Origin: Acidimicrobiales bacterium
GTDB lineage: Bacteria; Actinomycetota; Acidimicrobiia; Acidimicrobiales; JAHEJN01
Direction of reading: 5' to 3'
Length of the DNA: 56,247 bases
Assembly: GCA_024638845.1 (NCBI GenBank)
Contig: JAHEJN010000003.1
Location: forward strand, 39,988-96,234
In this document: piece after piece, positions 1-56,247 of the stretch
Numbering within the stretch: position 1 is the stretch's first letter
Layout: each line of letters begins with the position of its first letter
The notes under the pieces: model-generated
What the model was told of the DNA's origin: nothing
Databases searched by the model: none
The model's input: the letters and a program-made list of their open reading frames with translations, nothing else
Program-made: the position numbers and the translations under genes

Positions 1-2
1 TC

Positions 3-173
3 GAAGCCGGCTCGGGACGGCTCCCTGCCGTCAAGATCCTGATGCTGCTCGACCGTGAGGTCGACGTGTGGCTGTCGGCTCAGGCCGGTGCCGATGCCCA
101 CCTCGTGAAGCCGCTCGACTCCATGAATTTGCGCCGTGCCGTGCTCGGGCTGCTCGCCGCCGAGCCCGTCTGA
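3..173 (+). CDS. Response regulator receiver domain, C-terminal end (partial)
   Basis: Only the last 56 residues are in the window; the start lies upstream. The reading frame contains a hydrophobic beta strand (KILMLL), then GADAHLVKPLD. This is the beta5/alpha5 part of a CheY-like receiver, with the conserved Lys-Pro near the phosphoacceptor pocket. It ends in a short helix and TGA at 171-173, so the receiver is the C-terminal domain of its protein, or the protein is a stand-alone receiver. The phosphorylated Asp is not visible here. The next feature is a tRNA about 55 bases on, so the gene is probably the end of its transcript. Confidence 0.75.
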   Translation, partial: EAGSGRLPAVKILMLLDREVDVWLSAQAGADAHLVKPLDSMNLRRAVLGLLAAEPV

Positions 174-229
174 TTCGCGTCGTTCGGGTGCGCCGATTGA
201 GCGCGCTCGGTAGCATTGCGGCGCGTACA

Positions 230-303
230 CGGGCAGTGGCGCAGCTTGGTAGCGCGCCTCGTTCGGGACGAGGAGGTCGTGGGTTCAAATCCCGCCTGCC
301 CGA
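230..303 (+). tRNA. tRNA-Pro (anticodon CGG)
   Basis: The cloverleaf folds fully. The 7-bp acceptor stem CGGGCAG pairs with CTGCCCG, the D-arm contains AGCTTGGTA, and the anticodon stem CCTCG/CGAGG carries loop TTCGGGA with anticodon CGG, which reads proline CCG. The T-arm has GGTTCAAAT. The discriminator base is A and CCA is not encoded, so the tail would be added after transcription. A TAGCAT hexamer at 211-216 is a plausible -10 element. Confidence 0.97.
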
Positions 304-338
304 CACGTTGGGTGGTGTTCGCCATCCGGCGGTGCCGC

Positions 339-692
339 TCAGCTGAGCAGCTCGACGATGCGCTCCTTGGGACGGCCGATGATGGCCTTGTCCCCGGTCA
401 CCACCACCGGGCGCTGCATGATCATCTTGTTGGCGAGGATGGTGGCCACCACCTGATCGGTGGAGGCCACATCGTCGTCGGTGAGCCCGAGCTTCTTGAA
501 CAGGCTGTCGCGGCGAACCAGGTCGGTGACGGGATCTTCGAGCTTGGCGATGATGTCACGCAGGGTGGCCTCGTCGGGCGGTTCCTTGCGGTAGATCACC
601 ACGTCGGCATCGACGCCGAGCTCCTCGGCAATGCGCACGGCATTGCTCGACGAATTTCAATGAGGGTTGTGGTAGATCGTCACCTTCGCCAT
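339..692 (-). CDS. arsC: Probable selenocysteine-containing arsenate reductase, ArsC family
   Basis: Read from ATG at 692 the frame gives a 117-residue ArsC protein interrupted only by TGA at codon 12 (659-657). The context is YHNPH-U-NSSSN, exactly where the family has its catalytic Cys (HNPxC). Glutaredoxin-linked ArsC enzymes reduce arsenate to arsenite using that Cys. His8, Arg60, Arg94 (QRP) and Arg107 (GRP) sit at the same residue numbers as in the R773 enzyme, and the length is normal. A stem-loop 17 nt after the TGA fits a bacterial SECIS (separate entry). A conventional call would start at GTG 638 and lose the catalytic loop. A TAGAAT box at 716-711 could be the -10 of a short-leader transcript. 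The alternative is a nonsense pseudogene, but the rest of the frame is perfectly kept and the TGA falls on the one residue where Sec makes sense. Function is inferred from the family; Sec insertion is inferred from position and hairpin. Confidence 0.85.
625..650 (-). promoter_or_regulatory. Candidate bacterial SECIS hairpin in arsC
   Basis: On the minus strand, 7-nt arms GCAATGC (646-640) and GCATTGC (634-628) pair perfectly around loop CGTGC (639-635). The stem extends by TCG (650-648) with CGA (627-625) past one bulged A (647). Seventeen nt separate the TGA from the loop, and the second loop base is G followed by U. These match the published bacterial SECIS rules (loop about 16-37 nt after UGA, G in the first two loop positions). 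The element lies inside the coding sequence, as bacterial SECIS elements do. Confidence 0.75.
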
Positions 693-817
693 GGCGATGA
701 ACGCTAGTCCATTCTACCCAAGGTGCAGAAGGGGCTCGGTGGCCTCCAGTACGCTTTCGTTGGAAGCACAGGGCGGAACTTCCGTCTCGTTCGAAGCGAA
801 CACCCCCTGGCACTCCC

Positions 818-3262
818 ATGGCTGACTCCTTGTCCGGTGGGCGGCTGCATCAGCTGAGTCGCCACCCTCTCCTCATCGATGCGGTTCGGGTCGCGTCACT
901 GGTCACCGTGTGTGATGCCGAGGTGATCGCCTTCGACGGTCATCGCGGGATCGTCGTGGGCGCGCTGACGCCGTCGATCCACCAGCCCCGCCCGCTGAGC
1001 GACGCAGAACGAGCTGTACGTGACGGCGCGCCCGCGTCGGTGATCGATCAGTATTCCGCGGTCGCCATTCGATGCGATGACGGCGAGACGGTCGGTTCCC
1101 TCACCGTGGCGGCCGCCGTCGACGAGTCGGCCATCGAGGTCATGTCGATCCTCAGCCGCCTGCTCGCACCCGCATGGAGCTCCCCGCTGTCCCCGGCACT
1201 CGTCGACGAGTCCGACCGGCCGCTCGCCATCCTCCACGGCATCCGCGATCTCGTGGTCGTGGTCGACGACCAGCTCGAGGTCACGTGGTGCAACCAGTCA
1301 CTCGGCGCGCAGCTCGGCTGGTCCGAAGCCGAGGTCGTCGGCACCGACGCAAGCTGGCTCGTGCATGCCGATGATCTGGCCGAGGCGTTGGACGCAATCG
1401 TGCGACTCCGGGCCGGCCACGAGCTCCACCAGATCGCGCTGCGGCTTCGTCATGCCCGAGGCGACTACGAGCGCGTGACCATCACCGGTATGGACTGGAG
1501 CGACGACCCGAGAATCGGTGGGCTGGTGCTGTCGATACGCGGCGACGACCGGAAGGCGGAGGTCGAACGCGAGCTGGAGACCAATCGGCGGCGTTCCGAT
1601 GCGATCGTGCGCGATCTTCGCGACGGCGTGGTGGCCACCGACGAAGCCGGAGCCATCCGCCTGATGAACACCACGGCGCGCGCCCTGTTCGGGATCGAGT
1701 CCCACGTGGCACTGGCCGAAATGACCCTCACCGACCTGCCCCTCCTCGACGCCGACGGCCGGCCGTTGCCCGAGCATGCACATCCGCTGCTTCCCGGCGC
1801 GATCACCGGTGCCGTCTCGTTCGACGGGTGCATCGAGAGCCCAACCGGCCTGCGGCACGTCGACCTCCGCGCCGAACACGTCGAGTCCGACGAGGACCAT
1901 CTCGGCATGGTGCTGGTGATCCACGACACGACCGACGCTCGTGAGGCCGACGCCCGACTCATCTCGCTGGCGTTGCAGGACCAGCTCACCGGGCTGGCCA
2001 ATCGCCGCCACCTTCGCGATCGCCTCGAGGCCCTGCGGTCGTCGCCCGGGCCAGGTCGCATAACGGCGTGCTTCATCGACCTCGACGGGTTCAAGTACGT
2101 GAACGACGTGCACGGTCACCGCGTCGGCGATGCGATCCTGTGTCTCGCGGGCGAGCGGCTCTCGTCGCAGTTGAGCTCCGTCGACTTCCTCGCCCGCCAG
2201 GGGGGCGACGAGTTCGTCGCCCTGATGTTCGACGACGGCGACACCGACCTCCGGCGCCGCGCCGAGGCCATGCGCGCAACGCTGGCCGATCCGTACGTGA
2301 TCGACGACGTACCTCATCACATGACCGCATCGATCGGGATCGCCTCGGCACTGCTGGCCGGTTTCGACCACGAGCTCCTGCTCCAACAGGCCGACATCGC
2401 GCTCTATGTCGCCAAGGCCAACGGCCGCGACCGCGTCGAGGTGTTCGACCAGGCGCTGGCGAATCGCACCGAGACCGAGCAGCGCCACCGCGAGATGATC
2501 CGCGATTGCCTCGAAGGGAACCGTCTCGAGATGCATCTGCAACCCATCGTCGACTCCGACACGGGTCGCTTCGTCGGAGCCGAGTCGTTGGCGCGCATTC
2601 GAGCCGACAACGGGCTGCTCGTCGGCCCGGGACCCATGATCGACTCGGTCGTCGGGACGTCGCTGATCATCGAGTTCGATCATCGGGCCTTCGAGCTCTC
2701 CTGCGGCGCAGCCCGCTGCCTGACAACCGTCTATCCCTCGCATGCCCTGTGGATCTCCTGCAACTTCTCCGGTACCACCCTGATGCAGCCCGATCTCGTC
2801 GATCGGGTCATGGAGGTCGTCCACCGCATCGGCGTCCGGCCCGAGCGCATCTGCATCGAGGTGCTCGAGTCCGACGTCTTCGACACGGCCGACGTGTCGA
2901 TCCGCGCGCTGCGACAGCTCTCGGTCATGGGATTCCGCATCGCGCTCGACGACTTCGGCACCGGCTACTCGTCTCTCTCCCATCTCCGAGACCTCCCGTT
3001 GTCGACCGTGAAGGTCGACCGCAGCTTCATCATCCGCCTGACCGGCGGTGGCCACGAGCTGGCCATCACCCAGGCGATGGTCAACCTGGCGGGCGCGCTC
3101 GGCTTCGGTGTGATCGCCGAAGGAGTGGAGACCGCCGAGCAACTGGCCGCGGCGCGAGCCATCGGCTTCCGGACCATCCAGGGCTGGTACTTCGGCCAGG
3201 CGGCGTCCCTCGACGAGTTCATCGAGATGCTGCGGGCCGATCTCGACGTGCCGATCGGCTAG
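818..3262 (+). CDS. PAS-PAS-GGDEF-EAL cyclic-di-GMP signalling protein
   Basis: This 814-residue cytoplasmic protein probably makes and/or degrades cyclic di-GMP. An N-terminal region of about 130 residues (GAF-like or unassigned) is followed by two PAS-like sensor domains (about 136-245 and 257-375). A diguanylate cyclase domain begins at DQLTGLANRR (388), with intact GGDEF at 462-466; the inhibitory RxxD site is replaced by SSVD. An EAL domain (about 560-805) follows, with DDFGTGYSSL and an EGVE loop kept. Its signature EAL is ESL at 589-591, so the metal-binding Glu remains but the motif is altered. No membrane segment is evident. Both activities look possible, and direction cannot be told from sequence. 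It ends 4 nt inside the convergent reductase gene. Confidence 0.93.
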   Translation: MADSLSGGRLHQLSRHPLLIDAVRVASLVTVCDAEVIAFDGHRGIVVGALTPSIHQPRPLSDAERAVRDGAPASVIDQYSAVAIRCDDGETVGSLTVAAAVDESAIEVMSILSRLLAPAWSSPLSPALVDESDRPLAILHGIRDLVVVVDDQLEVTWCNQSLGAQLGWSEAEVVGTDASWLVHADDLAEALDAIVRLRAGHELHQIALRLRHARGDYERVTITGMDWSDDPRIGGLVLSIRGDDRKAEVERELETNRRRSDAIVRDLRDGVVATDEAGAIRLMNTTARALFGIESHVALAEMTLTDLPLLDADGRPLPEHAHPLLPGAITGAVSFDGCIESPTGLRHVDLRAEHVESDEDHLGMVLVIHDTTDAREADARLISLALQDQLTGLANRRHLRDRLEALRSSPGPGRITACFIDLDGFKYVNDVHGHRVGDAILCLAGERLSSQLSSVDFLARQGGDEFVALMFDDGDTDLRRRAEAMRATLADPYVIDDVPHHMTASIGIASALLAGFDHELLLQQADIALYVAKANGRDRVEVFDQALANRTETEQRHREMIRDCLEGNRLEMHLQPIVDSDTGRFVGAESLARIRADNGLLVGPGPMIDSVVGTSLIIEFDHRAFELSCGAARCLTTVYPSHALWISCNFSGTTLMQPDLVDRVMEVVHRIGVRPERICIEVLESDVFDTADVSIRALRQLSVMGFRIALDDFGTGYSSLSHLRDLPLSTVKVDRSFIIRLTGGGHELAITQAMVNLAGALGFGVIAEGVETAEQLAAARAIGFRTIQGWYFGQAASLDEFIEMLRADLDVPIG

Positions 3263-3822
3263 TCGATGCGATAGGTGCTCTGCACCAAGCCCGAGGCGAA
3301 GGACTCCGTCGTCTCGTGGCGCAGCACGACGTCGGCGGGCAACGGCCCGAACAGCGGGATGCCGTCGCCGAGCAGCACCGGAACCCGTGTGATCACGAGA
3401 CGACCGACCAACCCGGCGGCGAGGAACTGCTGGATGGTGCGCCCGCCGTCGAGGTAGACGCGAGGACGACCCTGGTCGACCAAGCGGGCGGCAACGGCGG
3501 CGGGGTCGCCGGAGACCGCGGAGACAACGGCCGAGGGATCGGCCGGAAGCACCAGATCTCGGGTGGTCAGGACCGCCACGGGCTTGGTGCCGTACGGCCA
3601 CTCAGCGAAGCCGAGCACGGTGTCGTAGGTGGCGCGCCCCATGAGGAGGGAATCGACCGACGCCAGAAACGACGCGTAGCCGTAGTCGCCGTCGGATGGT
3701 GCGGCGGGGTCAGCCGGCTGTCCGTTGGCTCCGGGAAGCCAGTCGAGCGATCCGTCGCGCCGGGCGATGAACCCGTCGAGCGAGGCGGCGATGAACACGG
3801 ACCCCTCGAACGACGCGTGCAT
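3259..3822 (-). CDS. Dihydrofolate reductase-like protein, RibD C-terminal family
   Basis: This 187-residue protein matches the RibD C-terminal/DHFR-like family. It has the N-terminal strand FIAASLDGFIA followed by a glycine-rich turn, the central SLLMGRATYDTVLG segment typical of the NADPH-binding core, and YLDGGRTIQQFL near the C-terminus. Members are NADPH-dependent reductases, usually of unknown substrate; stand-alone copies are common in actinobacteria and are rarely true folate or riboflavin enzymes. It is convergent with the GGDEF-EAL gene (4-nt overlap) and starts 33 nt from the end of the SirB1-like gene on the same strand, so the two may be cotranscribed. Confidence 0.85.
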   Translation of the reverse strand: MHASFEGSVFIAASLDGFIARRDGSLDWLPGANGQPADPAAPSDGDYGYASFLASVDSLLMGRATYDTVLGFAEWPYGTKPVAVLTTRDLVLPADPSAVVSAVSGDPAAVAARLVDQGRPRVYLDGGRTIQQFLAAGLVGRLVITRVPVLLGDGIPLFGPLPADVVLRHETTESFASGLVQSTYRID

Positions 3823-3854
3823 TGGCCCACGCTACGGGCTGGGTCGAGGCGGCG

Positions 3855-4631
3855 TCAGTTCATTCGGGCGCGAAGGTCGGCGGCCCGGATGATCAGGCCG
3901 TCGGCCGCGTCTGCGTCGAGCCCCTGGGCCACCTGATCGAGCAACGATGCCGCCTCGTCGAAGGCAGCCGCGTGCGCCATGGCCTCGGCCAGCCCGACCA
4001 GCTCGTCGACGCCGACATCGGGACAGCGGCTGCGCCATCGGGCGGCCCACAGCAGATCGGCCCGTTGGTCGAGCCGGCGATAGGCGTTCACGAGATTCGC
4101 CACCATCCGCGCGATGATCAGTGCCGTCGGCGTGGGTTCGACGAACCGGGACTCGAACGCGAGCCGCCCGGCGGTGACGCGATCGAACAAGCGGCGCACA
4201 CCGTCGAGATCGAGCACCGCGCCGCCGTGGAAGGGGTCGACGAAGACATCCGGGAGCACGCGGTCGCGTACCAGGAAGTGGCCGGGCATGCCGACCCCGT
4301 CGAGGGGTGCCCCGACCCGGCGACCGACCTCGATCATCAACACCGACAACGAGATCGGCAGGCCGCGACGCCGATCGAGCACCGACGGCAACAGCGAATT
4401 GGCCGGGTCGTAGTAGTTGGCGCCATCACCGACGAAACCCAGATCGCGGAACAAGAGGCGGCGTACACCGTCGAGGGTCGGTTCACTGCACTGACCGGCC
4501 AGTTGTTCGAGCCGGGACAGCTCGTTCTCGATGTCGACGGTGGGGTCGGCACGGGCGGCAAGCAGGAGCGCGCCCTCGGCCAGTTCGGTGGTGTCGGGGT
4601 CGTTGACCAACTCGACGAAGCGCTCGTCCAC
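3855..4631 (-). CDS. SirB1-like transglutaminase-fold protein
   Basis: The 258-residue product carries the SirB1/transglutaminase-like core: YYDPANSLLPSVLDRRRGLPISLSVLMIEVGRR, then GMPGHFLVRDR and FVDPFHGG. A helical C-terminal half, perhaps tetratricopeptide-like, contains LVNAYRRLDQRADLLWAARW. The family is widespread; its biochemical role is not settled. GTG at 4631 is the first start in frame. Only 22 bp separate it from the divergent merB-like gene, so the two promoters must lie in, or close to, each other's first codons. Confidence 0.85.
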   Translation of the reverse strand: MDERFVELVNDPDTTELAEGALLLAARADPTVDIENELSRLEQLAGQCSEPTLDGVRRLLFRDLGFVGDGANYYDPANSLLPSVLDRRRGLPISLSVLMIEVGRRVGAPLDGVGMPGHFLVRDRVLPDVFVDPFHGGAVLDLDGVRRLFDRVTAGRLAFESRFVEPTPTALIIARMVANLVNAYRRLDQRADLLWAARWRSRCPDVGVDELVGLAEAMAHAAAFDEAASLLDQVAQGLDADAADGLIIRAADLRARMN

Positions 4632-4653
4632 GTGCTGACCCTAACGTGACGAC

Positions 4654-5301
4654 GTGGCCGATCTCACCCTGCGACACCGTATCTACTCGACGCTGGCCGG
4701 AACCGGTCGGGCCCCCTCCCTGCCCACGGTCGCCGGGTGGCTGCACGACACCACACCGGATCACCGCGTGGCCCGGCAGGCGCTCCGCGAGCTGCACGAT
4801 GCCCATCAGATCGTGCTCGAAGACAACGGTCGGTCCGAGTCGATCCGCATGGCGCTGCCGTTCTCGGCCATCCCCACCGATCATCGCGTCGAGGCGGCTG
4901 ACCGGTCGTGGTGGGCCAACTGTGCGTGGGACGCGCTGGCGATTCCGGCGGCGCTGGACATCGATGCTCGTATCGACGCCTGCTGGCTCGACGTCGATGC
5001 ACCGGTCGAGCTGGCGGTGGTCGACGGTCGCCTCACCGGTGGCGACGGCTTCCTGCATTTCACCGTGCCTGCTCGGCGTTGGTGGGACGACATCGTGGAA
5101 ACGTGAAGGACCATCCGGTTCCTCCGGTCGGAGGACGCAGCGCCTGCTGGTGGCGTCATCCCCTTGTCGTCGGCCTGGCCGCTCACCGTCGCCTGGTACG
5201 GCGATCGTCTCTCGCGCACCTGGGAACCTCGGTCGCGCGACCACCACCAGCAGCTCCTGGTGCAGGCCGACCTGACCGACGGGTTCTGGCGGCTCGGCTG
5301 A
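4654..5301 (+). CDS. merB: Probable selenocysteine-containing organomercurial lyase-like protein (MerB family)
   Basis: The frame opens at GTG 4654 and runs to TGA 5299-5301, broken only by TGA at 5104-5106 (codon 151), giving 215 residues. Residues 1-80 form the winged-helix-like N-terminal region. WWANCAWDAL supplies C90 and D93, equivalent to catalytic Cys96/Asp99 of MerB. After WWDDIVET comes the TGA, then RTIRFLRSED, and later AWYGDRLSRTWEPRSRD and LTDGFWRLG, the normal C-terminus of this actinobacterial family. In relatives the TGA site is Cys, aligning with MerB Cys159, the third catalytic residue. MerB cleaves carbon-mercury bonds; substrate is unproven for these distant homologs. A SECIS-like hairpin follows 19 nt after the TGA. 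An MFS transporter starts 6 nt downstream. Conventional annotation would truncate the protein at residue 150. Alternative: nonsense pseudogene, judged unlikely given the intact tail. Confidence 0.86.
5120..5135 (+). promoter_or_regulatory. Candidate bacterial SECIS hairpin in merB-like gene
   Basis: Arms TCCTCC (5120-5125) and GGAGGA (5130-5135) pair perfectly around the tetraloop GGTC (5126-5129). The loop begins after 19 nt from the in-frame TGA (5104-5106). A GGUC loop on a C-G closing pair is, from memory, the same apical sequence recognised by SelB in the E. coli fdhF and Moorella fdhA elements. The stem may extend by U-G and G-C below one bulged C (5136). Confidence 0.8.
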
Positions 5302-5307
5302 GCGCCC

Positions 5308-6570
5308 ATGCTCCTCGGTCGCCGTGGCGAACCCGGGGATCCGGTTAGCGTCGACTCCACGGACACCTCGTCAGACTGGCGTTTGCCGGTCACTCTGCTC
5401 GGCGTCATGACCATCGGGGCCTACGGGCTCGTGCTCTACGCGTTCGGGGCCTTCGTCGGACCGATCCGTGACGACACCGGCTGGTCGAGCACCACCGTGT
5501 CGTCAGCGTTCTCGGTCAGCGCCCTGCTGGGAGGACTGGGAGCCATCGCCACCGGACGGTTGCTCGACCGCATCGGCATCCGACCCGTGGCGGTCGGCTC
5601 TCTGATCGCCGGTGCGAGCCTCCTGTGGGTCGCGGCCTCGGCCACCGATCCGGTGTGGTTCGTGCTCGCATGGGGCGTCGGCGGGGGCGTCGTGAGCGCC
5701 GGGCTCTTCTACAACACCACGATGGCGGCGACCACCCGCCTCACGCCTCCCGCCGAGCGGCCGCAGGCCTTCAGCTGGCTCACCGTGTTGGGAGGCCTCG
5801 CCGCGCCGGCCACGTTTCCTCTCGCCGGTTGGATGGTCGAGGCCTGGGGTTGGCGCGACGCCGTTCGGGGCATGGTGGGTTTCCTCGTGGTGTGCTCGCT
5901 GCCGGCGATCGTGTTCGTGCGAGGCGGCTCGGCCCGCGACGCGCCGACCCATCCGACACGCGCCGACGAGCACCACGGGTTCGCTGATGTCGCCGCCGCA
6001 CTGCGCTCGCCGACAGTACGCCGATGGCTGGTCGCAGTGGCCGCCGCGATGATGTCGCTGGTGGCCATCCAGGTTCACCACGTTCCGGCCCTCGAGGCAT
6101 CGGGGCTCACGCTCGGTGCTGCGACCACCCTCGCCGGCATCCGCGGCCTGCTCTCGCTGCCCGGTCGAGCGGCCGGAGCGCCGCTCGTCTCCTACTGGGG
6201 CACGGTTCCCGCGCTGCGCCTCACGTACGTGATGATGGGCATCGGGACCGCCGCCCTCATCCCCGGCGGGTCCTTCGTCTGGGCCTTCGTCATCGTCACC
6301 GGCCTCGCCTTCGGCACGGTCGCGCCGCTCCAGGGCCTGTACGCAGCCGAGCTCTACGGCCCTCGCCGCATCGGCACCCTCATGGGCATGCAGCAGGTGG
6401 TGATGAGCCTGGCCACCGCCGCCGGGCCGTTCCTGCTCGGTATCACCGTCGACCTCACCGACGGCTACACGACGCTGCTGGTTCTCGCGATTGCGTTGAA
6501 CGTCGTGGCGCTCGCCGTGTTCCGCTCGCCGGCCTCAGCCCGGACGTCGGGTGTACCGTCGACGCCGTGA
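5308..6570 (+). CDS. Major facilitator superfamily transporter
   Basis: A 420-residue polytopic membrane protein with about 12 hydrophobic segments and the MFS loop-2/3 signature GRLLDRIGIRPV. The second half repeats the pattern with RGLLSLPGRAAGAPL. MFS carriers move small molecules by proton exchange; the substrate cannot be assigned. ATG 5308 lies 6 nt after the merB-like stop, so the pair is almost certainly one transcript and the carrier may export a product linked to that enzyme (inference). It ends in a GTGA overlap with the PIG-L gene, extending the likely operon to three genes. Confidence 0.9.
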   Translation: MLLGRRGEPGDPVSVDSTDTSSDWRLPVTLLGVMTIGAYGLVLYAFGAFVGPIRDDTGWSSTTVSSAFSVSALLGGLGAIATGRLLDRIGIRPVAVGSLIAGASLLWVAASATDPVWFVLAWGVGGGVVSAGLFYNTTMAATTRLTPPAERPQAFSWLTVLGGLAAPATFPLAGWMVEAWGWRDAVRGMVGFLVVCSLPAIVFVRGGSARDAPTHPTRADEHHGFADVAAALRSPTVRRWLVAVAAAMMSLVAIQVHHVPALEASGLTLGAATTLAGIRGLLSLPGRAAGAPLVSYWGTVPALRLTYVMMGIGTAALIPGGSFVWAFVIVTGLAFGTVAPLQGLYAAELYGPRRIGTLMGMQQVVMSLATAAGPFLLGITVDLTDGYTTLLVLAIALNVVALAVFRSPASARTSGVPSTP

Positions 6571-7289
6571 GCCTCGACCTACTGTCCGACGACTGGAATC
6601 GGGCCCTCGCGGTGGTCGCCCATCCCGACGATCTCGAGTACGGCGCCGCCAGTGCCATCGCCCGCTGGACCGATGCCGGCAAGGACATCCGGTACCTCAT
6701 GGTCACTCGCGGCGAGGCGGGAATCGCCGACCTCTCACCCGACGTCGTCGGGCCGGCGCGCTCGGAGGAGGAGATCGCCAGCGCGGCCGTGGTCGGCGTA
6801 TCGGTCGTCGAGTTCCTCGACCGCGCCGACGGACTGGTGGTCGCCGACCTCGACCTCCGTCGCGATCTTGCCCGAGCCATACGCCGCCACCGCCCCGAGA
6901 TGGTGCTGTCCATCAACCACCGCGACAGCTGGGGTGGGCCGAGCTGGAATCACGCCGACCACAGGGCGGTGGGTGTGGCGCTCCTCGATGCCATACGCGA
7001 CGCGGCGAACCGCTGGGTGTTCACCGAGCTGGTCGACGAGGGCCACGATCCGTGGACGGGCGTGGCGTTCGCTGCGTTCAGCGGTTCACCTCATCCCACC
7101 CATGCCGTCGACATCACCGGCTACCTCGAGCGCGGACGCGACTCGCTGCGCCGGCATCGCCTCTATCTCGACCACCTCGGCGGCGGCGACGATGACGACC
7201 CGACGGCCTTCCTCGTCGACCACGCCGAAGCCGCGGGCCCCGAGATCGGCGTGCGCCACGCGACCACCTTCGAGGTCGTCGCGTTCTGA
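6567..7289 (+). CDS. PIG-L family deacetylase
   Basis: This 240-residue zinc-dependent deacetylase of the LmbE/PIG-L family has AHPDD at 18-22 and a second metal-binding motif NHADH at 128-132. In actinobacteria the family includes MshB and Mca of mycothiol metabolism, but this sequence alone does not show which N-acetyl or amide substrate is used. GTG 6567 overlaps the MFS stop (GTGA), which fixes the start and indicates translational coupling. Confidence 0.88.
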   Translation: MSLDLLSDDWNRALAVVAHPDDLEYGAASAIARWTDAGKDIRYLMVTRGEAGIADLSPDVVGPARSEEEIASAAVVGVSVVEFLDRADGLVVADLDLRRDLARAIRRHRPEMVLSINHRDSWGGPSWNHADHRAVGVALLDAIRDAANRWVFTELVDEGHDPWTGVAFAAFSGSPHPTHAVDITGYLERGRDSLRRHRLYLDHLGGGDDDDPTAFLVDHAEAAGPEIGVRHATTFEVVAF

Positions 7290-7371
7290 CCGCCGCCGCC
7301 CCTGGTGGCCGCCGCCGACGCCAGCGTGCACAATGACCCACCGACGACCGTTCGACTCCACCGAGGAATCC

Positions 7372-8922
7372 ATGATCTCCAGCCCGTTTCCCGACATCGA
7401 GATCCCCGACACCGCCCTCACCCCGTACGTCCTGCGCAAGGCCGACGAGCTCGGTGACGCGCCGGCCCTGGTCGATGGACCGACCGGTCGCACCATCACC
7501 TATGCCGGCCTGCTCGAGGCGACCAAGCTCACCGCGGGCGGCCTCCGAGCCCGGGGCTTCGAGAAGGGCGACGTGGTGGGCGTGATGTCGCCGAACATCC
7601 CCGAGTACGCCGTGGCGTTCCACGGTGCGGCCTGGGCCGGCGGCGCGGCCACGACCATCAACCCCACCTACACCGCCGAGGAGGTCCACCACCAGCTCCT
7701 CGACTCCGGCGCCACAATCCTGATCACCGTGTCGATGTTCCTCGCCACGGCCAAGGAGGCGGCCGAGGGCACGAATGTGAAGGAGATCTTCGTGTTCGAC
7801 GACGCCGAGGGAGCCACGTCGGCCCTCGAGCTCCTGGCCGGGCCTCGCCTCGACGAGCAGGTCCCGGTCGACGCGGCCGAAGACCTGGTGGTGTTGCCGT
7901 ACTCGTCGGGCACCACGGGCCGCTCGAAGGGCGTGGTGCTCACCCACCGCAACTGCGTGGCCAACCTCATCCAGACCGCCGAGAGCTGCATCGAGTTGAC
8001 CGGCGACGATTCCTTCGTCGCCGTTCTGCCGTTCTTCCACATCTACGGGATGCAGGTGCTGATGAACCTCGGTCTGGCCAACGGGGCGACCGTCATCACC
8101 ATGCCGCGGTTCGACCTGGCGCAGTTCCTCCAGCTCAACCAGGACCACGAGTGCACGTGGGCGTTCGTGGTCCCGCCGATCGTGTTGGCCCTGGCCCAGC
8201 ATCCGATCGTCGACGACTACGACCTGTCCGCGTTGCGTCGTCTCTTCTCGGGCGCGGCGCCGTTGGGTGCCGAGATCTCCAGCCAGGCCGAGAAGCGCAT
8301 CGGCGCCGACGTTGTGCAGGGTTACGGCATGACCGAGCTGAGCCCGGTGAGCCATGCCTTCCCCGAGGTGCTGGTCGACAAGCCCGGATCGGTCGGTCTC
8401 ACCATCGCCAGCACGGAGTGCCGCATCGTCGACGAGGACACCGGGACCGATGTGGCCACCGGCGGGCGGGGCGAGCTCTGGGTGCGGGGACCGCAGGTGA
8501 TGAAGGGCTACCTCAACAACCCCGCGGCCACGGCGGAGACCATCGACCGTGACGGCTGGCTGCACACCGGCGACGTGGCCGTGGTCGATGACGACGGCTA
8601 CTTCTGGATCGTCGACCGGCTCAAGGAGCTCATCAAGTACAAGGGGTTCCAGGTGCCACCGGCCGAGCTGGAGGCCCTGTTGATCACCCACGCCGAGATC
8701 GTCGACTGTGCGGTCATCGGCGTGCCCGACGACGAGGCCGGTGAGCTGCCGAAGGCATTCGTCGTCAAGGCGCCGGACACCGAGCTCACCGACGACGACG
8801 TGAAGTCGTTCGTGATGGGCCACGTGGCGCACTACAAGCAGATCCAGCTCGTGGAGTTCATCGACGAGATCCCCAAGTCGGCCAGCGGCAAGATCCTGCG
8901 GCGCTTCCTGCGCGACCGATGA
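7372..8922 (+). CDS. 4-coumarate-CoA ligase-like acyl/aryl-CoA synthetase
   Basis: A 516-residue ANL-superfamily adenylating enzyme that activates a carboxylate with ATP and joins it to CoA. It has the phosphate-binding loop YSSGTTGRSKG starting at residue 177, YGMTE, GWLHTGD, the hinge region DRLKELIKYKG, and the C-terminal catalytic Lys507 in SASGKILRR. The pattern YGMTELSP and length are typical of the 4CL group; substrate is not predictable. ATG 7372 has GAGGA 5 nt upstream; an alternative ATG at 7333 lacks this. The stop overlaps the next gene (ATGA). Confidence 0.92.
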   Translation: MISSPFPDIEIPDTALTPYVLRKADELGDAPALVDGPTGRTITYAGLLEATKLTAGGLRARGFEKGDVVGVMSPNIPEYAVAFHGAAWAGGAATTINPTYTAEEVHHQLLDSGATILITVSMFLATAKEAAEGTNVKEIFVFDDAEGATSALELLAGPRLDEQVPVDAAEDLVVLPYSSGTTGRSKGVVLTHRNCVANLIQTAESCIELTGDDSFVAVLPFFHIYGMQVLMNLGLANGATVITMPRFDLAQFLQLNQDHECTWAFVVPPIVLALAQHPIVDDYDLSALRRLFSGAAPLGAEISSQAEKRIGADVVQGYGMTELSPVSHAFPEVLVDKPGSVGLTIASTECRIVDEDTGTDVATGGRGELWVRGPQVMKGYLNNPAATAETIDRDGWLHTGDVAVVDDDGYFWIVDRLKELIKYKGFQVPPAELEALLITHAEIVDCAVIGVPDDEAGELPKAFVVKAPDTELTDDDVKSFVMGHVAHYKQIQLVEFIDEIPKSASGKILRRFLRDR

Positions 8923-10010
8923 TCGCCCGCCGACTCGGCGCCGTCCTCTTCGGCGCCTCCCTGGTGATCGGCGCGTGCGCGCGCGCCGACGACCCCGTCG
9001 ATGCTGCCGCCGTCGGTGCTGCCGCCGTCGGTGCCGACGAGCCCACCGCACCAACATCGACGACCGCTCCCGAACCGGCCGACGAGCCCGATCCCACCGC
9101 CACCGCCGAACCCGAACCCCCGCCCGTAGAGGAAGGATCGTGCGCGTCGGTCCCCACCGGCGCGACCGACACCACGCTGACTGCGAGCGGGAACGCCTAC
9201 GACGTGCGGGTGTTCGTGCCGTCGACCTTCGACGGCCAGGCACCGGTGCCGGTCGTGCTCGACTGGCACGGGCTCGGCTCCAACGGCACCGAGCAGCGCT
9301 TGCTCAGCGGCTACGAAGAACTGGCCGAGGCCGAGGGCTTCATCGTGGTTCACCCGACCGGCCTCCTCGACGACATCGGACTGGCGTCGTGGCAACTCTT
9401 CGCCGAGCCCGACAGCGGCCGCGACGACCTCGCGTTCGCCGACCTCCTCATCGACGAGCTGGTGGCCAACTGGTGCGCCGACCCTGCCCGCATCTACTCC
9501 ACCGGCATGTCCAACGGTGGCTTCTTCACCGCCCGCCTGGTGTGCGAACGAGCCGATCGGCTGGCGGCGGCGGTATCGGTCGCCGGCACCTATCACCCGC
9601 CCGACTGCACACCGACGCGGCCGGTTCCCTACATCGCCTACCACGGCACCGCCGACATCATCGTGCCCTTCGCCGGCGGCGAGTCAGCTCTGCTCCCCGA
9701 CGACGCCGATCCGTCCCAGCTCGGGTTCTTCGACCAGGTGATGCCCGCCGAGTTCGCCGAGTTCGCCGAGGACGCCGACTGTCGCGCCGACCCGACCATG
9801 ACCGATGTGTCCGACGAGGTGATTCGCTACGACTACACCGGGTGCGCCGACGACGCGCCGATGAGCTTCTTCGAGGTCACCGGCGGGGGCCACACCTGGC
9901 CCAGCTCGCCGATCGCCGATGTGCTCGGTGACTCCCTCGGCTACTTCACCCTCGACGTCGACGCCACCGTCGACGGGTGGGCGTTCATGGAAGCGCAGTC
10001 GCTGAGCTGA
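8919..10010 (+). CDS. Secreted lipoprotein esterase, PHB-depolymerase/feruloyl-esterase-like (LpqC family)
   Basis: A 363-residue exported alpha/beta hydrolase. The N-terminus is a lipoprotein signal ending LVIGAC (Cys20), followed by a low-complexity Ala/Thr/Pro/Glu linker to about residue 72 that contains a 15-bp tandem repeat. The catalytic domain has the oxyanion strand DWHGLGSNG, nucleophile motif GMSNG (Ser198) and the terminal catalytic His325 in GGGHTWP. The family hydrolyses ester bonds in polyesters or plant phenolic esters. Coupling to a coumarate-CoA-ligase-like gene by ATGA overlap suggests release of an aromatic or fatty acid outside the cell, then activation inside (inference). 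Confidence 0.88.
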   Translation: MIARRLGAVLFGASLVIGACARADDPVDAAAVGAAAVGADEPTAPTSTTAPEPADEPDPTATAEPEPPPVEEGSCASVPTGATDTTLTASGNAYDVRVFVPSTFDGQAPVPVVLDWHGLGSNGTEQRLLSGYEELAEAEGFIVVHPTGLLDDIGLASWQLFAEPDSGRDDLAFADLLIDELVANWCADPARIYSTGMSNGGFFTARLVCERADRLAAAVSVAGTYHPPDCTPTRPVPYIAYHGTADIIVPFAGGESALLPDDADPSQLGFFDQVMPAEFAEFAEDADCRADPTMTDVSDEVIRYDYTGCADDAPMSFFEVTGGGHTWPSSPIADVLGDSLGYFTLDVDATVDGWAFMEAQSLS

Positions 10011-10140
10011 GCGTCGCCCGCCGAAATTGGACACACAAGTGAGTTTGTGAAACGTTCAGGATCCGGCGCTCGGGGAATGAGGGCCGGTCGTGGGGAGCGC
10101 GATGGGCGCTCACTCGTTCAATCTTATTTTGGGGGCAGTC

Positions 10141-10770
10141 ATGCAGATCTTCAGCCGAACGCTCGGGACAATGGGACCACAGGACGAGATCATGGCCTGG
10201 GCTACAGACATGACGGCCTACGCCTCCGAGAAGTCGGGCAACGAGGTCGCGCTCTGGGTACCCCTCTTCGGTTGGCCGGTCGGCACTCTCGGGTGGAGCA
10301 TGCGGGTCGACGGACTGGCCGGCATGCAAGCGGCGTTCGCGCCCATGACCGAGGACCCCGGCTACTTCGCCAAGGTCGCCGAAGCTCGTGAGTGGGTGAA
10401 CTCGCCGGCCGAGGATCGCCTGGTCACGTCACTCACCGGTGAGCTCGGCGATCCCCCACCGGTCGGATCGATGGTCACGATCACCAGCGCCGTCATGGCC
10501 GGCGGGCGCTACGGCGAGGCCATTGCCTGGGGCCTCGAGGTGTCCGCCCACGTCAGCGAGCTCACCGGGATTCCGACGATCTTCGGCGCCGAGGAGTTCG
10601 GCACCTTCGGTGCTGTCCAGTGGATCGGTGGGACGCCGGATGCGGCGAGTGCCGATGCGGCGCGTGAGGCGATGAACGCCGACGAGAAGTACCTGGGGAT
10701 GTTGTCGTCGGTGGGTGATCTGTTCCTGCCGGGGTCGGGCCATCGCTCGCTGCTCACCCGCGTCGCCTGA
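10141..10770 (+). CDS. Unknown protein made of two repeated ferredoxin-like/ABM-type halves
   Basis: I do not recognise this 209-residue protein by name. Its two halves resemble each other. IMAWATDMTAYASEKSG in the first matches AIAWGLEVSAHVSELTG in the second, and each is followed by a short strand, a loop, and a helix-rich end (DPGYFAKVAEAREWV versus DEKYLGMLSSVGDLF). This is the layout of tandem dimeric alpha/beta-barrel domains (NIPSNAP/ABM style). No signal peptide or catalytic motif is evident. ATG 10141 is preferred over 10090 because GGGGG precedes it, after an AT-rich patch TCTTATTTT that may be the promoter. It is transcribed alone. Confidence 0.8.
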   Translation: MQIFSRTLGTMGPQDEIMAWATDMTAYASEKSGNEVALWVPLFGWPVGTLGWSMRVDGLAGMQAAFAPMTEDPGYFAKVAEAREWVNSPAEDRLVTSLTGELGDPPPVGSMVTITSAVMAGGRYGEAIAWGLEVSAHVSELTGIPTIFGAEEFGTFGAVQWIGGTPDAASADAAREAMNADEKYLGMLSSVGDLFLPGSGHRSLLTRVA

Positions 10771-10780
10771 GCGAATACCC

Positions 10781-11347
10781 TCAGTAGTCGAGGCCCTTCT
10801 TGGCGGCGATGCCGCGGTCGTAGGCGTGCTTGACGTTGCGCATCTCGGTGACCGTGTCGGCCACCTCGATGAGCGCGTCGGGTGCGTCGCGCCCGGTGAT
10901 GATCACCGACGTGTGGCTCGGCCGGTCGGCCAGCACGGCGATCACCTCGGCCACGTCGACCCAACCCCACGTGAGCAGGTACGTGAGCTCGTCGAGGATC
11001 ACCAACCGATGGTCACCGCTCCCGATCACCGCCCGGGCCTCGGCCCATGCCTCGGCGGCAATGCGCCGATCGTGGTCGAGATCGTCGCTGTCCCAGGTGA
11101 AACCGGTGCCCAGCGCCCGCCAGTGCACCCCGAGCTTGCGACCCAACGCCTCCTCGCCCACCTTCCAGTCGCCCGCCTTGATGAACTGGAGCACCGCCAC
11201 CGACCAGCCCTGGGCCAGCGCCCGCAGCATGGTGCCGAAGGCTGCAGTCGACTTCCCCTTGCCGTCGCCGGTGTTCACCAGCACGAGCGAGTCGGTCGTG
11301 GCCAGCCCGTCGCGGCGAGGATCGTCGGTGGGGGGAAGATCGGTCAT
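10781..11347 (-). CDS. cobO: Cob(I)yrinic acid a,c-diamide adenosyltransferase
   Basis: A 188-residue CobO/BtuR-type corrinoid adenosyltransferase. It transfers the adenosyl group of ATP to cobalt, forming the coenzyme form of B12. The P-loop variant GDGKGKS (27-33) is diagnostic, with LQFIKAGDW and the family motifs VILDELTYLL and ITGRDAPDALIEVAD. It is last in a riboswitch-controlled uptake operon (btuF-btuC-btuD-cobO); its ATG overlaps the btuD stop. The context points to salvage: imported corrinoid is adenosylated at once. Confidence 0.95.
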   Translation of the reverse strand: MTDLPPTDDPRRDGLATTDSLVLVNTGDGKGKSTAAFGTMLRALAQGWSVAVLQFIKAGDWKVGEEALGRKLGVHWRALGTGFTWDSDDLDHDRRIAAEAWAEARAVIGSGDHRLVILDELTYLLTWGWVDVAEVIAVLADRPSHTSVIITGRDAPDALIEVADTVTEMRNVKHAYDRGIAAKKGLDY

Positions 11348-12123
11348 GGGGTCTCCGTTCGGCGAAGGGGGACGACGAGGTGACGCCCGTCGTGCACGAT
11401 CACATCGACGCTGGCACCGTAGTGGCGGCTGATCAGACCCGGATCGAGCACCTCGGCCGGGCTTCCACCGGCCACGACCCGACCGCCTGCCATCAAGACC
11501 ATGTGGTCCGCGTGCTCGCCGGCCAGGCCGAGGTCGTGCATCGTCGCGATCACGGTCACCCCGTTGCGGCGGCGCAGGTCGTCGACCGCCTCGAGCACCT
11601 CGACCTGGTGACCGAGATCGAGTGCGGTCGTCGGCTCGTCGAGGATCAGGGTGCTCGCTCGCTGCACGAGCGCCCGCGCCACCAACGCGAGCTGACGCTC
11701 ACCCCCCGACAGCGACGACACCCATCGTCGGGCGAGATCGGCCAAGCCGAACTGGGCCAACGCAGCCCGGGCCTCGGCGGCCTCGGCCCCGCCCGGCCAG
11801 GCGCCCCGTGCGAGCCGGGGGTTCACGCCGAGCAGCACGTAGTCGAGCACGCGCATGCCCTCGGGAATAGCCGGTGACTGCGGAAGATACGCCAGCCGCT
11901 GGGCCCGCTGCCGGCGGCTCATGTCGTGCGCATCGTGACCGTCGATGGCGATCGAGCCGCCGTGGGGCACGAGGCCCAGCAGGGCGCGCAACAGCGTCGA
12001 CTTACCGGCGCCGTTGGGTCCGATGATCGACAGCCACCCGCCGGCATCGACCCGGAGATCGACGCCCTCGACGACGCGTCGGTCGCCGAGCTCGACGGTC
12101 ACGTCGCGGGCGACCACGCTCAT
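11344..12123 (-). CDS. btuD: Vitamin B12 ABC transporter, ATP-binding protein
   Basis: A 259-residue ABC ATPase of the FecE/BtuD type. Walker A is GPNGAGKST (35-43), the signature is SLSGGERQ, Walker B is LILDEPTTALD and the switch His is in TMHDLG. It powers the BtuC permease at the membrane. Start ATG 12123 overlaps the permease stop by 4 nt, and its own stop overlaps the cobO start. The cobalamin riboswitch and cobO identify the substrate as a corrinoid rather than iron-siderophore, which the family alone could not decide. Confidence 0.92.
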   Translation of the reverse strand: MSVVARDVTVELGDRRVVEGVDLRVDAGGWLSIIGPNGAGKSTLLRALLGLVPHGGSIAIDGHDAHDMSRRQRAQRLAYLPQSPAIPEGMRVLDYVLLGVNPRLARGAWPGGAEAAEARAALAQFGLADLARRWVSSLSGGERQLALVARALVQRASTLILDEPTTALDLGHQVEVLEAVDDLRRRNGVTVIATMHDLGLAGEHADHMVLMAGGRVVAGGSPAEVLDPGLISRHYGASVDVIVHDGRHLVVPLRRTETP

Positions 12124-13169
12124 GGCTGCACCCGAGTGGTCGTGCGCAAGACGACCAGGAAGAACGGAGCGCCGACGAAGGCGGTGACCACGCCGATGGG
12201 CAGCTCGGCCGGCTGCTCCACCGTGCGCGCGACGAGATCGGCCAGGGCCAGGAAGGCGGCCCCGAACAGCAGCGACAGCGGCAGCACCACCCGGTTGCTG
12301 GCCCCGACGACCAGGCGGATGCCGTGGGGCACGATCAGCCCGACGAAGCCGATGAGGCCACTGACCGCTACCGCGGCGGCAGCCGACAACGACGCGGCCA
12401 GCACCACCACAGTGCGAACGCGACGTGGATCGAGCCCGAGGGACTGGGCTTCGTCGTCGCCGACCGACAAGACGTCGAGAGCCCGACGGTGCCACAGCAT
12501 CACCGCCGACGACACGAGTGCGTAGGGCACCACGGCCAGCACCTCGCTCCATCCGTCGGTGCTCAGTCGACCGAGGATCCACGAGTACACCTGACGCAGC
12601 ACCTCGGCATCACGCTGCACCAGATACGTCTGCGCGGCGGTGAAGAAGCTGGCCACCGCGACACCGGCGAGCAACAGCGTGACCGGGGCGCTTCCCCGTC
12701 GGCCGACACCACCGATGGCGAAGGTGAGACCGATGGCCGACAACGCACCGGCGAAGGCGAGCAGCGGGACGGCGTCGAACACCCCGACCGCGTCGCCGGC
12801 ATCGGCGACGAAGCCGATGGTCGCACCCATACCGGCCCCGGCGGCGATCCCGAGCAGGTACGGATCGGCCAGCGGGTTCCGGAACGCGGCCTGATAGCTC
12901 GCTCCCGAGATGGCGAGCATCGACCCGACGACGAGACCGAGCACCACACGCGGGAAACGGATCTCCCACACGATGTCGGCTTGGATCGGTGTGAGGCCCG
13001 AGTCGACACTGATACCAGGGACGTGGTCGAGCAGCTCGAGCAGCACCTGGTCGAGGGGCAACGACACCGGCCCGAGACCGACGCCGAGGACGGTTGCGGT
13101 GATCACCGCCGCGACGCCGGCGGCAAGCCAGCCGGCTCGCAGTCGCACGGGCGCAGCGGTCGTGATCAT
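12120..13169 (-). CDS. btuC: Vitamin B12 ABC transporter, permease (FecCD family)
   Basis: A 349-residue polytopic membrane protein with about 10 hydrophobic segments. It shows the FecCD hallmarks RFPRVVLGLVVGSMLAISGASYQAAFRNPLADPYLLG near residue 75, and GLIGFVGLIVPHGIR, the cytoplasmic coupling-helix region. It forms the corrinoid channel with BtuD. ATG 13169 overlaps the btuF stop (ATGA). Function is assigned from family plus operon. Confidence 0.92.
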   Translation of the reverse strand: MITTAAPVRLRAGWLAAGVAAVITATVLGVGLGPVSLPLDQVLLELLDHVPGISVDSGLTPIQADIVWEIRFPRVVLGLVVGSMLAISGASYQAAFRNPLADPYLLGIAAGAGMGATIGFVADAGDAVGVFDAVPLLAFAGALSAIGLTFAIGGVGRRGSAPVTLLLAGVAVASFFTAAQTYLVQRDAEVLRQVYSWILGRLSTDGWSEVLAVVPYALVSSAVMLWHRRALDVLSVGDDEAQSLGLDPRRVRTVVVLAASLSAAAAVAVSGLIGFVGLIVPHGIRLVVGASNRVVLPLSLLFGAAFLALADLVARTVEQPAELPIGVVTAFVGAPFFLVVLRTTTRVQP

Positions 13170-14083
13170 TCGACCGGAACCCCACGCAGAGCCCCGACGA
13201 TGTCGGCGAAGAAGTCGACGATCCGCGGCCCCCAACGCGACGCCGTGTCGGAGTCGAGCGCCACGACGTTGCCGTTCTGCACCGCTGTGAGCTGGTCCCA
13301 ACCCGGACGGGCCGCGACCGTGTCGACGCTCTCCCCGTAGGCCGTGTCGGCCAGGAAGATGAAATCGGGATCGGCCTCGAGCACGAACTCCTCCGAGAGC
13401 TGGGGATACCCGAAGCCGTCGCGATCGGCGGGGTCGGCGATGCTCTGCATTCCGGCCAGGCCGTAGATCTCACCGATGAACGACGTGGAGGTGGCCGTGT
13501 AGAAGGTGTTGTCGATCTCGTGGAAGTAGGTGGGCGCGACGACCGGATCGGGAAGATCGGCCGCCAACGCCGCCAGGTCGGACCGCATGCCGGCCACCAA
13601 CGCCGCCGCTTCTCCCCCGTGCCCGGTGGCCACGCCGACCTGCTCGATCTGGCGGTAGGCCTCATCGAGGTTCGCGGCGCCGGCGTGCAGGATGGTCGGG
13701 ATACCCAGAGTGTCGAGGCCGGCGACCAGGTCACCCGGATCGAAGCTGGTGAAGACCAGATCGGGCTCGAACGCAACGATGGCCTCGACGTTGGGCTCGA
13801 AGCTGCTGAGGTCGGTCACGGGAGCCTCGGGGGGATACGTGCTCTGCGAATCGACGGCGATCACCTGCTCGCCGGCGCCCAGGGCGAACAGCACCTCGGT
13901 GCTCACCGTCGACAACGACACGATGCGGACAGGCTGGGCCTCGATGCGCGCTCCGGCCACCTCGACGGGGAAGGTCGCGTCGTCGACCGGCGCGACGGGA
14001 GCCGACTCGGGGAACGGGCTGTCGCTGCCACAGGCTGCGACGACGATGGTCACGGCGACGACGACCGAGAGCGTTCTGATCAC
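13166..14083 (-). CDS. btuF: Cobalamin-binding lipoprotein of ABC transporter
   Basis: A 305-residue substrate-binding protein with a lipoprotein signal ending VVAAC (Cys18). The periplasmic-binding-protein type III fold is shown by RIVSLSTVSTEVLFALGAGEQVIAVD and VEAIVAFEPDLVF, and ends with WGPRIVDFFADI. It captures corrinoid outside the membrane for BtuCD. GTG 14083 is fixed by AGGAGG located 6 nt upstream. It is the first gene of the operon and lies directly behind the cobalamin riboswitch. Confidence 0.92.
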   Translation of the reverse strand: MIRTLSVVVAVTIVVAACGSDSPFPESAPVAPVDDATFPVEVAGARIEAQPVRIVSLSTVSTEVLFALGAGEQVIAVDSQSTYPPEAPVTDLSSFEPNVEAIVAFEPDLVFTSFDPGDLVAGLDTLGIPTILHAGAANLDEAYRQIEQVGVATGHGGEAAALVAGMRSDLAALAADLPDPVVAPTYFHEIDNTFYTATSTSFIGEIYGLAGMQSIADPADRDGFGYPQLSEEFVLEADPDFIFLADTAYGESVDTVAARPGWDQLTAVQNGNVVALDSDTASRWGPRIVDFFADIVGALRGVPVE

Positions 14084-14164
14084 GGGGTTCCTCCTGGAGT
14101 CGAGTGCACGCTCGGTCGGCAGGTGGATCCTGTCGAACCCAGCCCTTCCTCGAGGGCACGACGG

Positions 14165-14300
14165 TTCGTCGACGGCATGCGCTCGACCGGACTCGCCGAC
14201 TCCCACTTCTGGGGACGGACAACCGTTGCGGGACAGTGCCGGGATCTCACCGGACTTCGGAACACGCCGTTGTGACGTGCCCGGATGGTACCCGCTGAGC
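14165..14300 (-). ncRNA. Cobalamin (B12) riboswitch
   Basis: The minus-strand leader of btuF carries the cobalamin riboswitch core. AAGTCCGGTGAGATCCCGG is followed by the B12-box sequence GCACTGTCCCGCAACGGT (14222-14239), then GAGTCGGCGAGTCCGG and a closing arm ending in GCATGCC; GGTACC lies at the 5' side. The order and spacing match the class. It should repress btuF-C-D-cobO when adenosylcobalamin is abundant. End positions are approximate. Confidence 0.9.
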
Positions 14301-14312
14301 CACACTGAGCAC

Positions 14313-15200
14313 GTGCCTACCACCCCGCTCGACGCCGTGCGTGCGGCCATTGCCGGCCGCACCCGCCGCATCATCGCCGGCGACGGCGGCCCGCCACCCG
14401 ACCTGTTCGTGCCCGGCGATCCAGGTCTGTTCGGGCCCGAGAGCGCCGCCTGGCAGGTGCATTCGGACATCTCCATCCTGATCGGCGGTGTCCGGGCGTT
14501 GTTGCTCCAGACGCTGCATCCCCTCGCCATGGCGGGCGTGGCCGACCACAGCGACTACCGCACCGACCCTCTCGGTCGGCTCCACCGAACCGCCGGCTTC
14601 CTCGGGCGCACGGTCTTCGGCTCGACACCCGTCGCCCACGCGGCCCTCGCCCGGGTGCGGGCCATCCACGATCACGTCGAGGGGGTCGCGCCCGACGGGC
14701 GGCCGTATCGGGCCTCCGACCCGCATCTGCTGGGCTGGGTCCATGCCACCGAGGTGCAGAGCTTCCTGGTGGCCCATCAGCGCTACGGAAGCGAGCCGAT
14801 CGAATCCGACGACGCCGACCGGTACGTCGCCGAGATGGCCCAGATCGGCCTGGGCCTCGGCATGATCGAGGCGCCCCGGACCGTCGCCGGACTGCAGGCC
14901 GCGATCGACGGATACGGGCCCGAGCTCGCCTCGACCCGTCAGAGCCGGGCCGCGGTCCGTTTCCTCCTGAATCCTCCCCTCCCGCTCGCGGCTCGTCCCG
15001 CCTATGCGGTGCTCCTGGCCGCGGCTGCCGGTCTGTTGCCCTCGTCGACGAGGCGCATGCTCGGACTCCCACTGCTGCCGCTGAGCGAACCGCTGCTCAT
15101 ACGCCCGGCCGCCACCGCCATCGTCCGGACGCTCGGCTGGGCCCTCGGCACGTCGCCGGCACGGAAGGCAGCCGTCGAGCGGGGGGCGGCGACGGGCTAA
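14313..15200 (+). CDS. DUF2236 / MpaB-like oxygenase family protein
   Basis: A 295-residue protein of the DUF2236 family (related to latex-clearing protein and the MpaB oxygenases). Typical elements are LLQTLHPLAMAGVADHSDYRTDPLGRLHRTAGFL near residue 65, with several conserved His, and HLLGWVHATEVQSFLVAHQRYG. Members bind haem; most actinobacterial copies are uncharacterised. No signal peptide is seen. GTG 14313 is chosen because it lies just past the divergent riboswitch region and the family N-terminus matches. Confidence 0.85.
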   Translation: MPTTPLDAVRAAIAGRTRRIIAGDGGPPPDLFVPGDPGLFGPESAAWQVHSDISILIGGVRALLLQTLHPLAMAGVADHSDYRTDPLGRLHRTAGFLGRTVFGSTPVAHAALARVRAIHDHVEGVAPDGRPYRASDPHLLGWVHATEVQSFLVAHQRYGSEPIESDDADRYVAEMAQIGLGLGMIEAPRTVAGLQAAIDGYGPELASTRQSRAAVRFLLNPPLPLAARPAYAVLLAAAAGLLPSSTRRMLGLPLLPLSEPLLIRPAATAIVRTLGWALGTSPARKAAVERGAATG

Positions 15201-15211
15201 CGTCGCCCGCC

Positions 15212-15463
15212 ATGGAGATCGCCGAGTTCCAACAGCTCATGGAGACCCTCTACGGTGCCGCCGACCGGGAGCGCGGTATTCCGGCCACGGTTGCCTGGCT
15301 GTGCGAGGAGCTCGGTGAGCTCGCCCAGGCCGTACGCAAGGGCAGCGTCGAGCAGCAACACCACGAGCTGGGTGATGTGCTCGCCTGGCTGGCCTCGTTG
15401 GCCAACCAGCTCGATCTCTCGCTCGACGACGCCGCCCGCCGGTACGTCACCGACCCACCGTGA
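15212..15463 (+). CDS. Short MazG-like nucleotide pyrophosphohydrolase
   Basis: An 83-residue all-helical protein with the MazG metal-binding pattern ExxE...ExxD: WLCEELGELAQAV and HELGDVLAWLASLAN. MazG enzymes hydrolyse (d)NTPs to monophosphate. Many similar short proteins end with a Cys-rich tail that is absent here; the product stops at YVTDPP. It follows the DUF2236 gene by 11 nt on the same strand. Confidence 0.85.
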   Translation: MEIAEFQQLMETLYGAADRERGIPATVAWLCEELGELAQAVRKGSVEQQHHELGDVLAWLASLANQLDLSLDDAARRYVTDPP

Positions 15464-15482
15464 GCCGGGTTTCGGGGTCTGC

Positions 15483-16798
15483 TCAGCGCTCGACGATCTC
15501 GACCGAGGTGATGGTCACGCCACGACTCGGACCGCCACCGAGCCCGCTGGCGGGGTCGTCGGCATGCAGCCCGAGGATCGTCTCGAGGACGTCGAGACCC
15601 TCGACGGTCCTGCCGAAGTTCAGGTAGGTGCCCTGCGAGTCGAGGAACGACGTGTTCGGACCGGCGGCGAAGAAGAACTGCGCGCCCGATGAATCGGGGC
15701 CCTGGGACCGGGCCATGACCAGATCGCCGGGCAGGTACGTGTACGGGCCGGCGAGCTGCCCCGTCTCCTCGTCGAGCACGAAGTCGCCCTCGTCGGTGAT
15801 GGTGTAACCCGGCCCGGGGTCACCGGGCGCATTCGTGGTCGGCGAGCCGCCCTGGATGATGTCGATCGACGGATCGGTCCGGAACAGCGCCGTACCGTCG
15901 TAGTAGCCGTAGCGGGACAGCACCACGAAGTTGTTGACCGTCTCGGGGGTGTTCTCGGTGTCCAGCTCGACCCGGATCACGCCTTCCGATGTCGTGAACA
16001 CGGCGTCGTAGGCCACACCGGGTTCGAGACACATGGGCGGAGCCTGCTCGAACACCGTGGTGCGCTCGGCGTCGGGTCCGGGGCACGGGGTCTCACCCGT
16101 GATGGTCGCGCCGGGTGCGGGCGGGTCGACCACGGCGACGGTGAAGCCGTCGGGCAGGACCGGCCGATCGGCGGGATCGACGTCGGAGAGCGAGGCCAGA
16201 TTGCCGATGGTCGGCGGGAGCGGGATTTCGGCACCTTCGGGCAGGTAGGCGATCGTGTACACCTCGAGGTCGTTGGCGAAGGATACGTCGGCCAGACCCT
16301 CGGTGAAGATCTCGGCACCCGCGTCGATGTCGTCGAGCTGCCACCGCGCCACCTGCAAGACGGTCGGTTCGCCGTTGCAGTCGAAACCCTCGGCCACGGC
16401 GTCGCCACCGGCAACGGAGATCATGTCGTCGGAGATCTCGAGGCCGACCGCCTCGAAGAAGAGACCGAGCGTGGCGTTGGGTCCCGAGAACTCCGGGGAG
16501 AACGGCTGGACGTGAATGATGCCGTCGGCCAGCGAGAACACACCACTGGGGTTGTCGGTGGTGGTGAAGGGCTGGACGAATCCTTCACCGGTCTCGTCAC
16601 AGATGAAGAGGCCGTATGGCGCGTGCCAGTGGTCGGCGGTGGTCGGCGGTGGACCGGTGGGAGCCGCCGGCTCGGGCGTCGACTCCTCGGTGACGGCTGC
16701 GTCGGGCTCCTCGCTGCCGTCGCTGCCGCAGGCACCAGCGAGGAGCGCGATCGCCACGACGAGCGCGGCAAGGACACGGGTCGATCGAGGAGAAGGCA

Positions 16799-16799
<1 letters not shown>
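15483..16799 (-). CDS. Exported cyclophilin-type peptidyl-prolyl isomerase lipoprotein
   Basis: A 438-residue lipoprotein: the signal ends LLAGAC (Cys24), then an acidic/Pro-rich linker. A region of about 220 residues of unknown role follows, then a cyclophilin domain at about 255-435. Motifs of the isomerase are ETVNNFVVLSRYGYYDGTALFRTDPSIDIIQGGSP and SSGAQFFFA. The catalytic FHR is here FRT and the QGG loop is kept. Such proteins help fold secreted proteins. Its ATG overlaps the asd stop by one base (TGATG), so it is cotranscribed with an amino-acid gene. A shorter relative is at 19484. Confidence 0.9.
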
Positions 16800-18093
<1,294 letters not shown>

Positions 18094-18193
18094 CTCGTCG
18101 CCGAATCTCGTCGTGTCCCGAAAATAGACCCAGGTCCACCGCCGCCCCTCGCGCGATGATCCGTATGCCTCAGCCCGATCTTCTCGGCGACGC

Positions 18194-19417
18194 TCAGTGC
18201 GTGGACGTGCTGAGCTCGTAGGCATCGTGCAGGACCTGCACGGCCCGCTCGATGTCGCGCTCGGCGATGACACACGAAATCCGGATCGGTGATGTGGAGA
18301 TCATCTGGATGTTGATCTCGGCGGCGGCCAACGTCTCGAACATCGTGGCCGCGACCCCGGGGTTCGACTTCATCCCGGCGCCGATGACCGAGACACGGGC
18401 GATCGACTCGTCGGCGGTCACCGCGACCGCGCCCACCTCCGAGCCCATCGCCTTGCAGACCACCAACGCGTTCGCAAGATCCTCGCGCGGGACGGTGAAC
18501 GAGATGTCGGTGACACCGTCGGCGGAGGTGTTCTGCACGATCATGTCGACGTTGGCCGCCTCGTCGGCGAGGGCGCGGAACACCTGGGCGGCGACACCCG
18601 GCCGATCGGGCACTCCCGACACGGTCACCTTCGCCTCGGAGGTGTCGGGGGTGATGGCCGAAACGATTGCCTGTTCCATGATCTGGTCCTCCTTGGTCAC
18701 GAGGGTGCCGGGTTCCCAGGTGAAGGCCGAGCGAACGTGCAGGGGCACCCCGAACCGCTGGGCGACCTCGACGGAACGCATGGCCGGTTTCGGGCACCCG
18801 ACCGCCGTCATCTCGAGCATCTCGTCGAAGGAGATCCGTTGCACCTTCCGGGCACTGTCGACCATTCGCGGGTCGGTGGTGAACACTCCCGACACGTCCG
18901 TGTAGAGCTCACACGAGTCGGCTCCGAGCGCCTTGGCGAGGGCGACGGCAGTGGTGTCGCTGCCGCCTCGGCCGAGAAAGGTGACGTTGCGGTCCGTCGA
19001 GACGCCCTGGGCGCCGGCGACGACGGCGACGCGGCCGGCGTCGATGGTCTCTCGTACCCGCTCGGGGATGACGTCGAGGATCTTGGCGTTGCGGTGAGTG
19101 GTGTCGGTGAGGAACCCGGCCTGTGACCCGGTGAAGCTGTCGGCGGGAATGTCGAGGTCGTGCAACGCCATGCACACCAGCGCGATCGCCTTGCGCTCAC
19201 CGGCGGTGATGAGCATGTCCATCTCTCGTCCGGGATGGGTCGACGACACCGCTCCCGCGAGACGGAGGAGCTCGTCGGTCTCCTTGCCCATGGCCGACAC
19301 GACCAGAACGACCGAGTCGCCCCGCCGTCGGCATCGGCGGACGTGGTCGGCCACGGCTCGGATCCGATCGGCGTCACCGACCGAGGTGCCGCCGAATTTC
19401 TGCACGAGCAGAGCCAT
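18194..19417 (-). CDS. lysC: Aspartate kinase
   Basis: A 407-residue aspartokinase that phosphorylates aspartate to start lysine, threonine, methionine and diaminopimelate synthesis. It has KFGGTS (7-12), the kinase-fold segment FLGRGGSDTTAVALAKAL, and DPRMVDSARKV. Two C-terminal ACT domains (about 265-400) probably bind lysine/threonine for feedback. ATG 19417 fits the family N-terminus MALLVQKFGG. asd follows after a small gene. Confidence 0.97.
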   Translation of the reverse strand: MALLVQKFGGTSVGDADRIRAVADHVRRCRRRGDSVVLVVSAMGKETDELLRLAGAVSSTHPGREMDMLITAGERKAIALVCMALHDLDIPADSFTGSQAGFLTDTTHRNAKILDVIPERVRETIDAGRVAVVAGAQGVSTDRNVTFLGRGGSDTTAVALAKALGADSCELYTDVSGVFTTDPRMVDSARKVQRISFDEMLEMTAVGCPKPAMRSVEVAQRFGVPLHVRSAFTWEPGTLVTKEDQIMEQAIVSAITPDTSEAKVTVSGVPDRPGVAAQVFRALADEAANVDMIVQNTSADGVTDISFTVPREDLANALVVCKAMGSEVGAVAVTADESIARVSVIGAGMKSNPGVAATMFETLAAAEINIQMISTSPIRISCVIAERDIERAVQVLHDAYELSTSTH

Positions 19418-19483
19418 GGGTCGCCACGGTAACCCGCAGCCCACTCAACGGCACGGAGCCTTTCGTTGGTACCGTGGCCGGCC

Positions 19484-20473
19484 ATGGCGAAGGAAAAGCG
19501 CAGGCGCCAAAGAGCCGCCAGGCAGGCCAAGGCCCAGAAAACTCCCCCCATCGGTGACACGGTCGACGACGGTTCGTTCCCCGACGTCCCCGACGCGGAG
19601 CCCGAACCGGCGGCCAAACCGCAGGTCGAGGTGGTGGCCGCCACGCCTGATCGCAGCGCCAAGGCACCGAAGGACGCAGCCGCCGCCGACGCCCGACGCC
19701 AGGCCGTGCGCAATGTGCGCCTGAAGAAGCAGCGCAACCTCGCCTTCCGCCGCTTCGCCATCATCATGGCCGCGATCGTCGTCACCTTCATCGTCATCGG
19801 CTTCCTGCTGCAAGGTGACGACACCGGCGATGACGTCGTCGCCCAGGACGACGCGAACTACCTCACGTTCCTGACGTCTGACTTCGGTACCGGTGAGTGC
19901 GCCGACGGGACCGGCCCGGTTCCGACCTCGTTCGAAGACGCACCCCAGCAGTGCATCGAACAGGGCGAGGCGTTGCAGGCCACCTTCGAAACGAGCCTCG
20001 GCACGGTCGTGGCCGAGCTCAACACCATCGAGACCTTCGGCACGGCCAACAACTTCGTGAACCTCGCCCGCAGCGGCTACTACGACGGCCTCGAGGTGTT
20101 CCGCACCGACCCACTTGCCAGCACCGTGGCCTCGGGCGCGGCCACCAATGACGAGGCCGACCCTGGTCCGGGTTACACCATTGCCGACGAAGCCGCCGGC
20201 TTCGTCTATGGCCCAGGGATGCTGGCCATGTCCCGCAGCGACGAGGCCGACAGCGCGGGCAGCGCCTACTTCTTCACGGTCGGCACCGAGGCCGAGGTGC
20301 TCGACGCCCAGGGCACCTTCGTCGTGTTCGGTCAGGTCACCGCCGGTCTCGATGTCCTCGAGTCGATCCTCGACCTGCACATCCCCGATGCCGGGAACGT
20401 CACCGGCGGACGACCGAGCACGACCGTCACCGTGAACTCGGTCACGATCGCGCCGATCCCGTCTGCGACCTGA
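19484..20473 (+). CDS. Membrane-anchored cyclophilin-type peptidyl-prolyl isomerase
   Basis: A 329-residue protein with a basic, disordered N-terminal cytoplasmic region (1-90), one membrane helix (about 91-109) and an external cyclophilin domain (about 150-325). It shares with the 15483-16799 lipoprotein TVNNFV-like and SGYYDGLEVFRTDP segments, and DPGPGYTIADE, so the two are paralogs. The QGG loop is replaced by SGA, and the catalytic Arg is in FRT, so activity may be weak. It is divergent from lysC. Confidence 0.88.
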   Translation: MAKEKRRRQRAARQAKAQKTPPIGDTVDDGSFPDVPDAEPEPAAKPQVEVVAATPDRSAKAPKDAAAADARRQAVRNVRLKKQRNLAFRRFAIIMAAIVVTFIVIGFLLQGDDTGDDVVAQDDANYLTFLTSDFGTGECADGTGPVPTSFEDAPQQCIEQGEALQATFETSLGTVVAELNTIETFGTANNFVNLARSGYYDGLEVFRTDPLASTVASGAATNDEADPGPGYTIADEAAGFVYGPGMLAMSRSDEADSAGSAYFFTVGTEAEVLDAQGTFVVFGQVTAGLDVLESILDLHIPDAGNVTGGRPSTTVTVNSVTIAPIPSAT

Positions 20474-20488
20474 GCGACGTCCTGGCCA

Positions 20489-21028
20489 CTACGGCGACTC
20501 GCGACGCGCGCCAGCAGGAGTGTGTCGGGCCGCTCCGAAGGCCACCGAGGTGATGGGCCACGCCCAGCGCGGCAGCTCGAGTCGATCCACCTCGATGACA
20601 CTGAGCCCGGCGCGCCACAGGGCCAGCCGGAACCCACCGTGGATCCGCAGATTGGCCGACACCTCCGTCGCCGGCCGCCACAGTCGCTGGAGCCCACCGA
20701 CGACACCGCTGGTGCGAGTCGGTTCGGCGAACAACAACCGGCCGTCGTCGGGTTCGACGAGCGCGGCCAGACGCGCCGCGTAACCGTCGACGCTGCGTTC
20801 GACGGTGGTACGGAGCACCGACACAACCGTGTCGAAGCTGCGGTCGGTCGGCTCGTCGGACCGACGCGGCGCCCAGGTGACGCCATCGCCGGTGAGGCAC
20901 TGAACCGGTGACAGATCGATCGTGGCCCCGACGGCCCGATCGAGGAGACGACCGACCGGCTCCCGGATCACGGCCCGCGTGACCCGGGTGGCGTCGACAC
21001 CGAGCCGGTCGGTCAGAGGGTTGGCCAT
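20489..21028 (-). CDS. Probable SAM-dependent methyltransferase-like protein, short
   Basis: A 179-residue protein resembling the second half of class I methyltransferases. SFDTVVSVLRTTVERSVDGYAARLAALVEPDDGRLLFAEP matches motifs after the SAM-binding Asp, followed by a C-terminal cap (GFRLALWRAGLSVIEVDRLELP). The usual glycine-rich motif I (GxGxG) is missing from the N-terminus, so it may not bind SAM normally. ATG 21028 chosen; a TTG at 21037 is also in frame. Divergent from aat. Confidence 0.65.
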   Translation of the reverse strand: MANPLTDRLGVDATRVTRAVIREPVGRLLDRAVGATIDLSPVQCLTGDGVTWAPRRSDEPTDRSFDTVVSVLRTTVERSVDGYAARLAALVEPDDGRLLFAEPTRTSGVVGGLQRLWRPATEVSANLRIHGGFRLALWRAGLSVIEVDRLELPRWAWPITSVAFGAARHTPAGARRESP

Positions 21029-21078
21029 CGCCGCCAACGCTACCGTTGCGCCCGCGGCTCGGGCCTAGGGTCTGGTTC

Positions 21079-21765
<687 letters not shown>

Positions 21766-21825
21766 CGACATGACCGCAGGGCACAAAGCTCACACCGACC
21801 CGTCAAGTTCGGCCCGTGCCGGCCG

Positions 21826-22653
21826 ATGGGCAACCCGATGAAGTTGTTGGGTGTCTCCTCCGCGTTCGCCGGCGCTGCCAGCGCCGTGCTCGGTGTGCTC
21901 TCCCTCTCCGACGACCGTCTGGGCCTACCGGCCGGCATCTGCGGTCTACTGGCCGCCATCGGCGCCGTGATGATGCTTCGCGCGTCGCTGGCGCAACGAC
22001 GCGATCTCGTGGCCACTCGTACCCGGCTCGAGCAGCTCGAGCATGCGACCGCCGAGCAGATCCAGGCCCGGCTGAGCGCCGAGGCCGATGCCCGCTCGGC
22101 CCAACATCGTGCCCAGAAGGCCGAGCTCGGCAGCGACCTTCTCGCCGACCGTCTCCGAACCATTCGGGCCCGCACCACGGGCGCGATGAAAGAGCTCACC
22201 GATCCGCTCACCGGACTGTTCGGTGAGGAGTACTTCAGTGCCAGCGTCGATTCCCGAGTGGCGTCGGCTCGCCGGCACCTCCAACCGGTCACCGTCGTGC
22301 TCATCGAGGCGGTCATCGGACTAGCCCACGGGACCCCGAGCCCGGCCGATCCGGTGCGCCTGTCGCGGACCCTCTCCGAGACGCTCCGAGAGGCCGACAC
22401 GGCCTGCCGGCTCATCGACGGCCGCTTCGCCCTCGTCCTCGAGGACACGCCCGAGAACGGTGCGATCTGGACCGTCGAGCGCTTCCGTCGCCAGATCGTG
22501 ACCGAGATCGACGACATCACGGTGTGGGCCGGCGTTGCCGGCTACCCCGCCCACGCCTTCGATGCCGACACAGTGGTCCGGCTGGCCGAGCAGGCGTTGC
22601 ACGCCGCACGCGACTGGGGCCGCGATCGCATCGAAGTGGCGCCGACGCCCTGA
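21826..22653 (+). CDS. Membrane protein with degenerate GGDEF domain
   Basis: A 275-residue protein with two N-terminal membrane helices (about 8-28 and 33-52), a coiled-coil-prone segment (about 55-115) and a C-terminal GGDEF-like domain. DPLTGLFGEEYF marks the domain start, but the catalytic GGDEF is replaced by DGRFA, so it should not make c-di-GMP. It may be a receptor or scaffold (inference). A second ATG at 21838 is possible. It is convergent with the carboxylase operon, with 1 bp between the stops. Confidence 0.8.
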   Translation: MGNPMKLLGVSSAFAGAASAVLGVLSLSDDRLGLPAGICGLLAAIGAVMMLRASLAQRRDLVATRTRLEQLEHATAEQIQARLSAEADARSAQHRAQKAELGSDLLADRLRTIRARTTGAMKELTDPLTGLFGEEYFSASVDSRVASARRHLQPVTVVLIEAVIGLAHGTPSPADPVRLSRTLSETLREADTACRLIDGRFALVLEDTPENGAIWTVERFRRQIVTEIDDITVWAGVAGYPAHAFDADTVVRLAEQALHAARDWGRDRIEVAPTP

Positions 22654-22654
22654 T

Positions 22655-22897
22655 TCAGCGGCGAACCGGAAGCTGAGCCCGAGGCCCGATACCGCGCCAC
22701 CACCGACCGGCGAATCGCCAGTCGTTCGCGGCCGAAGGGGTGACCGCCGCTGCGGGCGGCGGCCACAGCTCGGTGTAGGCGGCCAGAATGGCGGCGATCT
22801 CGGCGGGCGTCGCCCAAGGACGGATGTCGAGGCCGGGCGGTACCTCGATGGAGGCGCTCGACACCACCAAGAGCTCCGTGGACTCGGGATCCGCCAT
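22655..22897 (-). CDS. Acyl-CoA carboxylase epsilon subunit
   Basis: An 80-residue protein with the actinobacterial epsilon-subunit pattern: N-terminal strand ESTELLVVSS, then a helix EIAAILAAYTELWP and a Trp/Arg-rich end (DWRFAGRWWR). Epsilon subunits stabilise and stimulate the beta subunit of acetyl/propionyl-CoA carboxylases. Its ATG overlaps the beta-subunit stop by one base, which supports the call. Confidence 0.85.
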   Translation of the reverse strand: MADPESTELLVVSSASIEVPPGLDIRPWATPAEIAAILAAYTELWPPPAAAVTPSAANDWRFAGRWWRGIGPRAQLPVRR

Positions 22898-24465
22898 CAG
22901 AGCGGCACGTTGCCGTGCTTGCGTTGCGGCAGTTCGATGTGCTTCGAACGCAAGACCGCGAACGCCGCCACGACCTTGGCGCGGGTGTCGACGGGATCGA
23001 TCACGTCGTCGACGAAGCCCTGTTCGGCCGCGATGTAGGGATTGGCGAACCGAGCGGTGTAGTCGGCCACCAACTCGGCTTTGCGAGCAACCGGATCGGC
23101 TGACGACTGGAGCTCGCGCCGGTTGATGATCTCGACGGCGCCCTGTGGCCCCATCACCGCCAGCTCGGCCGACGGCCACGCCAGGGCCACGTCGCACCCG
23201 ACCGACTTCGAGTCCATGACAACGTAGGCACCGCCGTAGGCCTTCCGGGTGGTGACCTGGACGCGCGGCACGGTGGCTTCGCAGTAGGCGTAGAGCAGCT
23301 TGGCGCCGTGGCGGATGATGCCACCGTATTCCTGGTCGACGCCGGGAAGGAACCCGGGCACGTCGACGAGGGTGAGCAAGGGGACGTTGAAGGCGTCGCA
23401 GGTGCGTACGAACCGAGCCGCCTTCTCGGACGACTCGATGTCGAGCACCCCGGCGAGCACCATGGGCTGGTTGCCCACCACCCCGATGGCGTGCCCGTCG
23501 ATACGCGCGAACCCGCACACGATGTTGGGCGCCCATCGGGCGTGGTACTCGAGGAACTCGCCGTCGTCGACGATGGCGTCGATCACCTGTCGCATGTCGT
23601 AGGGCTGATTCGAGCTGGGCGGGAGGATCGTGGCCAGCTCGGGGCAGAGGCGCGCCGGATCGTCGGTGGGGGGGAACGCAGGAGGGCCCTCGAGGTTGTT
23701 GGCGGGGAGATAGGCCAGCAGCGTCTTGACCTCGTCGAGCACTTCCTCCTCGCTGACACCGGTGAAGGTGGCGACCCCGGACTTGCTGGCATGGCTGATG
23801 GCTCCGCCGAGCTCCTCGAGGGTGACCTCTTCGCCGGTGACGGTCTTGACCACATCGGGGCCGGTGATGAACATGTGCGACTTCTCGCGAACCATGAAGA
23901 TGAAGTCGGTCATGGCCGGGCTGTACACCGCTCCACCGGCGCAGGGGCCGAGGATCACGCTGATCTGCGGGATGATGCCCGATGCTGCGACATTGCGACG
24001 GAAGATCCCGCCGTAGCTGTCGAGGCTGGCCACACCCTCCTGGATGCGCGCGCCGGCGCCGTCGTTGAGCCCGATGAGCGGGGCGCCCGTGGACAGCGCG
24101 AGATCCATCACCTTCTGGATCTTGGCGGCGAACACCTCGCCGAGGGCGCCGCCCATCACGGTGAAATCCTGAGAGAAAACGAACACCTTGCGCCCGTCGA
24201 CGGTGCCCCACCCGGTGACGACACCGTCGGTGTAGGGCCGATCGGGGAGGCCCGCCTCGTGGGCCCGATGACGGGCCAGCATGTCGAGCTCGTGGAACGA
24301 TCCCGGATCGAGCAGGTAGTCGAGCCGTTCTCTCGCGAGCATCTTGCCCTTGGCGTGCTGACGTTCGATCGATCGCGCCGAGCCGGCCACCATCGCCTCG
24401 CCCTTGCGTCGGCGCAGGTCGGCCAGCTTGTCGTCGAGCGAGGAGGCGGGCGCAGCGTCGGTCAT
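22897..24465 (-). CDS. Acyl-CoA carboxylase beta subunit (carboxyltransferase)
   Basis: A 522-residue carboxyltransferase that moves CO2 from biotin to acetyl-, propionyl- or longer acyl-CoA. It has MGGALGEVFAAKIQKVMDLAL, the acyl-CoA oxyanion site GPCAGGAVYSPAMTDF, the second oxyanion region VDVPGFLPGVDQEYGGIIRHGAKLLYA and AYGGAYVVMDSKSVG. It most resembles AccD5/PccB. The biotin-carrying alpha subunit is not in the window. ATG 24465 gives the normal N-terminus. Confidence 0.94.
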   Translation of the reverse strand: MTDAAPASSLDDKLADLRRRKGEAMVAGSARSIERQHAKGKMLARERLDYLLDPGSFHELDMLARHRAHEAGLPDRPYTDGVVTGWGTVDGRKVFVFSQDFTVMGGALGEVFAAKIQKVMDLALSTGAPLIGLNDGAGARIQEGVASLDSYGGIFRRNVAASGIIPQISVILGPCAGGAVYSPAMTDFIFMVREKSHMFITGPDVVKTVTGEEVTLEELGGAISHASKSGVATFTGVSEEEVLDEVKTLLAYLPANNLEGPPAFPPTDDPARLCPELATILPPSSNQPYDMRQVIDAIVDDGEFLEYHARWAPNIVCGFARIDGHAIGVVGNQPMVLAGVLDIESSEKAARFVRTCDAFNVPLLTLVDVPGFLPGVDQEYGGIIRHGAKLLYAYCEATVPRVQVTTRKAYGGAYVVMDSKSVGCDVALAWPSAELAVMGPQGAVEIINRRELQSSADPVARKAELVADYTARFANPYIAAEQGFVDDVIDPVDTRAKVVAAFAVLRSKHIELPQRKHGNVPL

Positions 24466-24535
24466 GGTTGCCGCATGGTACTCGCGGCGTTCGAAGCGGG
24501 CCGCACGTCGGCTGGACGAGCCGTAGGCTTCGACG

Positions 24536-25765
24536 ATGAACAGCACTCCAGACCGACGGTTCGATGTCGTGGTGTTCGGCGCCACCAGCTTCGTCGGCCA
24601 GATCCTGTGTCGCCATCTCGTCGAACGGCACGGCACCGACGCATCGCTGCGGTGGGCGATAGCGGGCCGCAATCGGACCAAGCTCGATCAGGTCGCGTCC
24701 GACACCGGTGCCGACGTCGAACGCATCGTGGCCGACGCCTCCGACGTCGACGCCATGCGGTCACTGGTGGCATCTACGCGTGTGGTCGTATCCACTGTCG
24801 GGCCGTACGCGCTGTTCGGTTCCGAGCTGGTTGCCGCCGCCGCCGAGGCCGGCACCGACTACTGCGACCTGAGTGGCGAGCCACAGTGGATGCGGCGCAT
24901 GATCGAGAAGCACCACGAGGCGGCGGCAGCCAGCGGTGCTCGCATCGTGCACAGCTGCGGATTCGACTCGATCCCGTCGGACCTCGGTGTGTGGTTCACC
25001 CAGCAGCAGGCCCACCACCGGTTCGGTGAACCGTGCACCCAGGTCTCCATGCGGGTGAAAGCGTGGAAGGGCACGGCCAGTGGCGGAACGATCGCCAGCA
25101 TGCTCAATGCGGTCGACGAGGCGATGGGCGACAAGGAGCTCCGCCGGGTCATGGGCAGTCCGTACGCACTGGTCCCTCCGGACACACCCAAGGGCCCGCG
25201 TCAACCCGAGGTCCGACTTCCCACCCGCGACGGGGCTTCGGGCGCCTGGGTGGCGCCGTTCGTGATGGCCGCGATCAACACCAAGATCGTGCATCGCACC
25301 CATGCCCTGCTCGGGCGGCCGTGGGGCGAGCAGTTCCGGTACGACGAGGCCATGATGACGGGCACCGGCCCCCTCGGCGCCGTCAAGGCGTCGGCCATGG
25401 TGGGCGGTCTGGGCGGGTTCATGGCCCTCGCGGCGGTGAAGCCGACTCGCCACCTGCTCGGCTGGGTTCTGCCCGAGCCCGGCGAGGGACCGAGCCCCGA
25501 AGCGCAGCTCGCGGGCTTCTACGACATCCGCTTCTACGGCACGACGGCGAGCGGAGACACCATCGTCACCAGGGTCACCGGCGACCAGGATCCCGGATAC
25601 GGGTCAACGGCCAAGATGCTCGGCGAGGTTGCGGTGGCGTTCCTCGATCTCGATCGTTCCGATGTCGGTGGCGGGTTCCTCACGCCGGCCACGGCCTTCG
25701 GCGACGACCTCGTCGACCGCCTCGTCGCCCACGCCGGGCTCACCTTCGGCGTCGTGGAACCCTGA
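24536..25765 (+). CDS. Saccharopine dehydrogenase-like / trans-acting enoyl reductase family protein
   Basis: A 409-residue NAD(P)-binding protein. The N-terminal Rossmann fold is VVVFGATSFVGQ (11-22) and AIAGRNRTKL; then STVGPYALFGSELVAAAAEAGTDYCDLSGE, HSCGFDSIPSDLGV and WKGTASGGT. It resembles the mycobacterial trans-acting enoyl reductase (Rv2953-like) used in lipid synthesis, though substrate is unknown. It is divergent from the acyl-CoA carboxylase, in keeping with lipid metabolism. Confidence 0.88.
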   Translation: MNSTPDRRFDVVVFGATSFVGQILCRHLVERHGTDASLRWAIAGRNRTKLDQVASDTGADVERIVADASDVDAMRSLVASTRVVVSTVGPYALFGSELVAAAAEAGTDYCDLSGEPQWMRRMIEKHHEAAAASGARIVHSCGFDSIPSDLGVWFTQQQAHHRFGEPCTQVSMRVKAWKGTASGGTIASMLNAVDEAMGDKELRRVMGSPYALVPPDTPKGPRQPEVRLPTRDGASGAWVAPFVMAAINTKIVHRTHALLGRPWGEQFRYDEAMMTGTGPLGAVKASAMVGGLGGFMALAAVKPTRHLLGWVLPEPGEGPSPEAQLAGFYDIRFYGTTASGDTIVTRVTGDQDPGYGSTAKMLGEVAVAFLDLDRSDVGGGFLTPATAFGDDLVDRLVAHAGLTFGVVEP

Positions 25766-25790
25766 CCCTCCCCCGTCGGACGGGACTGCC

Positions 25791-26864
25791 TCAGTGGAGC
25801 TCGCGAGCGGTCTGATCGCGCAACATGCGCCGTCCGGCCAGGCCGCCGGTGTCGATCTTGAAGCTGACCTCGGTGTCGTCGAGCTCGGTTCGTGACCGTT
25901 CATGGATCAGGTTGAGGCAGTCGACGTCCTGCAGTACGACGTCCCGGTTCATGCGATGGATGAACTCGTCGACCTCGGGGTCGTCGATGGCGAAATCGCG
26001 GGCCACGGCCCAGAAGTCGAGCGTGGCGTCGTCGTCGGCCGGCGTGATGGCGTAGAGCACCTTCACGTGGGCGGCCTGTTCGTCGTCGCCATCGGGAGCG
26101 ACACCGGCCGGCGCCACCCTCACGTGGAGCAGATAGAAGCCGGGCGGGTGGTACTCGATGTCCTGCCAGCGGTCGATCGGGGTCTCGAGGCCGGTCGACT
26201 CGCGGTAGAAGGGCGGGCATTCGACGCTCTCCATGTGTCGGCTCACGTAGATGACCTCCTCGTAGTCGTCCACGTTGGTCTCGATCGGCGTCTCGGCCAC
26301 CTCGGGGGTGCCGATGTACCCGGCATGCAGGAACGTCTCGTGGGACAGGTCGAGAAGATTGTCGATCAGTAGCCCGTAGGGCGCATCGAGGGGTTCCATC
26401 CCGTTGACCGTGGCCCACCGCTCGTCACCGAACCAGGGCACGTCGGGGATCGCGCTGTGATCGGGCTGGCCGGGATCGCCCATCCACACGAACACCCACG
26501 GCGCCTTCTCGACCAGGGGGCGCACGGTCACGTCGGCCCGGCTCGGGATGCGGTCCTGACCGGGCGCCCACGTGCAGGTTCCGCACGAGTCGAACCGGAG
26601 CCCGTGGTAGCCGCACTGGATCTCGTCGCCGATCAGCTCGCCGGCCGACAGCGGATACCGACGATGCGAGCACCGGTCGGCCATCGCCACCGCCTCGCCG
26701 GCCTCGGTGCGGAACAGCACGAGGTGCTCGCCGGCGACGGTGCGGGGAAGCAGCGAACGACCGACCTCGTCGGAGGACGCGATCACGTACCAGTGCGCCT
26801 TGGGATAGGTGCGGGACAGGTGGACCGCCGTTTCGCGGATCGGTTTCGTGGTCATGGTCGTCAT
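25791..26864 (-). CDS. Rieske non-haem iron aromatic-ring oxygenase (VanA-like)
   Basis: A 357-residue oxygenase alpha subunit. The Rieske [2Fe-2S] motif is Cys65-x-His67 and Cys84-x2-His87. The mononuclear iron site is in DNLLDLSHETFLHAG (two His), with a C-terminal Asp expected near DPEVDEFIHRMNRDVV. The layout resembles vanillate demethylase and related O- or N-demethylases/hydroxylases. It needs a reductase partner that is not adjacent. Direct repeats upstream (26895-26922) could be its operator. Confidence 0.92.
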   Translation of the reverse strand: MTTMTTKPIRETAVHLSRTYPKAHWYVIASSDEVGRSLLPRTVAGEHLVLFRTEAGEAVAMADRCSHRRYPLSAGELIGDEIQCGYHGLRFDSCGTCTWAPGQDRIPSRADVTVRPLVEKAPWVFVWMGDPGQPDHSAIPDVPWFGDERWATVNGMEPLDAPYGLLIDNLLDLSHETFLHAGYIGTPEVAETPIETNVDDYEEVIYVSRHMESVECPPFYRESTGLETPIDRWQDIEYHPPGFYLLHVRVAPAGVAPDGDDEQAAHVKVLYAITPADDDATLDFWAVARDFAIDDPEVDEFIHRMNRDVVLQDVDCLNLIHERSRTELDDTEVSFKIDTGGLAGRRMLRDQTARELH

Positions 26865-26894
26865 GTCGCCACTCCTGAGGTCGTATCACTCTCT

Positions 26895-26922
26895 GGACAT
26901 ACGTCCGACTAGTGGACATACG
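26895..26922. promoter_or_regulatory. Direct repeats in the Rieske/LOG divergent promoter region
   Basis: GGACATACG occurs twice (26895-26903 and 26914-26922), 19 bp apart, and is flanked by inverted GTATC/GATAC (26883-26887 and 26922-26926). This spacing puts both copies on nearly the same DNA face, as for a regulator site. It lies 31-58 bp upstream of the oxygenase start. Confidence 0.45.
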
Positions 26923-26988
26923 ATACCCCATCGCACCCCCCGGTGGAAGCGCGAATGATCACCCCCGGCAACGCCCTAGGGTGACGCC

Positions 26989-27582
26989 ATGCGCCGGATC
27001 TGTGTCTTCTGTGGATCGTCCGACGGGAACCAGGCGGCGCACTCCGCGCTCGCCGTTCGACTGGGGCAGATGTTCGCCGAACGCGACATCGGTCTGGTCT
27101 ACGGGGGTGGACGCGCCGGGATCATGGGCACCATCGCCAACGCCACCATGGCCGCCGGCGGCGAGGTGATCGGGGTGATCCCCCAGGGACTGTTCGGCGG
27201 CGAGATCCCCAACGAGGACATCACCGAGCTGCACCGGGTGCCCGACATGCACGCCCGCAAGTCGCTCATGTACAGCTTGAGCGACGGTTTCATCGCTCTG
27301 CCCGGCGGCTTGGGAACCCTCGAGGAGGTGTTCGAGGCCGCCACCTGGACCACCCTGCGGCTCCACGACACGCCCAAGCGCGTGGTGTTGCTCGATCCCG
27401 ACGGATTCTGGGCCGACCTGATCTCGTTCCTCGACGCCGTGGTCGATGCCGGCTTCGTTCGTCCCTCCAACCGGCGGGTGATCGCCAGGGCGACCTCACC
27501 AGAAGAAGCGCTGGAGATGCTGAAGGTCGAGCTCGACACCGAGGGCTCGCCGTTCCTGGCCGCACCGGAAGACGCCGTCTGA
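26989..27582 (+). CDS. LOG family protein (TIGR00730), cytokinin-riboside phosphoribohydrolase-like
   Basis: A 197-residue Rossmann-like protein with GGGRAGIMG (39-47) and the diagnostic PGGLGTLEE starting at residue 105. LOG enzymes release a nucleobase from nucleoside monophosphates. In bacteria the family was long misnamed lysine decarboxylase. Length and motifs are complete. Confidence 0.93.
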   Translation: MRRICVFCGSSDGNQAAHSALAVRLGQMFAERDIGLVYGGGRAGIMGTIANATMAAGGEVIGVIPQGLFGGEIPNEDITELHRVPDMHARKSLMYSLSDGFIALPGGLGTLEEVFEAATWTTLRLHDTPKRVVLLDPDGFWADLISFLDAVVDAGFVRPSNRRVIARATSPEEALEMLKVELDTEGSPFLAAPEDAV

Positions 27583-27620
27583 GCCCACCGCGCCCGAACC
27601 ACTCGAACCGGCGCGGTACC

Positions 27621-28838
27621 GTGCCGGTCTTGGCCCCGGTCGACTCGATCTCCATCGGCTTCCCGTCGCGGCGTACGATGCTGATGGTCACCTTCGCCGC
27701 GTTCTTGCTGATCGGCGTGCCCGAAGGTGTCCTCGGCACCGCCTGGCCCGAGATCCGCGACAGCGTCGGTCGGTCGACGTCGGACCTCGGGCTCGTTCTC
27801 GTGGCCTACACCGGCGGATACCTCCTGGCCTCGTTGTTGTCGGGCCACCTCGCCGAACGGCTCGGGCTGGGCCAGGCGCTCGTCACCGCCGCCTCGGCGA
27901 GCATGGCCGGCGGTCTCGTGTTCGCGCTCACCGGCTTGTGGGCCGGAGTGCTGATTGGTGCCTTCCTGATGGCGTGCGGCAGCGGCATCACCGATTCGGG
28001 ACTCAACACGTACCTCACGTTGCATCACGACGCCCGAGCCATGAACACCGCCCACGGGCTCTTCGGGGTGGGCGCCACCCTCGGACCGCTGGCCATCGAG
28101 GCGTCACTGCGCGGCGGTGCATCATGGGAGATCGTCTACATCGGCATGTCGATGGCGAGCGCCGTCCTCGTACTCCTGTATTTGGCTCACCGTGACATCG
28201 CCGACACCTCCGCCGTTCCGATCGCGGCCGAGACGGCCGAGGGTCGCGACGCCAGGCTCCTGGTGGCGGCATTGCTCGCCGTCTTCCTCTTCTACGTCGC
28301 CACCGAGGCGTCGGTCGGTGCCTGGACGTTCAGCCTGCTCACGGAGAGCCGCGGTGTCGACGACACGGTCGGCCGCATCTTCGTTTCGGCCTTCTGGGCC
28401 GGTCTCACCCTGGGCCGCTTCGGCCTCGGCTGGCTCGGCCATCACCTGCACCTGCGGTCCCTGCTGCGGTTGTCGGTCGTCGGAACCGGAATCGGCGTGG
28501 CCGCCCTGTCCTTCGATCCCTTCCCCGGCGCCGACTTGCTCGCGTTGCCCGTCACCGGCCTGGCCATGGCCGGCGTCTTCCCCGCCCTGGTACTCCTCAC
28601 CCCCGGCTGGCTCGGGTCGGGTCGCACCGCTCGGATCGTCGGCTATCAGCTGGCGGCATCCAGCCTCGGCGCCGTCGGCGCCGCCGCCTTCACCCGCCAG
28701 CTGGTCGAGGCCCGTGGCGAGAGCGCGATCGCAGCTGCCCTCGCCACCGCCGCGGCCGGTCTCATGGTCACCTTCGGCGTGCTCGACCGACTCGCCCCCC
28801 GCCGTCGCGCCGACCTCGCGGCGGGCGCCGCGGTCTGA
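27621..28838 (+). CDS. Major facilitator superfamily transporter
   Basis: A 405-residue protein with about 12 hydrophobic segments. GHLAERLGLGQALV is the MFS loop signature, and GLNTYLTLHHDARAMNTAHGLFGVGATLGP matches the sugar/fucose-permease-like or YfmO-like subgroup. Substrate is not assignable. GTG 27621 is the first start; ATG 27678 is an alternative just before the first helix. It follows the LOG gene by 38 nt and precedes ligC by 20 nt. Confidence 0.88.
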   Translation: MPVLAPVDSISIGFPSRRTMLMVTFAAFLLIGVPEGVLGTAWPEIRDSVGRSTSDLGLVLVAYTGGYLLASLLSGHLAERLGLGQALVTAASASMAGGLVFALTGLWAGVLIGAFLMACGSGITDSGLNTYLTLHHDARAMNTAHGLFGVGATLGPLAIEASLRGGASWEIVYIGMSMASAVLVLLYLAHRDIADTSAVPIAAETAEGRDARLLVAALLAVFLFYVATEASVGAWTFSLLTESRGVDDTVGRIFVSAFWAGLTLGRFGLGWLGHHLHLRSLLRLSVVGTGIGVAALSFDPFPGADLLALPVTGLAMAGVFPALVLLTPGWLGSGRTARIVGYQLAASSLGAVGAAAFTRQLVEARGESAIAAALATAAAGLMVTFGVLDRLAPRRRADLAAGAAV

Positions 28839-28858
28839 TCGGGGAGTAGCGTCTCACC

Positions 28859-29932
28859 GTGGATCTTCCCGTGATGCCGCCACTGAAGCCGATGCTGGCC
28901 AAGGCCGTCCACGAGGTTCCCGACACCCCCGATCTCGCGTACGAGCCGAAGTGGGACGGGTTCCGGTGCATCGTGTTTCGCGACGGTGACGAGATCGAGC
29001 TCGGCAGCCGCAACGAGCGACCCTTCAACCGCTACTTCCCCGAGCTGCTCGAGCCGCTCAAGGAGAGCCTCCCCGCCCGATGTGTGGTCGACGGCGAGCT
29101 CATCGTGCGCATCGACGGTGAGCTCGACTTCGATGCGCTCGGTCAACGCATCCACCCGGCCGACTCGCGGGTGCAGATGCTCGCCGAGAAGACTCCAGCA
29201 GAGTTCATCGCCTTCGACGTGATCGCCGTCGGTGATCTCGATCTCACCGACGAGTCCTTCGCGGTGCGCCGGGGTGTGCTCGAACGCCTGGCCGAGGATT
29301 TCGCCGGGCCGGTGCTGCTCACGCCGAGCACCACCGACCGCGAGACCGCCGTCGAGTGGTTCACCCGTTTCGAGGGCGCCGGGCTCGACGGGTTGATGGC
29401 CAAGCCGCTCGATGGGACCTACGTGCCCGACAAGCGGGTTCAGATCAAGGTGAAGCACAAGCGCACCGTCGACTGCGTGGTTGCGGGGTACCGCATGCAC
29501 AAGAGCGGCGACGGAGTCGGCTCGCTCATCCTCGGCCTCTACGGCGACGACGACTCACTCTGGCACGTCGGTGTCGCCGCCAGCTTCCGCGCCTCGATGC
29601 GCGCCGAGCTCCTCGACGAGCTGGCTCCGTACCGACTCGAGGACATCACCGAGCATCCGTGGGCGTCATGGGCCGACGAGAGCGCCCACACCACCGGATC
29701 GATGCCCGGCGCGCCGAGCCGCTGGGGCAACGATCGCGACCAGTCGTGGATCCCGCTGCGCATCGAGCGGGTCGCGGAGGTGTCGTATGCGCATGCGAGC
29801 AACGGCCGCTTCCGGGGCACCACCTCGTTCGTGCGTTGGCGACCCGACCGCGATCCCGAGAGCTGCCGGCTCACCCAGCTCGTCCAGTCCGACCCGCTTC
29901 CCTTCGCCGAGGTGCTCGCGGCGAAGGGCTGA
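28859..29932 (+). CDS. ligC: ATP-dependent DNA ligase, LigC type
   Basis: A 357-residue DNA ligase. The adenylated Lys31 is in YEPKWDGFR; other nucleotidyltransferase motifs are LGSRNERPF, VDGELIV, FIAFDVIAVGD, GLDGLMAKPLDGTYVPDKR and QIKVKHKRT, followed by the OB-fold domain (SLILGLYGDDD...). It seals DNA breaks, probably in an end-joining or base-repair route. It converges with the LigD-type polymerase gene, which strongly suggests joint function. GTG start at 28859. Confidence 0.94.
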   Translation: MDLPVMPPLKPMLAKAVHEVPDTPDLAYEPKWDGFRCIVFRDGDEIELGSRNERPFNRYFPELLEPLKESLPARCVVDGELIVRIDGELDFDALGQRIHPADSRVQMLAEKTPAEFIAFDVIAVGDLDLTDESFAVRRGVLERLAEDFAGPVLLTPSTTDRETAVEWFTRFEGAGLDGLMAKPLDGTYVPDKRVQIKVKHKRTVDCVVAGYRMHKSGDGVGSLILGLYGDDDSLWHVGVAASFRASMRAELLDELAPYRLEDITEHPWASWADESAHTTGSMPGAPSRWGNDRDQSWIPLRIERVAEVSYAHASNGRFRGTTSFVRWRPDRDPESCRLTQLVQSDPLPFAEVLAAKG

Positions 29933-29943
29933 CGGCTCGGAGC

Positions 29944-30948
29944 TCAGTCGTTGCTCCTCGCCCGGCTGGGTGCAACTCGTGGCGGCTCGTTCGGTTGTTT
30001 GGGGTACACCGGGGGCCATGGGGCGTCCATCAGCCCCGCCGCCATGTCGGCGGCCGACATCGCCAGCAACGGTTCGATCGACTGCGGGTGGCTGTACATG
30101 GCCTCCCACGGGTCGCCGTGGGTCACCCGGTCGAGCACCGCAGTAATGGTGAGGGCATCGGGGTCGACGGCGGAGAGCTCGTCCCAGGTGAAGGGCGTGC
30201 TGACCTGGGCACCGACCCGGGCCCGCACCGACCACGCGCCGAACACCGTCTTGTGCGGAGCGTTCTGATTGAAGTCGACGAACACACGCGTGCCGCGCTC
30301 CTCCTTCCACCACGCCGCGGTGACGAGATCGGGCCGTCGGCGTTCGAGCTCACGGGCGGCGGCCACCGCAGCGGCACGGACCTCGTAGGAGTCCCACCGA
30401 GGTTCGAGGCGTACGAACACGTGAATCCCCTTCGATCCCGTGGTTTTGGGGTACGAGGCGATCCCCAGCTCGTCGAACAGGGTCTTGACCTCGCTCGCCG
30501 CTTCGCGCACCTGATCGAAGACGACCCCTGGTGTGGGATCGAGATCGATACGCAGCTCGTCGGTGTGGTCGGGGTCGACGGCGAGGTAGGGCCACGGGTG
30601 GAAGCCGAGGCAGCCGAGGTTGACCGCCCACACCACGTGTGCGATGTCGGTGACCACGAGGGCGTTCGACGTGGTGCCGTTCGGTGTCGACACCACGGTG
30701 GTCTCGAGCCATTCCGGTGCGCCCTCGGGCACTCGCTTCTGGAAGAACGACTTGCCGCTGGCGCCGTCGGGAAAGCGCTGCATCAGGGTCGGTCGTCCGC
30801 CCATTGCGGCCAGAAGTGGGTCGGTGACGGCGATGTAATAGTCGATGAGATCGAGCTTGGTCTCGCCGCGCCTCGAGAAGAACACCTTGTCGGGATGGGT
30901 GACGCGCACCTCGCGGCCGGCCAGCCCGAGCATGATCGGGTCAGTCAC
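29944..30948 (-). CDS. Stand-alone LigD-type DNA polymerase domain (PolD)
   Basis: A 334-residue member of the archaeo-eukaryotic primase-like polymerases found in bacterial end joining. RIDLDP (catalytic Asp135 and Asp137 with this start), SYPKTTGSKGIHVFV and the VDFNQNAPHKT segment are characteristic. It fills gaps at breaks with ribo- or deoxynucleotides. It stands apart from the ligase rather than fused as in LigD; no Ku gene is in the window. GTG 30948 is preferred; ATG 30975 and ATG 30933 are also in frame. It overlaps the upstream GNAT-HD stop. Confidence 0.92.
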   Translation of the reverse strand: MTDPIMLGLAGREVRVTHPDKVFFSRRGETKLDLIDYYIAVTDPLLAAMGGRPTLMQRFPDGASGKSFFQKRVPEGAPEWLETTVVSTPNGTTSNALVVTDIAHVVWAVNLGCLGFHPWPYLAVDPDHTDELRIDLDPTPGVVFDQVREAASEVKTLFDELGIASYPKTTGSKGIHVFVRLEPRWDSYEVRAAAVAAARELERRRPDLVTAAWWKEERGTRVFVDFNQNAPHKTVFGAWSVRARVGAQVSTPFTWDELSAVDPDALTITAVLDRVTHGDPWEAMYSHPQSIEPLLAMSAADMAAGLMDAPWPPVYPKQPNEPPRVAPSRARSND

Positions 30949-32101
30949 GCCGTTGCCCGGCGCCAGGGGGGACATGACCGTGGGCCACGGCCTCGGCCAG
31001 GATCGCCTCGACCATGTCGGCCACCGCGGGTGCTCCGGGTCGGATGGCGGCGATCACCTCGGTGATGCGGTCGGCCGCGATGCCGTGGTCGTGCCACGGG
31101 CGCCCACCGTTGGCCGCGTTGAGCAGGAACGGCTGGGCCCGGTCGCACGCGTAGGCGAAGCGGCCCTCGGCCGTCGAACCGGTCTCGTACTCGTCCCACA
31201 GCTCCCGCAACTCGGACCCCTGCCGGCCAGGGAGCAGCCCGAAGATGCGGTCGGCCGCGGCGTTCTCGAGGGAGAGCTTCGCCTCGGCTGCATCCGCGTC
31301 GTAGAAGTAGGTGTCGCCGGCATCGGCCTCGACGATGTCGTGGACCAGCAGGATCTCGACCACCCGGCTGAGGTCGACCGGTTCCGCCGCGTAGGGAGCG
31401 AGAGCCATCGCCATCATCGCCACGTGCCACGAGTGTTCGGCCGTGTTCTCGCGCCGAGTGCCGTCGACGAGAACCGATCTCCGCTCGACCGTCTTCAGCC
31501 GATCGAGGTCGAGTACGAACTCCAGTCTCGACCCGAGGTCGGCATCTCGGGCCGCGACCAGATCGACCATGCGATCGCGATCGAGGGGACGATGCTCCTC
31601 ATCGAGGTGGTAAGCGAGGAACTGCACCCGCTTGGCGCCACCGTCGGTGTCCTGCTCGCCGACGGGGCGGAATCCGAACCGGCGATGGAAGCGGAGCGAG
31701 CCGTCGTTGCGCGGCCGCACGTTCACCTCGGCGGCCAGGACTCGCGCGCCGTCGGCCCGGCCCCAGTCGACGAAGGCCTGATACAGCCGTGCGCCGAGGC
31801 CCCGGCCTCGATGATCCGCGCGCACGACCACCCGATCGACATAGAGGAAGCCGTGCGGATACCGCTCACAGAACGCCCGATAGTTGAGGCTCTCGTAGGC
31901 CAGCCCGGGGCCGTGCAGGCCCACGAGGAATGCCACGAGCTCGCCGTGGCGTTCGGCGACCGTGAACCATCGGGCCTGCTCGGCGAGAAGCGACAGCGAT
32001 GCAGTGTCGAGGCGGCCCACCGCCGGTACCGCGGCGTTGTTCATGGGCAGGACCACGTCGAGGTCCTCGGGTGTGGCCGGCCGGAGCTCGACGGGCTTCA
32101 C
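30941..32101 (-). CDS. GNAT acetyltransferase fused to HD-domain phosphohydrolase
   Basis: A 386-residue two-domain protein. Residues 1-165 are a GNAT acetyltransferase with the acetyl-CoA loop VVRADHRGRGLGARLYQAF. Residues 180-375 are an HD phosphohydrolase of the YfbR/HDDC2 type: ENTAEHSWHVAMMAM and ILLVHDIVEADAGD give the metal-binding H...HD set. The latter family includes 5'-deoxynucleotidases. The link is uninterrupted and in one frame. GTG 32101 overlaps the exonuclease stop (GTGA). Substrates are unknown. Confidence 0.88.
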   Translation of the reverse strand: MKPVELRPATPEDLDVVLPMNNAAVPAVGRLDTASLSLLAEQARWFTVAERHGELVAFLVGLHGPGLAYESLNYRAFCERYPHGFLYVDRVVVRADHRGRGLGARLYQAFVDWGRADGARVLAAEVNVRPRNDGSLRFHRRFGFRPVGEQDTDGGAKRVQFLAYHLDEEHRPLDRDRMVDLVAARDADLGSRLEFVLDLDRLKTVERRSVLVDGTRRENTAEHSWHVAMMAMALAPYAAEPVDLSRVVEILLVHDIVEADAGDTYFYDADAAEAKLSLENAAADRIFGLLPGRQGSELRELWDEYETGSTAEGRFAYACDRAQPFLLNAANGGRPWHDHGIAADRITEVIAAIRPGAPAVADMVEAILAEAVAHGHVPPGAGQRRD

Positions 32102-32964
32102 GACACCGGCGCGAGCCGCTCGGCTCGCGCGACGAGCTGTGGCGCACCGAGCTGGGCGCACAACTCGGCGAACGCGGGCGTCGGACCGGCCCACCGCAGA
32201 TCGTCGACCGACTCGAACAGGTCGAGATCGGTGATCACCGTGGCGATGGTGCGGTAGAGCATCGCTTCGTCGCGGTGGTCGGCGAGCGTGGCGGCCAGCT
32301 TCGCGGCGCCTCGCACCGTGACGTCCCACTCGTCGGCCGAGTCGGGGATGTGCTCGATGTGGCCGTATCGGGCCAGCACGACCGACGACGACTTCGCACC
32401 CCAACCGGGCAGGCCGGGGAAGCCGTCGGCGGTGTCGCCCACGAGGCCGAGGTAGTCGGCGATCGACTCGGGCCCCACTCCGAACTTCTCGATGACCGCC
32501 GCACGATCGATGAGGAGCTGCTGGCGACGGTCGTACTGCACGATGCGGCCGTCGGCGCTCACACACTGCCCGAGATCCTTGTCGGGGGTGCAGATGATCG
32601 CCCGTTCGACCCGTGGGTCAGCGGCCGCCGCGACGGCCGCGGATGCGAGCGCGTCGTCGGCCTCGTGGTCGACCATCGCGAACACGGCGAACCCGGCGAC
32701 GCGGAGCGCATCCTCGATCTCGGGGAACTGAGCGAACAAATCGGGGTCGACTCCTGAACCGTCCTTGTAACCCTCGTACAGGTCGTTGCGAAACGACTCG
32801 ATGACATGATCGGTGGCCACGCCCACATGGGTTGCGCCGTCACGTACCAGATCGAGCATGCTCGACAACACGCCGATCGTGGCGCCGTGGCGTGGGTCAC
32901 GGTTGTTCGGGCCGTAGTGGAAACGGAACAGCTCATAGGTGCCGTCGACGAGGTGCACGTGCAT
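32098..32964 (-). CDS. 5'-3' exonuclease / flap-endonuclease-like protein
   Basis: A 288-residue PIN/FEN-type nuclease related to the 5' nuclease domain of DNA polymerase I. It has MHVHLVDGTYELFRF, the metal-binding VDHEADDALASAA, TPDKDLGQCV, and the helix-hairpin-helix region DYLGLVGDTADGFPGLPGWGAKS. It is upstream of the GNAT-HD and PolD genes on one strand, consistent with a DNA-repair operon. ATG 32964 matches the family N-terminus. Confidence 0.9.
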   Translation of the reverse strand: MHVHLVDGTYELFRFHYGPNNRDPRHGATIGVLSSMLDLVRDGATHVGVATDHVIESFRNDLYEGYKDGSGVDPDLFAQFPEIEDALRVAGFAVFAMVDHEADDALASAAVAAAADPRVERAIICTPDKDLGQCVSADGRIVQYDRRQQLLIDRAAVIEKFGVGPESIADYLGLVGDTADGFPGLPGWGAKSSSVVLARYGHIEHIPDSADEWDVTVRGAAKLAATLADHRDEAMLYRTIATVITDLDLFESVDDLRWAGPTPAFAELCAQLGAPQLVARAERLAPVS

Positions 32965-33054
32965 CGTCCCAGCGTGACACAAGAGCGGAGCAGCCGCTCC
33001 CCCCAACCGACGGGTCAGCGACTAGAGTCGTCGCAAACGGAGGAGGGTTGAATT

Positions 33055-33855
33055 GTGGGCCTGACCCCTGCCGACATCACCAATACATCGTTCACGCAAG
33101 CGCGTAAGGGCTACGACACCAGCGAGGTCGACGAGTTCCTTCGCGCGCTCGCAGCCAAGGCGGCCGAAGAGCCACCCGAGGAGTACGGCCAGCTCGGCGA
33201 CGAGGTCGCCTCGGTGCTGCGCGCCGCCAACGAGACCGCGTCGTCGATCCGGGCCAAGGCCGAGGCCGAGGCTGCCGCCGTGGTGGCCACCGCCGAGCAG
33301 TCGCGCCTCGAGATCGAGCAGACCCGCATGGACGCCGAGGCCGAGATCAGCCGCTCGTTGCTCGAAGCCGAAACCTACGCAACCGAGACCCGTCAGGACG
33401 CCGACACGTATCTCGCCACGACTCGACGCGAGGCCGACGACTACGCCGCCCACATCCGCCAAGCCGCCGACACCCACGACGACGTCACCCGTACCGACGC
33501 CGACGACTACGCCCAGACCACACGCGAGACCGCACTCGAAGAAGCCAGCGCGATCCGCTCCCAAGCCGAGGAAGACGCCCAGCGGCGCTCGGCAGCACTG
33601 GTGGCGGCGGCCCAGGAGCGGGTGACCGAGCTCGAGGGTGCGGAGGCCGAGATCCGCTCGCGGGTGCAGTCGATCGCCGTCGAGATCCAGCGCCTCGCCG
33701 ACATGGGCAACGGCGTGATCGACTTACGCGAACGCCGGCGTTCCGGCGTCGATTCCGAAGAGGATGCCGTACCGACGTCACGAGCGATCTGGACCGCCGT
33801 CGGCGACGCCATGGCCGGCCCCGAGACGCCCACCCAGGAATCCTCTGCTTCATGA
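33055..33855 (+). CDS. DivIVA-domain coiled-coil protein
   Basis: A 266-residue protein. The N-terminus GLTPADITNTSFTQARKGYDTSEVDEFL is the DivIVA membrane-curvature-sensing motif. Residues about 50-225 form a long Ala/Glu-rich coiled coil with repeats of TR.DAD.YA.TTR type. DivIVA proteins gather at cell poles or septa and organise growth and division. GTG 33055 has the strong ribosome site GGAGGAGG about 9 nt upstream. Its stop overlaps the thiolase ATG. Confidence 0.9.
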   Translation: MGLTPADITNTSFTQARKGYDTSEVDEFLRALAAKAAEEPPEEYGQLGDEVASVLRAANETASSIRAKAEAEAAAVVATAEQSRLEIEQTRMDAEAEISRSLLEAETYATETRQDADTYLATTRREADDYAAHIRQAADTHDDVTRTDADDYAQTTRETALEEASAIRSQAEEDAQRRSAALVAAAQERVTELEGAEAEIRSRVQSIAVEIQRLADMGNGVIDLRERRRSGVDSEEDAVPTSRAIWTAVGDAMAGPETPTQESSAS

Positions 33856-35027
33856 CCACGGTCATCGCAGCAGGCGCCCGCACTCCCATCGGGAAGCTGT
33901 CAGGAGCGCTCGGCTCGCTCTCGGGAACCGACCTCGGTGGCGTTGCGATCGTCTCCGCACTCGAACGGGCGGCCGTCGAGCCCGACGAGGTCGACTACGT
34001 GATCATGGGGCAGGTTCTCCAGGCGGGTGCCGGTCAGGCGTCCTCGCGCCGGGCGGCAGCCAACGCGGGCATTCCTCTGACCGTCCCGGCGACCACGATC
34101 AACAAGGTGTGCCTGTCGGGGATACACGCGATCTATCTGGCCCATCGGATGGTGCAGTCCGGTGACGCCGACATCGTGGTGGCGGGGGGCATGGAGTCGA
34201 TGACCCAGGCGCCCTACCTCCTTCCCGGTGCCCGTGCCGGGTTTCGCGCCGGCGACCAGACCGTGGTCGACTCGTTGTTCCACGACGGCCTGTTCTGTGC
34301 CCTCGAAGCCTGCCTGATGGGCGAGGCGACCGACCGCTACGGCGCGTCGGCGGGCCTGTCTCGCCTGGCCCAGGACGAGATCGCGGCGGCCTCGCACGAA
34401 CGGGCGTCCCGCGCGACCAAAGACGGACTCTTCGCCGACGAGATCGTGGCCGTCGTCGTTCCCCAACGCCGAGGTGAGCCGACGTCGGTCGGAGAAGACG
34501 AGGGGATACGGGCCTCGACCACGGTCGAGTCGCTCTCGGGACTGCGGCCCGCCTTCAGCGCCGCCGGCAACATCACTGCGGGCAACGCCAGCCAGATCAG
34601 CGACGGCGCCTCGGCCGTCGTGGTCATGAGCGCCGCCACCGCCGCCCGTCGCGGCGTCGCCCCACTGGGCGAGATCGTCAGCTACGGGCAGGTGGCCGGA
34701 CCCGACCCCTCACTGCTGCATCAGCCGTCGAATGCGATTCGCGCCGCCCTCGAAGGCACCGACGTCACGCTCGATCAGCTCGACGTCTTCGAGATCAACG
34801 AGGCCTTCGCTGCCGTCGCGGTGGCCTCGATGGCCGACCTGGGCATCGACGCATCGGTGACCAACGTGAACGGCGGTGCCATCGCGCTCGGCCACCCCAT
34901 CGGGGCGTCGGGCAATCGACTCGTGCTCACGCTCTTGCACGAGCTCCGCCGCCGCGGTGGCGGCCACGGCACCGCAGCCCTGTGCGGCGGCGGCGGCCAG
35001 GGCGACGCCATCATCGTCCGCGTCTGA
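33852..35027 (+). CDS. Acetyl-CoA C-acetyltransferase (thiolase)
   Basis: A 391-residue thiolase. The acyl-carrying Cys87 is in NKVCLSG; the C-terminal catalytic motifs NEAFAAV, GHPIGASG and CGGGGQGDA are complete. It condenses two acetyl-CoA or cleaves acetoacetyl-CoA/3-ketoacyl-CoA. Its position after a DivIVA-like gene (ATGA overlap) has no obvious functional meaning. Confidence 0.95.
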   Translation: MTTVIAAGARTPIGKLSGALGSLSGTDLGGVAIVSALERAAVEPDEVDYVIMGQVLQAGAGQASSRRAAANAGIPLTVPATTINKVCLSGIHAIYLAHRMVQSGDADIVVAGGMESMTQAPYLLPGARAGFRAGDQTVVDSLFHDGLFCALEACLMGEATDRYGASAGLSRLAQDEIAAASHERASRATKDGLFADEIVAVVVPQRRGEPTSVGEDEGIRASTTVESLSGLRPAFSAAGNITAGNASQISDGASAVVVMSAATAARRGVAPLGEIVSYGQVAGPDPSLLHQPSNAIRAALEGTDVTLDQLDVFEINEAFAAVAVASMADLGIDASVTNVNGGAIALGHPIGASGNRLVLTLLHELRRRGGGHGTAALCGGGGQGDAIIVRV

Positions 35028-35135
35028 GCCGGGTCATTCGATTCCGACCCCCGAATTGCTTCACGTTACGGTTTGATTACACTGTGCGGCGGCTCGTAAC
35101 CGTCGACCTCCCCCCGGCGAGCCCCCTGATTTCCC

Positions 35136-36449
35136 GTGCGCACCCGTCTCCTTCCTGCCTTCGTCTCGTCGCTCCTGCTCGTAGGAGTGCTGGGCATCGC
35201 GCCTGCGCCGGCCCAGGACTCGCTCGAAGATGCTCGGGCCGAACGTGAAGAGCTGCGGCGCCAGGCCGCCGAGGTCGCCGCCGAGATCGACCTGCTCGGC
35301 GCCCAGGACGCCGAGGTCGCCCAGGCCCTGGCCGACCTCGAGGCGTTCGTGGCCCAGACCCAGGCCGACATCGACGCGGCCGAGCTGGCCATTGCCCAGG
35401 CCGAGGCCGAAGCCGCAGCCACCGACCTCGAGGTCGAACGGCTCGACGGGGACATCGGTGCGGCCCGCGAGGTGGTGCGCACCTTCGCCGTCACGGCCTA
35501 CGTGGCTCCCGGCGGCTCCGACCTCGACAACCTCCTGTCCTCCGACGACCCTCGAACCAGCGAGCTGCGGAAGTTCTTCGTCGAGCTGGCCGGCGGCAAC
35601 GCCGACGACGCCGTCGGCGAGCTACGACGGCTCCAGGACGACCAGGACGCATTGCGTCTGGTTGCCGAGGAGGCCAGAGATCGAGCTGACACCAGTCGCC
35701 AGGAGCTCGAGGTCAAGCTCAACGAGCTGAGGGACGCGATTGCGGCCCAGGAATCCATTCGGGCCGACATCGAGCGCCGAATCGAGGAGTGGGAGGGGGA
35801 GTCGGCCGCCCTGGCCGCCGCCGACGCGGAGGTCACCGCGATCATCCAGGCCGAAGAGGCCCGTATCGAGGCGGCCCGTCAGGCCGAGATCCAGCGCCAG
35901 GCCGACCTCGAACGCCAGCGACTGGCCGAGGAGCAGCGGCTGGCGGAACTCGAGCGGCAGCGCCAGCTCGCCGAGCAACCCGCCGAGCAACCCGCCGCCA
36001 CCGAGGAGACCACCCCCGACGACGGCACCGTCGTCGACCCGCCGGCGCTGCCCCCGGTCGATGCGCCCAGCAGCTTCGTCTGGCCGGTCAGCGGCGCCGT
36101 CGTCTCCCAGTTCGGGTTCCGGATCCACCCGATCTTCGGGACCGAACGCTTCCATTCGGGCATCGACATCAACGCCGGGACGGGGACACCGATCGCCGCG
36201 TCGGCGGGCGGCGTGGTCATCACGTCGGGGTGGATGGACGGCTACGGCAACACGGTGATCATCGATCACGGTGGCGGTTTCGCCACGCTCTACGGGCACC
36301 AGTCGCAGCTGGCGGTGTCGGCGGGTCAGTCGGTGAACCAGGGCGCGATCGTCGGATACGTCGGCTCCACCGGCTGGTCGACCGGACCGCACCTGCATTT
36401 CGAGATCCGGATCGGTGGCTCACCGGTCAACCCGCTCGGGTACCTGTAG
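35136..36449 (+). CDS. Secreted M23-family peptidoglycan endopeptidase with coiled coil (EnvC-like)
   Basis: A 437-residue exported protein: signal peptide to about residue 26 (APAPAQ), a long coiled coil (27-270), a Pro/Glu linker that includes a tandem 12-bp repeat, and a C-terminal LytM domain. Zinc ligands are in FHSGIDI (HxxxD) and PHLHFEIR (HxH). Such proteins cut cell-wall cross-links or activate amidases during division. All ligands are present, so it should be active. GTG start; FG-GAP gene follows by 41 nt. Confidence 0.92.
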   Translation: MRTRLLPAFVSSLLLVGVLGIAPAPAQDSLEDARAEREELRRQAAEVAAEIDLLGAQDAEVAQALADLEAFVAQTQADIDAAELAIAQAEAEAAATDLEVERLDGDIGAAREVVRTFAVTAYVAPGGSDLDNLLSSDDPRTSELRKFFVELAGGNADDAVGELRRLQDDQDALRLVAEEARDRADTSRQELEVKLNELRDAIAAQESIRADIERRIEEWEGESAALAAADAEVTAIIQAEEARIEAARQAEIQRQADLERQRLAEEQRLAELERQRQLAEQPAEQPAATEETTPDDGTVVDPPALPPVDAPSSFVWPVSGAVVSQFGFRIHPIFGTERFHSGIDINAGTGTPIAASAGGVVITSGWMDGYGNTVIIDHGGGFATLYGHQSQLAVSAGQSVNQGAIVGYVGSTGWSTGPHLHFEIRIGGSPVNPLGYL

Positions 36450-36490
36450 GCCCGGCATCCTGAGACGGTGTCCAACCCCTCCCTAATCTC

Positions 36491-38044
36491 GTGACCGTGT
36501 CGCGGATGTTGATCATCGGAGCCATCCTGTCGACGCTTCTCGTCGGCCCGGCCGCGGCCTCGCCTGGCGGACCGCCGGCCGAGGAGACCACGACATGGTT
36601 CTTCACGAATCAGCTGGCCGGCGGCGCGGCGGCCTTCTCGGTGGCCTTTGGTGATGCCGACGCCGAGAGCTACCTGAGCGGCGACTGGGATGGAAGCGGC
36701 GTCGACGGCCTGGCGGTTCGCTCCGGGCGCCTGTACCGACAGTACGACCTCCAGACCGGAACGACCACCACGGTTTCCTTCGGACGTTCGGGCGACGAGG
36801 TGTTCGTCGGCGACTGGGACGGCAACGGCACCGACACCCTCGCCGTCCGACGCGGCAACGTCTTCCTCGCCAGTTCCACGGGTCGATCAGGCGTCGCCGA
36901 CATCGTGTTCTCCTACGGACGGGCCGGTGACGAGGTGTTCGTCGGCGACTGGGACGGCAACGGCACCGACACCCTCGCCGTCCGACGCGGCAACCGGTTG
37001 TTCGTGCGCAACTCGGTCACCACGGGCCCGGCCGACATGGTTCTGGCCTACGGCCGGCTGAACGACGCGGTTCTGGTCGGCGATTTCGACGGTGATGGCA
37101 CCGATACCTTCATGGTGCGGCGAGGCAAGGAGTACCACGTGCGGAACGACCTTCGCTCCGGTCCGGCGTCGATCTCGTTCTCCTATGGACGCCCCACCGA
37201 TCAGGTCACTCTCGGCGACTGGGACGGCGACGGCAAGGACACTGCGGCGGTACGGCGGGTCGGTGTGCCGCTGCCGAACGCGCCGTCGATCACCGGCGCT
37301 CGCTTCGTCGGCCACTACGGGTCGAGTGCGACACCGCTGCTCGGCGTGCTGGGCGAGGGCACCGTCGCCGACTCGGCCCGCCGGGTTGCCGCTCGCGCCG
37401 CCGCGTGGGCGGGATTCGGATTGCCCACAGTGCCTGTCGCGGAGTTCATCGCCACGATCGCCAACGCGTCGCCGGGCCCGCATGGCGATTGGAGCGTCCG
37501 CATCCCCCACAACGAGATCCGGCCCTACATCGAAGCCATGCGCTCGGTGGGCGGCATCACCGTGCTCGATCTCCAACCCGGTCAATCCGACTTCCTGACC
37601 CAGGCCAAGGAGTACGAGGCGTTGTTACGTGAACCCGACGTCCACCTGGCGCTCGACCCCGAATGGCGGATGCAGCCGGGACAGATACCCGCACAGGTGA
37701 TCGGCTCGGTAGATGCCTCCGAGATCAATGCGGTCACCGCCTGGCTCGACGACCTCGTCGCGACCAACGAGCTCCCACCCAAGCTGGTGATCGTGCATCA
37801 GTTCACGCCGTTCATGGTGACCAATCGAGACCGGCTCGCCCCTCGCGACAACCTCACCATGATGGTCCACATCGACGGTTTCGGCAGCCCCGAGGCCAAG
37901 GTCTCCCGCGTGAACGAGCTTCGCCCCACACCACCGATCCTGCTCGGATTCAAGCTGTTCCTCGATGAGGACACCCGAGTGATGACTCCTGCCGAGGTGA
38001 TCGAACGGCTTTCTCCCGATCCGATCTACGTGTCGTACCAGTGA
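36491..38044 (+). CDS. Secreted FG-GAP-like repeat protein with unknown C-terminal domain
   Basis: A 517-residue exported protein. After a signal peptide (to about residue 24) come about five repeats of roughly 45 residues with core VGDWDGNGTDTLAVRRG, an Asp-rich calcium-binding, beta-propeller-like repeat. The second half (about 265-517) has LDLQPGQSDF and HLALDPEWRM and may be a barrel-type hydrolase, but I cannot assign it. Two repeats are identical over 66 bp in DNA (36794-36859, 36929-36994), showing recent duplication or gene conversion. It may be cotranscribed with the M23 peptidase. Confidence 0.82.
   Translation: MTVSRMLIIGAILSTLLVGPAAASPGGPPAEETTTWFFTNQLAGGAAAFSVAFGDADAESYLSGDWDGSGVDGLAVRSGRLYRQYDLQTGTTTTVSFGRSGDEVFVGDWDGNGTDTLAVRRGNVFLASSTGRSGVADIVFSYGRAGDEVFVGDWDGNGTDTLAVRRGNRLFVRNSVTTGPADMVLAYGRLNDAVLVGDFDGDGTDTFMVRRGKEYHVRNDLRSGPASISFSYGRPTDQVTLGDWDGDGKDTAAVRRVGVPLPNAPSITGARFVGHYGSSATPLLGVLGEGTVADSARRVAARAAAWAGFGLPTVPVAEFIATIANASPGPHGDWSVRIPHNEIRPYIEAMRSVGGITVLDLQPGQSDFLTQAKEYEALLREPDVHLALDPEWRMQPGQIPAQVIGSVDASEINAVTAWLDDLVATNELPPKLVIVHQFTPFMVTNRDRLAPRDNLTMMVHIDGFGSPEAKVSRVNELRPTPPILLGFKLFLDEDTRVMTPAEVIERLSPDPIYVSYQ
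36794..36994 (+). repeat. 66-bp perfect direct repeat within the FG-GAP gene
   Basis: Bases 36794-36859 are identical to 36929-36994, with a period of 135 bp (45 codons). Each copy encodes DEVFVGDWDGNGTDTLAVRR followed by GN. Other units of the same protein have diverged, so these two copies are recent or held alike by recombination. Confidence 0.95.
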
Positions 38045-38053
38045 CCGGTCGGC

Positions 38054-38773
38054 TCAGGATCGGGAGAGCTCCCTCCACAGGCGGCTGAACGCCGCCGCCG
38101 AACGACCCCCGGGGAAGGCGATCGCCACCGGTTGGCGCTTCTCGCAGGCCCGCTCGATCTCGACCGTCTCGGGGATCCAGGTGGACAGGATGTCGCGGCG
38201 TCCGGCGCGCAGGTCGTCGACGAAGGCGGCGTGACGGGCCAGCATCGGGTCGACCATGCTGAAGAACCCGCGCACGCGAGTGTCGGCTTTCGGGTCACGG
38301 TCGACGAAGTCGACGAACTGATCGAAGGAGCGCACGGCCAGCATGGAGGGGACGATCGGGACCACGACTTCGGCTCCGACCCCGACGACGGATGTCACCG
38401 CCGAGTCGACACCGGCCGGAAGATCGAGCACCAGGAGCTCGTAGTTGCCGTGCTCAGCGGCAACGATCCGCGCGAGCTGTCTGCTGTGGACCAGGGTCGA
38501 CCCCGAGTCGAAGGTGGTGTCGGCGGGAATGACCGAGAGACCATCGATGGAGGTGCGGACGGCGCCGTGGTGGGTCTGGCGCCGGAACAGGCCCGCACGC
38601 GGCGGGGGTTGGGTCACGGGTTCGACTCCGGTGAGATGGCACGCCGCCGCCTGCGGGTCGAGATCCCACACGACGGCCCGCAGTCCCGACAGCGCCGCGG
38701 CCGTCGCCACGTTGACGGCGGCCGTGGTCTTGCCCACCCCGCCCTTGACCGCGGCAAACGCCAGAATGCGCAT
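38054..38773 (-). CDS. ParA/MinD-like ATPase
   Basis: A 239-residue P-loop ATPase with the deviant Walker A KGGVGKT (10-16), VVWDLDPQAAA and LLVLDLPAGVD. Chromosome ParA usually neighbours parB; none is here, so this is an orphan that may position another cargo (proteins, polar complexes). Convergent with the FG-GAP gene and divergent from the CBS gene. Confidence 0.88.
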   Translation of the reverse strand: MRILAFAAVKGGVGKTTAAVNVATAAALSGLRAVVWDLDPQAAACHLTGVEPVTQPPPRAGLFRRQTHHGAVRTSIDGLSVIPADTTFDSGSTLVHSRQLARIVAAEHGNYELLVLDLPAGVDSAVTSVVGVGAEVVVPIVPSMLAVRSFDQFVDFVDRDPKADTRVRGFFSMVDPMLARHAAFVDDLRAGRRDILSTWIPETVEIERACEKRQPVAIAFPGGRSAAAFSRLWRELSRS

Positions 38774-38837
38774 GCAGCGGACCCTATCGGCCCAGTGTGC
38801 GCCGCTCCCCACCTTCGGGGCCGGCACCTTCGCGAAT

Positions 38838-38866
38838 GACAGATCGGGATCTGTGGCCTAGTTTGA
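38838..38866 (+). promoter_or_regulatory. Promoter with palindromic operator upstream of CBS gene
   Basis: ATGACA (38838-38843), a 17-bp spacer and TAGTTT (38861-38866) form a plausible -35/-10 pair. Inside the spacer lies a perfect palindrome with 7-bp arms, ACAGATC-GG-GATCTGT (38841-38856). A dimeric repressor bound there would block polymerase. No regulator gene is adjacent. Confidence 0.5.
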
Positions 38867-38925
38867 GAACGGAGCAACACAACGTCGTGCGTTCCTGTCC
38901 GGGCCGATCCTGCGAAAGGAGCACC

Positions 38926-39360
38926 ATGCGAATCTCCGAACTCCTCGACGGCAAGGGCCATCGAGTTGCGACCGTCGATCCCGCCGACCGCGTCTCCGAC
39001 GCCATCGCCCTGCTCGCCGAGTGGGGCATCGGTGCGCTCGTGGCGTCAGCCGACGGCAAGACCATCGCCGGCATCATCTCCGAGCGCGACATCGTGCGCA
39101 GCCTGGCCGAAGAGCAAGAATGGACACTCCGGCTGCGGGTCGACGACCTCATGACCAAGTCCGTCGTCACGTGCGCTGCGACCGACACGGTCGACTCCTT
39201 GATGAGCCTCATGACCGCCAATCGCATTCGCCACGTTCCGGTGGTCGAAGACGACGAGCTCATCGGCATCGTCAGCATCGGCGACGTCGTCAACATCCGC
39301 CTCCAGGAGCTCGAGGCCGAGGCGTCCGCGGTCCACGACTACATCACACTGGGTCGCTGA
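38926..39360 (+). CDS. CBS-domain pair protein
   Basis: A 144-residue protein consisting of two CBS domains (about 8-60 and 75-128), with IAGIISERDIVRSLAE and RHVPVVEDDELIGIVSIGDVV. CBS pairs bind adenine nucleotides and usually regulate a partner. The start ATG 38926 has AAAGGAG 5 nt upstream. It is a single gene behind a palindromic operator. Confidence 0.92.
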   Translation: MRISELLDGKGHRVATVDPADRVSDAIALLAEWGIGALVASADGKTIAGIISERDIVRSLAEEQEWTLRLRVDDLMTKSVVTCAATDTVDSLMSLMTANRIRHVPVVEDDELIGIVSIGDVVNIRLQELEAEASAVHDYITLGR

Positions 39361-39374
39361 TCACCCGAATCGGC

Positions 39375-39689
39375 TCAGTCGTCGAAAGCCGCGGCGGCAT
39401 CGAGGGCGTCGGCGATCAACTGCGGTAGGGCAACGGCCTCGTCGAGGGTACGAACGTGGACGACGGGGACCATGGGGCGTGACACGAGCGACACCGCCGC
39501 GACGTGGTCACGCTCGGGTGGTGCGAGCGCAGGGCCCAGGACCACGATGTCGTGCTCGAGGCCGGCGACCCGCGATTCGTACACATCGGGGTCGAGGACC
39601 GCGATGCAGCGGTGTCCAGCCGGCTCGAGGATCTCCGCCGCGGCCTCGGCCATGTCGGCATAGCGACCCATGAGCAGAACGACAGCCAA
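39375..39689 (-). CDS. Small receiver-like protein, no phosphorylation site evident
   Basis: A 104-residue alpha/beta protein resembling a CheY fold (VVLLMGRYADMAEAAAEIL..., DIVVLGPALAPPERDHV, MVPVVHVRTLDEAVALPQLI), but lacking a clear Asp triad. TTG 39689 is preferred because GGAGGAGG lies 6 nt upstream; the open frame continues to 39752 with less likely coding. Function unknown. Convergent with the CBS gene. Confidence 0.6.
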   Translation of the reverse strand: MAVVLLMGRYADMAEAAAEILEPAGHRCIAVLDPDVYESRVAGLEHDIVVLGPALAPPERDHVAAVSLVSRPMVPVVHVRTLDEAVALPQLIADALDAAAAFDD

Positions 39690-39842
39690 CGCAACCTCCT
39701 CCGCGCCCCCTCGGTGAAGAGCCGCGACCGATCGTACTGCGCGACGATGCACGGAGTCCGGAGGCTGCCATGCTGCGGTGACCTGACCGGGGGTGGGCTA
39801 GCGCAATGTGGGCCGATGTGCTCAACTTCGGGCTCGACACGA

Positions 39843-39858
39843 CCGATCACACGATCGG
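39843..39858. repeat. Inverted repeat upstream of the membrane-protein gene
   Basis: CCGATC and GATCGG flank ACAC in the 249-bp region between the divergent genes starting at 39689 and 39939. It may be an operator; nothing else in this stretch is recognisable. Confidence 0.35.
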
Positions 39859-39938
39859 AAGCTGCTTCGGCCTACGGTGCACACTCGTCGGAGGCCCCGA
39901 TCCCATCCGGGGTCTCCACGGCTCGTCGAAAGGACCAC

Positions 39939-41051
39939 ATGCGGTACGGAATCGCGTCGGCAATGGCCACGGTGGCCGTGTTGCTCACGATCATTGCGGG
40001 CCCCGGCTGGTTCGCCAAGCACAACCTCTACGAGACCGACGTCGTGGTCGAACGGGTCGACACGACTCTCGATGACGAGCGGGTCCAGCTCGCGATCGCC
40101 GAGAAGGTCAGCGACCAGTTGTTCCTGCTGGCAGGAATCGACCGCGACGCAGCCGTCGAGGCCATCGAGGAGACCGACCCTGAAGCCGAAGCCGATCCCG
40201 ATGCGACATCCGAAGCGTCGCTCTTTCCCACGCCCACCCCAGAGGTCGAGGAGAACGACGAGACGAATGATCTCCTCGCCGATCTCCCCATCGCCGAGGC
40301 CATCCAGTCCGTCGCCACCGAACGAGCGGCGCTGATCGTCGCATCGAACCGGCTCGACCCCCAGATCCAGGAGGCAGTGCGTCAATCGCACGAGGAGTTC
40401 CTCGAGGTCGTCGACGGGACGCGGCCGCCGAACTCGGAGGGCGAGGTCACGATCGACCTCGAACCCGTCGTCGTGGAGACGCTCGACGCCATCGCCGACG
40501 ACCCGATCCTGGGCTTCCTGAGTACGAGCGAAGTCGAGATCGGCGATTCCACCTTCATCGTCGCACGAGAGGGTCAGGGCGGAGGGGTGTGGTGGGGGAT
40601 GCTCGAGAAGTTCCCCAACTGGACGAACCTGGCCATCTTCGGCATCTTCGTGCTCCTGGGCGGCGCCATCATTCTCTCGCCCGAACGCGACCGCATCATG
40701 CTCACGTCCGGAGTCGGGATCGCCGTCATCGCCCTCGTCATCGGGGCCGCTTCGTGGGCCGCTCGTCCCATCGTGTCCACCGTGTTCATCCGCGACGAGG
40801 TCACACGCGACGCGTACGAGGCCGTGTACGTCGTCTTGTCGAAACCGCTCATCAGCCTCGAAGTACGGATCGCCATCTTCGCGGCCATCCTGGCTGCCAT
40901 CGGGGGAATCCTCGGTTTCTACCTCGACTGGAAGGCCGAGCGAGCCCTGGCCGAAGAGGGGGCCGAGAACCCCAACGGCTATGACCCCAGCCTGCCCACC
41001 TACCGTTCGCCCTTCGGCGACAGCGGCATTCCGCCCGGCCCGCAACGCTGA
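39939..41051 (+). CDS. Uncharacterised membrane protein with large extracytoplasmic loop
   Basis: A 370-residue protein I do not recognise. It has an N-terminal membrane helix (about 7-25), an acidic external region of about 200 residues (with a Glu/Asp/Pro-rich stretch at 80-110), then three hydrophobic helices (about 225-245, 255-275, 305-330) and a short cytoplasmic tail ending in Pro/Gly. The topology resembles actinobacterial integral proteins annotated only as hypothetical. ATG 39939 has GAAAGGA 5 nt upstream. Confidence 0.82.
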   Translation: MRYGIASAMATVAVLLTIIAGPGWFAKHNLYETDVVVERVDTTLDDERVQLAIAEKVSDQLFLLAGIDRDAAVEAIEETDPEAEADPDATSEASLFPTPTPEVEENDETNDLLADLPIAEAIQSVATERAALIVASNRLDPQIQEAVRQSHEEFLEVVDGTRPPNSEGEVTIDLEPVVVETLDAIADDPILGFLSTSEVEIGDSTFIVAREGQGGGVWWGMLEKFPNWTNLAIFGIFVLLGGAIILSPERDRIMLTSGVGIAVIALVIGAASWAARPIVSTVFIRDEVTRDAYEAVYVVLSKPLISLEVRIAIFAAILAAIGGILGFYLDWKAERALAEEGAENPNGYDPSLPTYRSPFGDSGIPPGPQR

Positions 41052-41110
41052 GGCCCCGGCCCGGGCCGGCGATCACCGCTGGCAGGAACCGCCGGTAGGT
41101 TCGGGGGTCG

Positions 41111-43582
41111 ATGCTCACGATCCCGGAGCCCGACGCGATTCTCGACGGCTTCGTCGACCATGTGGTCGAGCTCGGTCTGGAGCTCTACGGGGCACAGGAG
41201 GAGGCCATCCTCGAGTTGATCGGCGGCGCCAACGTGGTGCTCAACACCCCCACGGGGTCGGGGAAGTCGCTGGTGGCGACGGCCGCGCACTACGCGGCGC
41301 TGGCCCATGGCCGCCGGAGCGTCTACACCGCGCCGATCAAGGCGTTGGTGAGCGAGAAGTTCTTCGCACTGTGTCGCGACTTCGGCTCCGAGCGGGTCGG
41401 GATGGTCACCGGAGACGCATCGGTGAACGCCGGGGCTCCCATCATCTGTTGCACGGCGGAGATCCTGGCCAACTGGGCCTTGCGCGAGGGCGCCGGTGCC
41501 GACGTCGACCTCGTGGTGGCCGACGAGTTCCACTACTACGGCGACCCGCAGCGGGGATGGGCCTGGCAGGTTCCACTGCTCGAGCTGCCCCATGTGCAGT
41601 TCTTGTTGATGTCAGCCACGTTGGGCCCGACCGCGTGGTTGGTGGAAGAGCTCGAGCGCCGAACCGGCCGAGCCAGTGTCCTGGTGCGCAGCACCGACCG
41701 GCCGGTGCCCCTCGACTTCGCCTACCGCACCACCCGTTTGGTGCACTCGATCGAGAAGCTGCTCGAGCTGGGACGGGCGCCCGTGTACATCGTGCACTTC
41801 ACCCAACGCGAAGCCGCAGAGCAGGCTCAGTCGCTCCTGTCGATCGACGTGCTCACCAAGGACGAGAAGACGCAGGTGAACGAGCTCATCGGCGGGTTTC
41901 GCTTCGACAGCCCGATCGGCAAGGACATGCGCCGGTTCGTGACCCACGGCATCGGTCTGCACCATGCCGGTCTGCTGCCGAAGTACCGGCTACTGGTCGA
42001 GAAGCTGGCCCAGGCCGGACTCCTCAAGCTGATATGCGGAACGGACACACTTGGCGTGGGGGTGAACGTGCCCATCCGGACGGTGTTGTTCAGCCAGTTG
42101 TGCAAGTACGACGGCAGCGACACCCGCGTCCTCCGGGTGCGCGAGTTCCAGCAGATCGCGGGTCGGGCGGGACGCCGGGGGTTCGACACCTTGGGCACCG
42201 TGTGGGCTCAGGCGCCCGCCCACTGGATCGAGAACCGGATCGGCGAGGAGAAGGCCGCCGTCGACCCGAAAAAGAAGAAGAAGCTGGTGAAGAAGAAGGC
42301 ACCCGAGCGGGGCTACTCCCACTGGGACGAGGCGACCTTCGTCAAGCTCATCGAGGGCGAGCCCGAGCCGCTGACCTCGAGCTTCCGGGTCACCCACCAG
42401 ATGCTGCTCAATCTGCTCGACCGACCCGGAGACGGGTGTGCGGCGGTCCGGACGCTGATGGTCGACAACCACGAGACACGACGACGCCAGCGCGCCCACA
42501 TCCGCCGGGCCATCGCCATCTACCGCTCGTTGGTCGATGCCGGGGTGGTCGAGCACCTCGAGGAGCCCGACGAGCACGGCCGCACCGTGCGGGTGACCAT
42601 CGACCTGTCCGACACGTTTGCGCTGAACCAGCCGTTGTCACTGTTCGCCCTCGAGGCCGTCGAGGCGCTCGATCTCGACCACGAAACCCATGCGCTCGAC
42701 GTGGTCTCGGTGATCGAGTCGGTGATCGAGAGCCCGCGGGTCATCCTCGCTGCCCAGCTCGACAAGCTGATCGCCGACACCCTGGCCGAGCTGAAGCGCC
42801 GTGGTGTCGAGTACGACGAGCGCATGGACGAGATCGCCGAGCTCACCCATCCGAAGCCCCTCGAGGACTTCCTGTACGACAGCTTCAACCTGTTCCGCGC
42901 CCACCATCCGTGGGTGGAGGGTGACACGGTGAAGCCCAAGGCCATCGTGCGCGACCTCTACGAGCGGGCCATGACCTTCCGTGACTACGTGAACCACTAC
43001 GGCCTGAAACGTTCGGAAGGTGTGCTGCTCCGCTATCTCACCGATGCCTACCGAGCGTTGCGCCAGACGGTTCCCGACACGCACCGCACCGATGAGGTCG
43101 ACGACATCGTCGAGTGGCTGGGAGAGCTGATCCGGCAGATCGACTCGAGCCTCATCGACGAGTGGGAGAAGCTCCAGCACCCCGACGAGGTGCCCAGTGA
43201 CGAGATCGTGCTACCCGAGCGGCGCGACGTCACCCAGAACACCCGGGCCTTCCGGGTGATGGTGCGCAACGAGATGTTCCGCTGGATCACCTTGCTCGCC
43301 CGGAGAGACAGCACGACCCTTGCCGAGGCCGGTCGCACGCTCACGGCCGAGGAGATCGACGCCGCCATCAGCGGGTACTGGGACGTGCACGACCGCATCG
43401 TGCTCGACGGTGACGCCCGCGGCCCCGACCGCTTCGAGCTCGACGAGTCGGGCACCGTGCGCCAGACGATTTCCGACCCCGAGGGCTGGAACGAGTGGTA
43501 TCTCGCGGCGACGGTCGACTGGGTTGCCTCGGCCGAGGTGGGTCAACCAATCCTCGACCTCGTCGAGGTGACCAGGCGCTAG
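41111..43582 (+). CDS. DEAD/DEAH-box helicase, DUF3516 (Ski2-like) family
   Basis: An 823-residue superfamily 2 helicase. Motif I is TPTGSGKS (46-53), motif II is DEFH (138-141), motif III is SAT in LLMSATLG, and motif VI is QIAGRAGRRGFD. A lysine run (KKKKKLVKKK) follows the helicase core, and the C-terminal DUF3516 region (about 480-820) completes the actinobacterial family. It is predicted to unwind RNA or DNA; the exact role is not known. Convergent with the hydrolase gene. Confidence 0.95.
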   Translation: MLTIPEPDAILDGFVDHVVELGLELYGAQEEAILELIGGANVVLNTPTGSGKSLVATAAHYAALAHGRRSVYTAPIKALVSEKFFALCRDFGSERVGMVTGDASVNAGAPIICCTAEILANWALREGAGADVDLVVADEFHYYGDPQRGWAWQVPLLELPHVQFLLMSATLGPTAWLVEELERRTGRASVLVRSTDRPVPLDFAYRTTRLVHSIEKLLELGRAPVYIVHFTQREAAEQAQSLLSIDVLTKDEKTQVNELIGGFRFDSPIGKDMRRFVTHGIGLHHAGLLPKYRLLVEKLAQAGLLKLICGTDTLGVGVNVPIRTVLFSQLCKYDGSDTRVLRVREFQQIAGRAGRRGFDTLGTVWAQAPAHWIENRIGEEKAAVDPKKKKKLVKKKAPERGYSHWDEATFVKLIEGEPEPLTSSFRVTHQMLLNLLDRPGDGCAAVRTLMVDNHETRRRQRAHIRRAIAIYRSLVDAGVVEHLEEPDEHGRTVRVTIDLSDTFALNQPLSLFALEAVEALDLDHETHALDVVSVIESVIESPRVILAAQLDKLIADTLAELKRRGVEYDERMDEIAELTHPKPLEDFLYDSFNLFRAHHPWVEGDTVKPKAIVRDLYERAMTFRDYVNHYGLKRSEGVLLRYLTDAYRALRQTVPDTHRTDEVDDIVEWLGELIRQIDSSLIDEWEKLQHPDEVPSDEIVLPERRDVTQNTRAFRVMVRNEMFRWITLLARRDSTTLAEAGRTLTAEEIDAAISGYWDVHDRIVLDGDARGPDRFELDESGTVRQTISDPEGWNEWYLAATVDWVASAEVGQPILDLVEVTRR

Positions 43583-43583
43583 T

Positions 43584-44390
43584 TCAGCCGGCAAAGCCGC
43601 TGACGGCGGCCGCATGCTCGGCTCTCGGGTAGAGCTGCCGCAACAGTCGCGGCGCTCGGAACGGCTGCCATCGGTGGAGGGGCTGACCCAGGCGATCGAG
43701 CACTGCGAAGACGGCGCTGGCGTTGTGACCGAGCCCGGTGTGGCTGCCGCGGACCTCGATGCTCTCACTCGTTGGACTCAGGTGTTCGATGCAGGCCTCC
43801 CAGGGCACGATCCCGTCGGTCTTGGTGTAGATCGCGGTCGACGGCACGGGCAGCGCGCCCCGTTGGTGCTCGCTGCCTCCGAGGTGGTCGTGATAGTGGC
43901 GGTCGTAACGGTGCGCCAGCCCCTCGACCAGGCGGGAGACAGTGGAACGATCGCCGGCCTGCATGCGGAACGGGCTGCCGAGAGAGACAACCTGCCGGAC
44001 ACGATCGGGTGCGACACGAGACAAGTGCCGCGCGTAGATGCCGCCCAGGCTCCAGCCCACGAGACGGACCTGCCTACCGTGTTCGTCTGCCAGCTCGTCG
44101 AGCCGCTCGACGAGCCCACCGATGATCTCCGGGGTGGGCCCGATGTTGCGCCCGAGGCTCCATCCCCTGGCGTCGTAGCCCTTGGCGTTGAGCGCCCACC
44201 GCAGTGGTGCTGTGGAGACGTCGGAGGCGCTGAAGCCGGGGAGAACGAGAACCGGCCCGCCATCACCGAAACGCGCCAGCCGCAGCAGCGGTGACAAGAT
44301 CACCGATCCGGCCAGCTCGGCGACGGCACGTTGTTCGAGGGCCACCAACAGCCGTGAGGGAGCGGTCAGGGAACCATCGCCGGAAGCCAT
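43584..44390 (-). CDS. Alpha/beta hydrolase
   Basis: A 268-residue hydrolase: VLVLPGFSASD (oxyanion strand), nucleophile elbow GWSLGG in RLVGWSLGGIYARHL, and a late His in SHTGLGHN. It resembles small lipase/esterase-like proteins. No signal peptide. It is divergent from the wax synthase gene, so a lipid substrate is plausible (inference). Confidence 0.88.
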   Translation of the reverse strand: MASGDGSLTAPSRLLVALEQRAVAELAGSVILSPLLRLARFGDGGPVLVLPGFSASDVSTAPLRWALNAKGYDARGWSLGRNIGPTPEIIGGLVERLDELADEHGRQVRLVGWSLGGIYARHLSRVAPDRVRQVVSLGSPFRMQAGDRSTVSRLVEGLAHRYDRHYHDHLGGSEHQRGALPVPSTAIYTKTDGIVPWEACIEHLSPTSESIEVRGSHTGLGHNASAVFAVLDRLGQPLHRWQPFRAPRLLRQLYPRAEHAAAVSGFAG

Positions 44391-44466
44391 GTGAGGACAA
44401 CCGTACTTGTCGCCGCGCCGCGGCAGCGAATGTACCGACCGTGTCGGCTCACCGTACTCTCGGTCT

Positions 44467-45966
44467 GTGAAGCAACTCAGCGGCGTCGATGCGGCGTTCC
44501 TCAACCTCGAGACCGCGAACACCTACGGCCACGTGTCGAGCCTGTCGGTCTACGACCGGCCCGACGACCCTCACTTCGAGGCCTATCCTGTCGCGCGGGC
44601 TCAGATCGAGGCACGGCTGGCCCAGCTCGATCCGTTCCGTCGTCGGCTGGTGCAGGTGCCCCTCGGGCTCGACCATCCATGGTGGATGCGCGATCCGGCG
44701 TTCGATCTCGACTTTCACGTGCGTCACATCGCCGTACCACCGCCGGGAGGAACCGAACAGGTCACTGCCCTCGTTTCCCGCATCATCGCTCGCCACCTCG
44801 ACCGGAGACGGCCGCTGTGGGAGACATACGTGATCGAAGGTCTCGAGGGCAACCGGTTCGCGCTGCTCACCAAGGTCCACCACGCGACGATCGACGGGGC
44901 GGCGGGAGCGGAGCTCTTGGCCATGCTGCTCGACCAGAAACCCGACGCCGAGCTGGCGCCGACCGAGCCCGACAACCGGCCGCCCGAGCGCGAGCCGTCG
45001 GACTTCGAGATGCTCGGCCGCACCGCGCTGTCCATCGCCACCAAACCGCGCGACGTCATCCGGCTCACCACCAGCGCCACCGCGGCCCTCCGAGAGGTTG
45101 CCCGACAGCGTGGGCTCGGCGGCCTGGCCGAGCTGGTCGGTCGACCGCTACCTCATCGCATCGCCGTCATGGGCCAACGCGAGCACAACGACAACGACCC
45201 CGACATCGCGCCCGTCCTGCCCAGCTTCACCGCTCCGAACACGCCGTGGAGCCACAGCGTCTCGGCCCATCGGAAGTTCGCCATCGACAGCGTTGCCCTC
45301 GAAGAGGTGAAGCACACCAAGCGATTGCTGGGCTGCACGGTGAACGACGTGGTGATGGCCATGGTGGCGGGCGGGCTGCGGAACTGGCTCGAGGAGAACG
45401 ACGCCCTTCCCGACGACCCGCTCGTGGCCATGGTTCCCGTTTCGGTGCGCACCGGCAACGAGAGCGACCGGTGGACCAATCGGGTCTCGAGCCTGTTCGT
45501 GCCCGTTCCCACCGACCGCGAACAACCGCTCGACCGGCTGGCTGCGATGAACCGCACCATGAACGAGGCCAAGGCGACATTCGATCTCCTGCCCGCCGAG
45601 GCCCTCACCGACCTCGCCCAGTTCGCGCCCCCCGCGTTGGCCACGCGGGCGGCTCGGCTCGCCACCCGACTGCACATCGCCGATCGGCTCGCGTCACCCA
45701 TCAACCTGGTGATCTCGAACGTGCCCGGCCCCCGGAGCCCACTGTTTCTCGGCGGCGCCATGATGCGGCACTACTACCCCGTCTCCACCATCGCCGAAGG
45801 CGTCGCCCTGAACGTCACGGTGCAGAGCTATCTCGACACGCTCGACTTCGGGCTGGTGACCTGCCGCGATCTGATCCCCGATCTCGAGCACATGACAGGG
45901 CTCATCGCCGCCGAACTGGGTGTGATCCGCGACGCCGCCGAAGCCTTGACGGCCGCAACCGACTGA
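44467..45966 (+). CDS. Wax ester synthase / diacylglycerol O-acyltransferase
   Basis: A 499-residue WS/DGAT that joins acyl-CoA to diacylglycerol or fatty alcohol, making storage lipid. The catalytic HHxxxDG is HHATIDG (138-144). The N-terminus QLSGVDAAFLNLET and C-terminal LVISNVPGPRSPLFLGGA are family landmarks. GTG 44467 gives the expected N-terminus. Confidence 0.95.
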   Translation: MKQLSGVDAAFLNLETANTYGHVSSLSVYDRPDDPHFEAYPVARAQIEARLAQLDPFRRRLVQVPLGLDHPWWMRDPAFDLDFHVRHIAVPPPGGTEQVTALVSRIIARHLDRRRPLWETYVIEGLEGNRFALLTKVHHATIDGAAGAELLAMLLDQKPDAELAPTEPDNRPPEREPSDFEMLGRTALSIATKPRDVIRLTTSATAALREVARQRGLGGLAELVGRPLPHRIAVMGQREHNDNDPDIAPVLPSFTAPNTPWSHSVSAHRKFAIDSVALEEVKHTKRLLGCTVNDVVMAMVAGGLRNWLEENDALPDDPLVAMVPVSVRTGNESDRWTNRVSSLFVPVPTDREQPLDRLAAMNRTMNEAKATFDLLPAEALTDLAQFAPPALATRAARLATRLHIADRLASPINLVISNVPGPRSPLFLGGAMMRHYYPVSTIAEGVALNVTVQSYLDTLDFGLVTCRDLIPDLEHMTGLIAAELGVIRDAAEALTAATD

Positions 45967-46006
45967 ACGGCGCGAATACGACACGGATGCGGCGGGTTGC
46001 CGGTGC

Positions 46007-47314
46007 ATGCGTCTTCTCGTTCTGCTCATCGGCCTCGGTCTCTTCGCGAGTGCGTGCAGTTCGGACACCGGCGGTGCCGACAACTCCGGCGTCGGGCCGG
46101 TGCCCGAGACGGCCGAAGCCATCGAGACCGAGCCGGCACCGCTCGTGTCGCCCACCGAAACCGCCGAACCGTTCGATCTGAGCGGCGGCGCCAGTTCGTC
46201 CGATGCAGTCGTGCCAAGAACCACCGGCGATGCCCGCGACCAGCTCGGGTTGGATGCGGCGAGCATCAGCGAGCGCTGGAACACCGACTGGAGTCGCGCC
46301 ACCGTCCCGCTGAGCGAGTTCGCCGCCGGGCTCCGCGGTTCCGATCCTCGCGATGGCATCCCGCCGATCGACGCACCGAAATTCGAGGACGTCGCGGGCG
46401 CCGCGCAATGGCTCGGCGCCGACGAGCCCGGGGCCCTGGTCACCGTGGGCGACGATGTCCGCTTCTATCCCCTCTCGATCCTCACTCGCCACGAGATCGT
46501 GAACGATCGATTCGGCGACGTTCCGGTGGCGGTCACCTTCTGCCCCCTGTGCAACACCGCTCTCGCCTTCGACCGCCGGGTCGACGGGCAGGTGCTGCGC
46601 TTCGGCGTGTCGGGCTTGTTGCGCAAGAGCGACCTGGTCATGTGGGACGACGTCACCGAGAGCCTGTGGCAGCAGATCACCGGTGAGGCGGTCGTCGGTA
46701 CCCTGGCGGGAACCGAGCTCGAGGTCGTGCCGACATCGATCGTCTCGTTCGCCGACTTCGCCGAGGCCCACCCCGACGGTCTGTCGCTGGCACGCGACAC
46801 CGGCTTCAGGATCACCTACGGGGCCAACCCCTACGTGGGCTACAGCTCCCAGAACGGGCCCTTCGGCAGCTTCTTCCAAGACGCGCTCGACCCCCGGTTT
46901 CCCGCCCTCGAACGGGTCGTCGCCGTGACGACCGTCGACGAGGTCGTGGCCTACCCGTTCAGCGTCATCGCCGAGGTCGGCGCAGTGAACGACGTGGTCG
47001 GCGGCCAGCCCACCGTGGTGTTCTGGGGCGGAACCACCACCGATGCCCTCGATCGGTCGAGCATCGCCGACAGCCAGCAGATCGGCAGTGGCATCGCCTA
47101 TGACCCGACCGTCGACGGACAGACGCTCACCTTCACGGCCAACGGCGATGACACCTACACCGATGCCGAGACCGGCTCGACCTGGAATCTGCTCGGTCGC
47201 GCCGTCGCAGGGGATCTCGCCGGAAGGCAGCTCGCCACGGCCAACCATCGCAACGAGTTCTGGTTTGCCTTCGCGGGGTTCTTCCCCGACGCCCGCGTGT
47301 ACGACGGGAGCTAG
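46007..47314 (+). CDS. DUF3179 lipoprotein
   Basis: A 435-residue exported lipoprotein (signal ends FASAC, Cys17) with a Thr/Glu/Pro linker and the DUF3179 domain (about 100-430). The conserved cysteine pair is in TFCPLCNTALAFDR, followed by FGVSGLLRKSDLVMWD and ESLWQQITGEAV. The function of this family is not known. The two conserved Cys could bind metal or be redox active. It converges with the SDR gene (4-nt overlap). Confidence 0.92.
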   Translation: MRLLVLLIGLGLFASACSSDTGGADNSGVGPVPETAEAIETEPAPLVSPTETAEPFDLSGGASSSDAVVPRTTGDARDQLGLDAASISERWNTDWSRATVPLSEFAAGLRGSDPRDGIPPIDAPKFEDVAGAAQWLGADEPGALVTVGDDVRFYPLSILTRHEIVNDRFGDVPVAVTFCPLCNTALAFDRRVDGQVLRFGVSGLLRKSDLVMWDDVTESLWQQITGEAVVGTLAGTELEVVPTSIVSFADFAEAHPDGLSLARDTGFRITYGANPYVGYSSQNGPFGSFFQDALDPRFPALERVVAVTTVDEVVAYPFSVIAEVGAVNDVVGGQPTVVFWGGTTTDALDRSSIADSQQIGSGIAYDPTVDGQTLTFTANGDDTYTDAETGSTWNLLGRAVAGDLAGRQLATANHRNEFWFAFAGFFPDARVYDGS

Positions 47315-48243
47315 ATCTCCTTGCTCGGCCGCCCGGGCCCCTCGGCGTCCTGGCCGTCCATACCCGGGTTCAGCCGGGCGCGGGCCATGAGATCGGGCAT
47401 GATCTCGCCCACCGAGGCCGGGGTGTCGCCCTGGGTGGCCGTCGGACCGAGATGCCACTGCTCGGCGATGCCCACCCGGTTGCCCACCACGTCGAACACA
47501 CGACCGGTGACGTTCTTGGCGTCGGGGCTGGCCAGCCATGCGGCCACGTTGGCGATCCAACGCGGGCCGAGGGCCTCCTGGGCTGCCTCGTCGGCACCGG
47601 CGAAGCCGGGCAGGTCAGCGGTCATTCGGGTGAACGCTGCGGGTGCGATGCAGTTCACGGTGACGCCGTAGCGCACGAGCTCCATGGCCGCGATGACGGT
47701 GAAGGCGGCGATACCCGCCTTGGCTGCGCCGTAGTTGGTCTGGCCGACGTTCCCGTAGATACCCGAAGGCGAGCTGGTGTTGATGATGCGCGCATCGTTC
47801 TCGAGGCCCTCCTTGGCGCGGCCGCGCCAGTACACCGACGCGTGGTGGCTCACGTTGAACGTTCCCTTCAGGTGCACGGCTACCACGGCGTCCCAGTCGG
47901 ATTCGGTCATGGAGAACATCATCCGGTCGCGGAGAATGCCGGCGTTGTTGATCACTACGTCGAGCCCACCAAAGGTGTCGACGGCCTGGTCGACCATGCC
48001 CTTGGCCTGCTCGAAGTCGGCGACATTGCCGCCGTTCACCACCGCTTCGCCCCCCATCGCCTCGATCTCGGCCACCACCTGCTGGGCGGCCGAGGGATCT
48101 CCGCCCTCGCCGGTCACGTCGCCGCCGAGGTCGTTCACGACGACCTTGGCGCCTTCGCTGGCCAGCATGAGGCAGTGTTCGCGACCGATGCCGCGGGCCC
48201 CTCCGGTGACGATGGCGATACGACCTTCGTTGAGCTTGCTCAC
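47311..48243 (-). CDS. Short-chain dehydrogenase/reductase
   Basis: A 310-residue SDR, similar to the multifunctional-enzyme-type 3-hydroxyacyl-CoA dehydrogenases. NAD-binding motif TGGARGIG (13-20), NNAG, and active-site Ser with YGAAK. The substrate is probably a fatty acyl-CoA or steroid derivative. GTG 48243 has GAGGAG about 6 nt upstream. Divergent from the HprK-like gene. Confidence 0.92.
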   Translation of the reverse strand: MSKLNEGRIAIVTGGARGIGREHCLMLASEGAKVVVNDLGGDVTGEGGDPSAAQQVVAEIEAMGGEAVVNGGNVADFEQAKGMVDQAVDTFGGLDVVINNAGILRDRMMFSMTESDWDAVVAVHLKGTFNVSHHASVYWRGRAKEGLENDARIINTSSPSGIYGNVGQTNYGAAKAGIAAFTVIAAMELVRYGVTVNCIAPAAFTRMTADLPGFAGADEAAQEALGPRWIANVAAWLASPDAKNVTGRVFDVVGNRVGIAEQWHLGPTATQGDTPASVGEIMPDLMARARLNPGMDGQDAEGPGRPSKEI

Positions 48244-48311
48244 GTTTTCTCCTCGGACAGTAGGGACCAGCGCCGACATTCGACCACAGCCGATCCACCC
48301 ACGCCAAGCGA

Positions 48312-48332
48312 CCTCGAGGCTCGATCTCGAGG
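48312..48332. promoter_or_regulatory. Inverted repeat in the promoter of the HprK/PqqD cluster
   Basis: CCTCGAG (48312-48318) and CTCGAGG (48326-48332) are perfect 7-bp arms with a 7-nt spacer. They lie just before a TAGCGT -10-like box (48347-48352), 9 nt before the ATG of the HprK-like gene, in the spacer of a near-leaderless promoter. An operator role is inferred. Confidence 0.4.
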
Positions 48333-48360
48333 CCCAGGTGATCCGGTAGCGTTTCGTGTC

Positions 48361-49518
48361 ATGGCGATCACGCCCAGGGTCGTTGCGACGCGTGTCTTCG
48401 CAGCAGAGGAAGCCAACTTCGTCGTCCACTGCCCGACTCCGGAGTTGCGGGACGTCGTCGAGTCGGTGTTCGTCGATCTCAGCGGTGGTCGCCCCGGTGT
48501 CGAACCGACCAGGGTTGCGCTCGAGATCCACGCCGATGGTCAGGTGGTTCTCACCGGAGACGGGCTCGGCCACACGCCACCGCAATCCGCCGACGGAGCG
48601 ATCGCCTCGTTGGTCACCGCGGTGAGCCGCCTGTCGCTCGACGCCGACGCCGAGCGACTGCACCTTCACTGTGCTGCTCTCTCGCGCGAGGGACGCGGTG
48701 TCCTGATCTCCGCGGCATCGGGCACCGGCAAGACGACCTTCGCCGCACACCTCGCATCCGACGGCTGGACGTACGTGAGTGACGAAGCCGTCTCGCTCGA
48801 CCGAGCGTCATCAGCCGCCCGCGGATTCGCGAAGCCGCTCCTGCTCAACGCCGGTGGGTCCGACCTCGTCCCGTTCCTGGAACCGCATCGGGTCGGGCTC
48901 GATCCCACCCGACGGACCTGGATCGTTCCCGCCAGCGCCGTCGCACCGGCCGTCTCGGACACCCTCGAGCCTGCGTGTGTGGTCGTGCTTCGGCGCACGG
49001 GGGCATCCACCGACGCGTCCTCTCTCGTCCCCATGCATCCGGCCGACACGGTGGTCTCCTTGATGGCCCAGACCATGGACGCGGAACGCTTCGGCGCCGA
49101 CGCCGTTGCGGTCGTGGCACGGCTCGCCGCCCGATGCCACTGCGTCGAGCTCGACATCGGGTCGCTCCAATCGGCCGAAGCACAGGTCCGCGCTCTGCTC
49201 GATACGGCGCCGCCGGCGGTCGACACCGTCGAACTGTCGGTCGACACCAGCCAGCATCACCAATCTCCAGTGTCACCGGGGACGACTTCGATTCTCGTCG
49301 GCGACCGCGTTGTGGTTCACCACGCTCCGACCGGTGCCGTGGCGGCCCTCGACGACGCCGGCACCGCGGCCTGGCACGCGCTGCTCGGCGCACCACCGAG
49401 TTGGTTCGATCCCGCGCTTCTCGACAGTGCCGGCATGGCCACCTTCCTCGGCCAGCTCACCGACGCAGGGTTCCTCATCGGCGACGGAGGGTCACCGCGG
49501 CGAGCGGATCGGCCATGA
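48361..49518 (+). CDS. HprK-like kinase fused to a PqqD-like domain
   Basis: A 385-residue protein. An N-terminal domain (1-95) is followed by an HPr-kinase-like core: HCAALSREGRGVLI, P-loop ASGTGKTT (119-126, Lys124), and GWTYVSDEAVSLD with the Asp that follows. The C-terminal 80 residues (about 305-380) match PqqD: ILVGDRVVVHHAPTGAVAALDDAGTAAWHALLG...FLGQLTDAGFLIG. HprK-like proteins occur in lasso-peptide and related RiPP loci, where PqqD-like proteins deliver a precursor. Its target is unknown. Its stop overlaps the next ATG (ATGA). Confidence 0.85.
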   Translation: MAITPRVVATRVFAAEEANFVVHCPTPELRDVVESVFVDLSGGRPGVEPTRVALEIHADGQVVLTGDGLGHTPPQSADGAIASLVTAVSRLSLDADAERLHLHCAALSREGRGVLISAASGTGKTTFAAHLASDGWTYVSDEAVSLDRASSAARGFAKPLLLNAGGSDLVPFLEPHRVGLDPTRRTWIVPASAVAPAVSDTLEPACVVVLRRTGASTDASSLVPMHPADTVVSLMAQTMDAERFGADAVAVVARLAARCHCVELDIGSLQSAEAQVRALLDTAPPAVDTVELSVDTSQHHQSPVSPGTTSILVGDRVVVHHAPTGAVAALDDAGTAAWHALLGAPPSWFDPALLDSAGMATFLGQLTDAGFLIGDGGSPRRADRP

Positions 49519-49871
49519 GCGCCCCACCTCTGGATGACGCTGCCTTCGATCGACAGGCACCCGCGATTCGTGACGACGTCATCGTCGAGCACATCGGAAT
49601 CGAGGCCGTGGCATGGGCGCACGGGTCGCCAGTGCCTCGGCGCCTCGACACCGTCGCGGCCGTCGTCGTCCAGCTGCTCGACGGCCGAGTCTCCCTCGGT
49701 GAGCTCGTGGACGACGTGAGCGACGTTCTCGGGATTCCCGCGTCCATCGCACGGCGTCGGATTCGCGAGGTGATCGCGACGCTCGAGAACTGGGATCTGC
49801 TCAGCCCGGCCAGGACCCGGACGACGGCAGGCGATGAGCCCGATCTGTTCGCAGCGCCGCCCAACCCCTGA
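49515..49871 (+). CDS. PqqD-like coupling protein (first copy)
   Basis: A 118-residue protein with the PqqD pattern: AVAWAHGSPVPRRLDTVAAVVVQLLDGRVSLGELVDDVSDVLGIP, ending in a charged, Pro-rich tail. PqqD/RRE proteins bind peptide leader sequences for modifying enzymes. Start ATG 49515 overlaps the HprK-like stop. Family level is clear; the partner precursor is not. Confidence 0.75.
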   Translation: MSAPPLDDAAFDRQAPAIRDDVIVEHIGIEAVAWAHGSPVPRRLDTVAAVVVQLLDGRVSLGELVDDVSDVLGIPASIARRRIREVIATLENWDLLSPARTRTTAGDEPDLFAAPPNP

Positions 49872-49892
49872 CTGACCAGAGACGACGGCTCC

Positions 49893-50615
49893 GTGCGAGC
49901 CGACGCAATCGACCTCGCAGTCAGTGCGGCCCACCTCCGGATTCTCAACGAGGCGCCGGAGGGAACCGGGTTCCTCCGAGATGTGCTCACCGAACACCTG
50001 ACCCCCGAACCGGCCCCGATCTGGTTCAAGGTGCAGGCACCGAGATCAGGACAGCGGCTCCACGCGCTGCTCGATCGGTCAGGGTTGGTCCTGGCGCGCA
50101 CGCGCAGCCTCGACGACTGTCTGGCGATACTTCTCCGTCACCTCGGCGCGCTGGTCGAACCGCCCCCGGACACGGTCAGACTCCGGATGCGCGCCTTCGT
50201 CGACGAGGAACAGACCCATGTCGTCCTGGCCGCACCCCCTCTGTTCCAGTTGCCACCCATGGTCGAGCGCCAGGTGCAGCGGCACGGGTATCGGATCGTC
50301 GACCGATTGGCTGTCGACCTCACCGTCGACGGAAGGCTCGCTCTCTCCGCTTCGCCGTGGTCCATCGGCGATGGCACCGACGTCGCCGGCCACGCGGGCG
50401 CTCTCTCGGAACGGCTCCCTGTTCGCCGGTTGCTCGTACCGGCCGCGAACGATCAGACGTTCACGACCGCGGCACTGGTGCACGCCGTTGCCGCCACGAG
50501 TTGCGGACCGTCCGATCACCGGAGCCGCCTGAGGCTCGCACGGCGCCTTGCAGACCTGTGCACGGGCGTACCGCCGAGTGAGCGCTCGGCTCGGTACTCG
50601 GCACTGAGCCGGTAG
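49893..50615 (+). CDS. Unknown protein, probable P-loop-less HprK-like paralog
   Basis: A 240-residue protein not recognised by name. The segment THVVLAAPPLFQLPPMVERQVQRHGYRIVDRLAVDL lines up with RGVLISAASGTGKTTFAAHLASDGWTYVSDEAVSLD of the gene at 48361: strand, loop, helix, Gly, aromatic, Asp in the same order. The Lys and Gly of the P-loop are gone. It probably keeps the fold but not ATP phosphotransfer. GTG 49893 follows the PqqD-like stop by 21 nt. Convergent with the Tat protein gene. Confidence 0.65.
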   Translation: MRADAIDLAVSAAHLRILNEAPEGTGFLRDVLTEHLTPEPAPIWFKVQAPRSGQRLHALLDRSGLVLARTRSLDDCLAILLRHLGALVEPPPDTVRLRMRAFVDEEQTHVVLAAPPLFQLPPMVERQVQRHGYRIVDRLAVDLTVDGRLALSASPWSIGDGTDVAGHAGALSERLPVRRLLVPAANDQTFTTAALVHAVAATSCGPSDHRSRLRLARRLADLCTGVPPSERSARYSALSR

Positions 50616-50621
50616 GACCGT

Positions 50622-51269
50622 TCAGAGACACTCGGGGTTGGTCGAGCAGATCACCTGGATCCGCAGGAAGATGTCCGACGGCCACGGCGCGTCGGACGCG
50701 CAAGGAACCTGGGGCAGCGGGAGGAAGTCACTACCAACGGGGCCGAGCACCGTGGCGTAGACGGTTCCCGAGCTGCAGTCGTTGCCGTCCTTCACCTGCA
50801 CCTGGGCCCGGCAGAACAGGTCGTCGTCGTCGGGATAGATGCAGATCCCGGCACTGCCACCTGCCCCGCTGGGGCACAGCGAGGCTTGGCCATTCGGGAC
50901 CGTGCAGCCCGCGTTCGCGGCAATGTAGGCGGTTCCCGGAAAGGCCTTGTCACAGACCGCGGTGGTCGGAGGCTTGTACCCCACGACCTTGTCTCCGACA
51001 CCGATTCCGAACGGGTTGTCGGCGGGAGGCGTGACGACATTGCAGTTGCACGAAGTGTTCCGGTTGCGGCCGATGTCATAGACCTCGGGGGTCACGGTGC
51101 ACACTGCGGCGTAGGCGGGGGTGAAGCCGAGTGTGCTGATGTTCGGGGCCGACCACGCGGCGACACCCACGCCGGCCGCCATGGCACCCTGGAGGAGTCG
51201 ACGGCGATCGAGGCCGCGAGCGTCGACGAGTCCGGCCCGTTCCTCGGGTATCCGATTGTCGCCCGTCAT
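50622..51269 (-). CDS. Tat-exported Cys-rich protein, candidate substrate of the cluster
   Basis: A 215-residue protein. The twin-arginine signal is DRRRLLQGAMAAGVGVAAWSA, ending after TPAYA near residue 55. The mature part of about 160 residues has 12 Cys (for example SCNC, AGC, SLC, ICIYP, LFC, DCSS, PC, VIC, ECL), probably forming disulfides. I cannot assign a fold. ATG 51269 has GAGGA about 7 nt upstream. It lies within the HprK/PqqD cluster and is the only exported product there. Confidence 0.8.
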   Translation of the reverse strand: MTGDNRIPEERAGLVDARGLDRRRLLQGAMAAGVGVAAWSAPNISTLGFTPAYAAVCTVTPEVYDIGRNRNTSCNCNVVTPPADNPFGIGVGDKVVGYKPPTTAVCDKAFPGTAYIAANAGCTVPNGQASLCPSGAGGSAGICIYPDDDDLFCRAQVQVKDGNDCSSGTVYATVLGPVGSDFLPLPQVPCASDAPWPSDIFLRIQVICSTNPECL

Positions 51270-51388
51270 TTCCGATCCTCGATCAGTCAATGCTCTGCGT
51301 GGCGAGAGACTCGCCGTACACCGCCCGGTGTCACGCTGGTTCTGGAATCGTTGCAGGATGGCCGCCGCCGGGAATGCCTGCAGGGTCC

Positions 51389-51416
51389 ATGATAGCGCAC
51401 CATTCATCGGCCAGAA
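51389..51416 (-). promoter_or_regulatory. Candidate promoter of the Tat protein gene
   Basis: On the minus strand TATCAT (51394-51389) is preceded, 16 bp away, by TTCTGG. A start about 7 nt on would leave a leader of about 115 nt before the ATG at 51269. The 234-bp region 51270-51503 holds no other gene. Confidence 0.35.
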
Positions 51417-51503
51417 CCAGGAAACCGGCGCCGCTTTAGCGAAATGAGCCGTTCGGACCAGAAGAGACCCTCGCGGATCCATCGAGGCGCTCGAGCAGGC
51501 GGA

Positions 51504-52298
51504 TCAGGCGGTGAGATCCTCGATCTCGGCCAACAGTTGGCGGCCGCCGCTCGGCTTCGTGTGGTACTTCCTTCCCTGGGCCACGAACGCAGCCAGCGAC
51601 GAGAGCCGTTGCGTTGCGTCCTCACGGCGGTCGGAGATGCCCGATCGCATGAGCCCCAGCACATGAGCCGCGGGGCTCGCCTGCAGCCGGTCGGGCACCA
51701 CCCACGTGACGTTGCGCGCCGAGACCGGCTCGAGCGCGGCCAACTCGGTCGGTCGGACCGGGTCGGCCGCGGTCATCGCGGCCAGTCGGCTCCGATCGAC
51801 CGCTGCGACCGGTGGTGGGCCGACCAGATGATCGGTGGAGAGGTCGAGCAACACGGCCGGCGCGTCCCACACCTTCCAGCCGCTGCGTCGCAGCCGCGCC
51901 TCCTCGTCACGGAGGCCTGGCCCGAATGCAGCGTCGACGAACACCAACGATGGTCCCCTGACCAGCGCCGTGCCCGGTAGCTCCAGGAACCTGGCGTCGG
52001 CGGTGGCCACCGTGTGCTCGACACCGCAGACCATCGCCCGCAGCAGGCGTCCCCGTGACGTCGTGGCCAGAACGCGCAGGTTGTTCACGTACAGGATGCT
52101 CTTGGCTCGGGTGGCCCCAGAGGCATCGCCGACCAACACGGAGAGGTTCGGGCGGGCGGAACCACCGCCGGTCGCGCCGGGAAACAGATCGAGAACGGCG
52201 GCGTGCAGATCGGTGGCATCGGCGCGATAGCCGAGCAGATGCGGGCCGACGGCAAGATCGAGGAGGCCCGCCTCACCGAGGCGGAAACTGCGGTCCAG
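51504..52298 (-). CDS. Unknown protein, second P-loop-less HprK-like paralog, non-canonical start
   Basis: The coding frame is open from directly behind the PqqD-like stop (TGA 52301-52299) to 51504, 264 residues. It begins DRSFRLGEAGLLDLAVG, which looks coding (GC-rich third positions), yet no ATG/GTG/TTG occurs before GTG 52142. CTG 52298, directly after the TGA, is the likeliest start (read as Met). The segment SLVFVDAAFGPGLRDEEARLRRSGWKVWDAPAVLLDL matches the P-loop region of the 48361 kinase but lacks the Lys. A shorter product from GTG 52142 (213 residues) cannot be excluded, nor can readthrough of the TGA. Confidence 0.6.
   Translation of the reverse strand: MDRSFRLGEAGLLDLAVGPHLLGYRADATDLHAAVLDLFPGATGGGSARPNLSVLVGDASGATRAKSILYVNNLRVLATTSRGRLLRAMVCGVEHTVATADARFLELPGTALVRGPSLVFVDAAFGPGLRDEEARLRRSGWKVWDAPAVLLDLSTDHLVGPPPVAAVDRSRLAAMTAADPVRPTELAALEPVSARNVTWVVPDRLQASPAAHVLGLMRSGISDRREDATQRLSSLAAFVAQGRKYHTKPSGGRQLLAEIEDLTA
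52268..52284 (-). repeat. Perfect hairpin after the PqqD-like stop codon
   Basis: CCGCCTC (52284-52278), loop GGT and GAGGCGG (52274-52268) form a 7-bp stem, 14 nt after the TGA. It resembles a SECIS in spacing and loop, but no redox site exists at this TGA. It may instead help translational coupling or be a chance GC hairpin. Confidence 0.4.
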
Positions 52299-52661
52299 TC
52301 AAGCGTTCGGCGGCACGCCGAGGAAGTCCGGGGTCCGCACCGGCACCTCGGTGGCACCTTCGGGCTCCGAGGTGTCGTCGACGAGGTAGTGGAGCATCGC
52401 CAGGCTGGTGACGAGTGAGAGAACATCGGCCAGCACGACCTCTTGATCGACACCGAAGACGTCGGCCAGGTCGGTGGCGATCTCCCCGAGGCTCGACCGG
52501 CCGTCGAGGCACTGCCAGACGATCGATGCCGTGTGATTGACCACCTCGGCGTGGCCAGTGTGCTCGTCGACGAGCACGGTTTCGTCGCCGATGGCCACCG
52601 TCTGCACGCCCGGTGACGGAGTGGGCACCGCGTCAGGAGTCAGCCCGTCGACGACCGTCAT
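52299..52661 (-). CDS. PqqD-like coupling protein (second copy)
   Basis: A 120-residue PqqD-family protein: VAIGDETVLVDEHTGHAEVVNHTASIVWQCLDGRSSLGEIATDLADVFGVD with a C-terminal helix and a tail ending GVPPNA. It binds peptide leaders in related systems. ATG 52661 (a TTG precedes it) has AAGGGAT upstream. A TAGAAT box at 52703-52698 is a probable -10. It leads the minus-strand arm of the cluster. Confidence 0.82.
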   Translation of the reverse strand: MTVVDGLTPDAVPTPSPGVQTVAIGDETVLVDEHTGHAEVVNHTASIVWQCLDGRSSLGEIATDLADVFGVDQEVVLADVLSLVTSLAMLHYLVDDTSEPEGATEVPVRTPDFLGVPPNA

Positions 52662-52697
52662 CAAGATCCCTTCGGTTTCCGGCGCTCAGCGGTGCCG

Positions 52698-52703
52698 ATT
52701 CTA
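52698..52703 (-). promoter_or_regulatory. Candidate -10 element of the PqqD-like gene
   Basis: TAGAAT (minus strand) lies about 37 nt before ATG 52661, the same hexamer as before arsC (716-711). No convincing -35 is seen. Confidence 0.4.
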
Positions 52704-52796
52704 GATGAGGGGTCGCAACCTTCACCCGTGGCTGTTGCAGGGTTGCAGGTGTGCGCAAGACTACGAGACCGCATTCGTCGAATCGGAGTCTCCGCC

Positions 52797-54173
52797 ATGA
52801 GCGACACCGTTGCCCCCCGCACCAACCCGTATCTGTCGGGAAACTACGCACCTGTGGCCGAGGAGGTCACTGCACTCGACCTGCCGGTGATCGGCGAGCT
52901 CCCCGAGGAGCTCAACGGGCGGTATCTCCGGAACGGGCCGAACCCCGCGCAGCCGGTCGACGAAGCCACCCATCACTGGTTCCTCGGCGACGGCATGGTG
53001 CACGGCATCCGGCTTCGCGGTGGCCGGGCCGAGTGGTACCGCAATCGCTACGTCGGCTCGCAGGCGATCGCCGAGTGGCGGGGAGAACCCGACATCGCCG
53101 GTCCGAACTGGAGCGGCAACCCCACCGGCCCGAACACCAACGTCGGCGGCTTCGCCGGCACCACCTGGGCCATGGTCGAGGCCGGCGGATGCCCCGTGGA
53201 GCTGACCTACGAGCTCGAGACGGTGGCTCGAAACGACTTCGACGGCACGCTTCCCGGGCCGTTCACCGCCCACCCCAAGTACGACCCGGCCACCGGTGAG
53301 CTCCACGCCATGGTGTACGCCCCGGCGCAGTGGTTCGACCATGTGCAATACGTGGTCGTGGGGCCCGATGCGAGGGTCACCAAGGCCGTCGACATACCCT
53401 TGCCCGGCGTCACGATGCTGCACGACATGTCACTGACCAGCCGCTTCGCAGTGGTGTACGACCAGCCCGTCACGCTCGACTTCGAGGTCGCGTTCGCCGG
53501 CGGCTTCCCGCTGGTGTGGAATCCCGACTACGGCAACCGTGTCGGGCTGCTTCCCCGCACGGGAACCGCCGACGACATCGTGTGGATCGACATGCCGCTG
53601 GGCTACGCCTTCCACCCCATGAACGCCTACGACACACCCGATGGTCGGCTGGTCATCGACATCTGCACCTACGACAAGCTGTTCGACATCGACCGACTCG
53701 GCCCATGGGGCGACTCGCTTCCTCGGCTCGAGCGGTGGGAGCTCGACCCGGCGACCCGCCATGCCACGGTCACGGTGATCGACGAACGGCCCAACGAGTT
53801 CCCTCGTCACCGTGGTTCCCGGTCGACCCAGCCGTACCGCTTCGGCTACTGCGCATCGCCCTCGGCGGTTCCCACCGAGGGTTGGCCCACCGTGAAGCAC
53901 GATCTGCAGACCGGTGAGCGATTCACCTTCGACCATGGCCCGGGCCGGGCGGCCGGCGAGCCCGTGTTCGTCGCCCGCAGCACCGGCACCGACGAGGACG
54001 ACGGCTGGCTGGTCACCTACGTGCACGACGTCGGTGCCGGAACCGCCGATTTCGTGGTGATCGACGCCCAGGACTTCGAGCGGGGCTACGTGGCCCGGGT
54101 GCCCCTGCCCCAAAGGGTGCCTTTCGGCTTCCACGGGAACTGGGTGGGCGACGCAAGCGTAGGGCCGGGCTGA
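52797..54173 (+). CDS. Carotenoid cleavage oxygenase family protein
   Basis: A 458-residue protein of the carotenoid/stilbene cleavage family, which splits a C=C bond with iron and O2. The four iron-ligand His are present: His159 (FTAHPKY), His209 (LHDMSLT), His273 (AFHPMNAYD) and His446 (FGFHGNW). The N-terminal LRNGPNP and HWFLGDGMVHG are landmarks. ATG 52797 chosen; earlier in-frame starts would enter the promoter. Substrate (carotenoid, apocarotenoid or lignostilbene) cannot be told. It overlaps the NUDIX gene by 88 nt. Confidence 0.93.
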   Translation: MSDTVAPRTNPYLSGNYAPVAEEVTALDLPVIGELPEELNGRYLRNGPNPAQPVDEATHHWFLGDGMVHGIRLRGGRAEWYRNRYVGSQAIAEWRGEPDIAGPNWSGNPTGPNTNVGGFAGTTWAMVEAGGCPVELTYELETVARNDFDGTLPGPFTAHPKYDPATGELHAMVYAPAQWFDHVQYVVVGPDARVTKAVDIPLPGVTMLHDMSLTSRFAVVYDQPVTLDFEVAFAGGFPLVWNPDYGNRVGLLPRTGTADDIVWIDMPLGYAFHPMNAYDTPDGRLVIDICTYDKLFDIDRLGPWGDSLPRLERWELDPATRHATVTVIDERPNEFPRHRGSRSTQPYRFGYCASPSAVPTEGWPTVKHDLQTGERFTFDHGPGRAAGEPVFVARSTGTDEDDGWLVTYVHDVGAGTADFVVIDAQDFERGYVARVPLPQRVPFGFHGNWVGDASVGPG

Positions 54174-54598
54174 CCGGGCACCGCGATCCCGACCTGGGCC
54201 AGCGCCTCGGCCGCCACGGTCACATCGGCGGGGAGGGTGAGCTGGTCGGCGATGTGGTCGGACCAGAGCCATTCGATGGCGTCGACCTCGGCGTTGGGAG
54301 CGAAGGGGTTCCGCTCCTCGATGCTCATCCGGTACCAGAGAACGATCTTGGGGTTGTCACCGACCCAGTAGCAGGTCGGTTCGAGCCGCTCGACGATCGT
54401 CGCCCGAACGGCTGACTCCTCCTCGACCTCACGCAGCGCCGCTTCCTCCCAGGACTCGCCGCGGTTCAGCTTTCCCTTGGGCAGTGACCAGTCCTCGTGC
54501 CGGGGCCGATGCACGGCCAGGACCTGAATCCCCCGCCTCCGCTCTCGGAGAACGACGCCTCCAGCGGCGCGAACGAGAGGAGCTCTGGCCTTGGACAC
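54086..54598 (-). CDS. NUDIX hydrolase
   Basis: A 170-residue protein with the NUDIX box GKLNRGESWEEAALREVEEES: Gly-x5-Glu-x7-Arg-Glu-x-x-Glu-Glu, where the usual final Gly is Ser. Such enzymes hydrolyse nucleoside diphosphates linked to another group. The resemblance of RPRHEDWSLPKGKL to MutT/diadenosine-polyphosphate hydrolases is clear. The C-terminal 29 residues are read in the 88-nt convergent overlap with the oxygenase gene. GTG 54598 start. Confidence 0.88.
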   Translation of the reverse strand: MSKARAPLVRAAGGVVLRERRRGIQVLAVHRPRHEDWSLPKGKLNRGESWEEAALREVEEESAVRATIVERLEPTCYWVGDNPKIVLWYRMSIEERNPFAPNAEVDAIEWLWSDHIADQLTLPADVTVAAEALAQVGIAVPGQPGPTLASPTQFPWKPKGTLWGRGTRAT

Positions 54599-54725
54599 CG
54601 CCGCATTGTTGTCGCTCGATCATCGTGGCGCCAGGATGCTCGAGCGTCTGGGCGCGATCCGACGGGGGCCGGTCGCGTGCCCTACGCTGCCGCCCAACTG
54701 CACACACGGGGAAGGGAAGGAGCCT

Positions 54726-56247
54726 GTGGAACTGCGCACGCTCAGCGACACGCTCACCAGGAATGTCACCGAACAGGCCGACAACATCGCGGTCCGGCTC
54801 AGTGAACACGCGCTCACCTGGGCCGAGCTCGATCACCGCTCGAGCCAGATGGCCTCGGCGCTCACGGCGGCGGGCGTGTCGGCCGGTGATCGGATCGCTT
54901 TCATCGACAAGAACTCCGTCGAGTTCTTCGAGATGGTCTTCGGCGCCGCCAAGATCGGCGCCGTTCCGGTCCCGGTGAACTGGCGCCTCGCTGCACCCGA
55001 GATGGCCTACATCGTCAACGACGCCAGCGCGCCGGTGCTGTTCATCCACAGCGACTTCGCCGAGCACCTGGCGGCCATGCGGGGAGAGCTCACGAGCGTC
55101 GACCACATCGTGGTCATGGGCGATGCCGGCGACGATCAGGCCTACGAAGAGTGGCTGGCCGCCCACTCGGCCGACGGGTTCGAGCGCCATCAAGCCGATC
55201 CGCACGACGTTGCCCTCCAGTTGTACACGTCGGGCACGACCGGCCACCCCAAGGGCGCCCAGCTCACCCATCACAACGCCACCTCGCTCATCGACGTGGC
55301 CAGCGACTGGGGCATGAACGCCCACAGCGTCAGCCTGGCCGCCATGCCGCTGTTCCACATCGGTGGCAGCGGATGGGCGCTGTTCGGCATGGCCATGGGT
55401 GCCGAGACGGTGTTGTTGCGGGAGGCCGACCTCGAGCAGTTGCTCGGCGACATCAGCAACTACCGGATCACCCACGCCTTCCTGGTGCCCGCCGTGCTCC
55501 AGTTCCTCCAGATCATGCCCCTCGACGGCATCGATCTGTCGTCGATGGAGCTCATCGTGTACGGCGCCTCCCCGATCACCGAGGAGGTGCTGGTGGGATC
55601 GATGAACATGTTCGGTTGCGACTACATGCAGGTCTACGGCCTCACGGAGACCTGCGGAGCGGTCACCATGCTCCCGCCCGAAGACCACCAGCCCGGTGGC
55701 GATCTGGCCGAACTGCTCCGGGCGGCGGGCAAGCCGATGCCCGGCGTAGAGCTGCGCATCGTCGACCCCGAGACGGGTGATGACGCCGCCGAAGGTGACG
55801 TCGGTGAGGTGTGGATCAAGTCGCCGACCAACATGGCCGGCTACTGGAACCTTCCCGAGGCCAGCGCCGAGGCCCTGCCCGGCGGCGGCTGGTTCCGTAG
55901 CGGCGACGCCGGCTACATGAAGAACGGCTATCTGTTCCTGCACGACCGGGTGAAGGACATGATCATCTCCGGTGGCGAGAACATCTACCCGGCCGAGATC
56001 GAGAACGTGCTCATGGGCCACGACGAGGTCGCCGACGTCGCGGTCATCGGCGTACCGAGCGAGAAGTGGGGCGAGACCCCCAAGGCCATCGTGGTGGCGG
56101 CGGCCGACACAACGCCCACCGCCGAGGAGCTCATCGAGTTCTGCCGCACCCGGCTGGCCCGTTTCAAATGCCCCACGTCGGTCGACTTCGTCGAATCCAT
56201 CCCCCGTAACCCCACGGGCAAGATCCTCAAGCGCGAGCTCCGAGCCC
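54726..56247 (+). CDS. Acyl-CoA synthetase, FadD-like (partial, runs off the window)
   Basis: At least 507 residues, lacking only the last few codons. Phosphate loop YTSGTTGHPKG starts at residue 167, with VYGLTETCG, SGDAGYM, DRVKDMIISGGENIYPAEIE and the catalytic Lys499 in PTGKILKR. The ANL family activates a fatty or aryl acid with ATP and CoA; the ISGGENIYPAE pattern is common in FadD enzymes. GTG 54726 has GGAAGGAG 4 nt upstream. Confidence 0.92.
   Translation, partial: MELRTLSDTLTRNVTEQADNIAVRLSEHALTWAELDHRSSQMASALTAAGVSAGDRIAFIDKNSVEFFEMVFGAAKIGAVPVPVNWRLAAPEMAYIVNDASAPVLFIHSDFAEHLAAMRGELTSVDHIVVMGDAGDDQAYEEWLAAHSADGFERHQADPHDVALQLYTSGTTGHPKGAQLTHHNATSLIDVASDWGMNAHSVSLAAMPLFHIGGSGWALFGMAMGAETVLLREADLEQLLGDISNYRITHAFLVPAVLQFLQIMPLDGIDLSSMELIVYGASPITEEVLVGSMNMFGCDYMQVYGLTETCGAVTMLPPEDHQPGGDLAELLRAAGKPMPGVELRIVDPETGDDAAEGDVGEVWIKSPTNMAGYWNLPEASAEALPGGGWFRSGDAGYMKNGYLFLHDRVKDMIISGGENIYPAEIENVLMGHDEVADVAVIGVPSEKWGETPKAIVVAAADTTPTAEELIEFCRTRLARFKCPTSVDFVESIPRNPTGKILKRELRA

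Follow-up and report, generated by a model that had tools for sequence, protein, structure and literature searches.

A MerB-superfamily selenoprotein with selenocysteine inferred at the Cys159 position of the organomercurial lyase

The selenoprotein locus

The window, by which we mean the whole stretch of DNA that was analyzed, comprises 56,247 nucleotides from an Acidimicrobiales bacterium. Positions 4654..5301 of its + strand are assigned to a gene for a 215-residue MerB-superfamily selenoprotein, on the basis of the reading frame, a PF03243 match above cut-off, an AlphaFold2 model and fold matches in the PDB. The frame opens with a GTG start, and 150 codons precede an in-frame TGA at 5104..5106 (+ strand); a further 64 codons lead to the terminal TGA at 5299-5301. 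The internal TGA corresponds to residue 151, the equivalent of MerB Cys159, an assignment that rests on alignment to MerB structures and on the same column in relatives, which holds Sec-UGA, Sec-UAG or Cys. The codons of two other active-site residues lie upstream on the same strand. Cys90 (4921..4923), equivalent to MerB Cys96, is invariant in family alignment A4, and Asp93 (4930..4932), equivalent to MerB Asp99, is conserved at 90% or more in this alignment; both equivalences are also given by the structure alignment. Past the TGA, a bacterial SECIS hairpin is located at 5120..5135 (+ strand), with a 6-bp stem and a GGUC loop at 5126-5129, as supported by covariation, codon freezing, the predicted fold and the bSECIS criteria.

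Six bases past the stop of the selenoprotein gene, a major-facilitator-type transporter starts (5308..6570, + strand; identified by reading its translation). The two genes may be co-transcribed. That the transporter belongs to the system of the selenoprotein is no more than possible, and we give it little weight because transporter-like neighbors recur in only a few relatives. A response-regulator-like frame at L002 (approximately 13884-13986), a short distance upstream of the window, is broken by a run of N.

Protein fold and active site

The protein matches the MerB family PF03243 with an E-value of 9.9e-21 and 74.5 bits, against a cut-off of 27. An AlphaFold2 model computed from 58 homologs has a pLDDT of 96.6 and a pTM of 0.92, and a Foldseek search of the PDB with this model returned only MerB structures at E <= 0.001, the best being 5c17 (E 1.4e-8, TM 0.61). 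Alignment of the family profile to solved MerB, in the numbering of 3f2g, places C90 at Cys96, D93 at Asp99 and residue 151 at Cys159. The structural Cys117 of MerB corresponds to W111, so this cysteine is not kept here, and many other members of the family retain a Cys within a CPDC motif. Variants at position 117 are common among MerB homologs (PMC8261052).

The protein thus shares with the organomercurial lyase MerB (PF03243; R831b MerB 3f0o and MerB2 5c17) a common fold, a similar length, the equivalents of Cys96 and Asp99, and the Cys159 column. It differs from MerB in that Sec replaces Cys159, Cys117 is absent from this copy, identity to solved MerB is only about 20%, and the MerB equivalog models are not satisfied (31.3 of 193 bits and 27.9 of 200 bits). 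In addition, the gene is found here without a mer operon, and the hosts of the family usually lack MerA.

The SECIS hairpin

The stem of the hairpin is perfectly paired (5120-5125 with 5130-5135); it begins 13 nt past the TGA, and its loop lies 19 nt past it. These features fulfil the bSECIS criteria, which specify a loop of 3–9 nt, a stem of 4–16 bp, a G in the first two loop positions, a distance of 16–37 nt from the UGA and a minimum free energy of -7.5 kcal/mol or lower (PMC13188914), with 6 bp, GGUC, 19 nt and -9.6 kcal/mol, respectively. The energy alone is unremarkable when compared with shuffled sequences (z of -1.58, and of -0.15 for a longer stretch), and minimum free energy was therefore set aside as evidence for a SECIS.

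For this reason, the significance of the hairpin rests on its uniqueness in the window, its conservation and its covariation. The window contains 1,197 TGA triplets, counting both strands, and a GGTC-loop hairpin of at least 6 bp at a distance of 14–29 nt follows only that at 5104-5106. Among 27 sequences from the class of the host, both partners vary in five of the seven SECIS pairs, and the covariation score is 0.434, as compared with 0.172 after shuffling and at most 0.185 after sliding. Furthermore, the codons that encode the stem-loop are frozen. In a set of 107 genes, a few of which were reached twice, the Arg codon is CGG in 106 of 107 (30% elsewhere in the same genes), the Ser codon is TCG in all 107 (35% elsewhere) and the Glu codon is GAA in 69 of 104 (27% elsewhere).

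Selenocysteine machinery in the host genome

The genome to which the window belongs carries selA, with selB directly after it, and a tRNA-Sec gene (selC; 66.1 bits) with a TCA anticodon; all three share a contig with the window. Elsewhere in this genome, outside the window, we observe selD with an in-frame UGA of its own (G000:C80:18460-19404) and fdhA, encoding a formate dehydrogenase with UGA in its U-H-x-P motif, here U-H-A-P (G000:C211:8501-10369).

Within the class, selA is present in 26 of the 27 genomes with the Sec form of the MerB-like gene and in 186 of the 267 genomes that lack this gene (Fisher p 0.0025, with no correction for relatedness). The sole Sec-form genome without selA, G196, has a tRNA-Sec at 67.6 bits. 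Genome G184 encodes a Cys form; it lacks selA, and the strongest tRNA-Sec match in it is marginal (71 bases, 47.5 bits).

Conservation of the selenocysteine column

A MerB-like relative was found in 29 of the 296 genomes of the class, and in 27 of these 29 the gene contains exactly one in-frame TGA, located at the Cys159 column; the remaining two encode Cys there. In 84,980 species genomes that were scanned, we found 229 loci encoding relatives. The search pattern covers the Cys96 region and not the Sec column, and the loci were hence collected without selection for a stop codon. Among the 80 relatives in named genomes closest to the query, a choice that favors this clade, the column holds TGA in 75 and TAG in 5. 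The residue preceding U is T in this protein and T, N or A in relatives, TU being the most frequent and NU and AU also occurring. Three relatives with a sense codon, L042, L046 and L102, have Cys in the column.

The hosts belong, among others, to Actinomycetota, Chloroflexota, Thermomicrobiota, Acidobacteriota, Gemmatimonadota, Calditrichota, Myxococcota, Fidelibacterota and KSB1. Many of them are metagenome bins, and single phylum assignments may be in error; the substitution of Sec for Cys159 is seen across no fewer than eight phyla of bacteria, and some of these have members that can be cultured. In a tree of 127 MerB domains built by maximum likelihood, the Sec forms fall into one group (111 sequences, 99/94 support) and 16 canonical Cys forms stand apart from them, while the Cys forms L042, L046 and L102 sit on long branches inside or at the base of the Sec group. 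The Sec state is old and broadly retained, with a history of Cys and Sec that is incompletely resolved.

No viral copies of the main family were found. Our search of plasmids returned only distant MerB forms with less than 60% identity, the best of which comes from Paraburkholderia sp. PGU19 and encodes Cys at the Sec column. This plasmid copy (L227, 3001-3648) and L042 (genome G241), both of the Cys159 type, show a further active-site variant with Cys at the Asp99 position (TCAWC in one and PCMWC in the other). Separately, the Sec-MerB relative L114, at a contig edge in genome G626, has a few residues inserted after the TGA and a different hairpin (GCAGAAGA...UCUUCUGC), which may represent a SECIS of another kind or an error of assembly.

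Exchange of UGA for UAG in Geodermatophilaceae

The five genes with TAG in the Sec column (L126, L134, L139, L140 and L145) belong to Geodermatophilus saharensis, G. pulveris, Blastococcus saxobsidens, B. capsensis and Modestobacter excelsi, all members of the Geodermatophilaceae, and share the same hairpin with the TGA genes. The anticodon of tRNA-Sec is CUA in each of these five genomes and UCA in the genome of the window and in Nocardioides sp. zg-1230. The Sec codon of the MerB-like gene therefore changes together with the tRNA-Sec anticodon. Neither an ordinary stop nor an error of sequencing would account for this, and the switch from UGA to UAG in this family of bacteria constitutes a natural control.

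Decoding of UAG as Sec in Geodermatophilaceae has been reported for FDH, a UGSC-motif protein and AhpC (PMC5330540). The five MerB-like genes with TAG follow the same logic of a tRNA-Sec with a CUA anticodon. No MerB-like protein is named in the relevant passage of that work, and these genes are an addition to it.

Assignment of selenocysteine at residue 151

The reading frame, the identity of the column, the SECIS and the presence of the machinery are shown by sequence comparison. Insertion of Sec in the living cell is very strongly inferred from these data, and we consider Sec at the MerB Cys159 position to be close to certain, with the reservation that the inference is drawn from sequence alone and that there is no evidence at the protein level.

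A sequence-only reading of the locus had already proposed Sec at the third catalytic position, and this proposal is supported. Re-reading of the frame confirmed the in-frame TGA with 64 further codons, the structure alignment confirmed that the TGA falls on Cys159 and that C90 and D93 fall on Cys96 and Asp99, and the GGUC-loop hairpin held exactly as described, in its perfect pairing and in its distances from the TGA. Cys in this column of homologs, which that reading had suggested verifying, is borne out by L042, L046 and L102 and by the alignment to MerB. The results that it had named as refuting did not appear: selA, selB, selC and selD were all found, instead of a random stop or a frameshift, close relatives keep an in-frame stop at exactly this codon, and an error of sequencing could not recur in more than 100 genes.

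Relation to SaoL

Among the 119 families and subfamilies of prokaryotic selenoproteins listed in a 2026 inventory, one is of MerB type, SaoL (NF040728; motif CU, SAO system). Like the present protein, SaoL is a MerB-superfamily selenoprotein. Of all NCBIfam models, that of SaoL matches this protein best, with a score of 32.2 bits that lies below the cut-off of 140. The scores of ten further members of the family on this model (12.8–63.7 bits) lie below it as well. The family further differs from SaoL in its TU motif, as opposed to CU, and in the lack of recurrent neighbors; the Sec column of SaoL was not compared.

The earlier remark, made without a search, that no described Sec-MerB was known has to be qualified, since SaoL is already catalogued as a MerB-like selenoprotein. 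When we looked for literature connecting alkylmercury lyase with selenocysteine, in a collection that lacks most subscription papers, only two reviews and one genome paper on an unrelated subject came up. A selenoprotein resembling MerB is not in itself a novelty, and the present family appears to be uncatalogued, which we regard as likely without excluding a description elsewhere.

Proposed function

We propose that the protein is a MerB-superfamily selenoprotein with Sec in place of Cys159, which most likely breaks a carbon–metal bond of a soft organometal by protonolysis, organomercury being the first candidate. The reading as a whole is likely, and its parts are not equally supported. Lyase activity is inferred with moderate strength from the fold and the active site and is untested, while which substrate is used and how the product is released are only weakly inferred.

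In the mechanism that we envisage, SelB, tRNA-Sec and the GGUC-loop SECIS (5120-5135) would insert Sec at the UGA at 5104-5106. The Cys90 thiolate and the Sec151 selenolate would capture R-Hg(+), Asp93 would pass a proton to the carbon so that R-H leaves, and Hg(II) would stay on Cys90/Sec151 until removed by small thiols. The roles of Cys96, Asp99 and Cys159 in MerB have been described (PMC4525700). Part of what the scheme assumes for these three residues is general background on the enzyme. A selenolate holds Hg(II) more tightly than a thiolate does, and this could hinder turnover.

The genomic context does not define the function. Clustering of the open reading frames around 29 and then 80 homologs revealed no recurrent neighbor genes, of mer type or other, and a function based on an operon was consequently dropped. 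Of 35 host genomes, only 5 have a MerA above the family cut-off, and that of the window is not among them (best match 327 of 454 bits); a partnership with MerA was dropped for this reason. MerB without MerA is known in many genomes (PMC8261052).

Alternative explanations

The internal UGA could in principle be an ordinary stop, or result from a frameshift, a sequencing error or decay into a pseudogene, or it could encode another amino acid. In favor of an ordinary stop there is only the default meaning of UGA, together with the unexceptional energy of the hairpin. Against it, the stop is conserved in more than 100 genes, the few relatives of the clade with a sense codon have Cys, UAG occurs only where tRNA-Sec reads UAG, the downstream codons are frozen and the hairpin covaries. 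A sequencing error is excluded because the stop recurs in this number of genes and takes the form of TAG only with the matching tRNA-Sec. Since UGA also ends this gene, at 5299, it is not reassigned genome-wide; its use as an ordinary sense codon is ruled out by this termination and by the replacement of UGA with UAG in Geodermatophilaceae. All these explanations are therefore all but excluded. It could also be argued that the family is simply the catalogued SaoL, given that SaoL is a MerB-like selenoprotein and the best NCBIfam match. We find this very unlikely, in view of scores far from the cut-off of 140 in this protein and in the ten other members, a motif of TU (or NU or AU) where SaoL has CU, and the absence, as far as the clustering of neighbors shows, of a SAO-like neighborhood around the gene.

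The remaining alternatives accept Sec and concern its role. The protein might not be a lyase and might instead use a Cys90/Sec151 clamp as a binder, carrier or sensor of soft metals, such as Hg(II), Cu or methylmercury. The lack of a MerA partner in most hosts and of an operon is compatible with this view, as are the very tight grip on Hg expected of a selenolate and the binding of Cu(II) by 99Ser variants of MerB, whose physiological role is unclear (PMC8261052). However, the proton-transfer residue Asp93 is conserved at 90% or more, although a pure binder would not need it, and the entire MerB fold is kept, which makes this role unlikely. Alternatively, the protein might be a lyase with Sec whose substrate is a different organometal or an organometalloid (organotin, organolead or organoarsenic), along the lines proposed for SaoL and the SAO system. 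SaoL has been named a MerB-like organometallic lyase of a Sec-assisted organometallic system, and members of the family obtain scores of 12.8–63.7 bits on its model. Against this, the Cys96 and Asp99 equivalents are those of mercury MerB, and no SAO-like cluster recurs around the gene, as judged from the clustering of neighbors and not from a gene-by-gene sao search; we consider this alternative unlikely as well. The original suggestion of a selenoenzyme acting on organomercury or another carbon–metal substrate thus remains an inference as far as activity is concerned, and other substrates or metal binding are still possible.

Implications of a possible organomercury-cleaving selenoprotein

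Most catalogued selenoproteins are thought to have redox functions (PMC13188914). Here, Sec occupies a position known for the binding of mercury during bond cleavage. If the preferred reading as an organometal lyase is true with respect to activity, part of the environmental breakdown of methylmercury has been overlooked. A MerB-like selenoprotein is easily missed, because gene callers end the protein before the third active-site residue, and a survey requiring Cys159 (PMC8261052) would not count the Sec form as MerB. The family can be tested in culturable hosts, which include Geodermatophilus saharensis DSM 45423, Blastococcus saxobsidens DSM 44509 and Nocardioides sp. zg-1230.

A bolder reading would see in these proteins a widespread and uncatalogued group of MerA-independent selenoenzymes of soil and aquatic bacteria that cleave carbon–mercury bonds or bonds of a similar kind and in which selenium binds the metal directly. 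Sec would hence have a non-redox role, and an AAA ATPase fusion having Sec for both metal-binding cysteines would be the extreme form. On present data, we lean slightly against this reading.

MerB domains with two in-frame TGAs

Three loci, L105, L106 and L107 (genomes G498, G489 and G022, respectively), have two in-frame TGAs in their MerB domain, one at the Cys96 column and the other at the Cys159 column. The three members are about 70% identical, have Glu at the Asp99 position and are fused to a C-terminal AAA ATPase. A viral search with the double-Sec query gave one weak match, restricted to the ATPase part. From these three sequences we infer, as a possibility only, an apparent di-selenocysteine organometal enzyme with an ATPase, rarer than the main family. 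Downstream of the first TGA lies a hairpin of about -16 kcal/mol, which is unexceptional when compared with shuffled sequences, and the second TGA has the same SECIS core as the main family. A tRNA-Sec above the cut-off is present in all three genomes.
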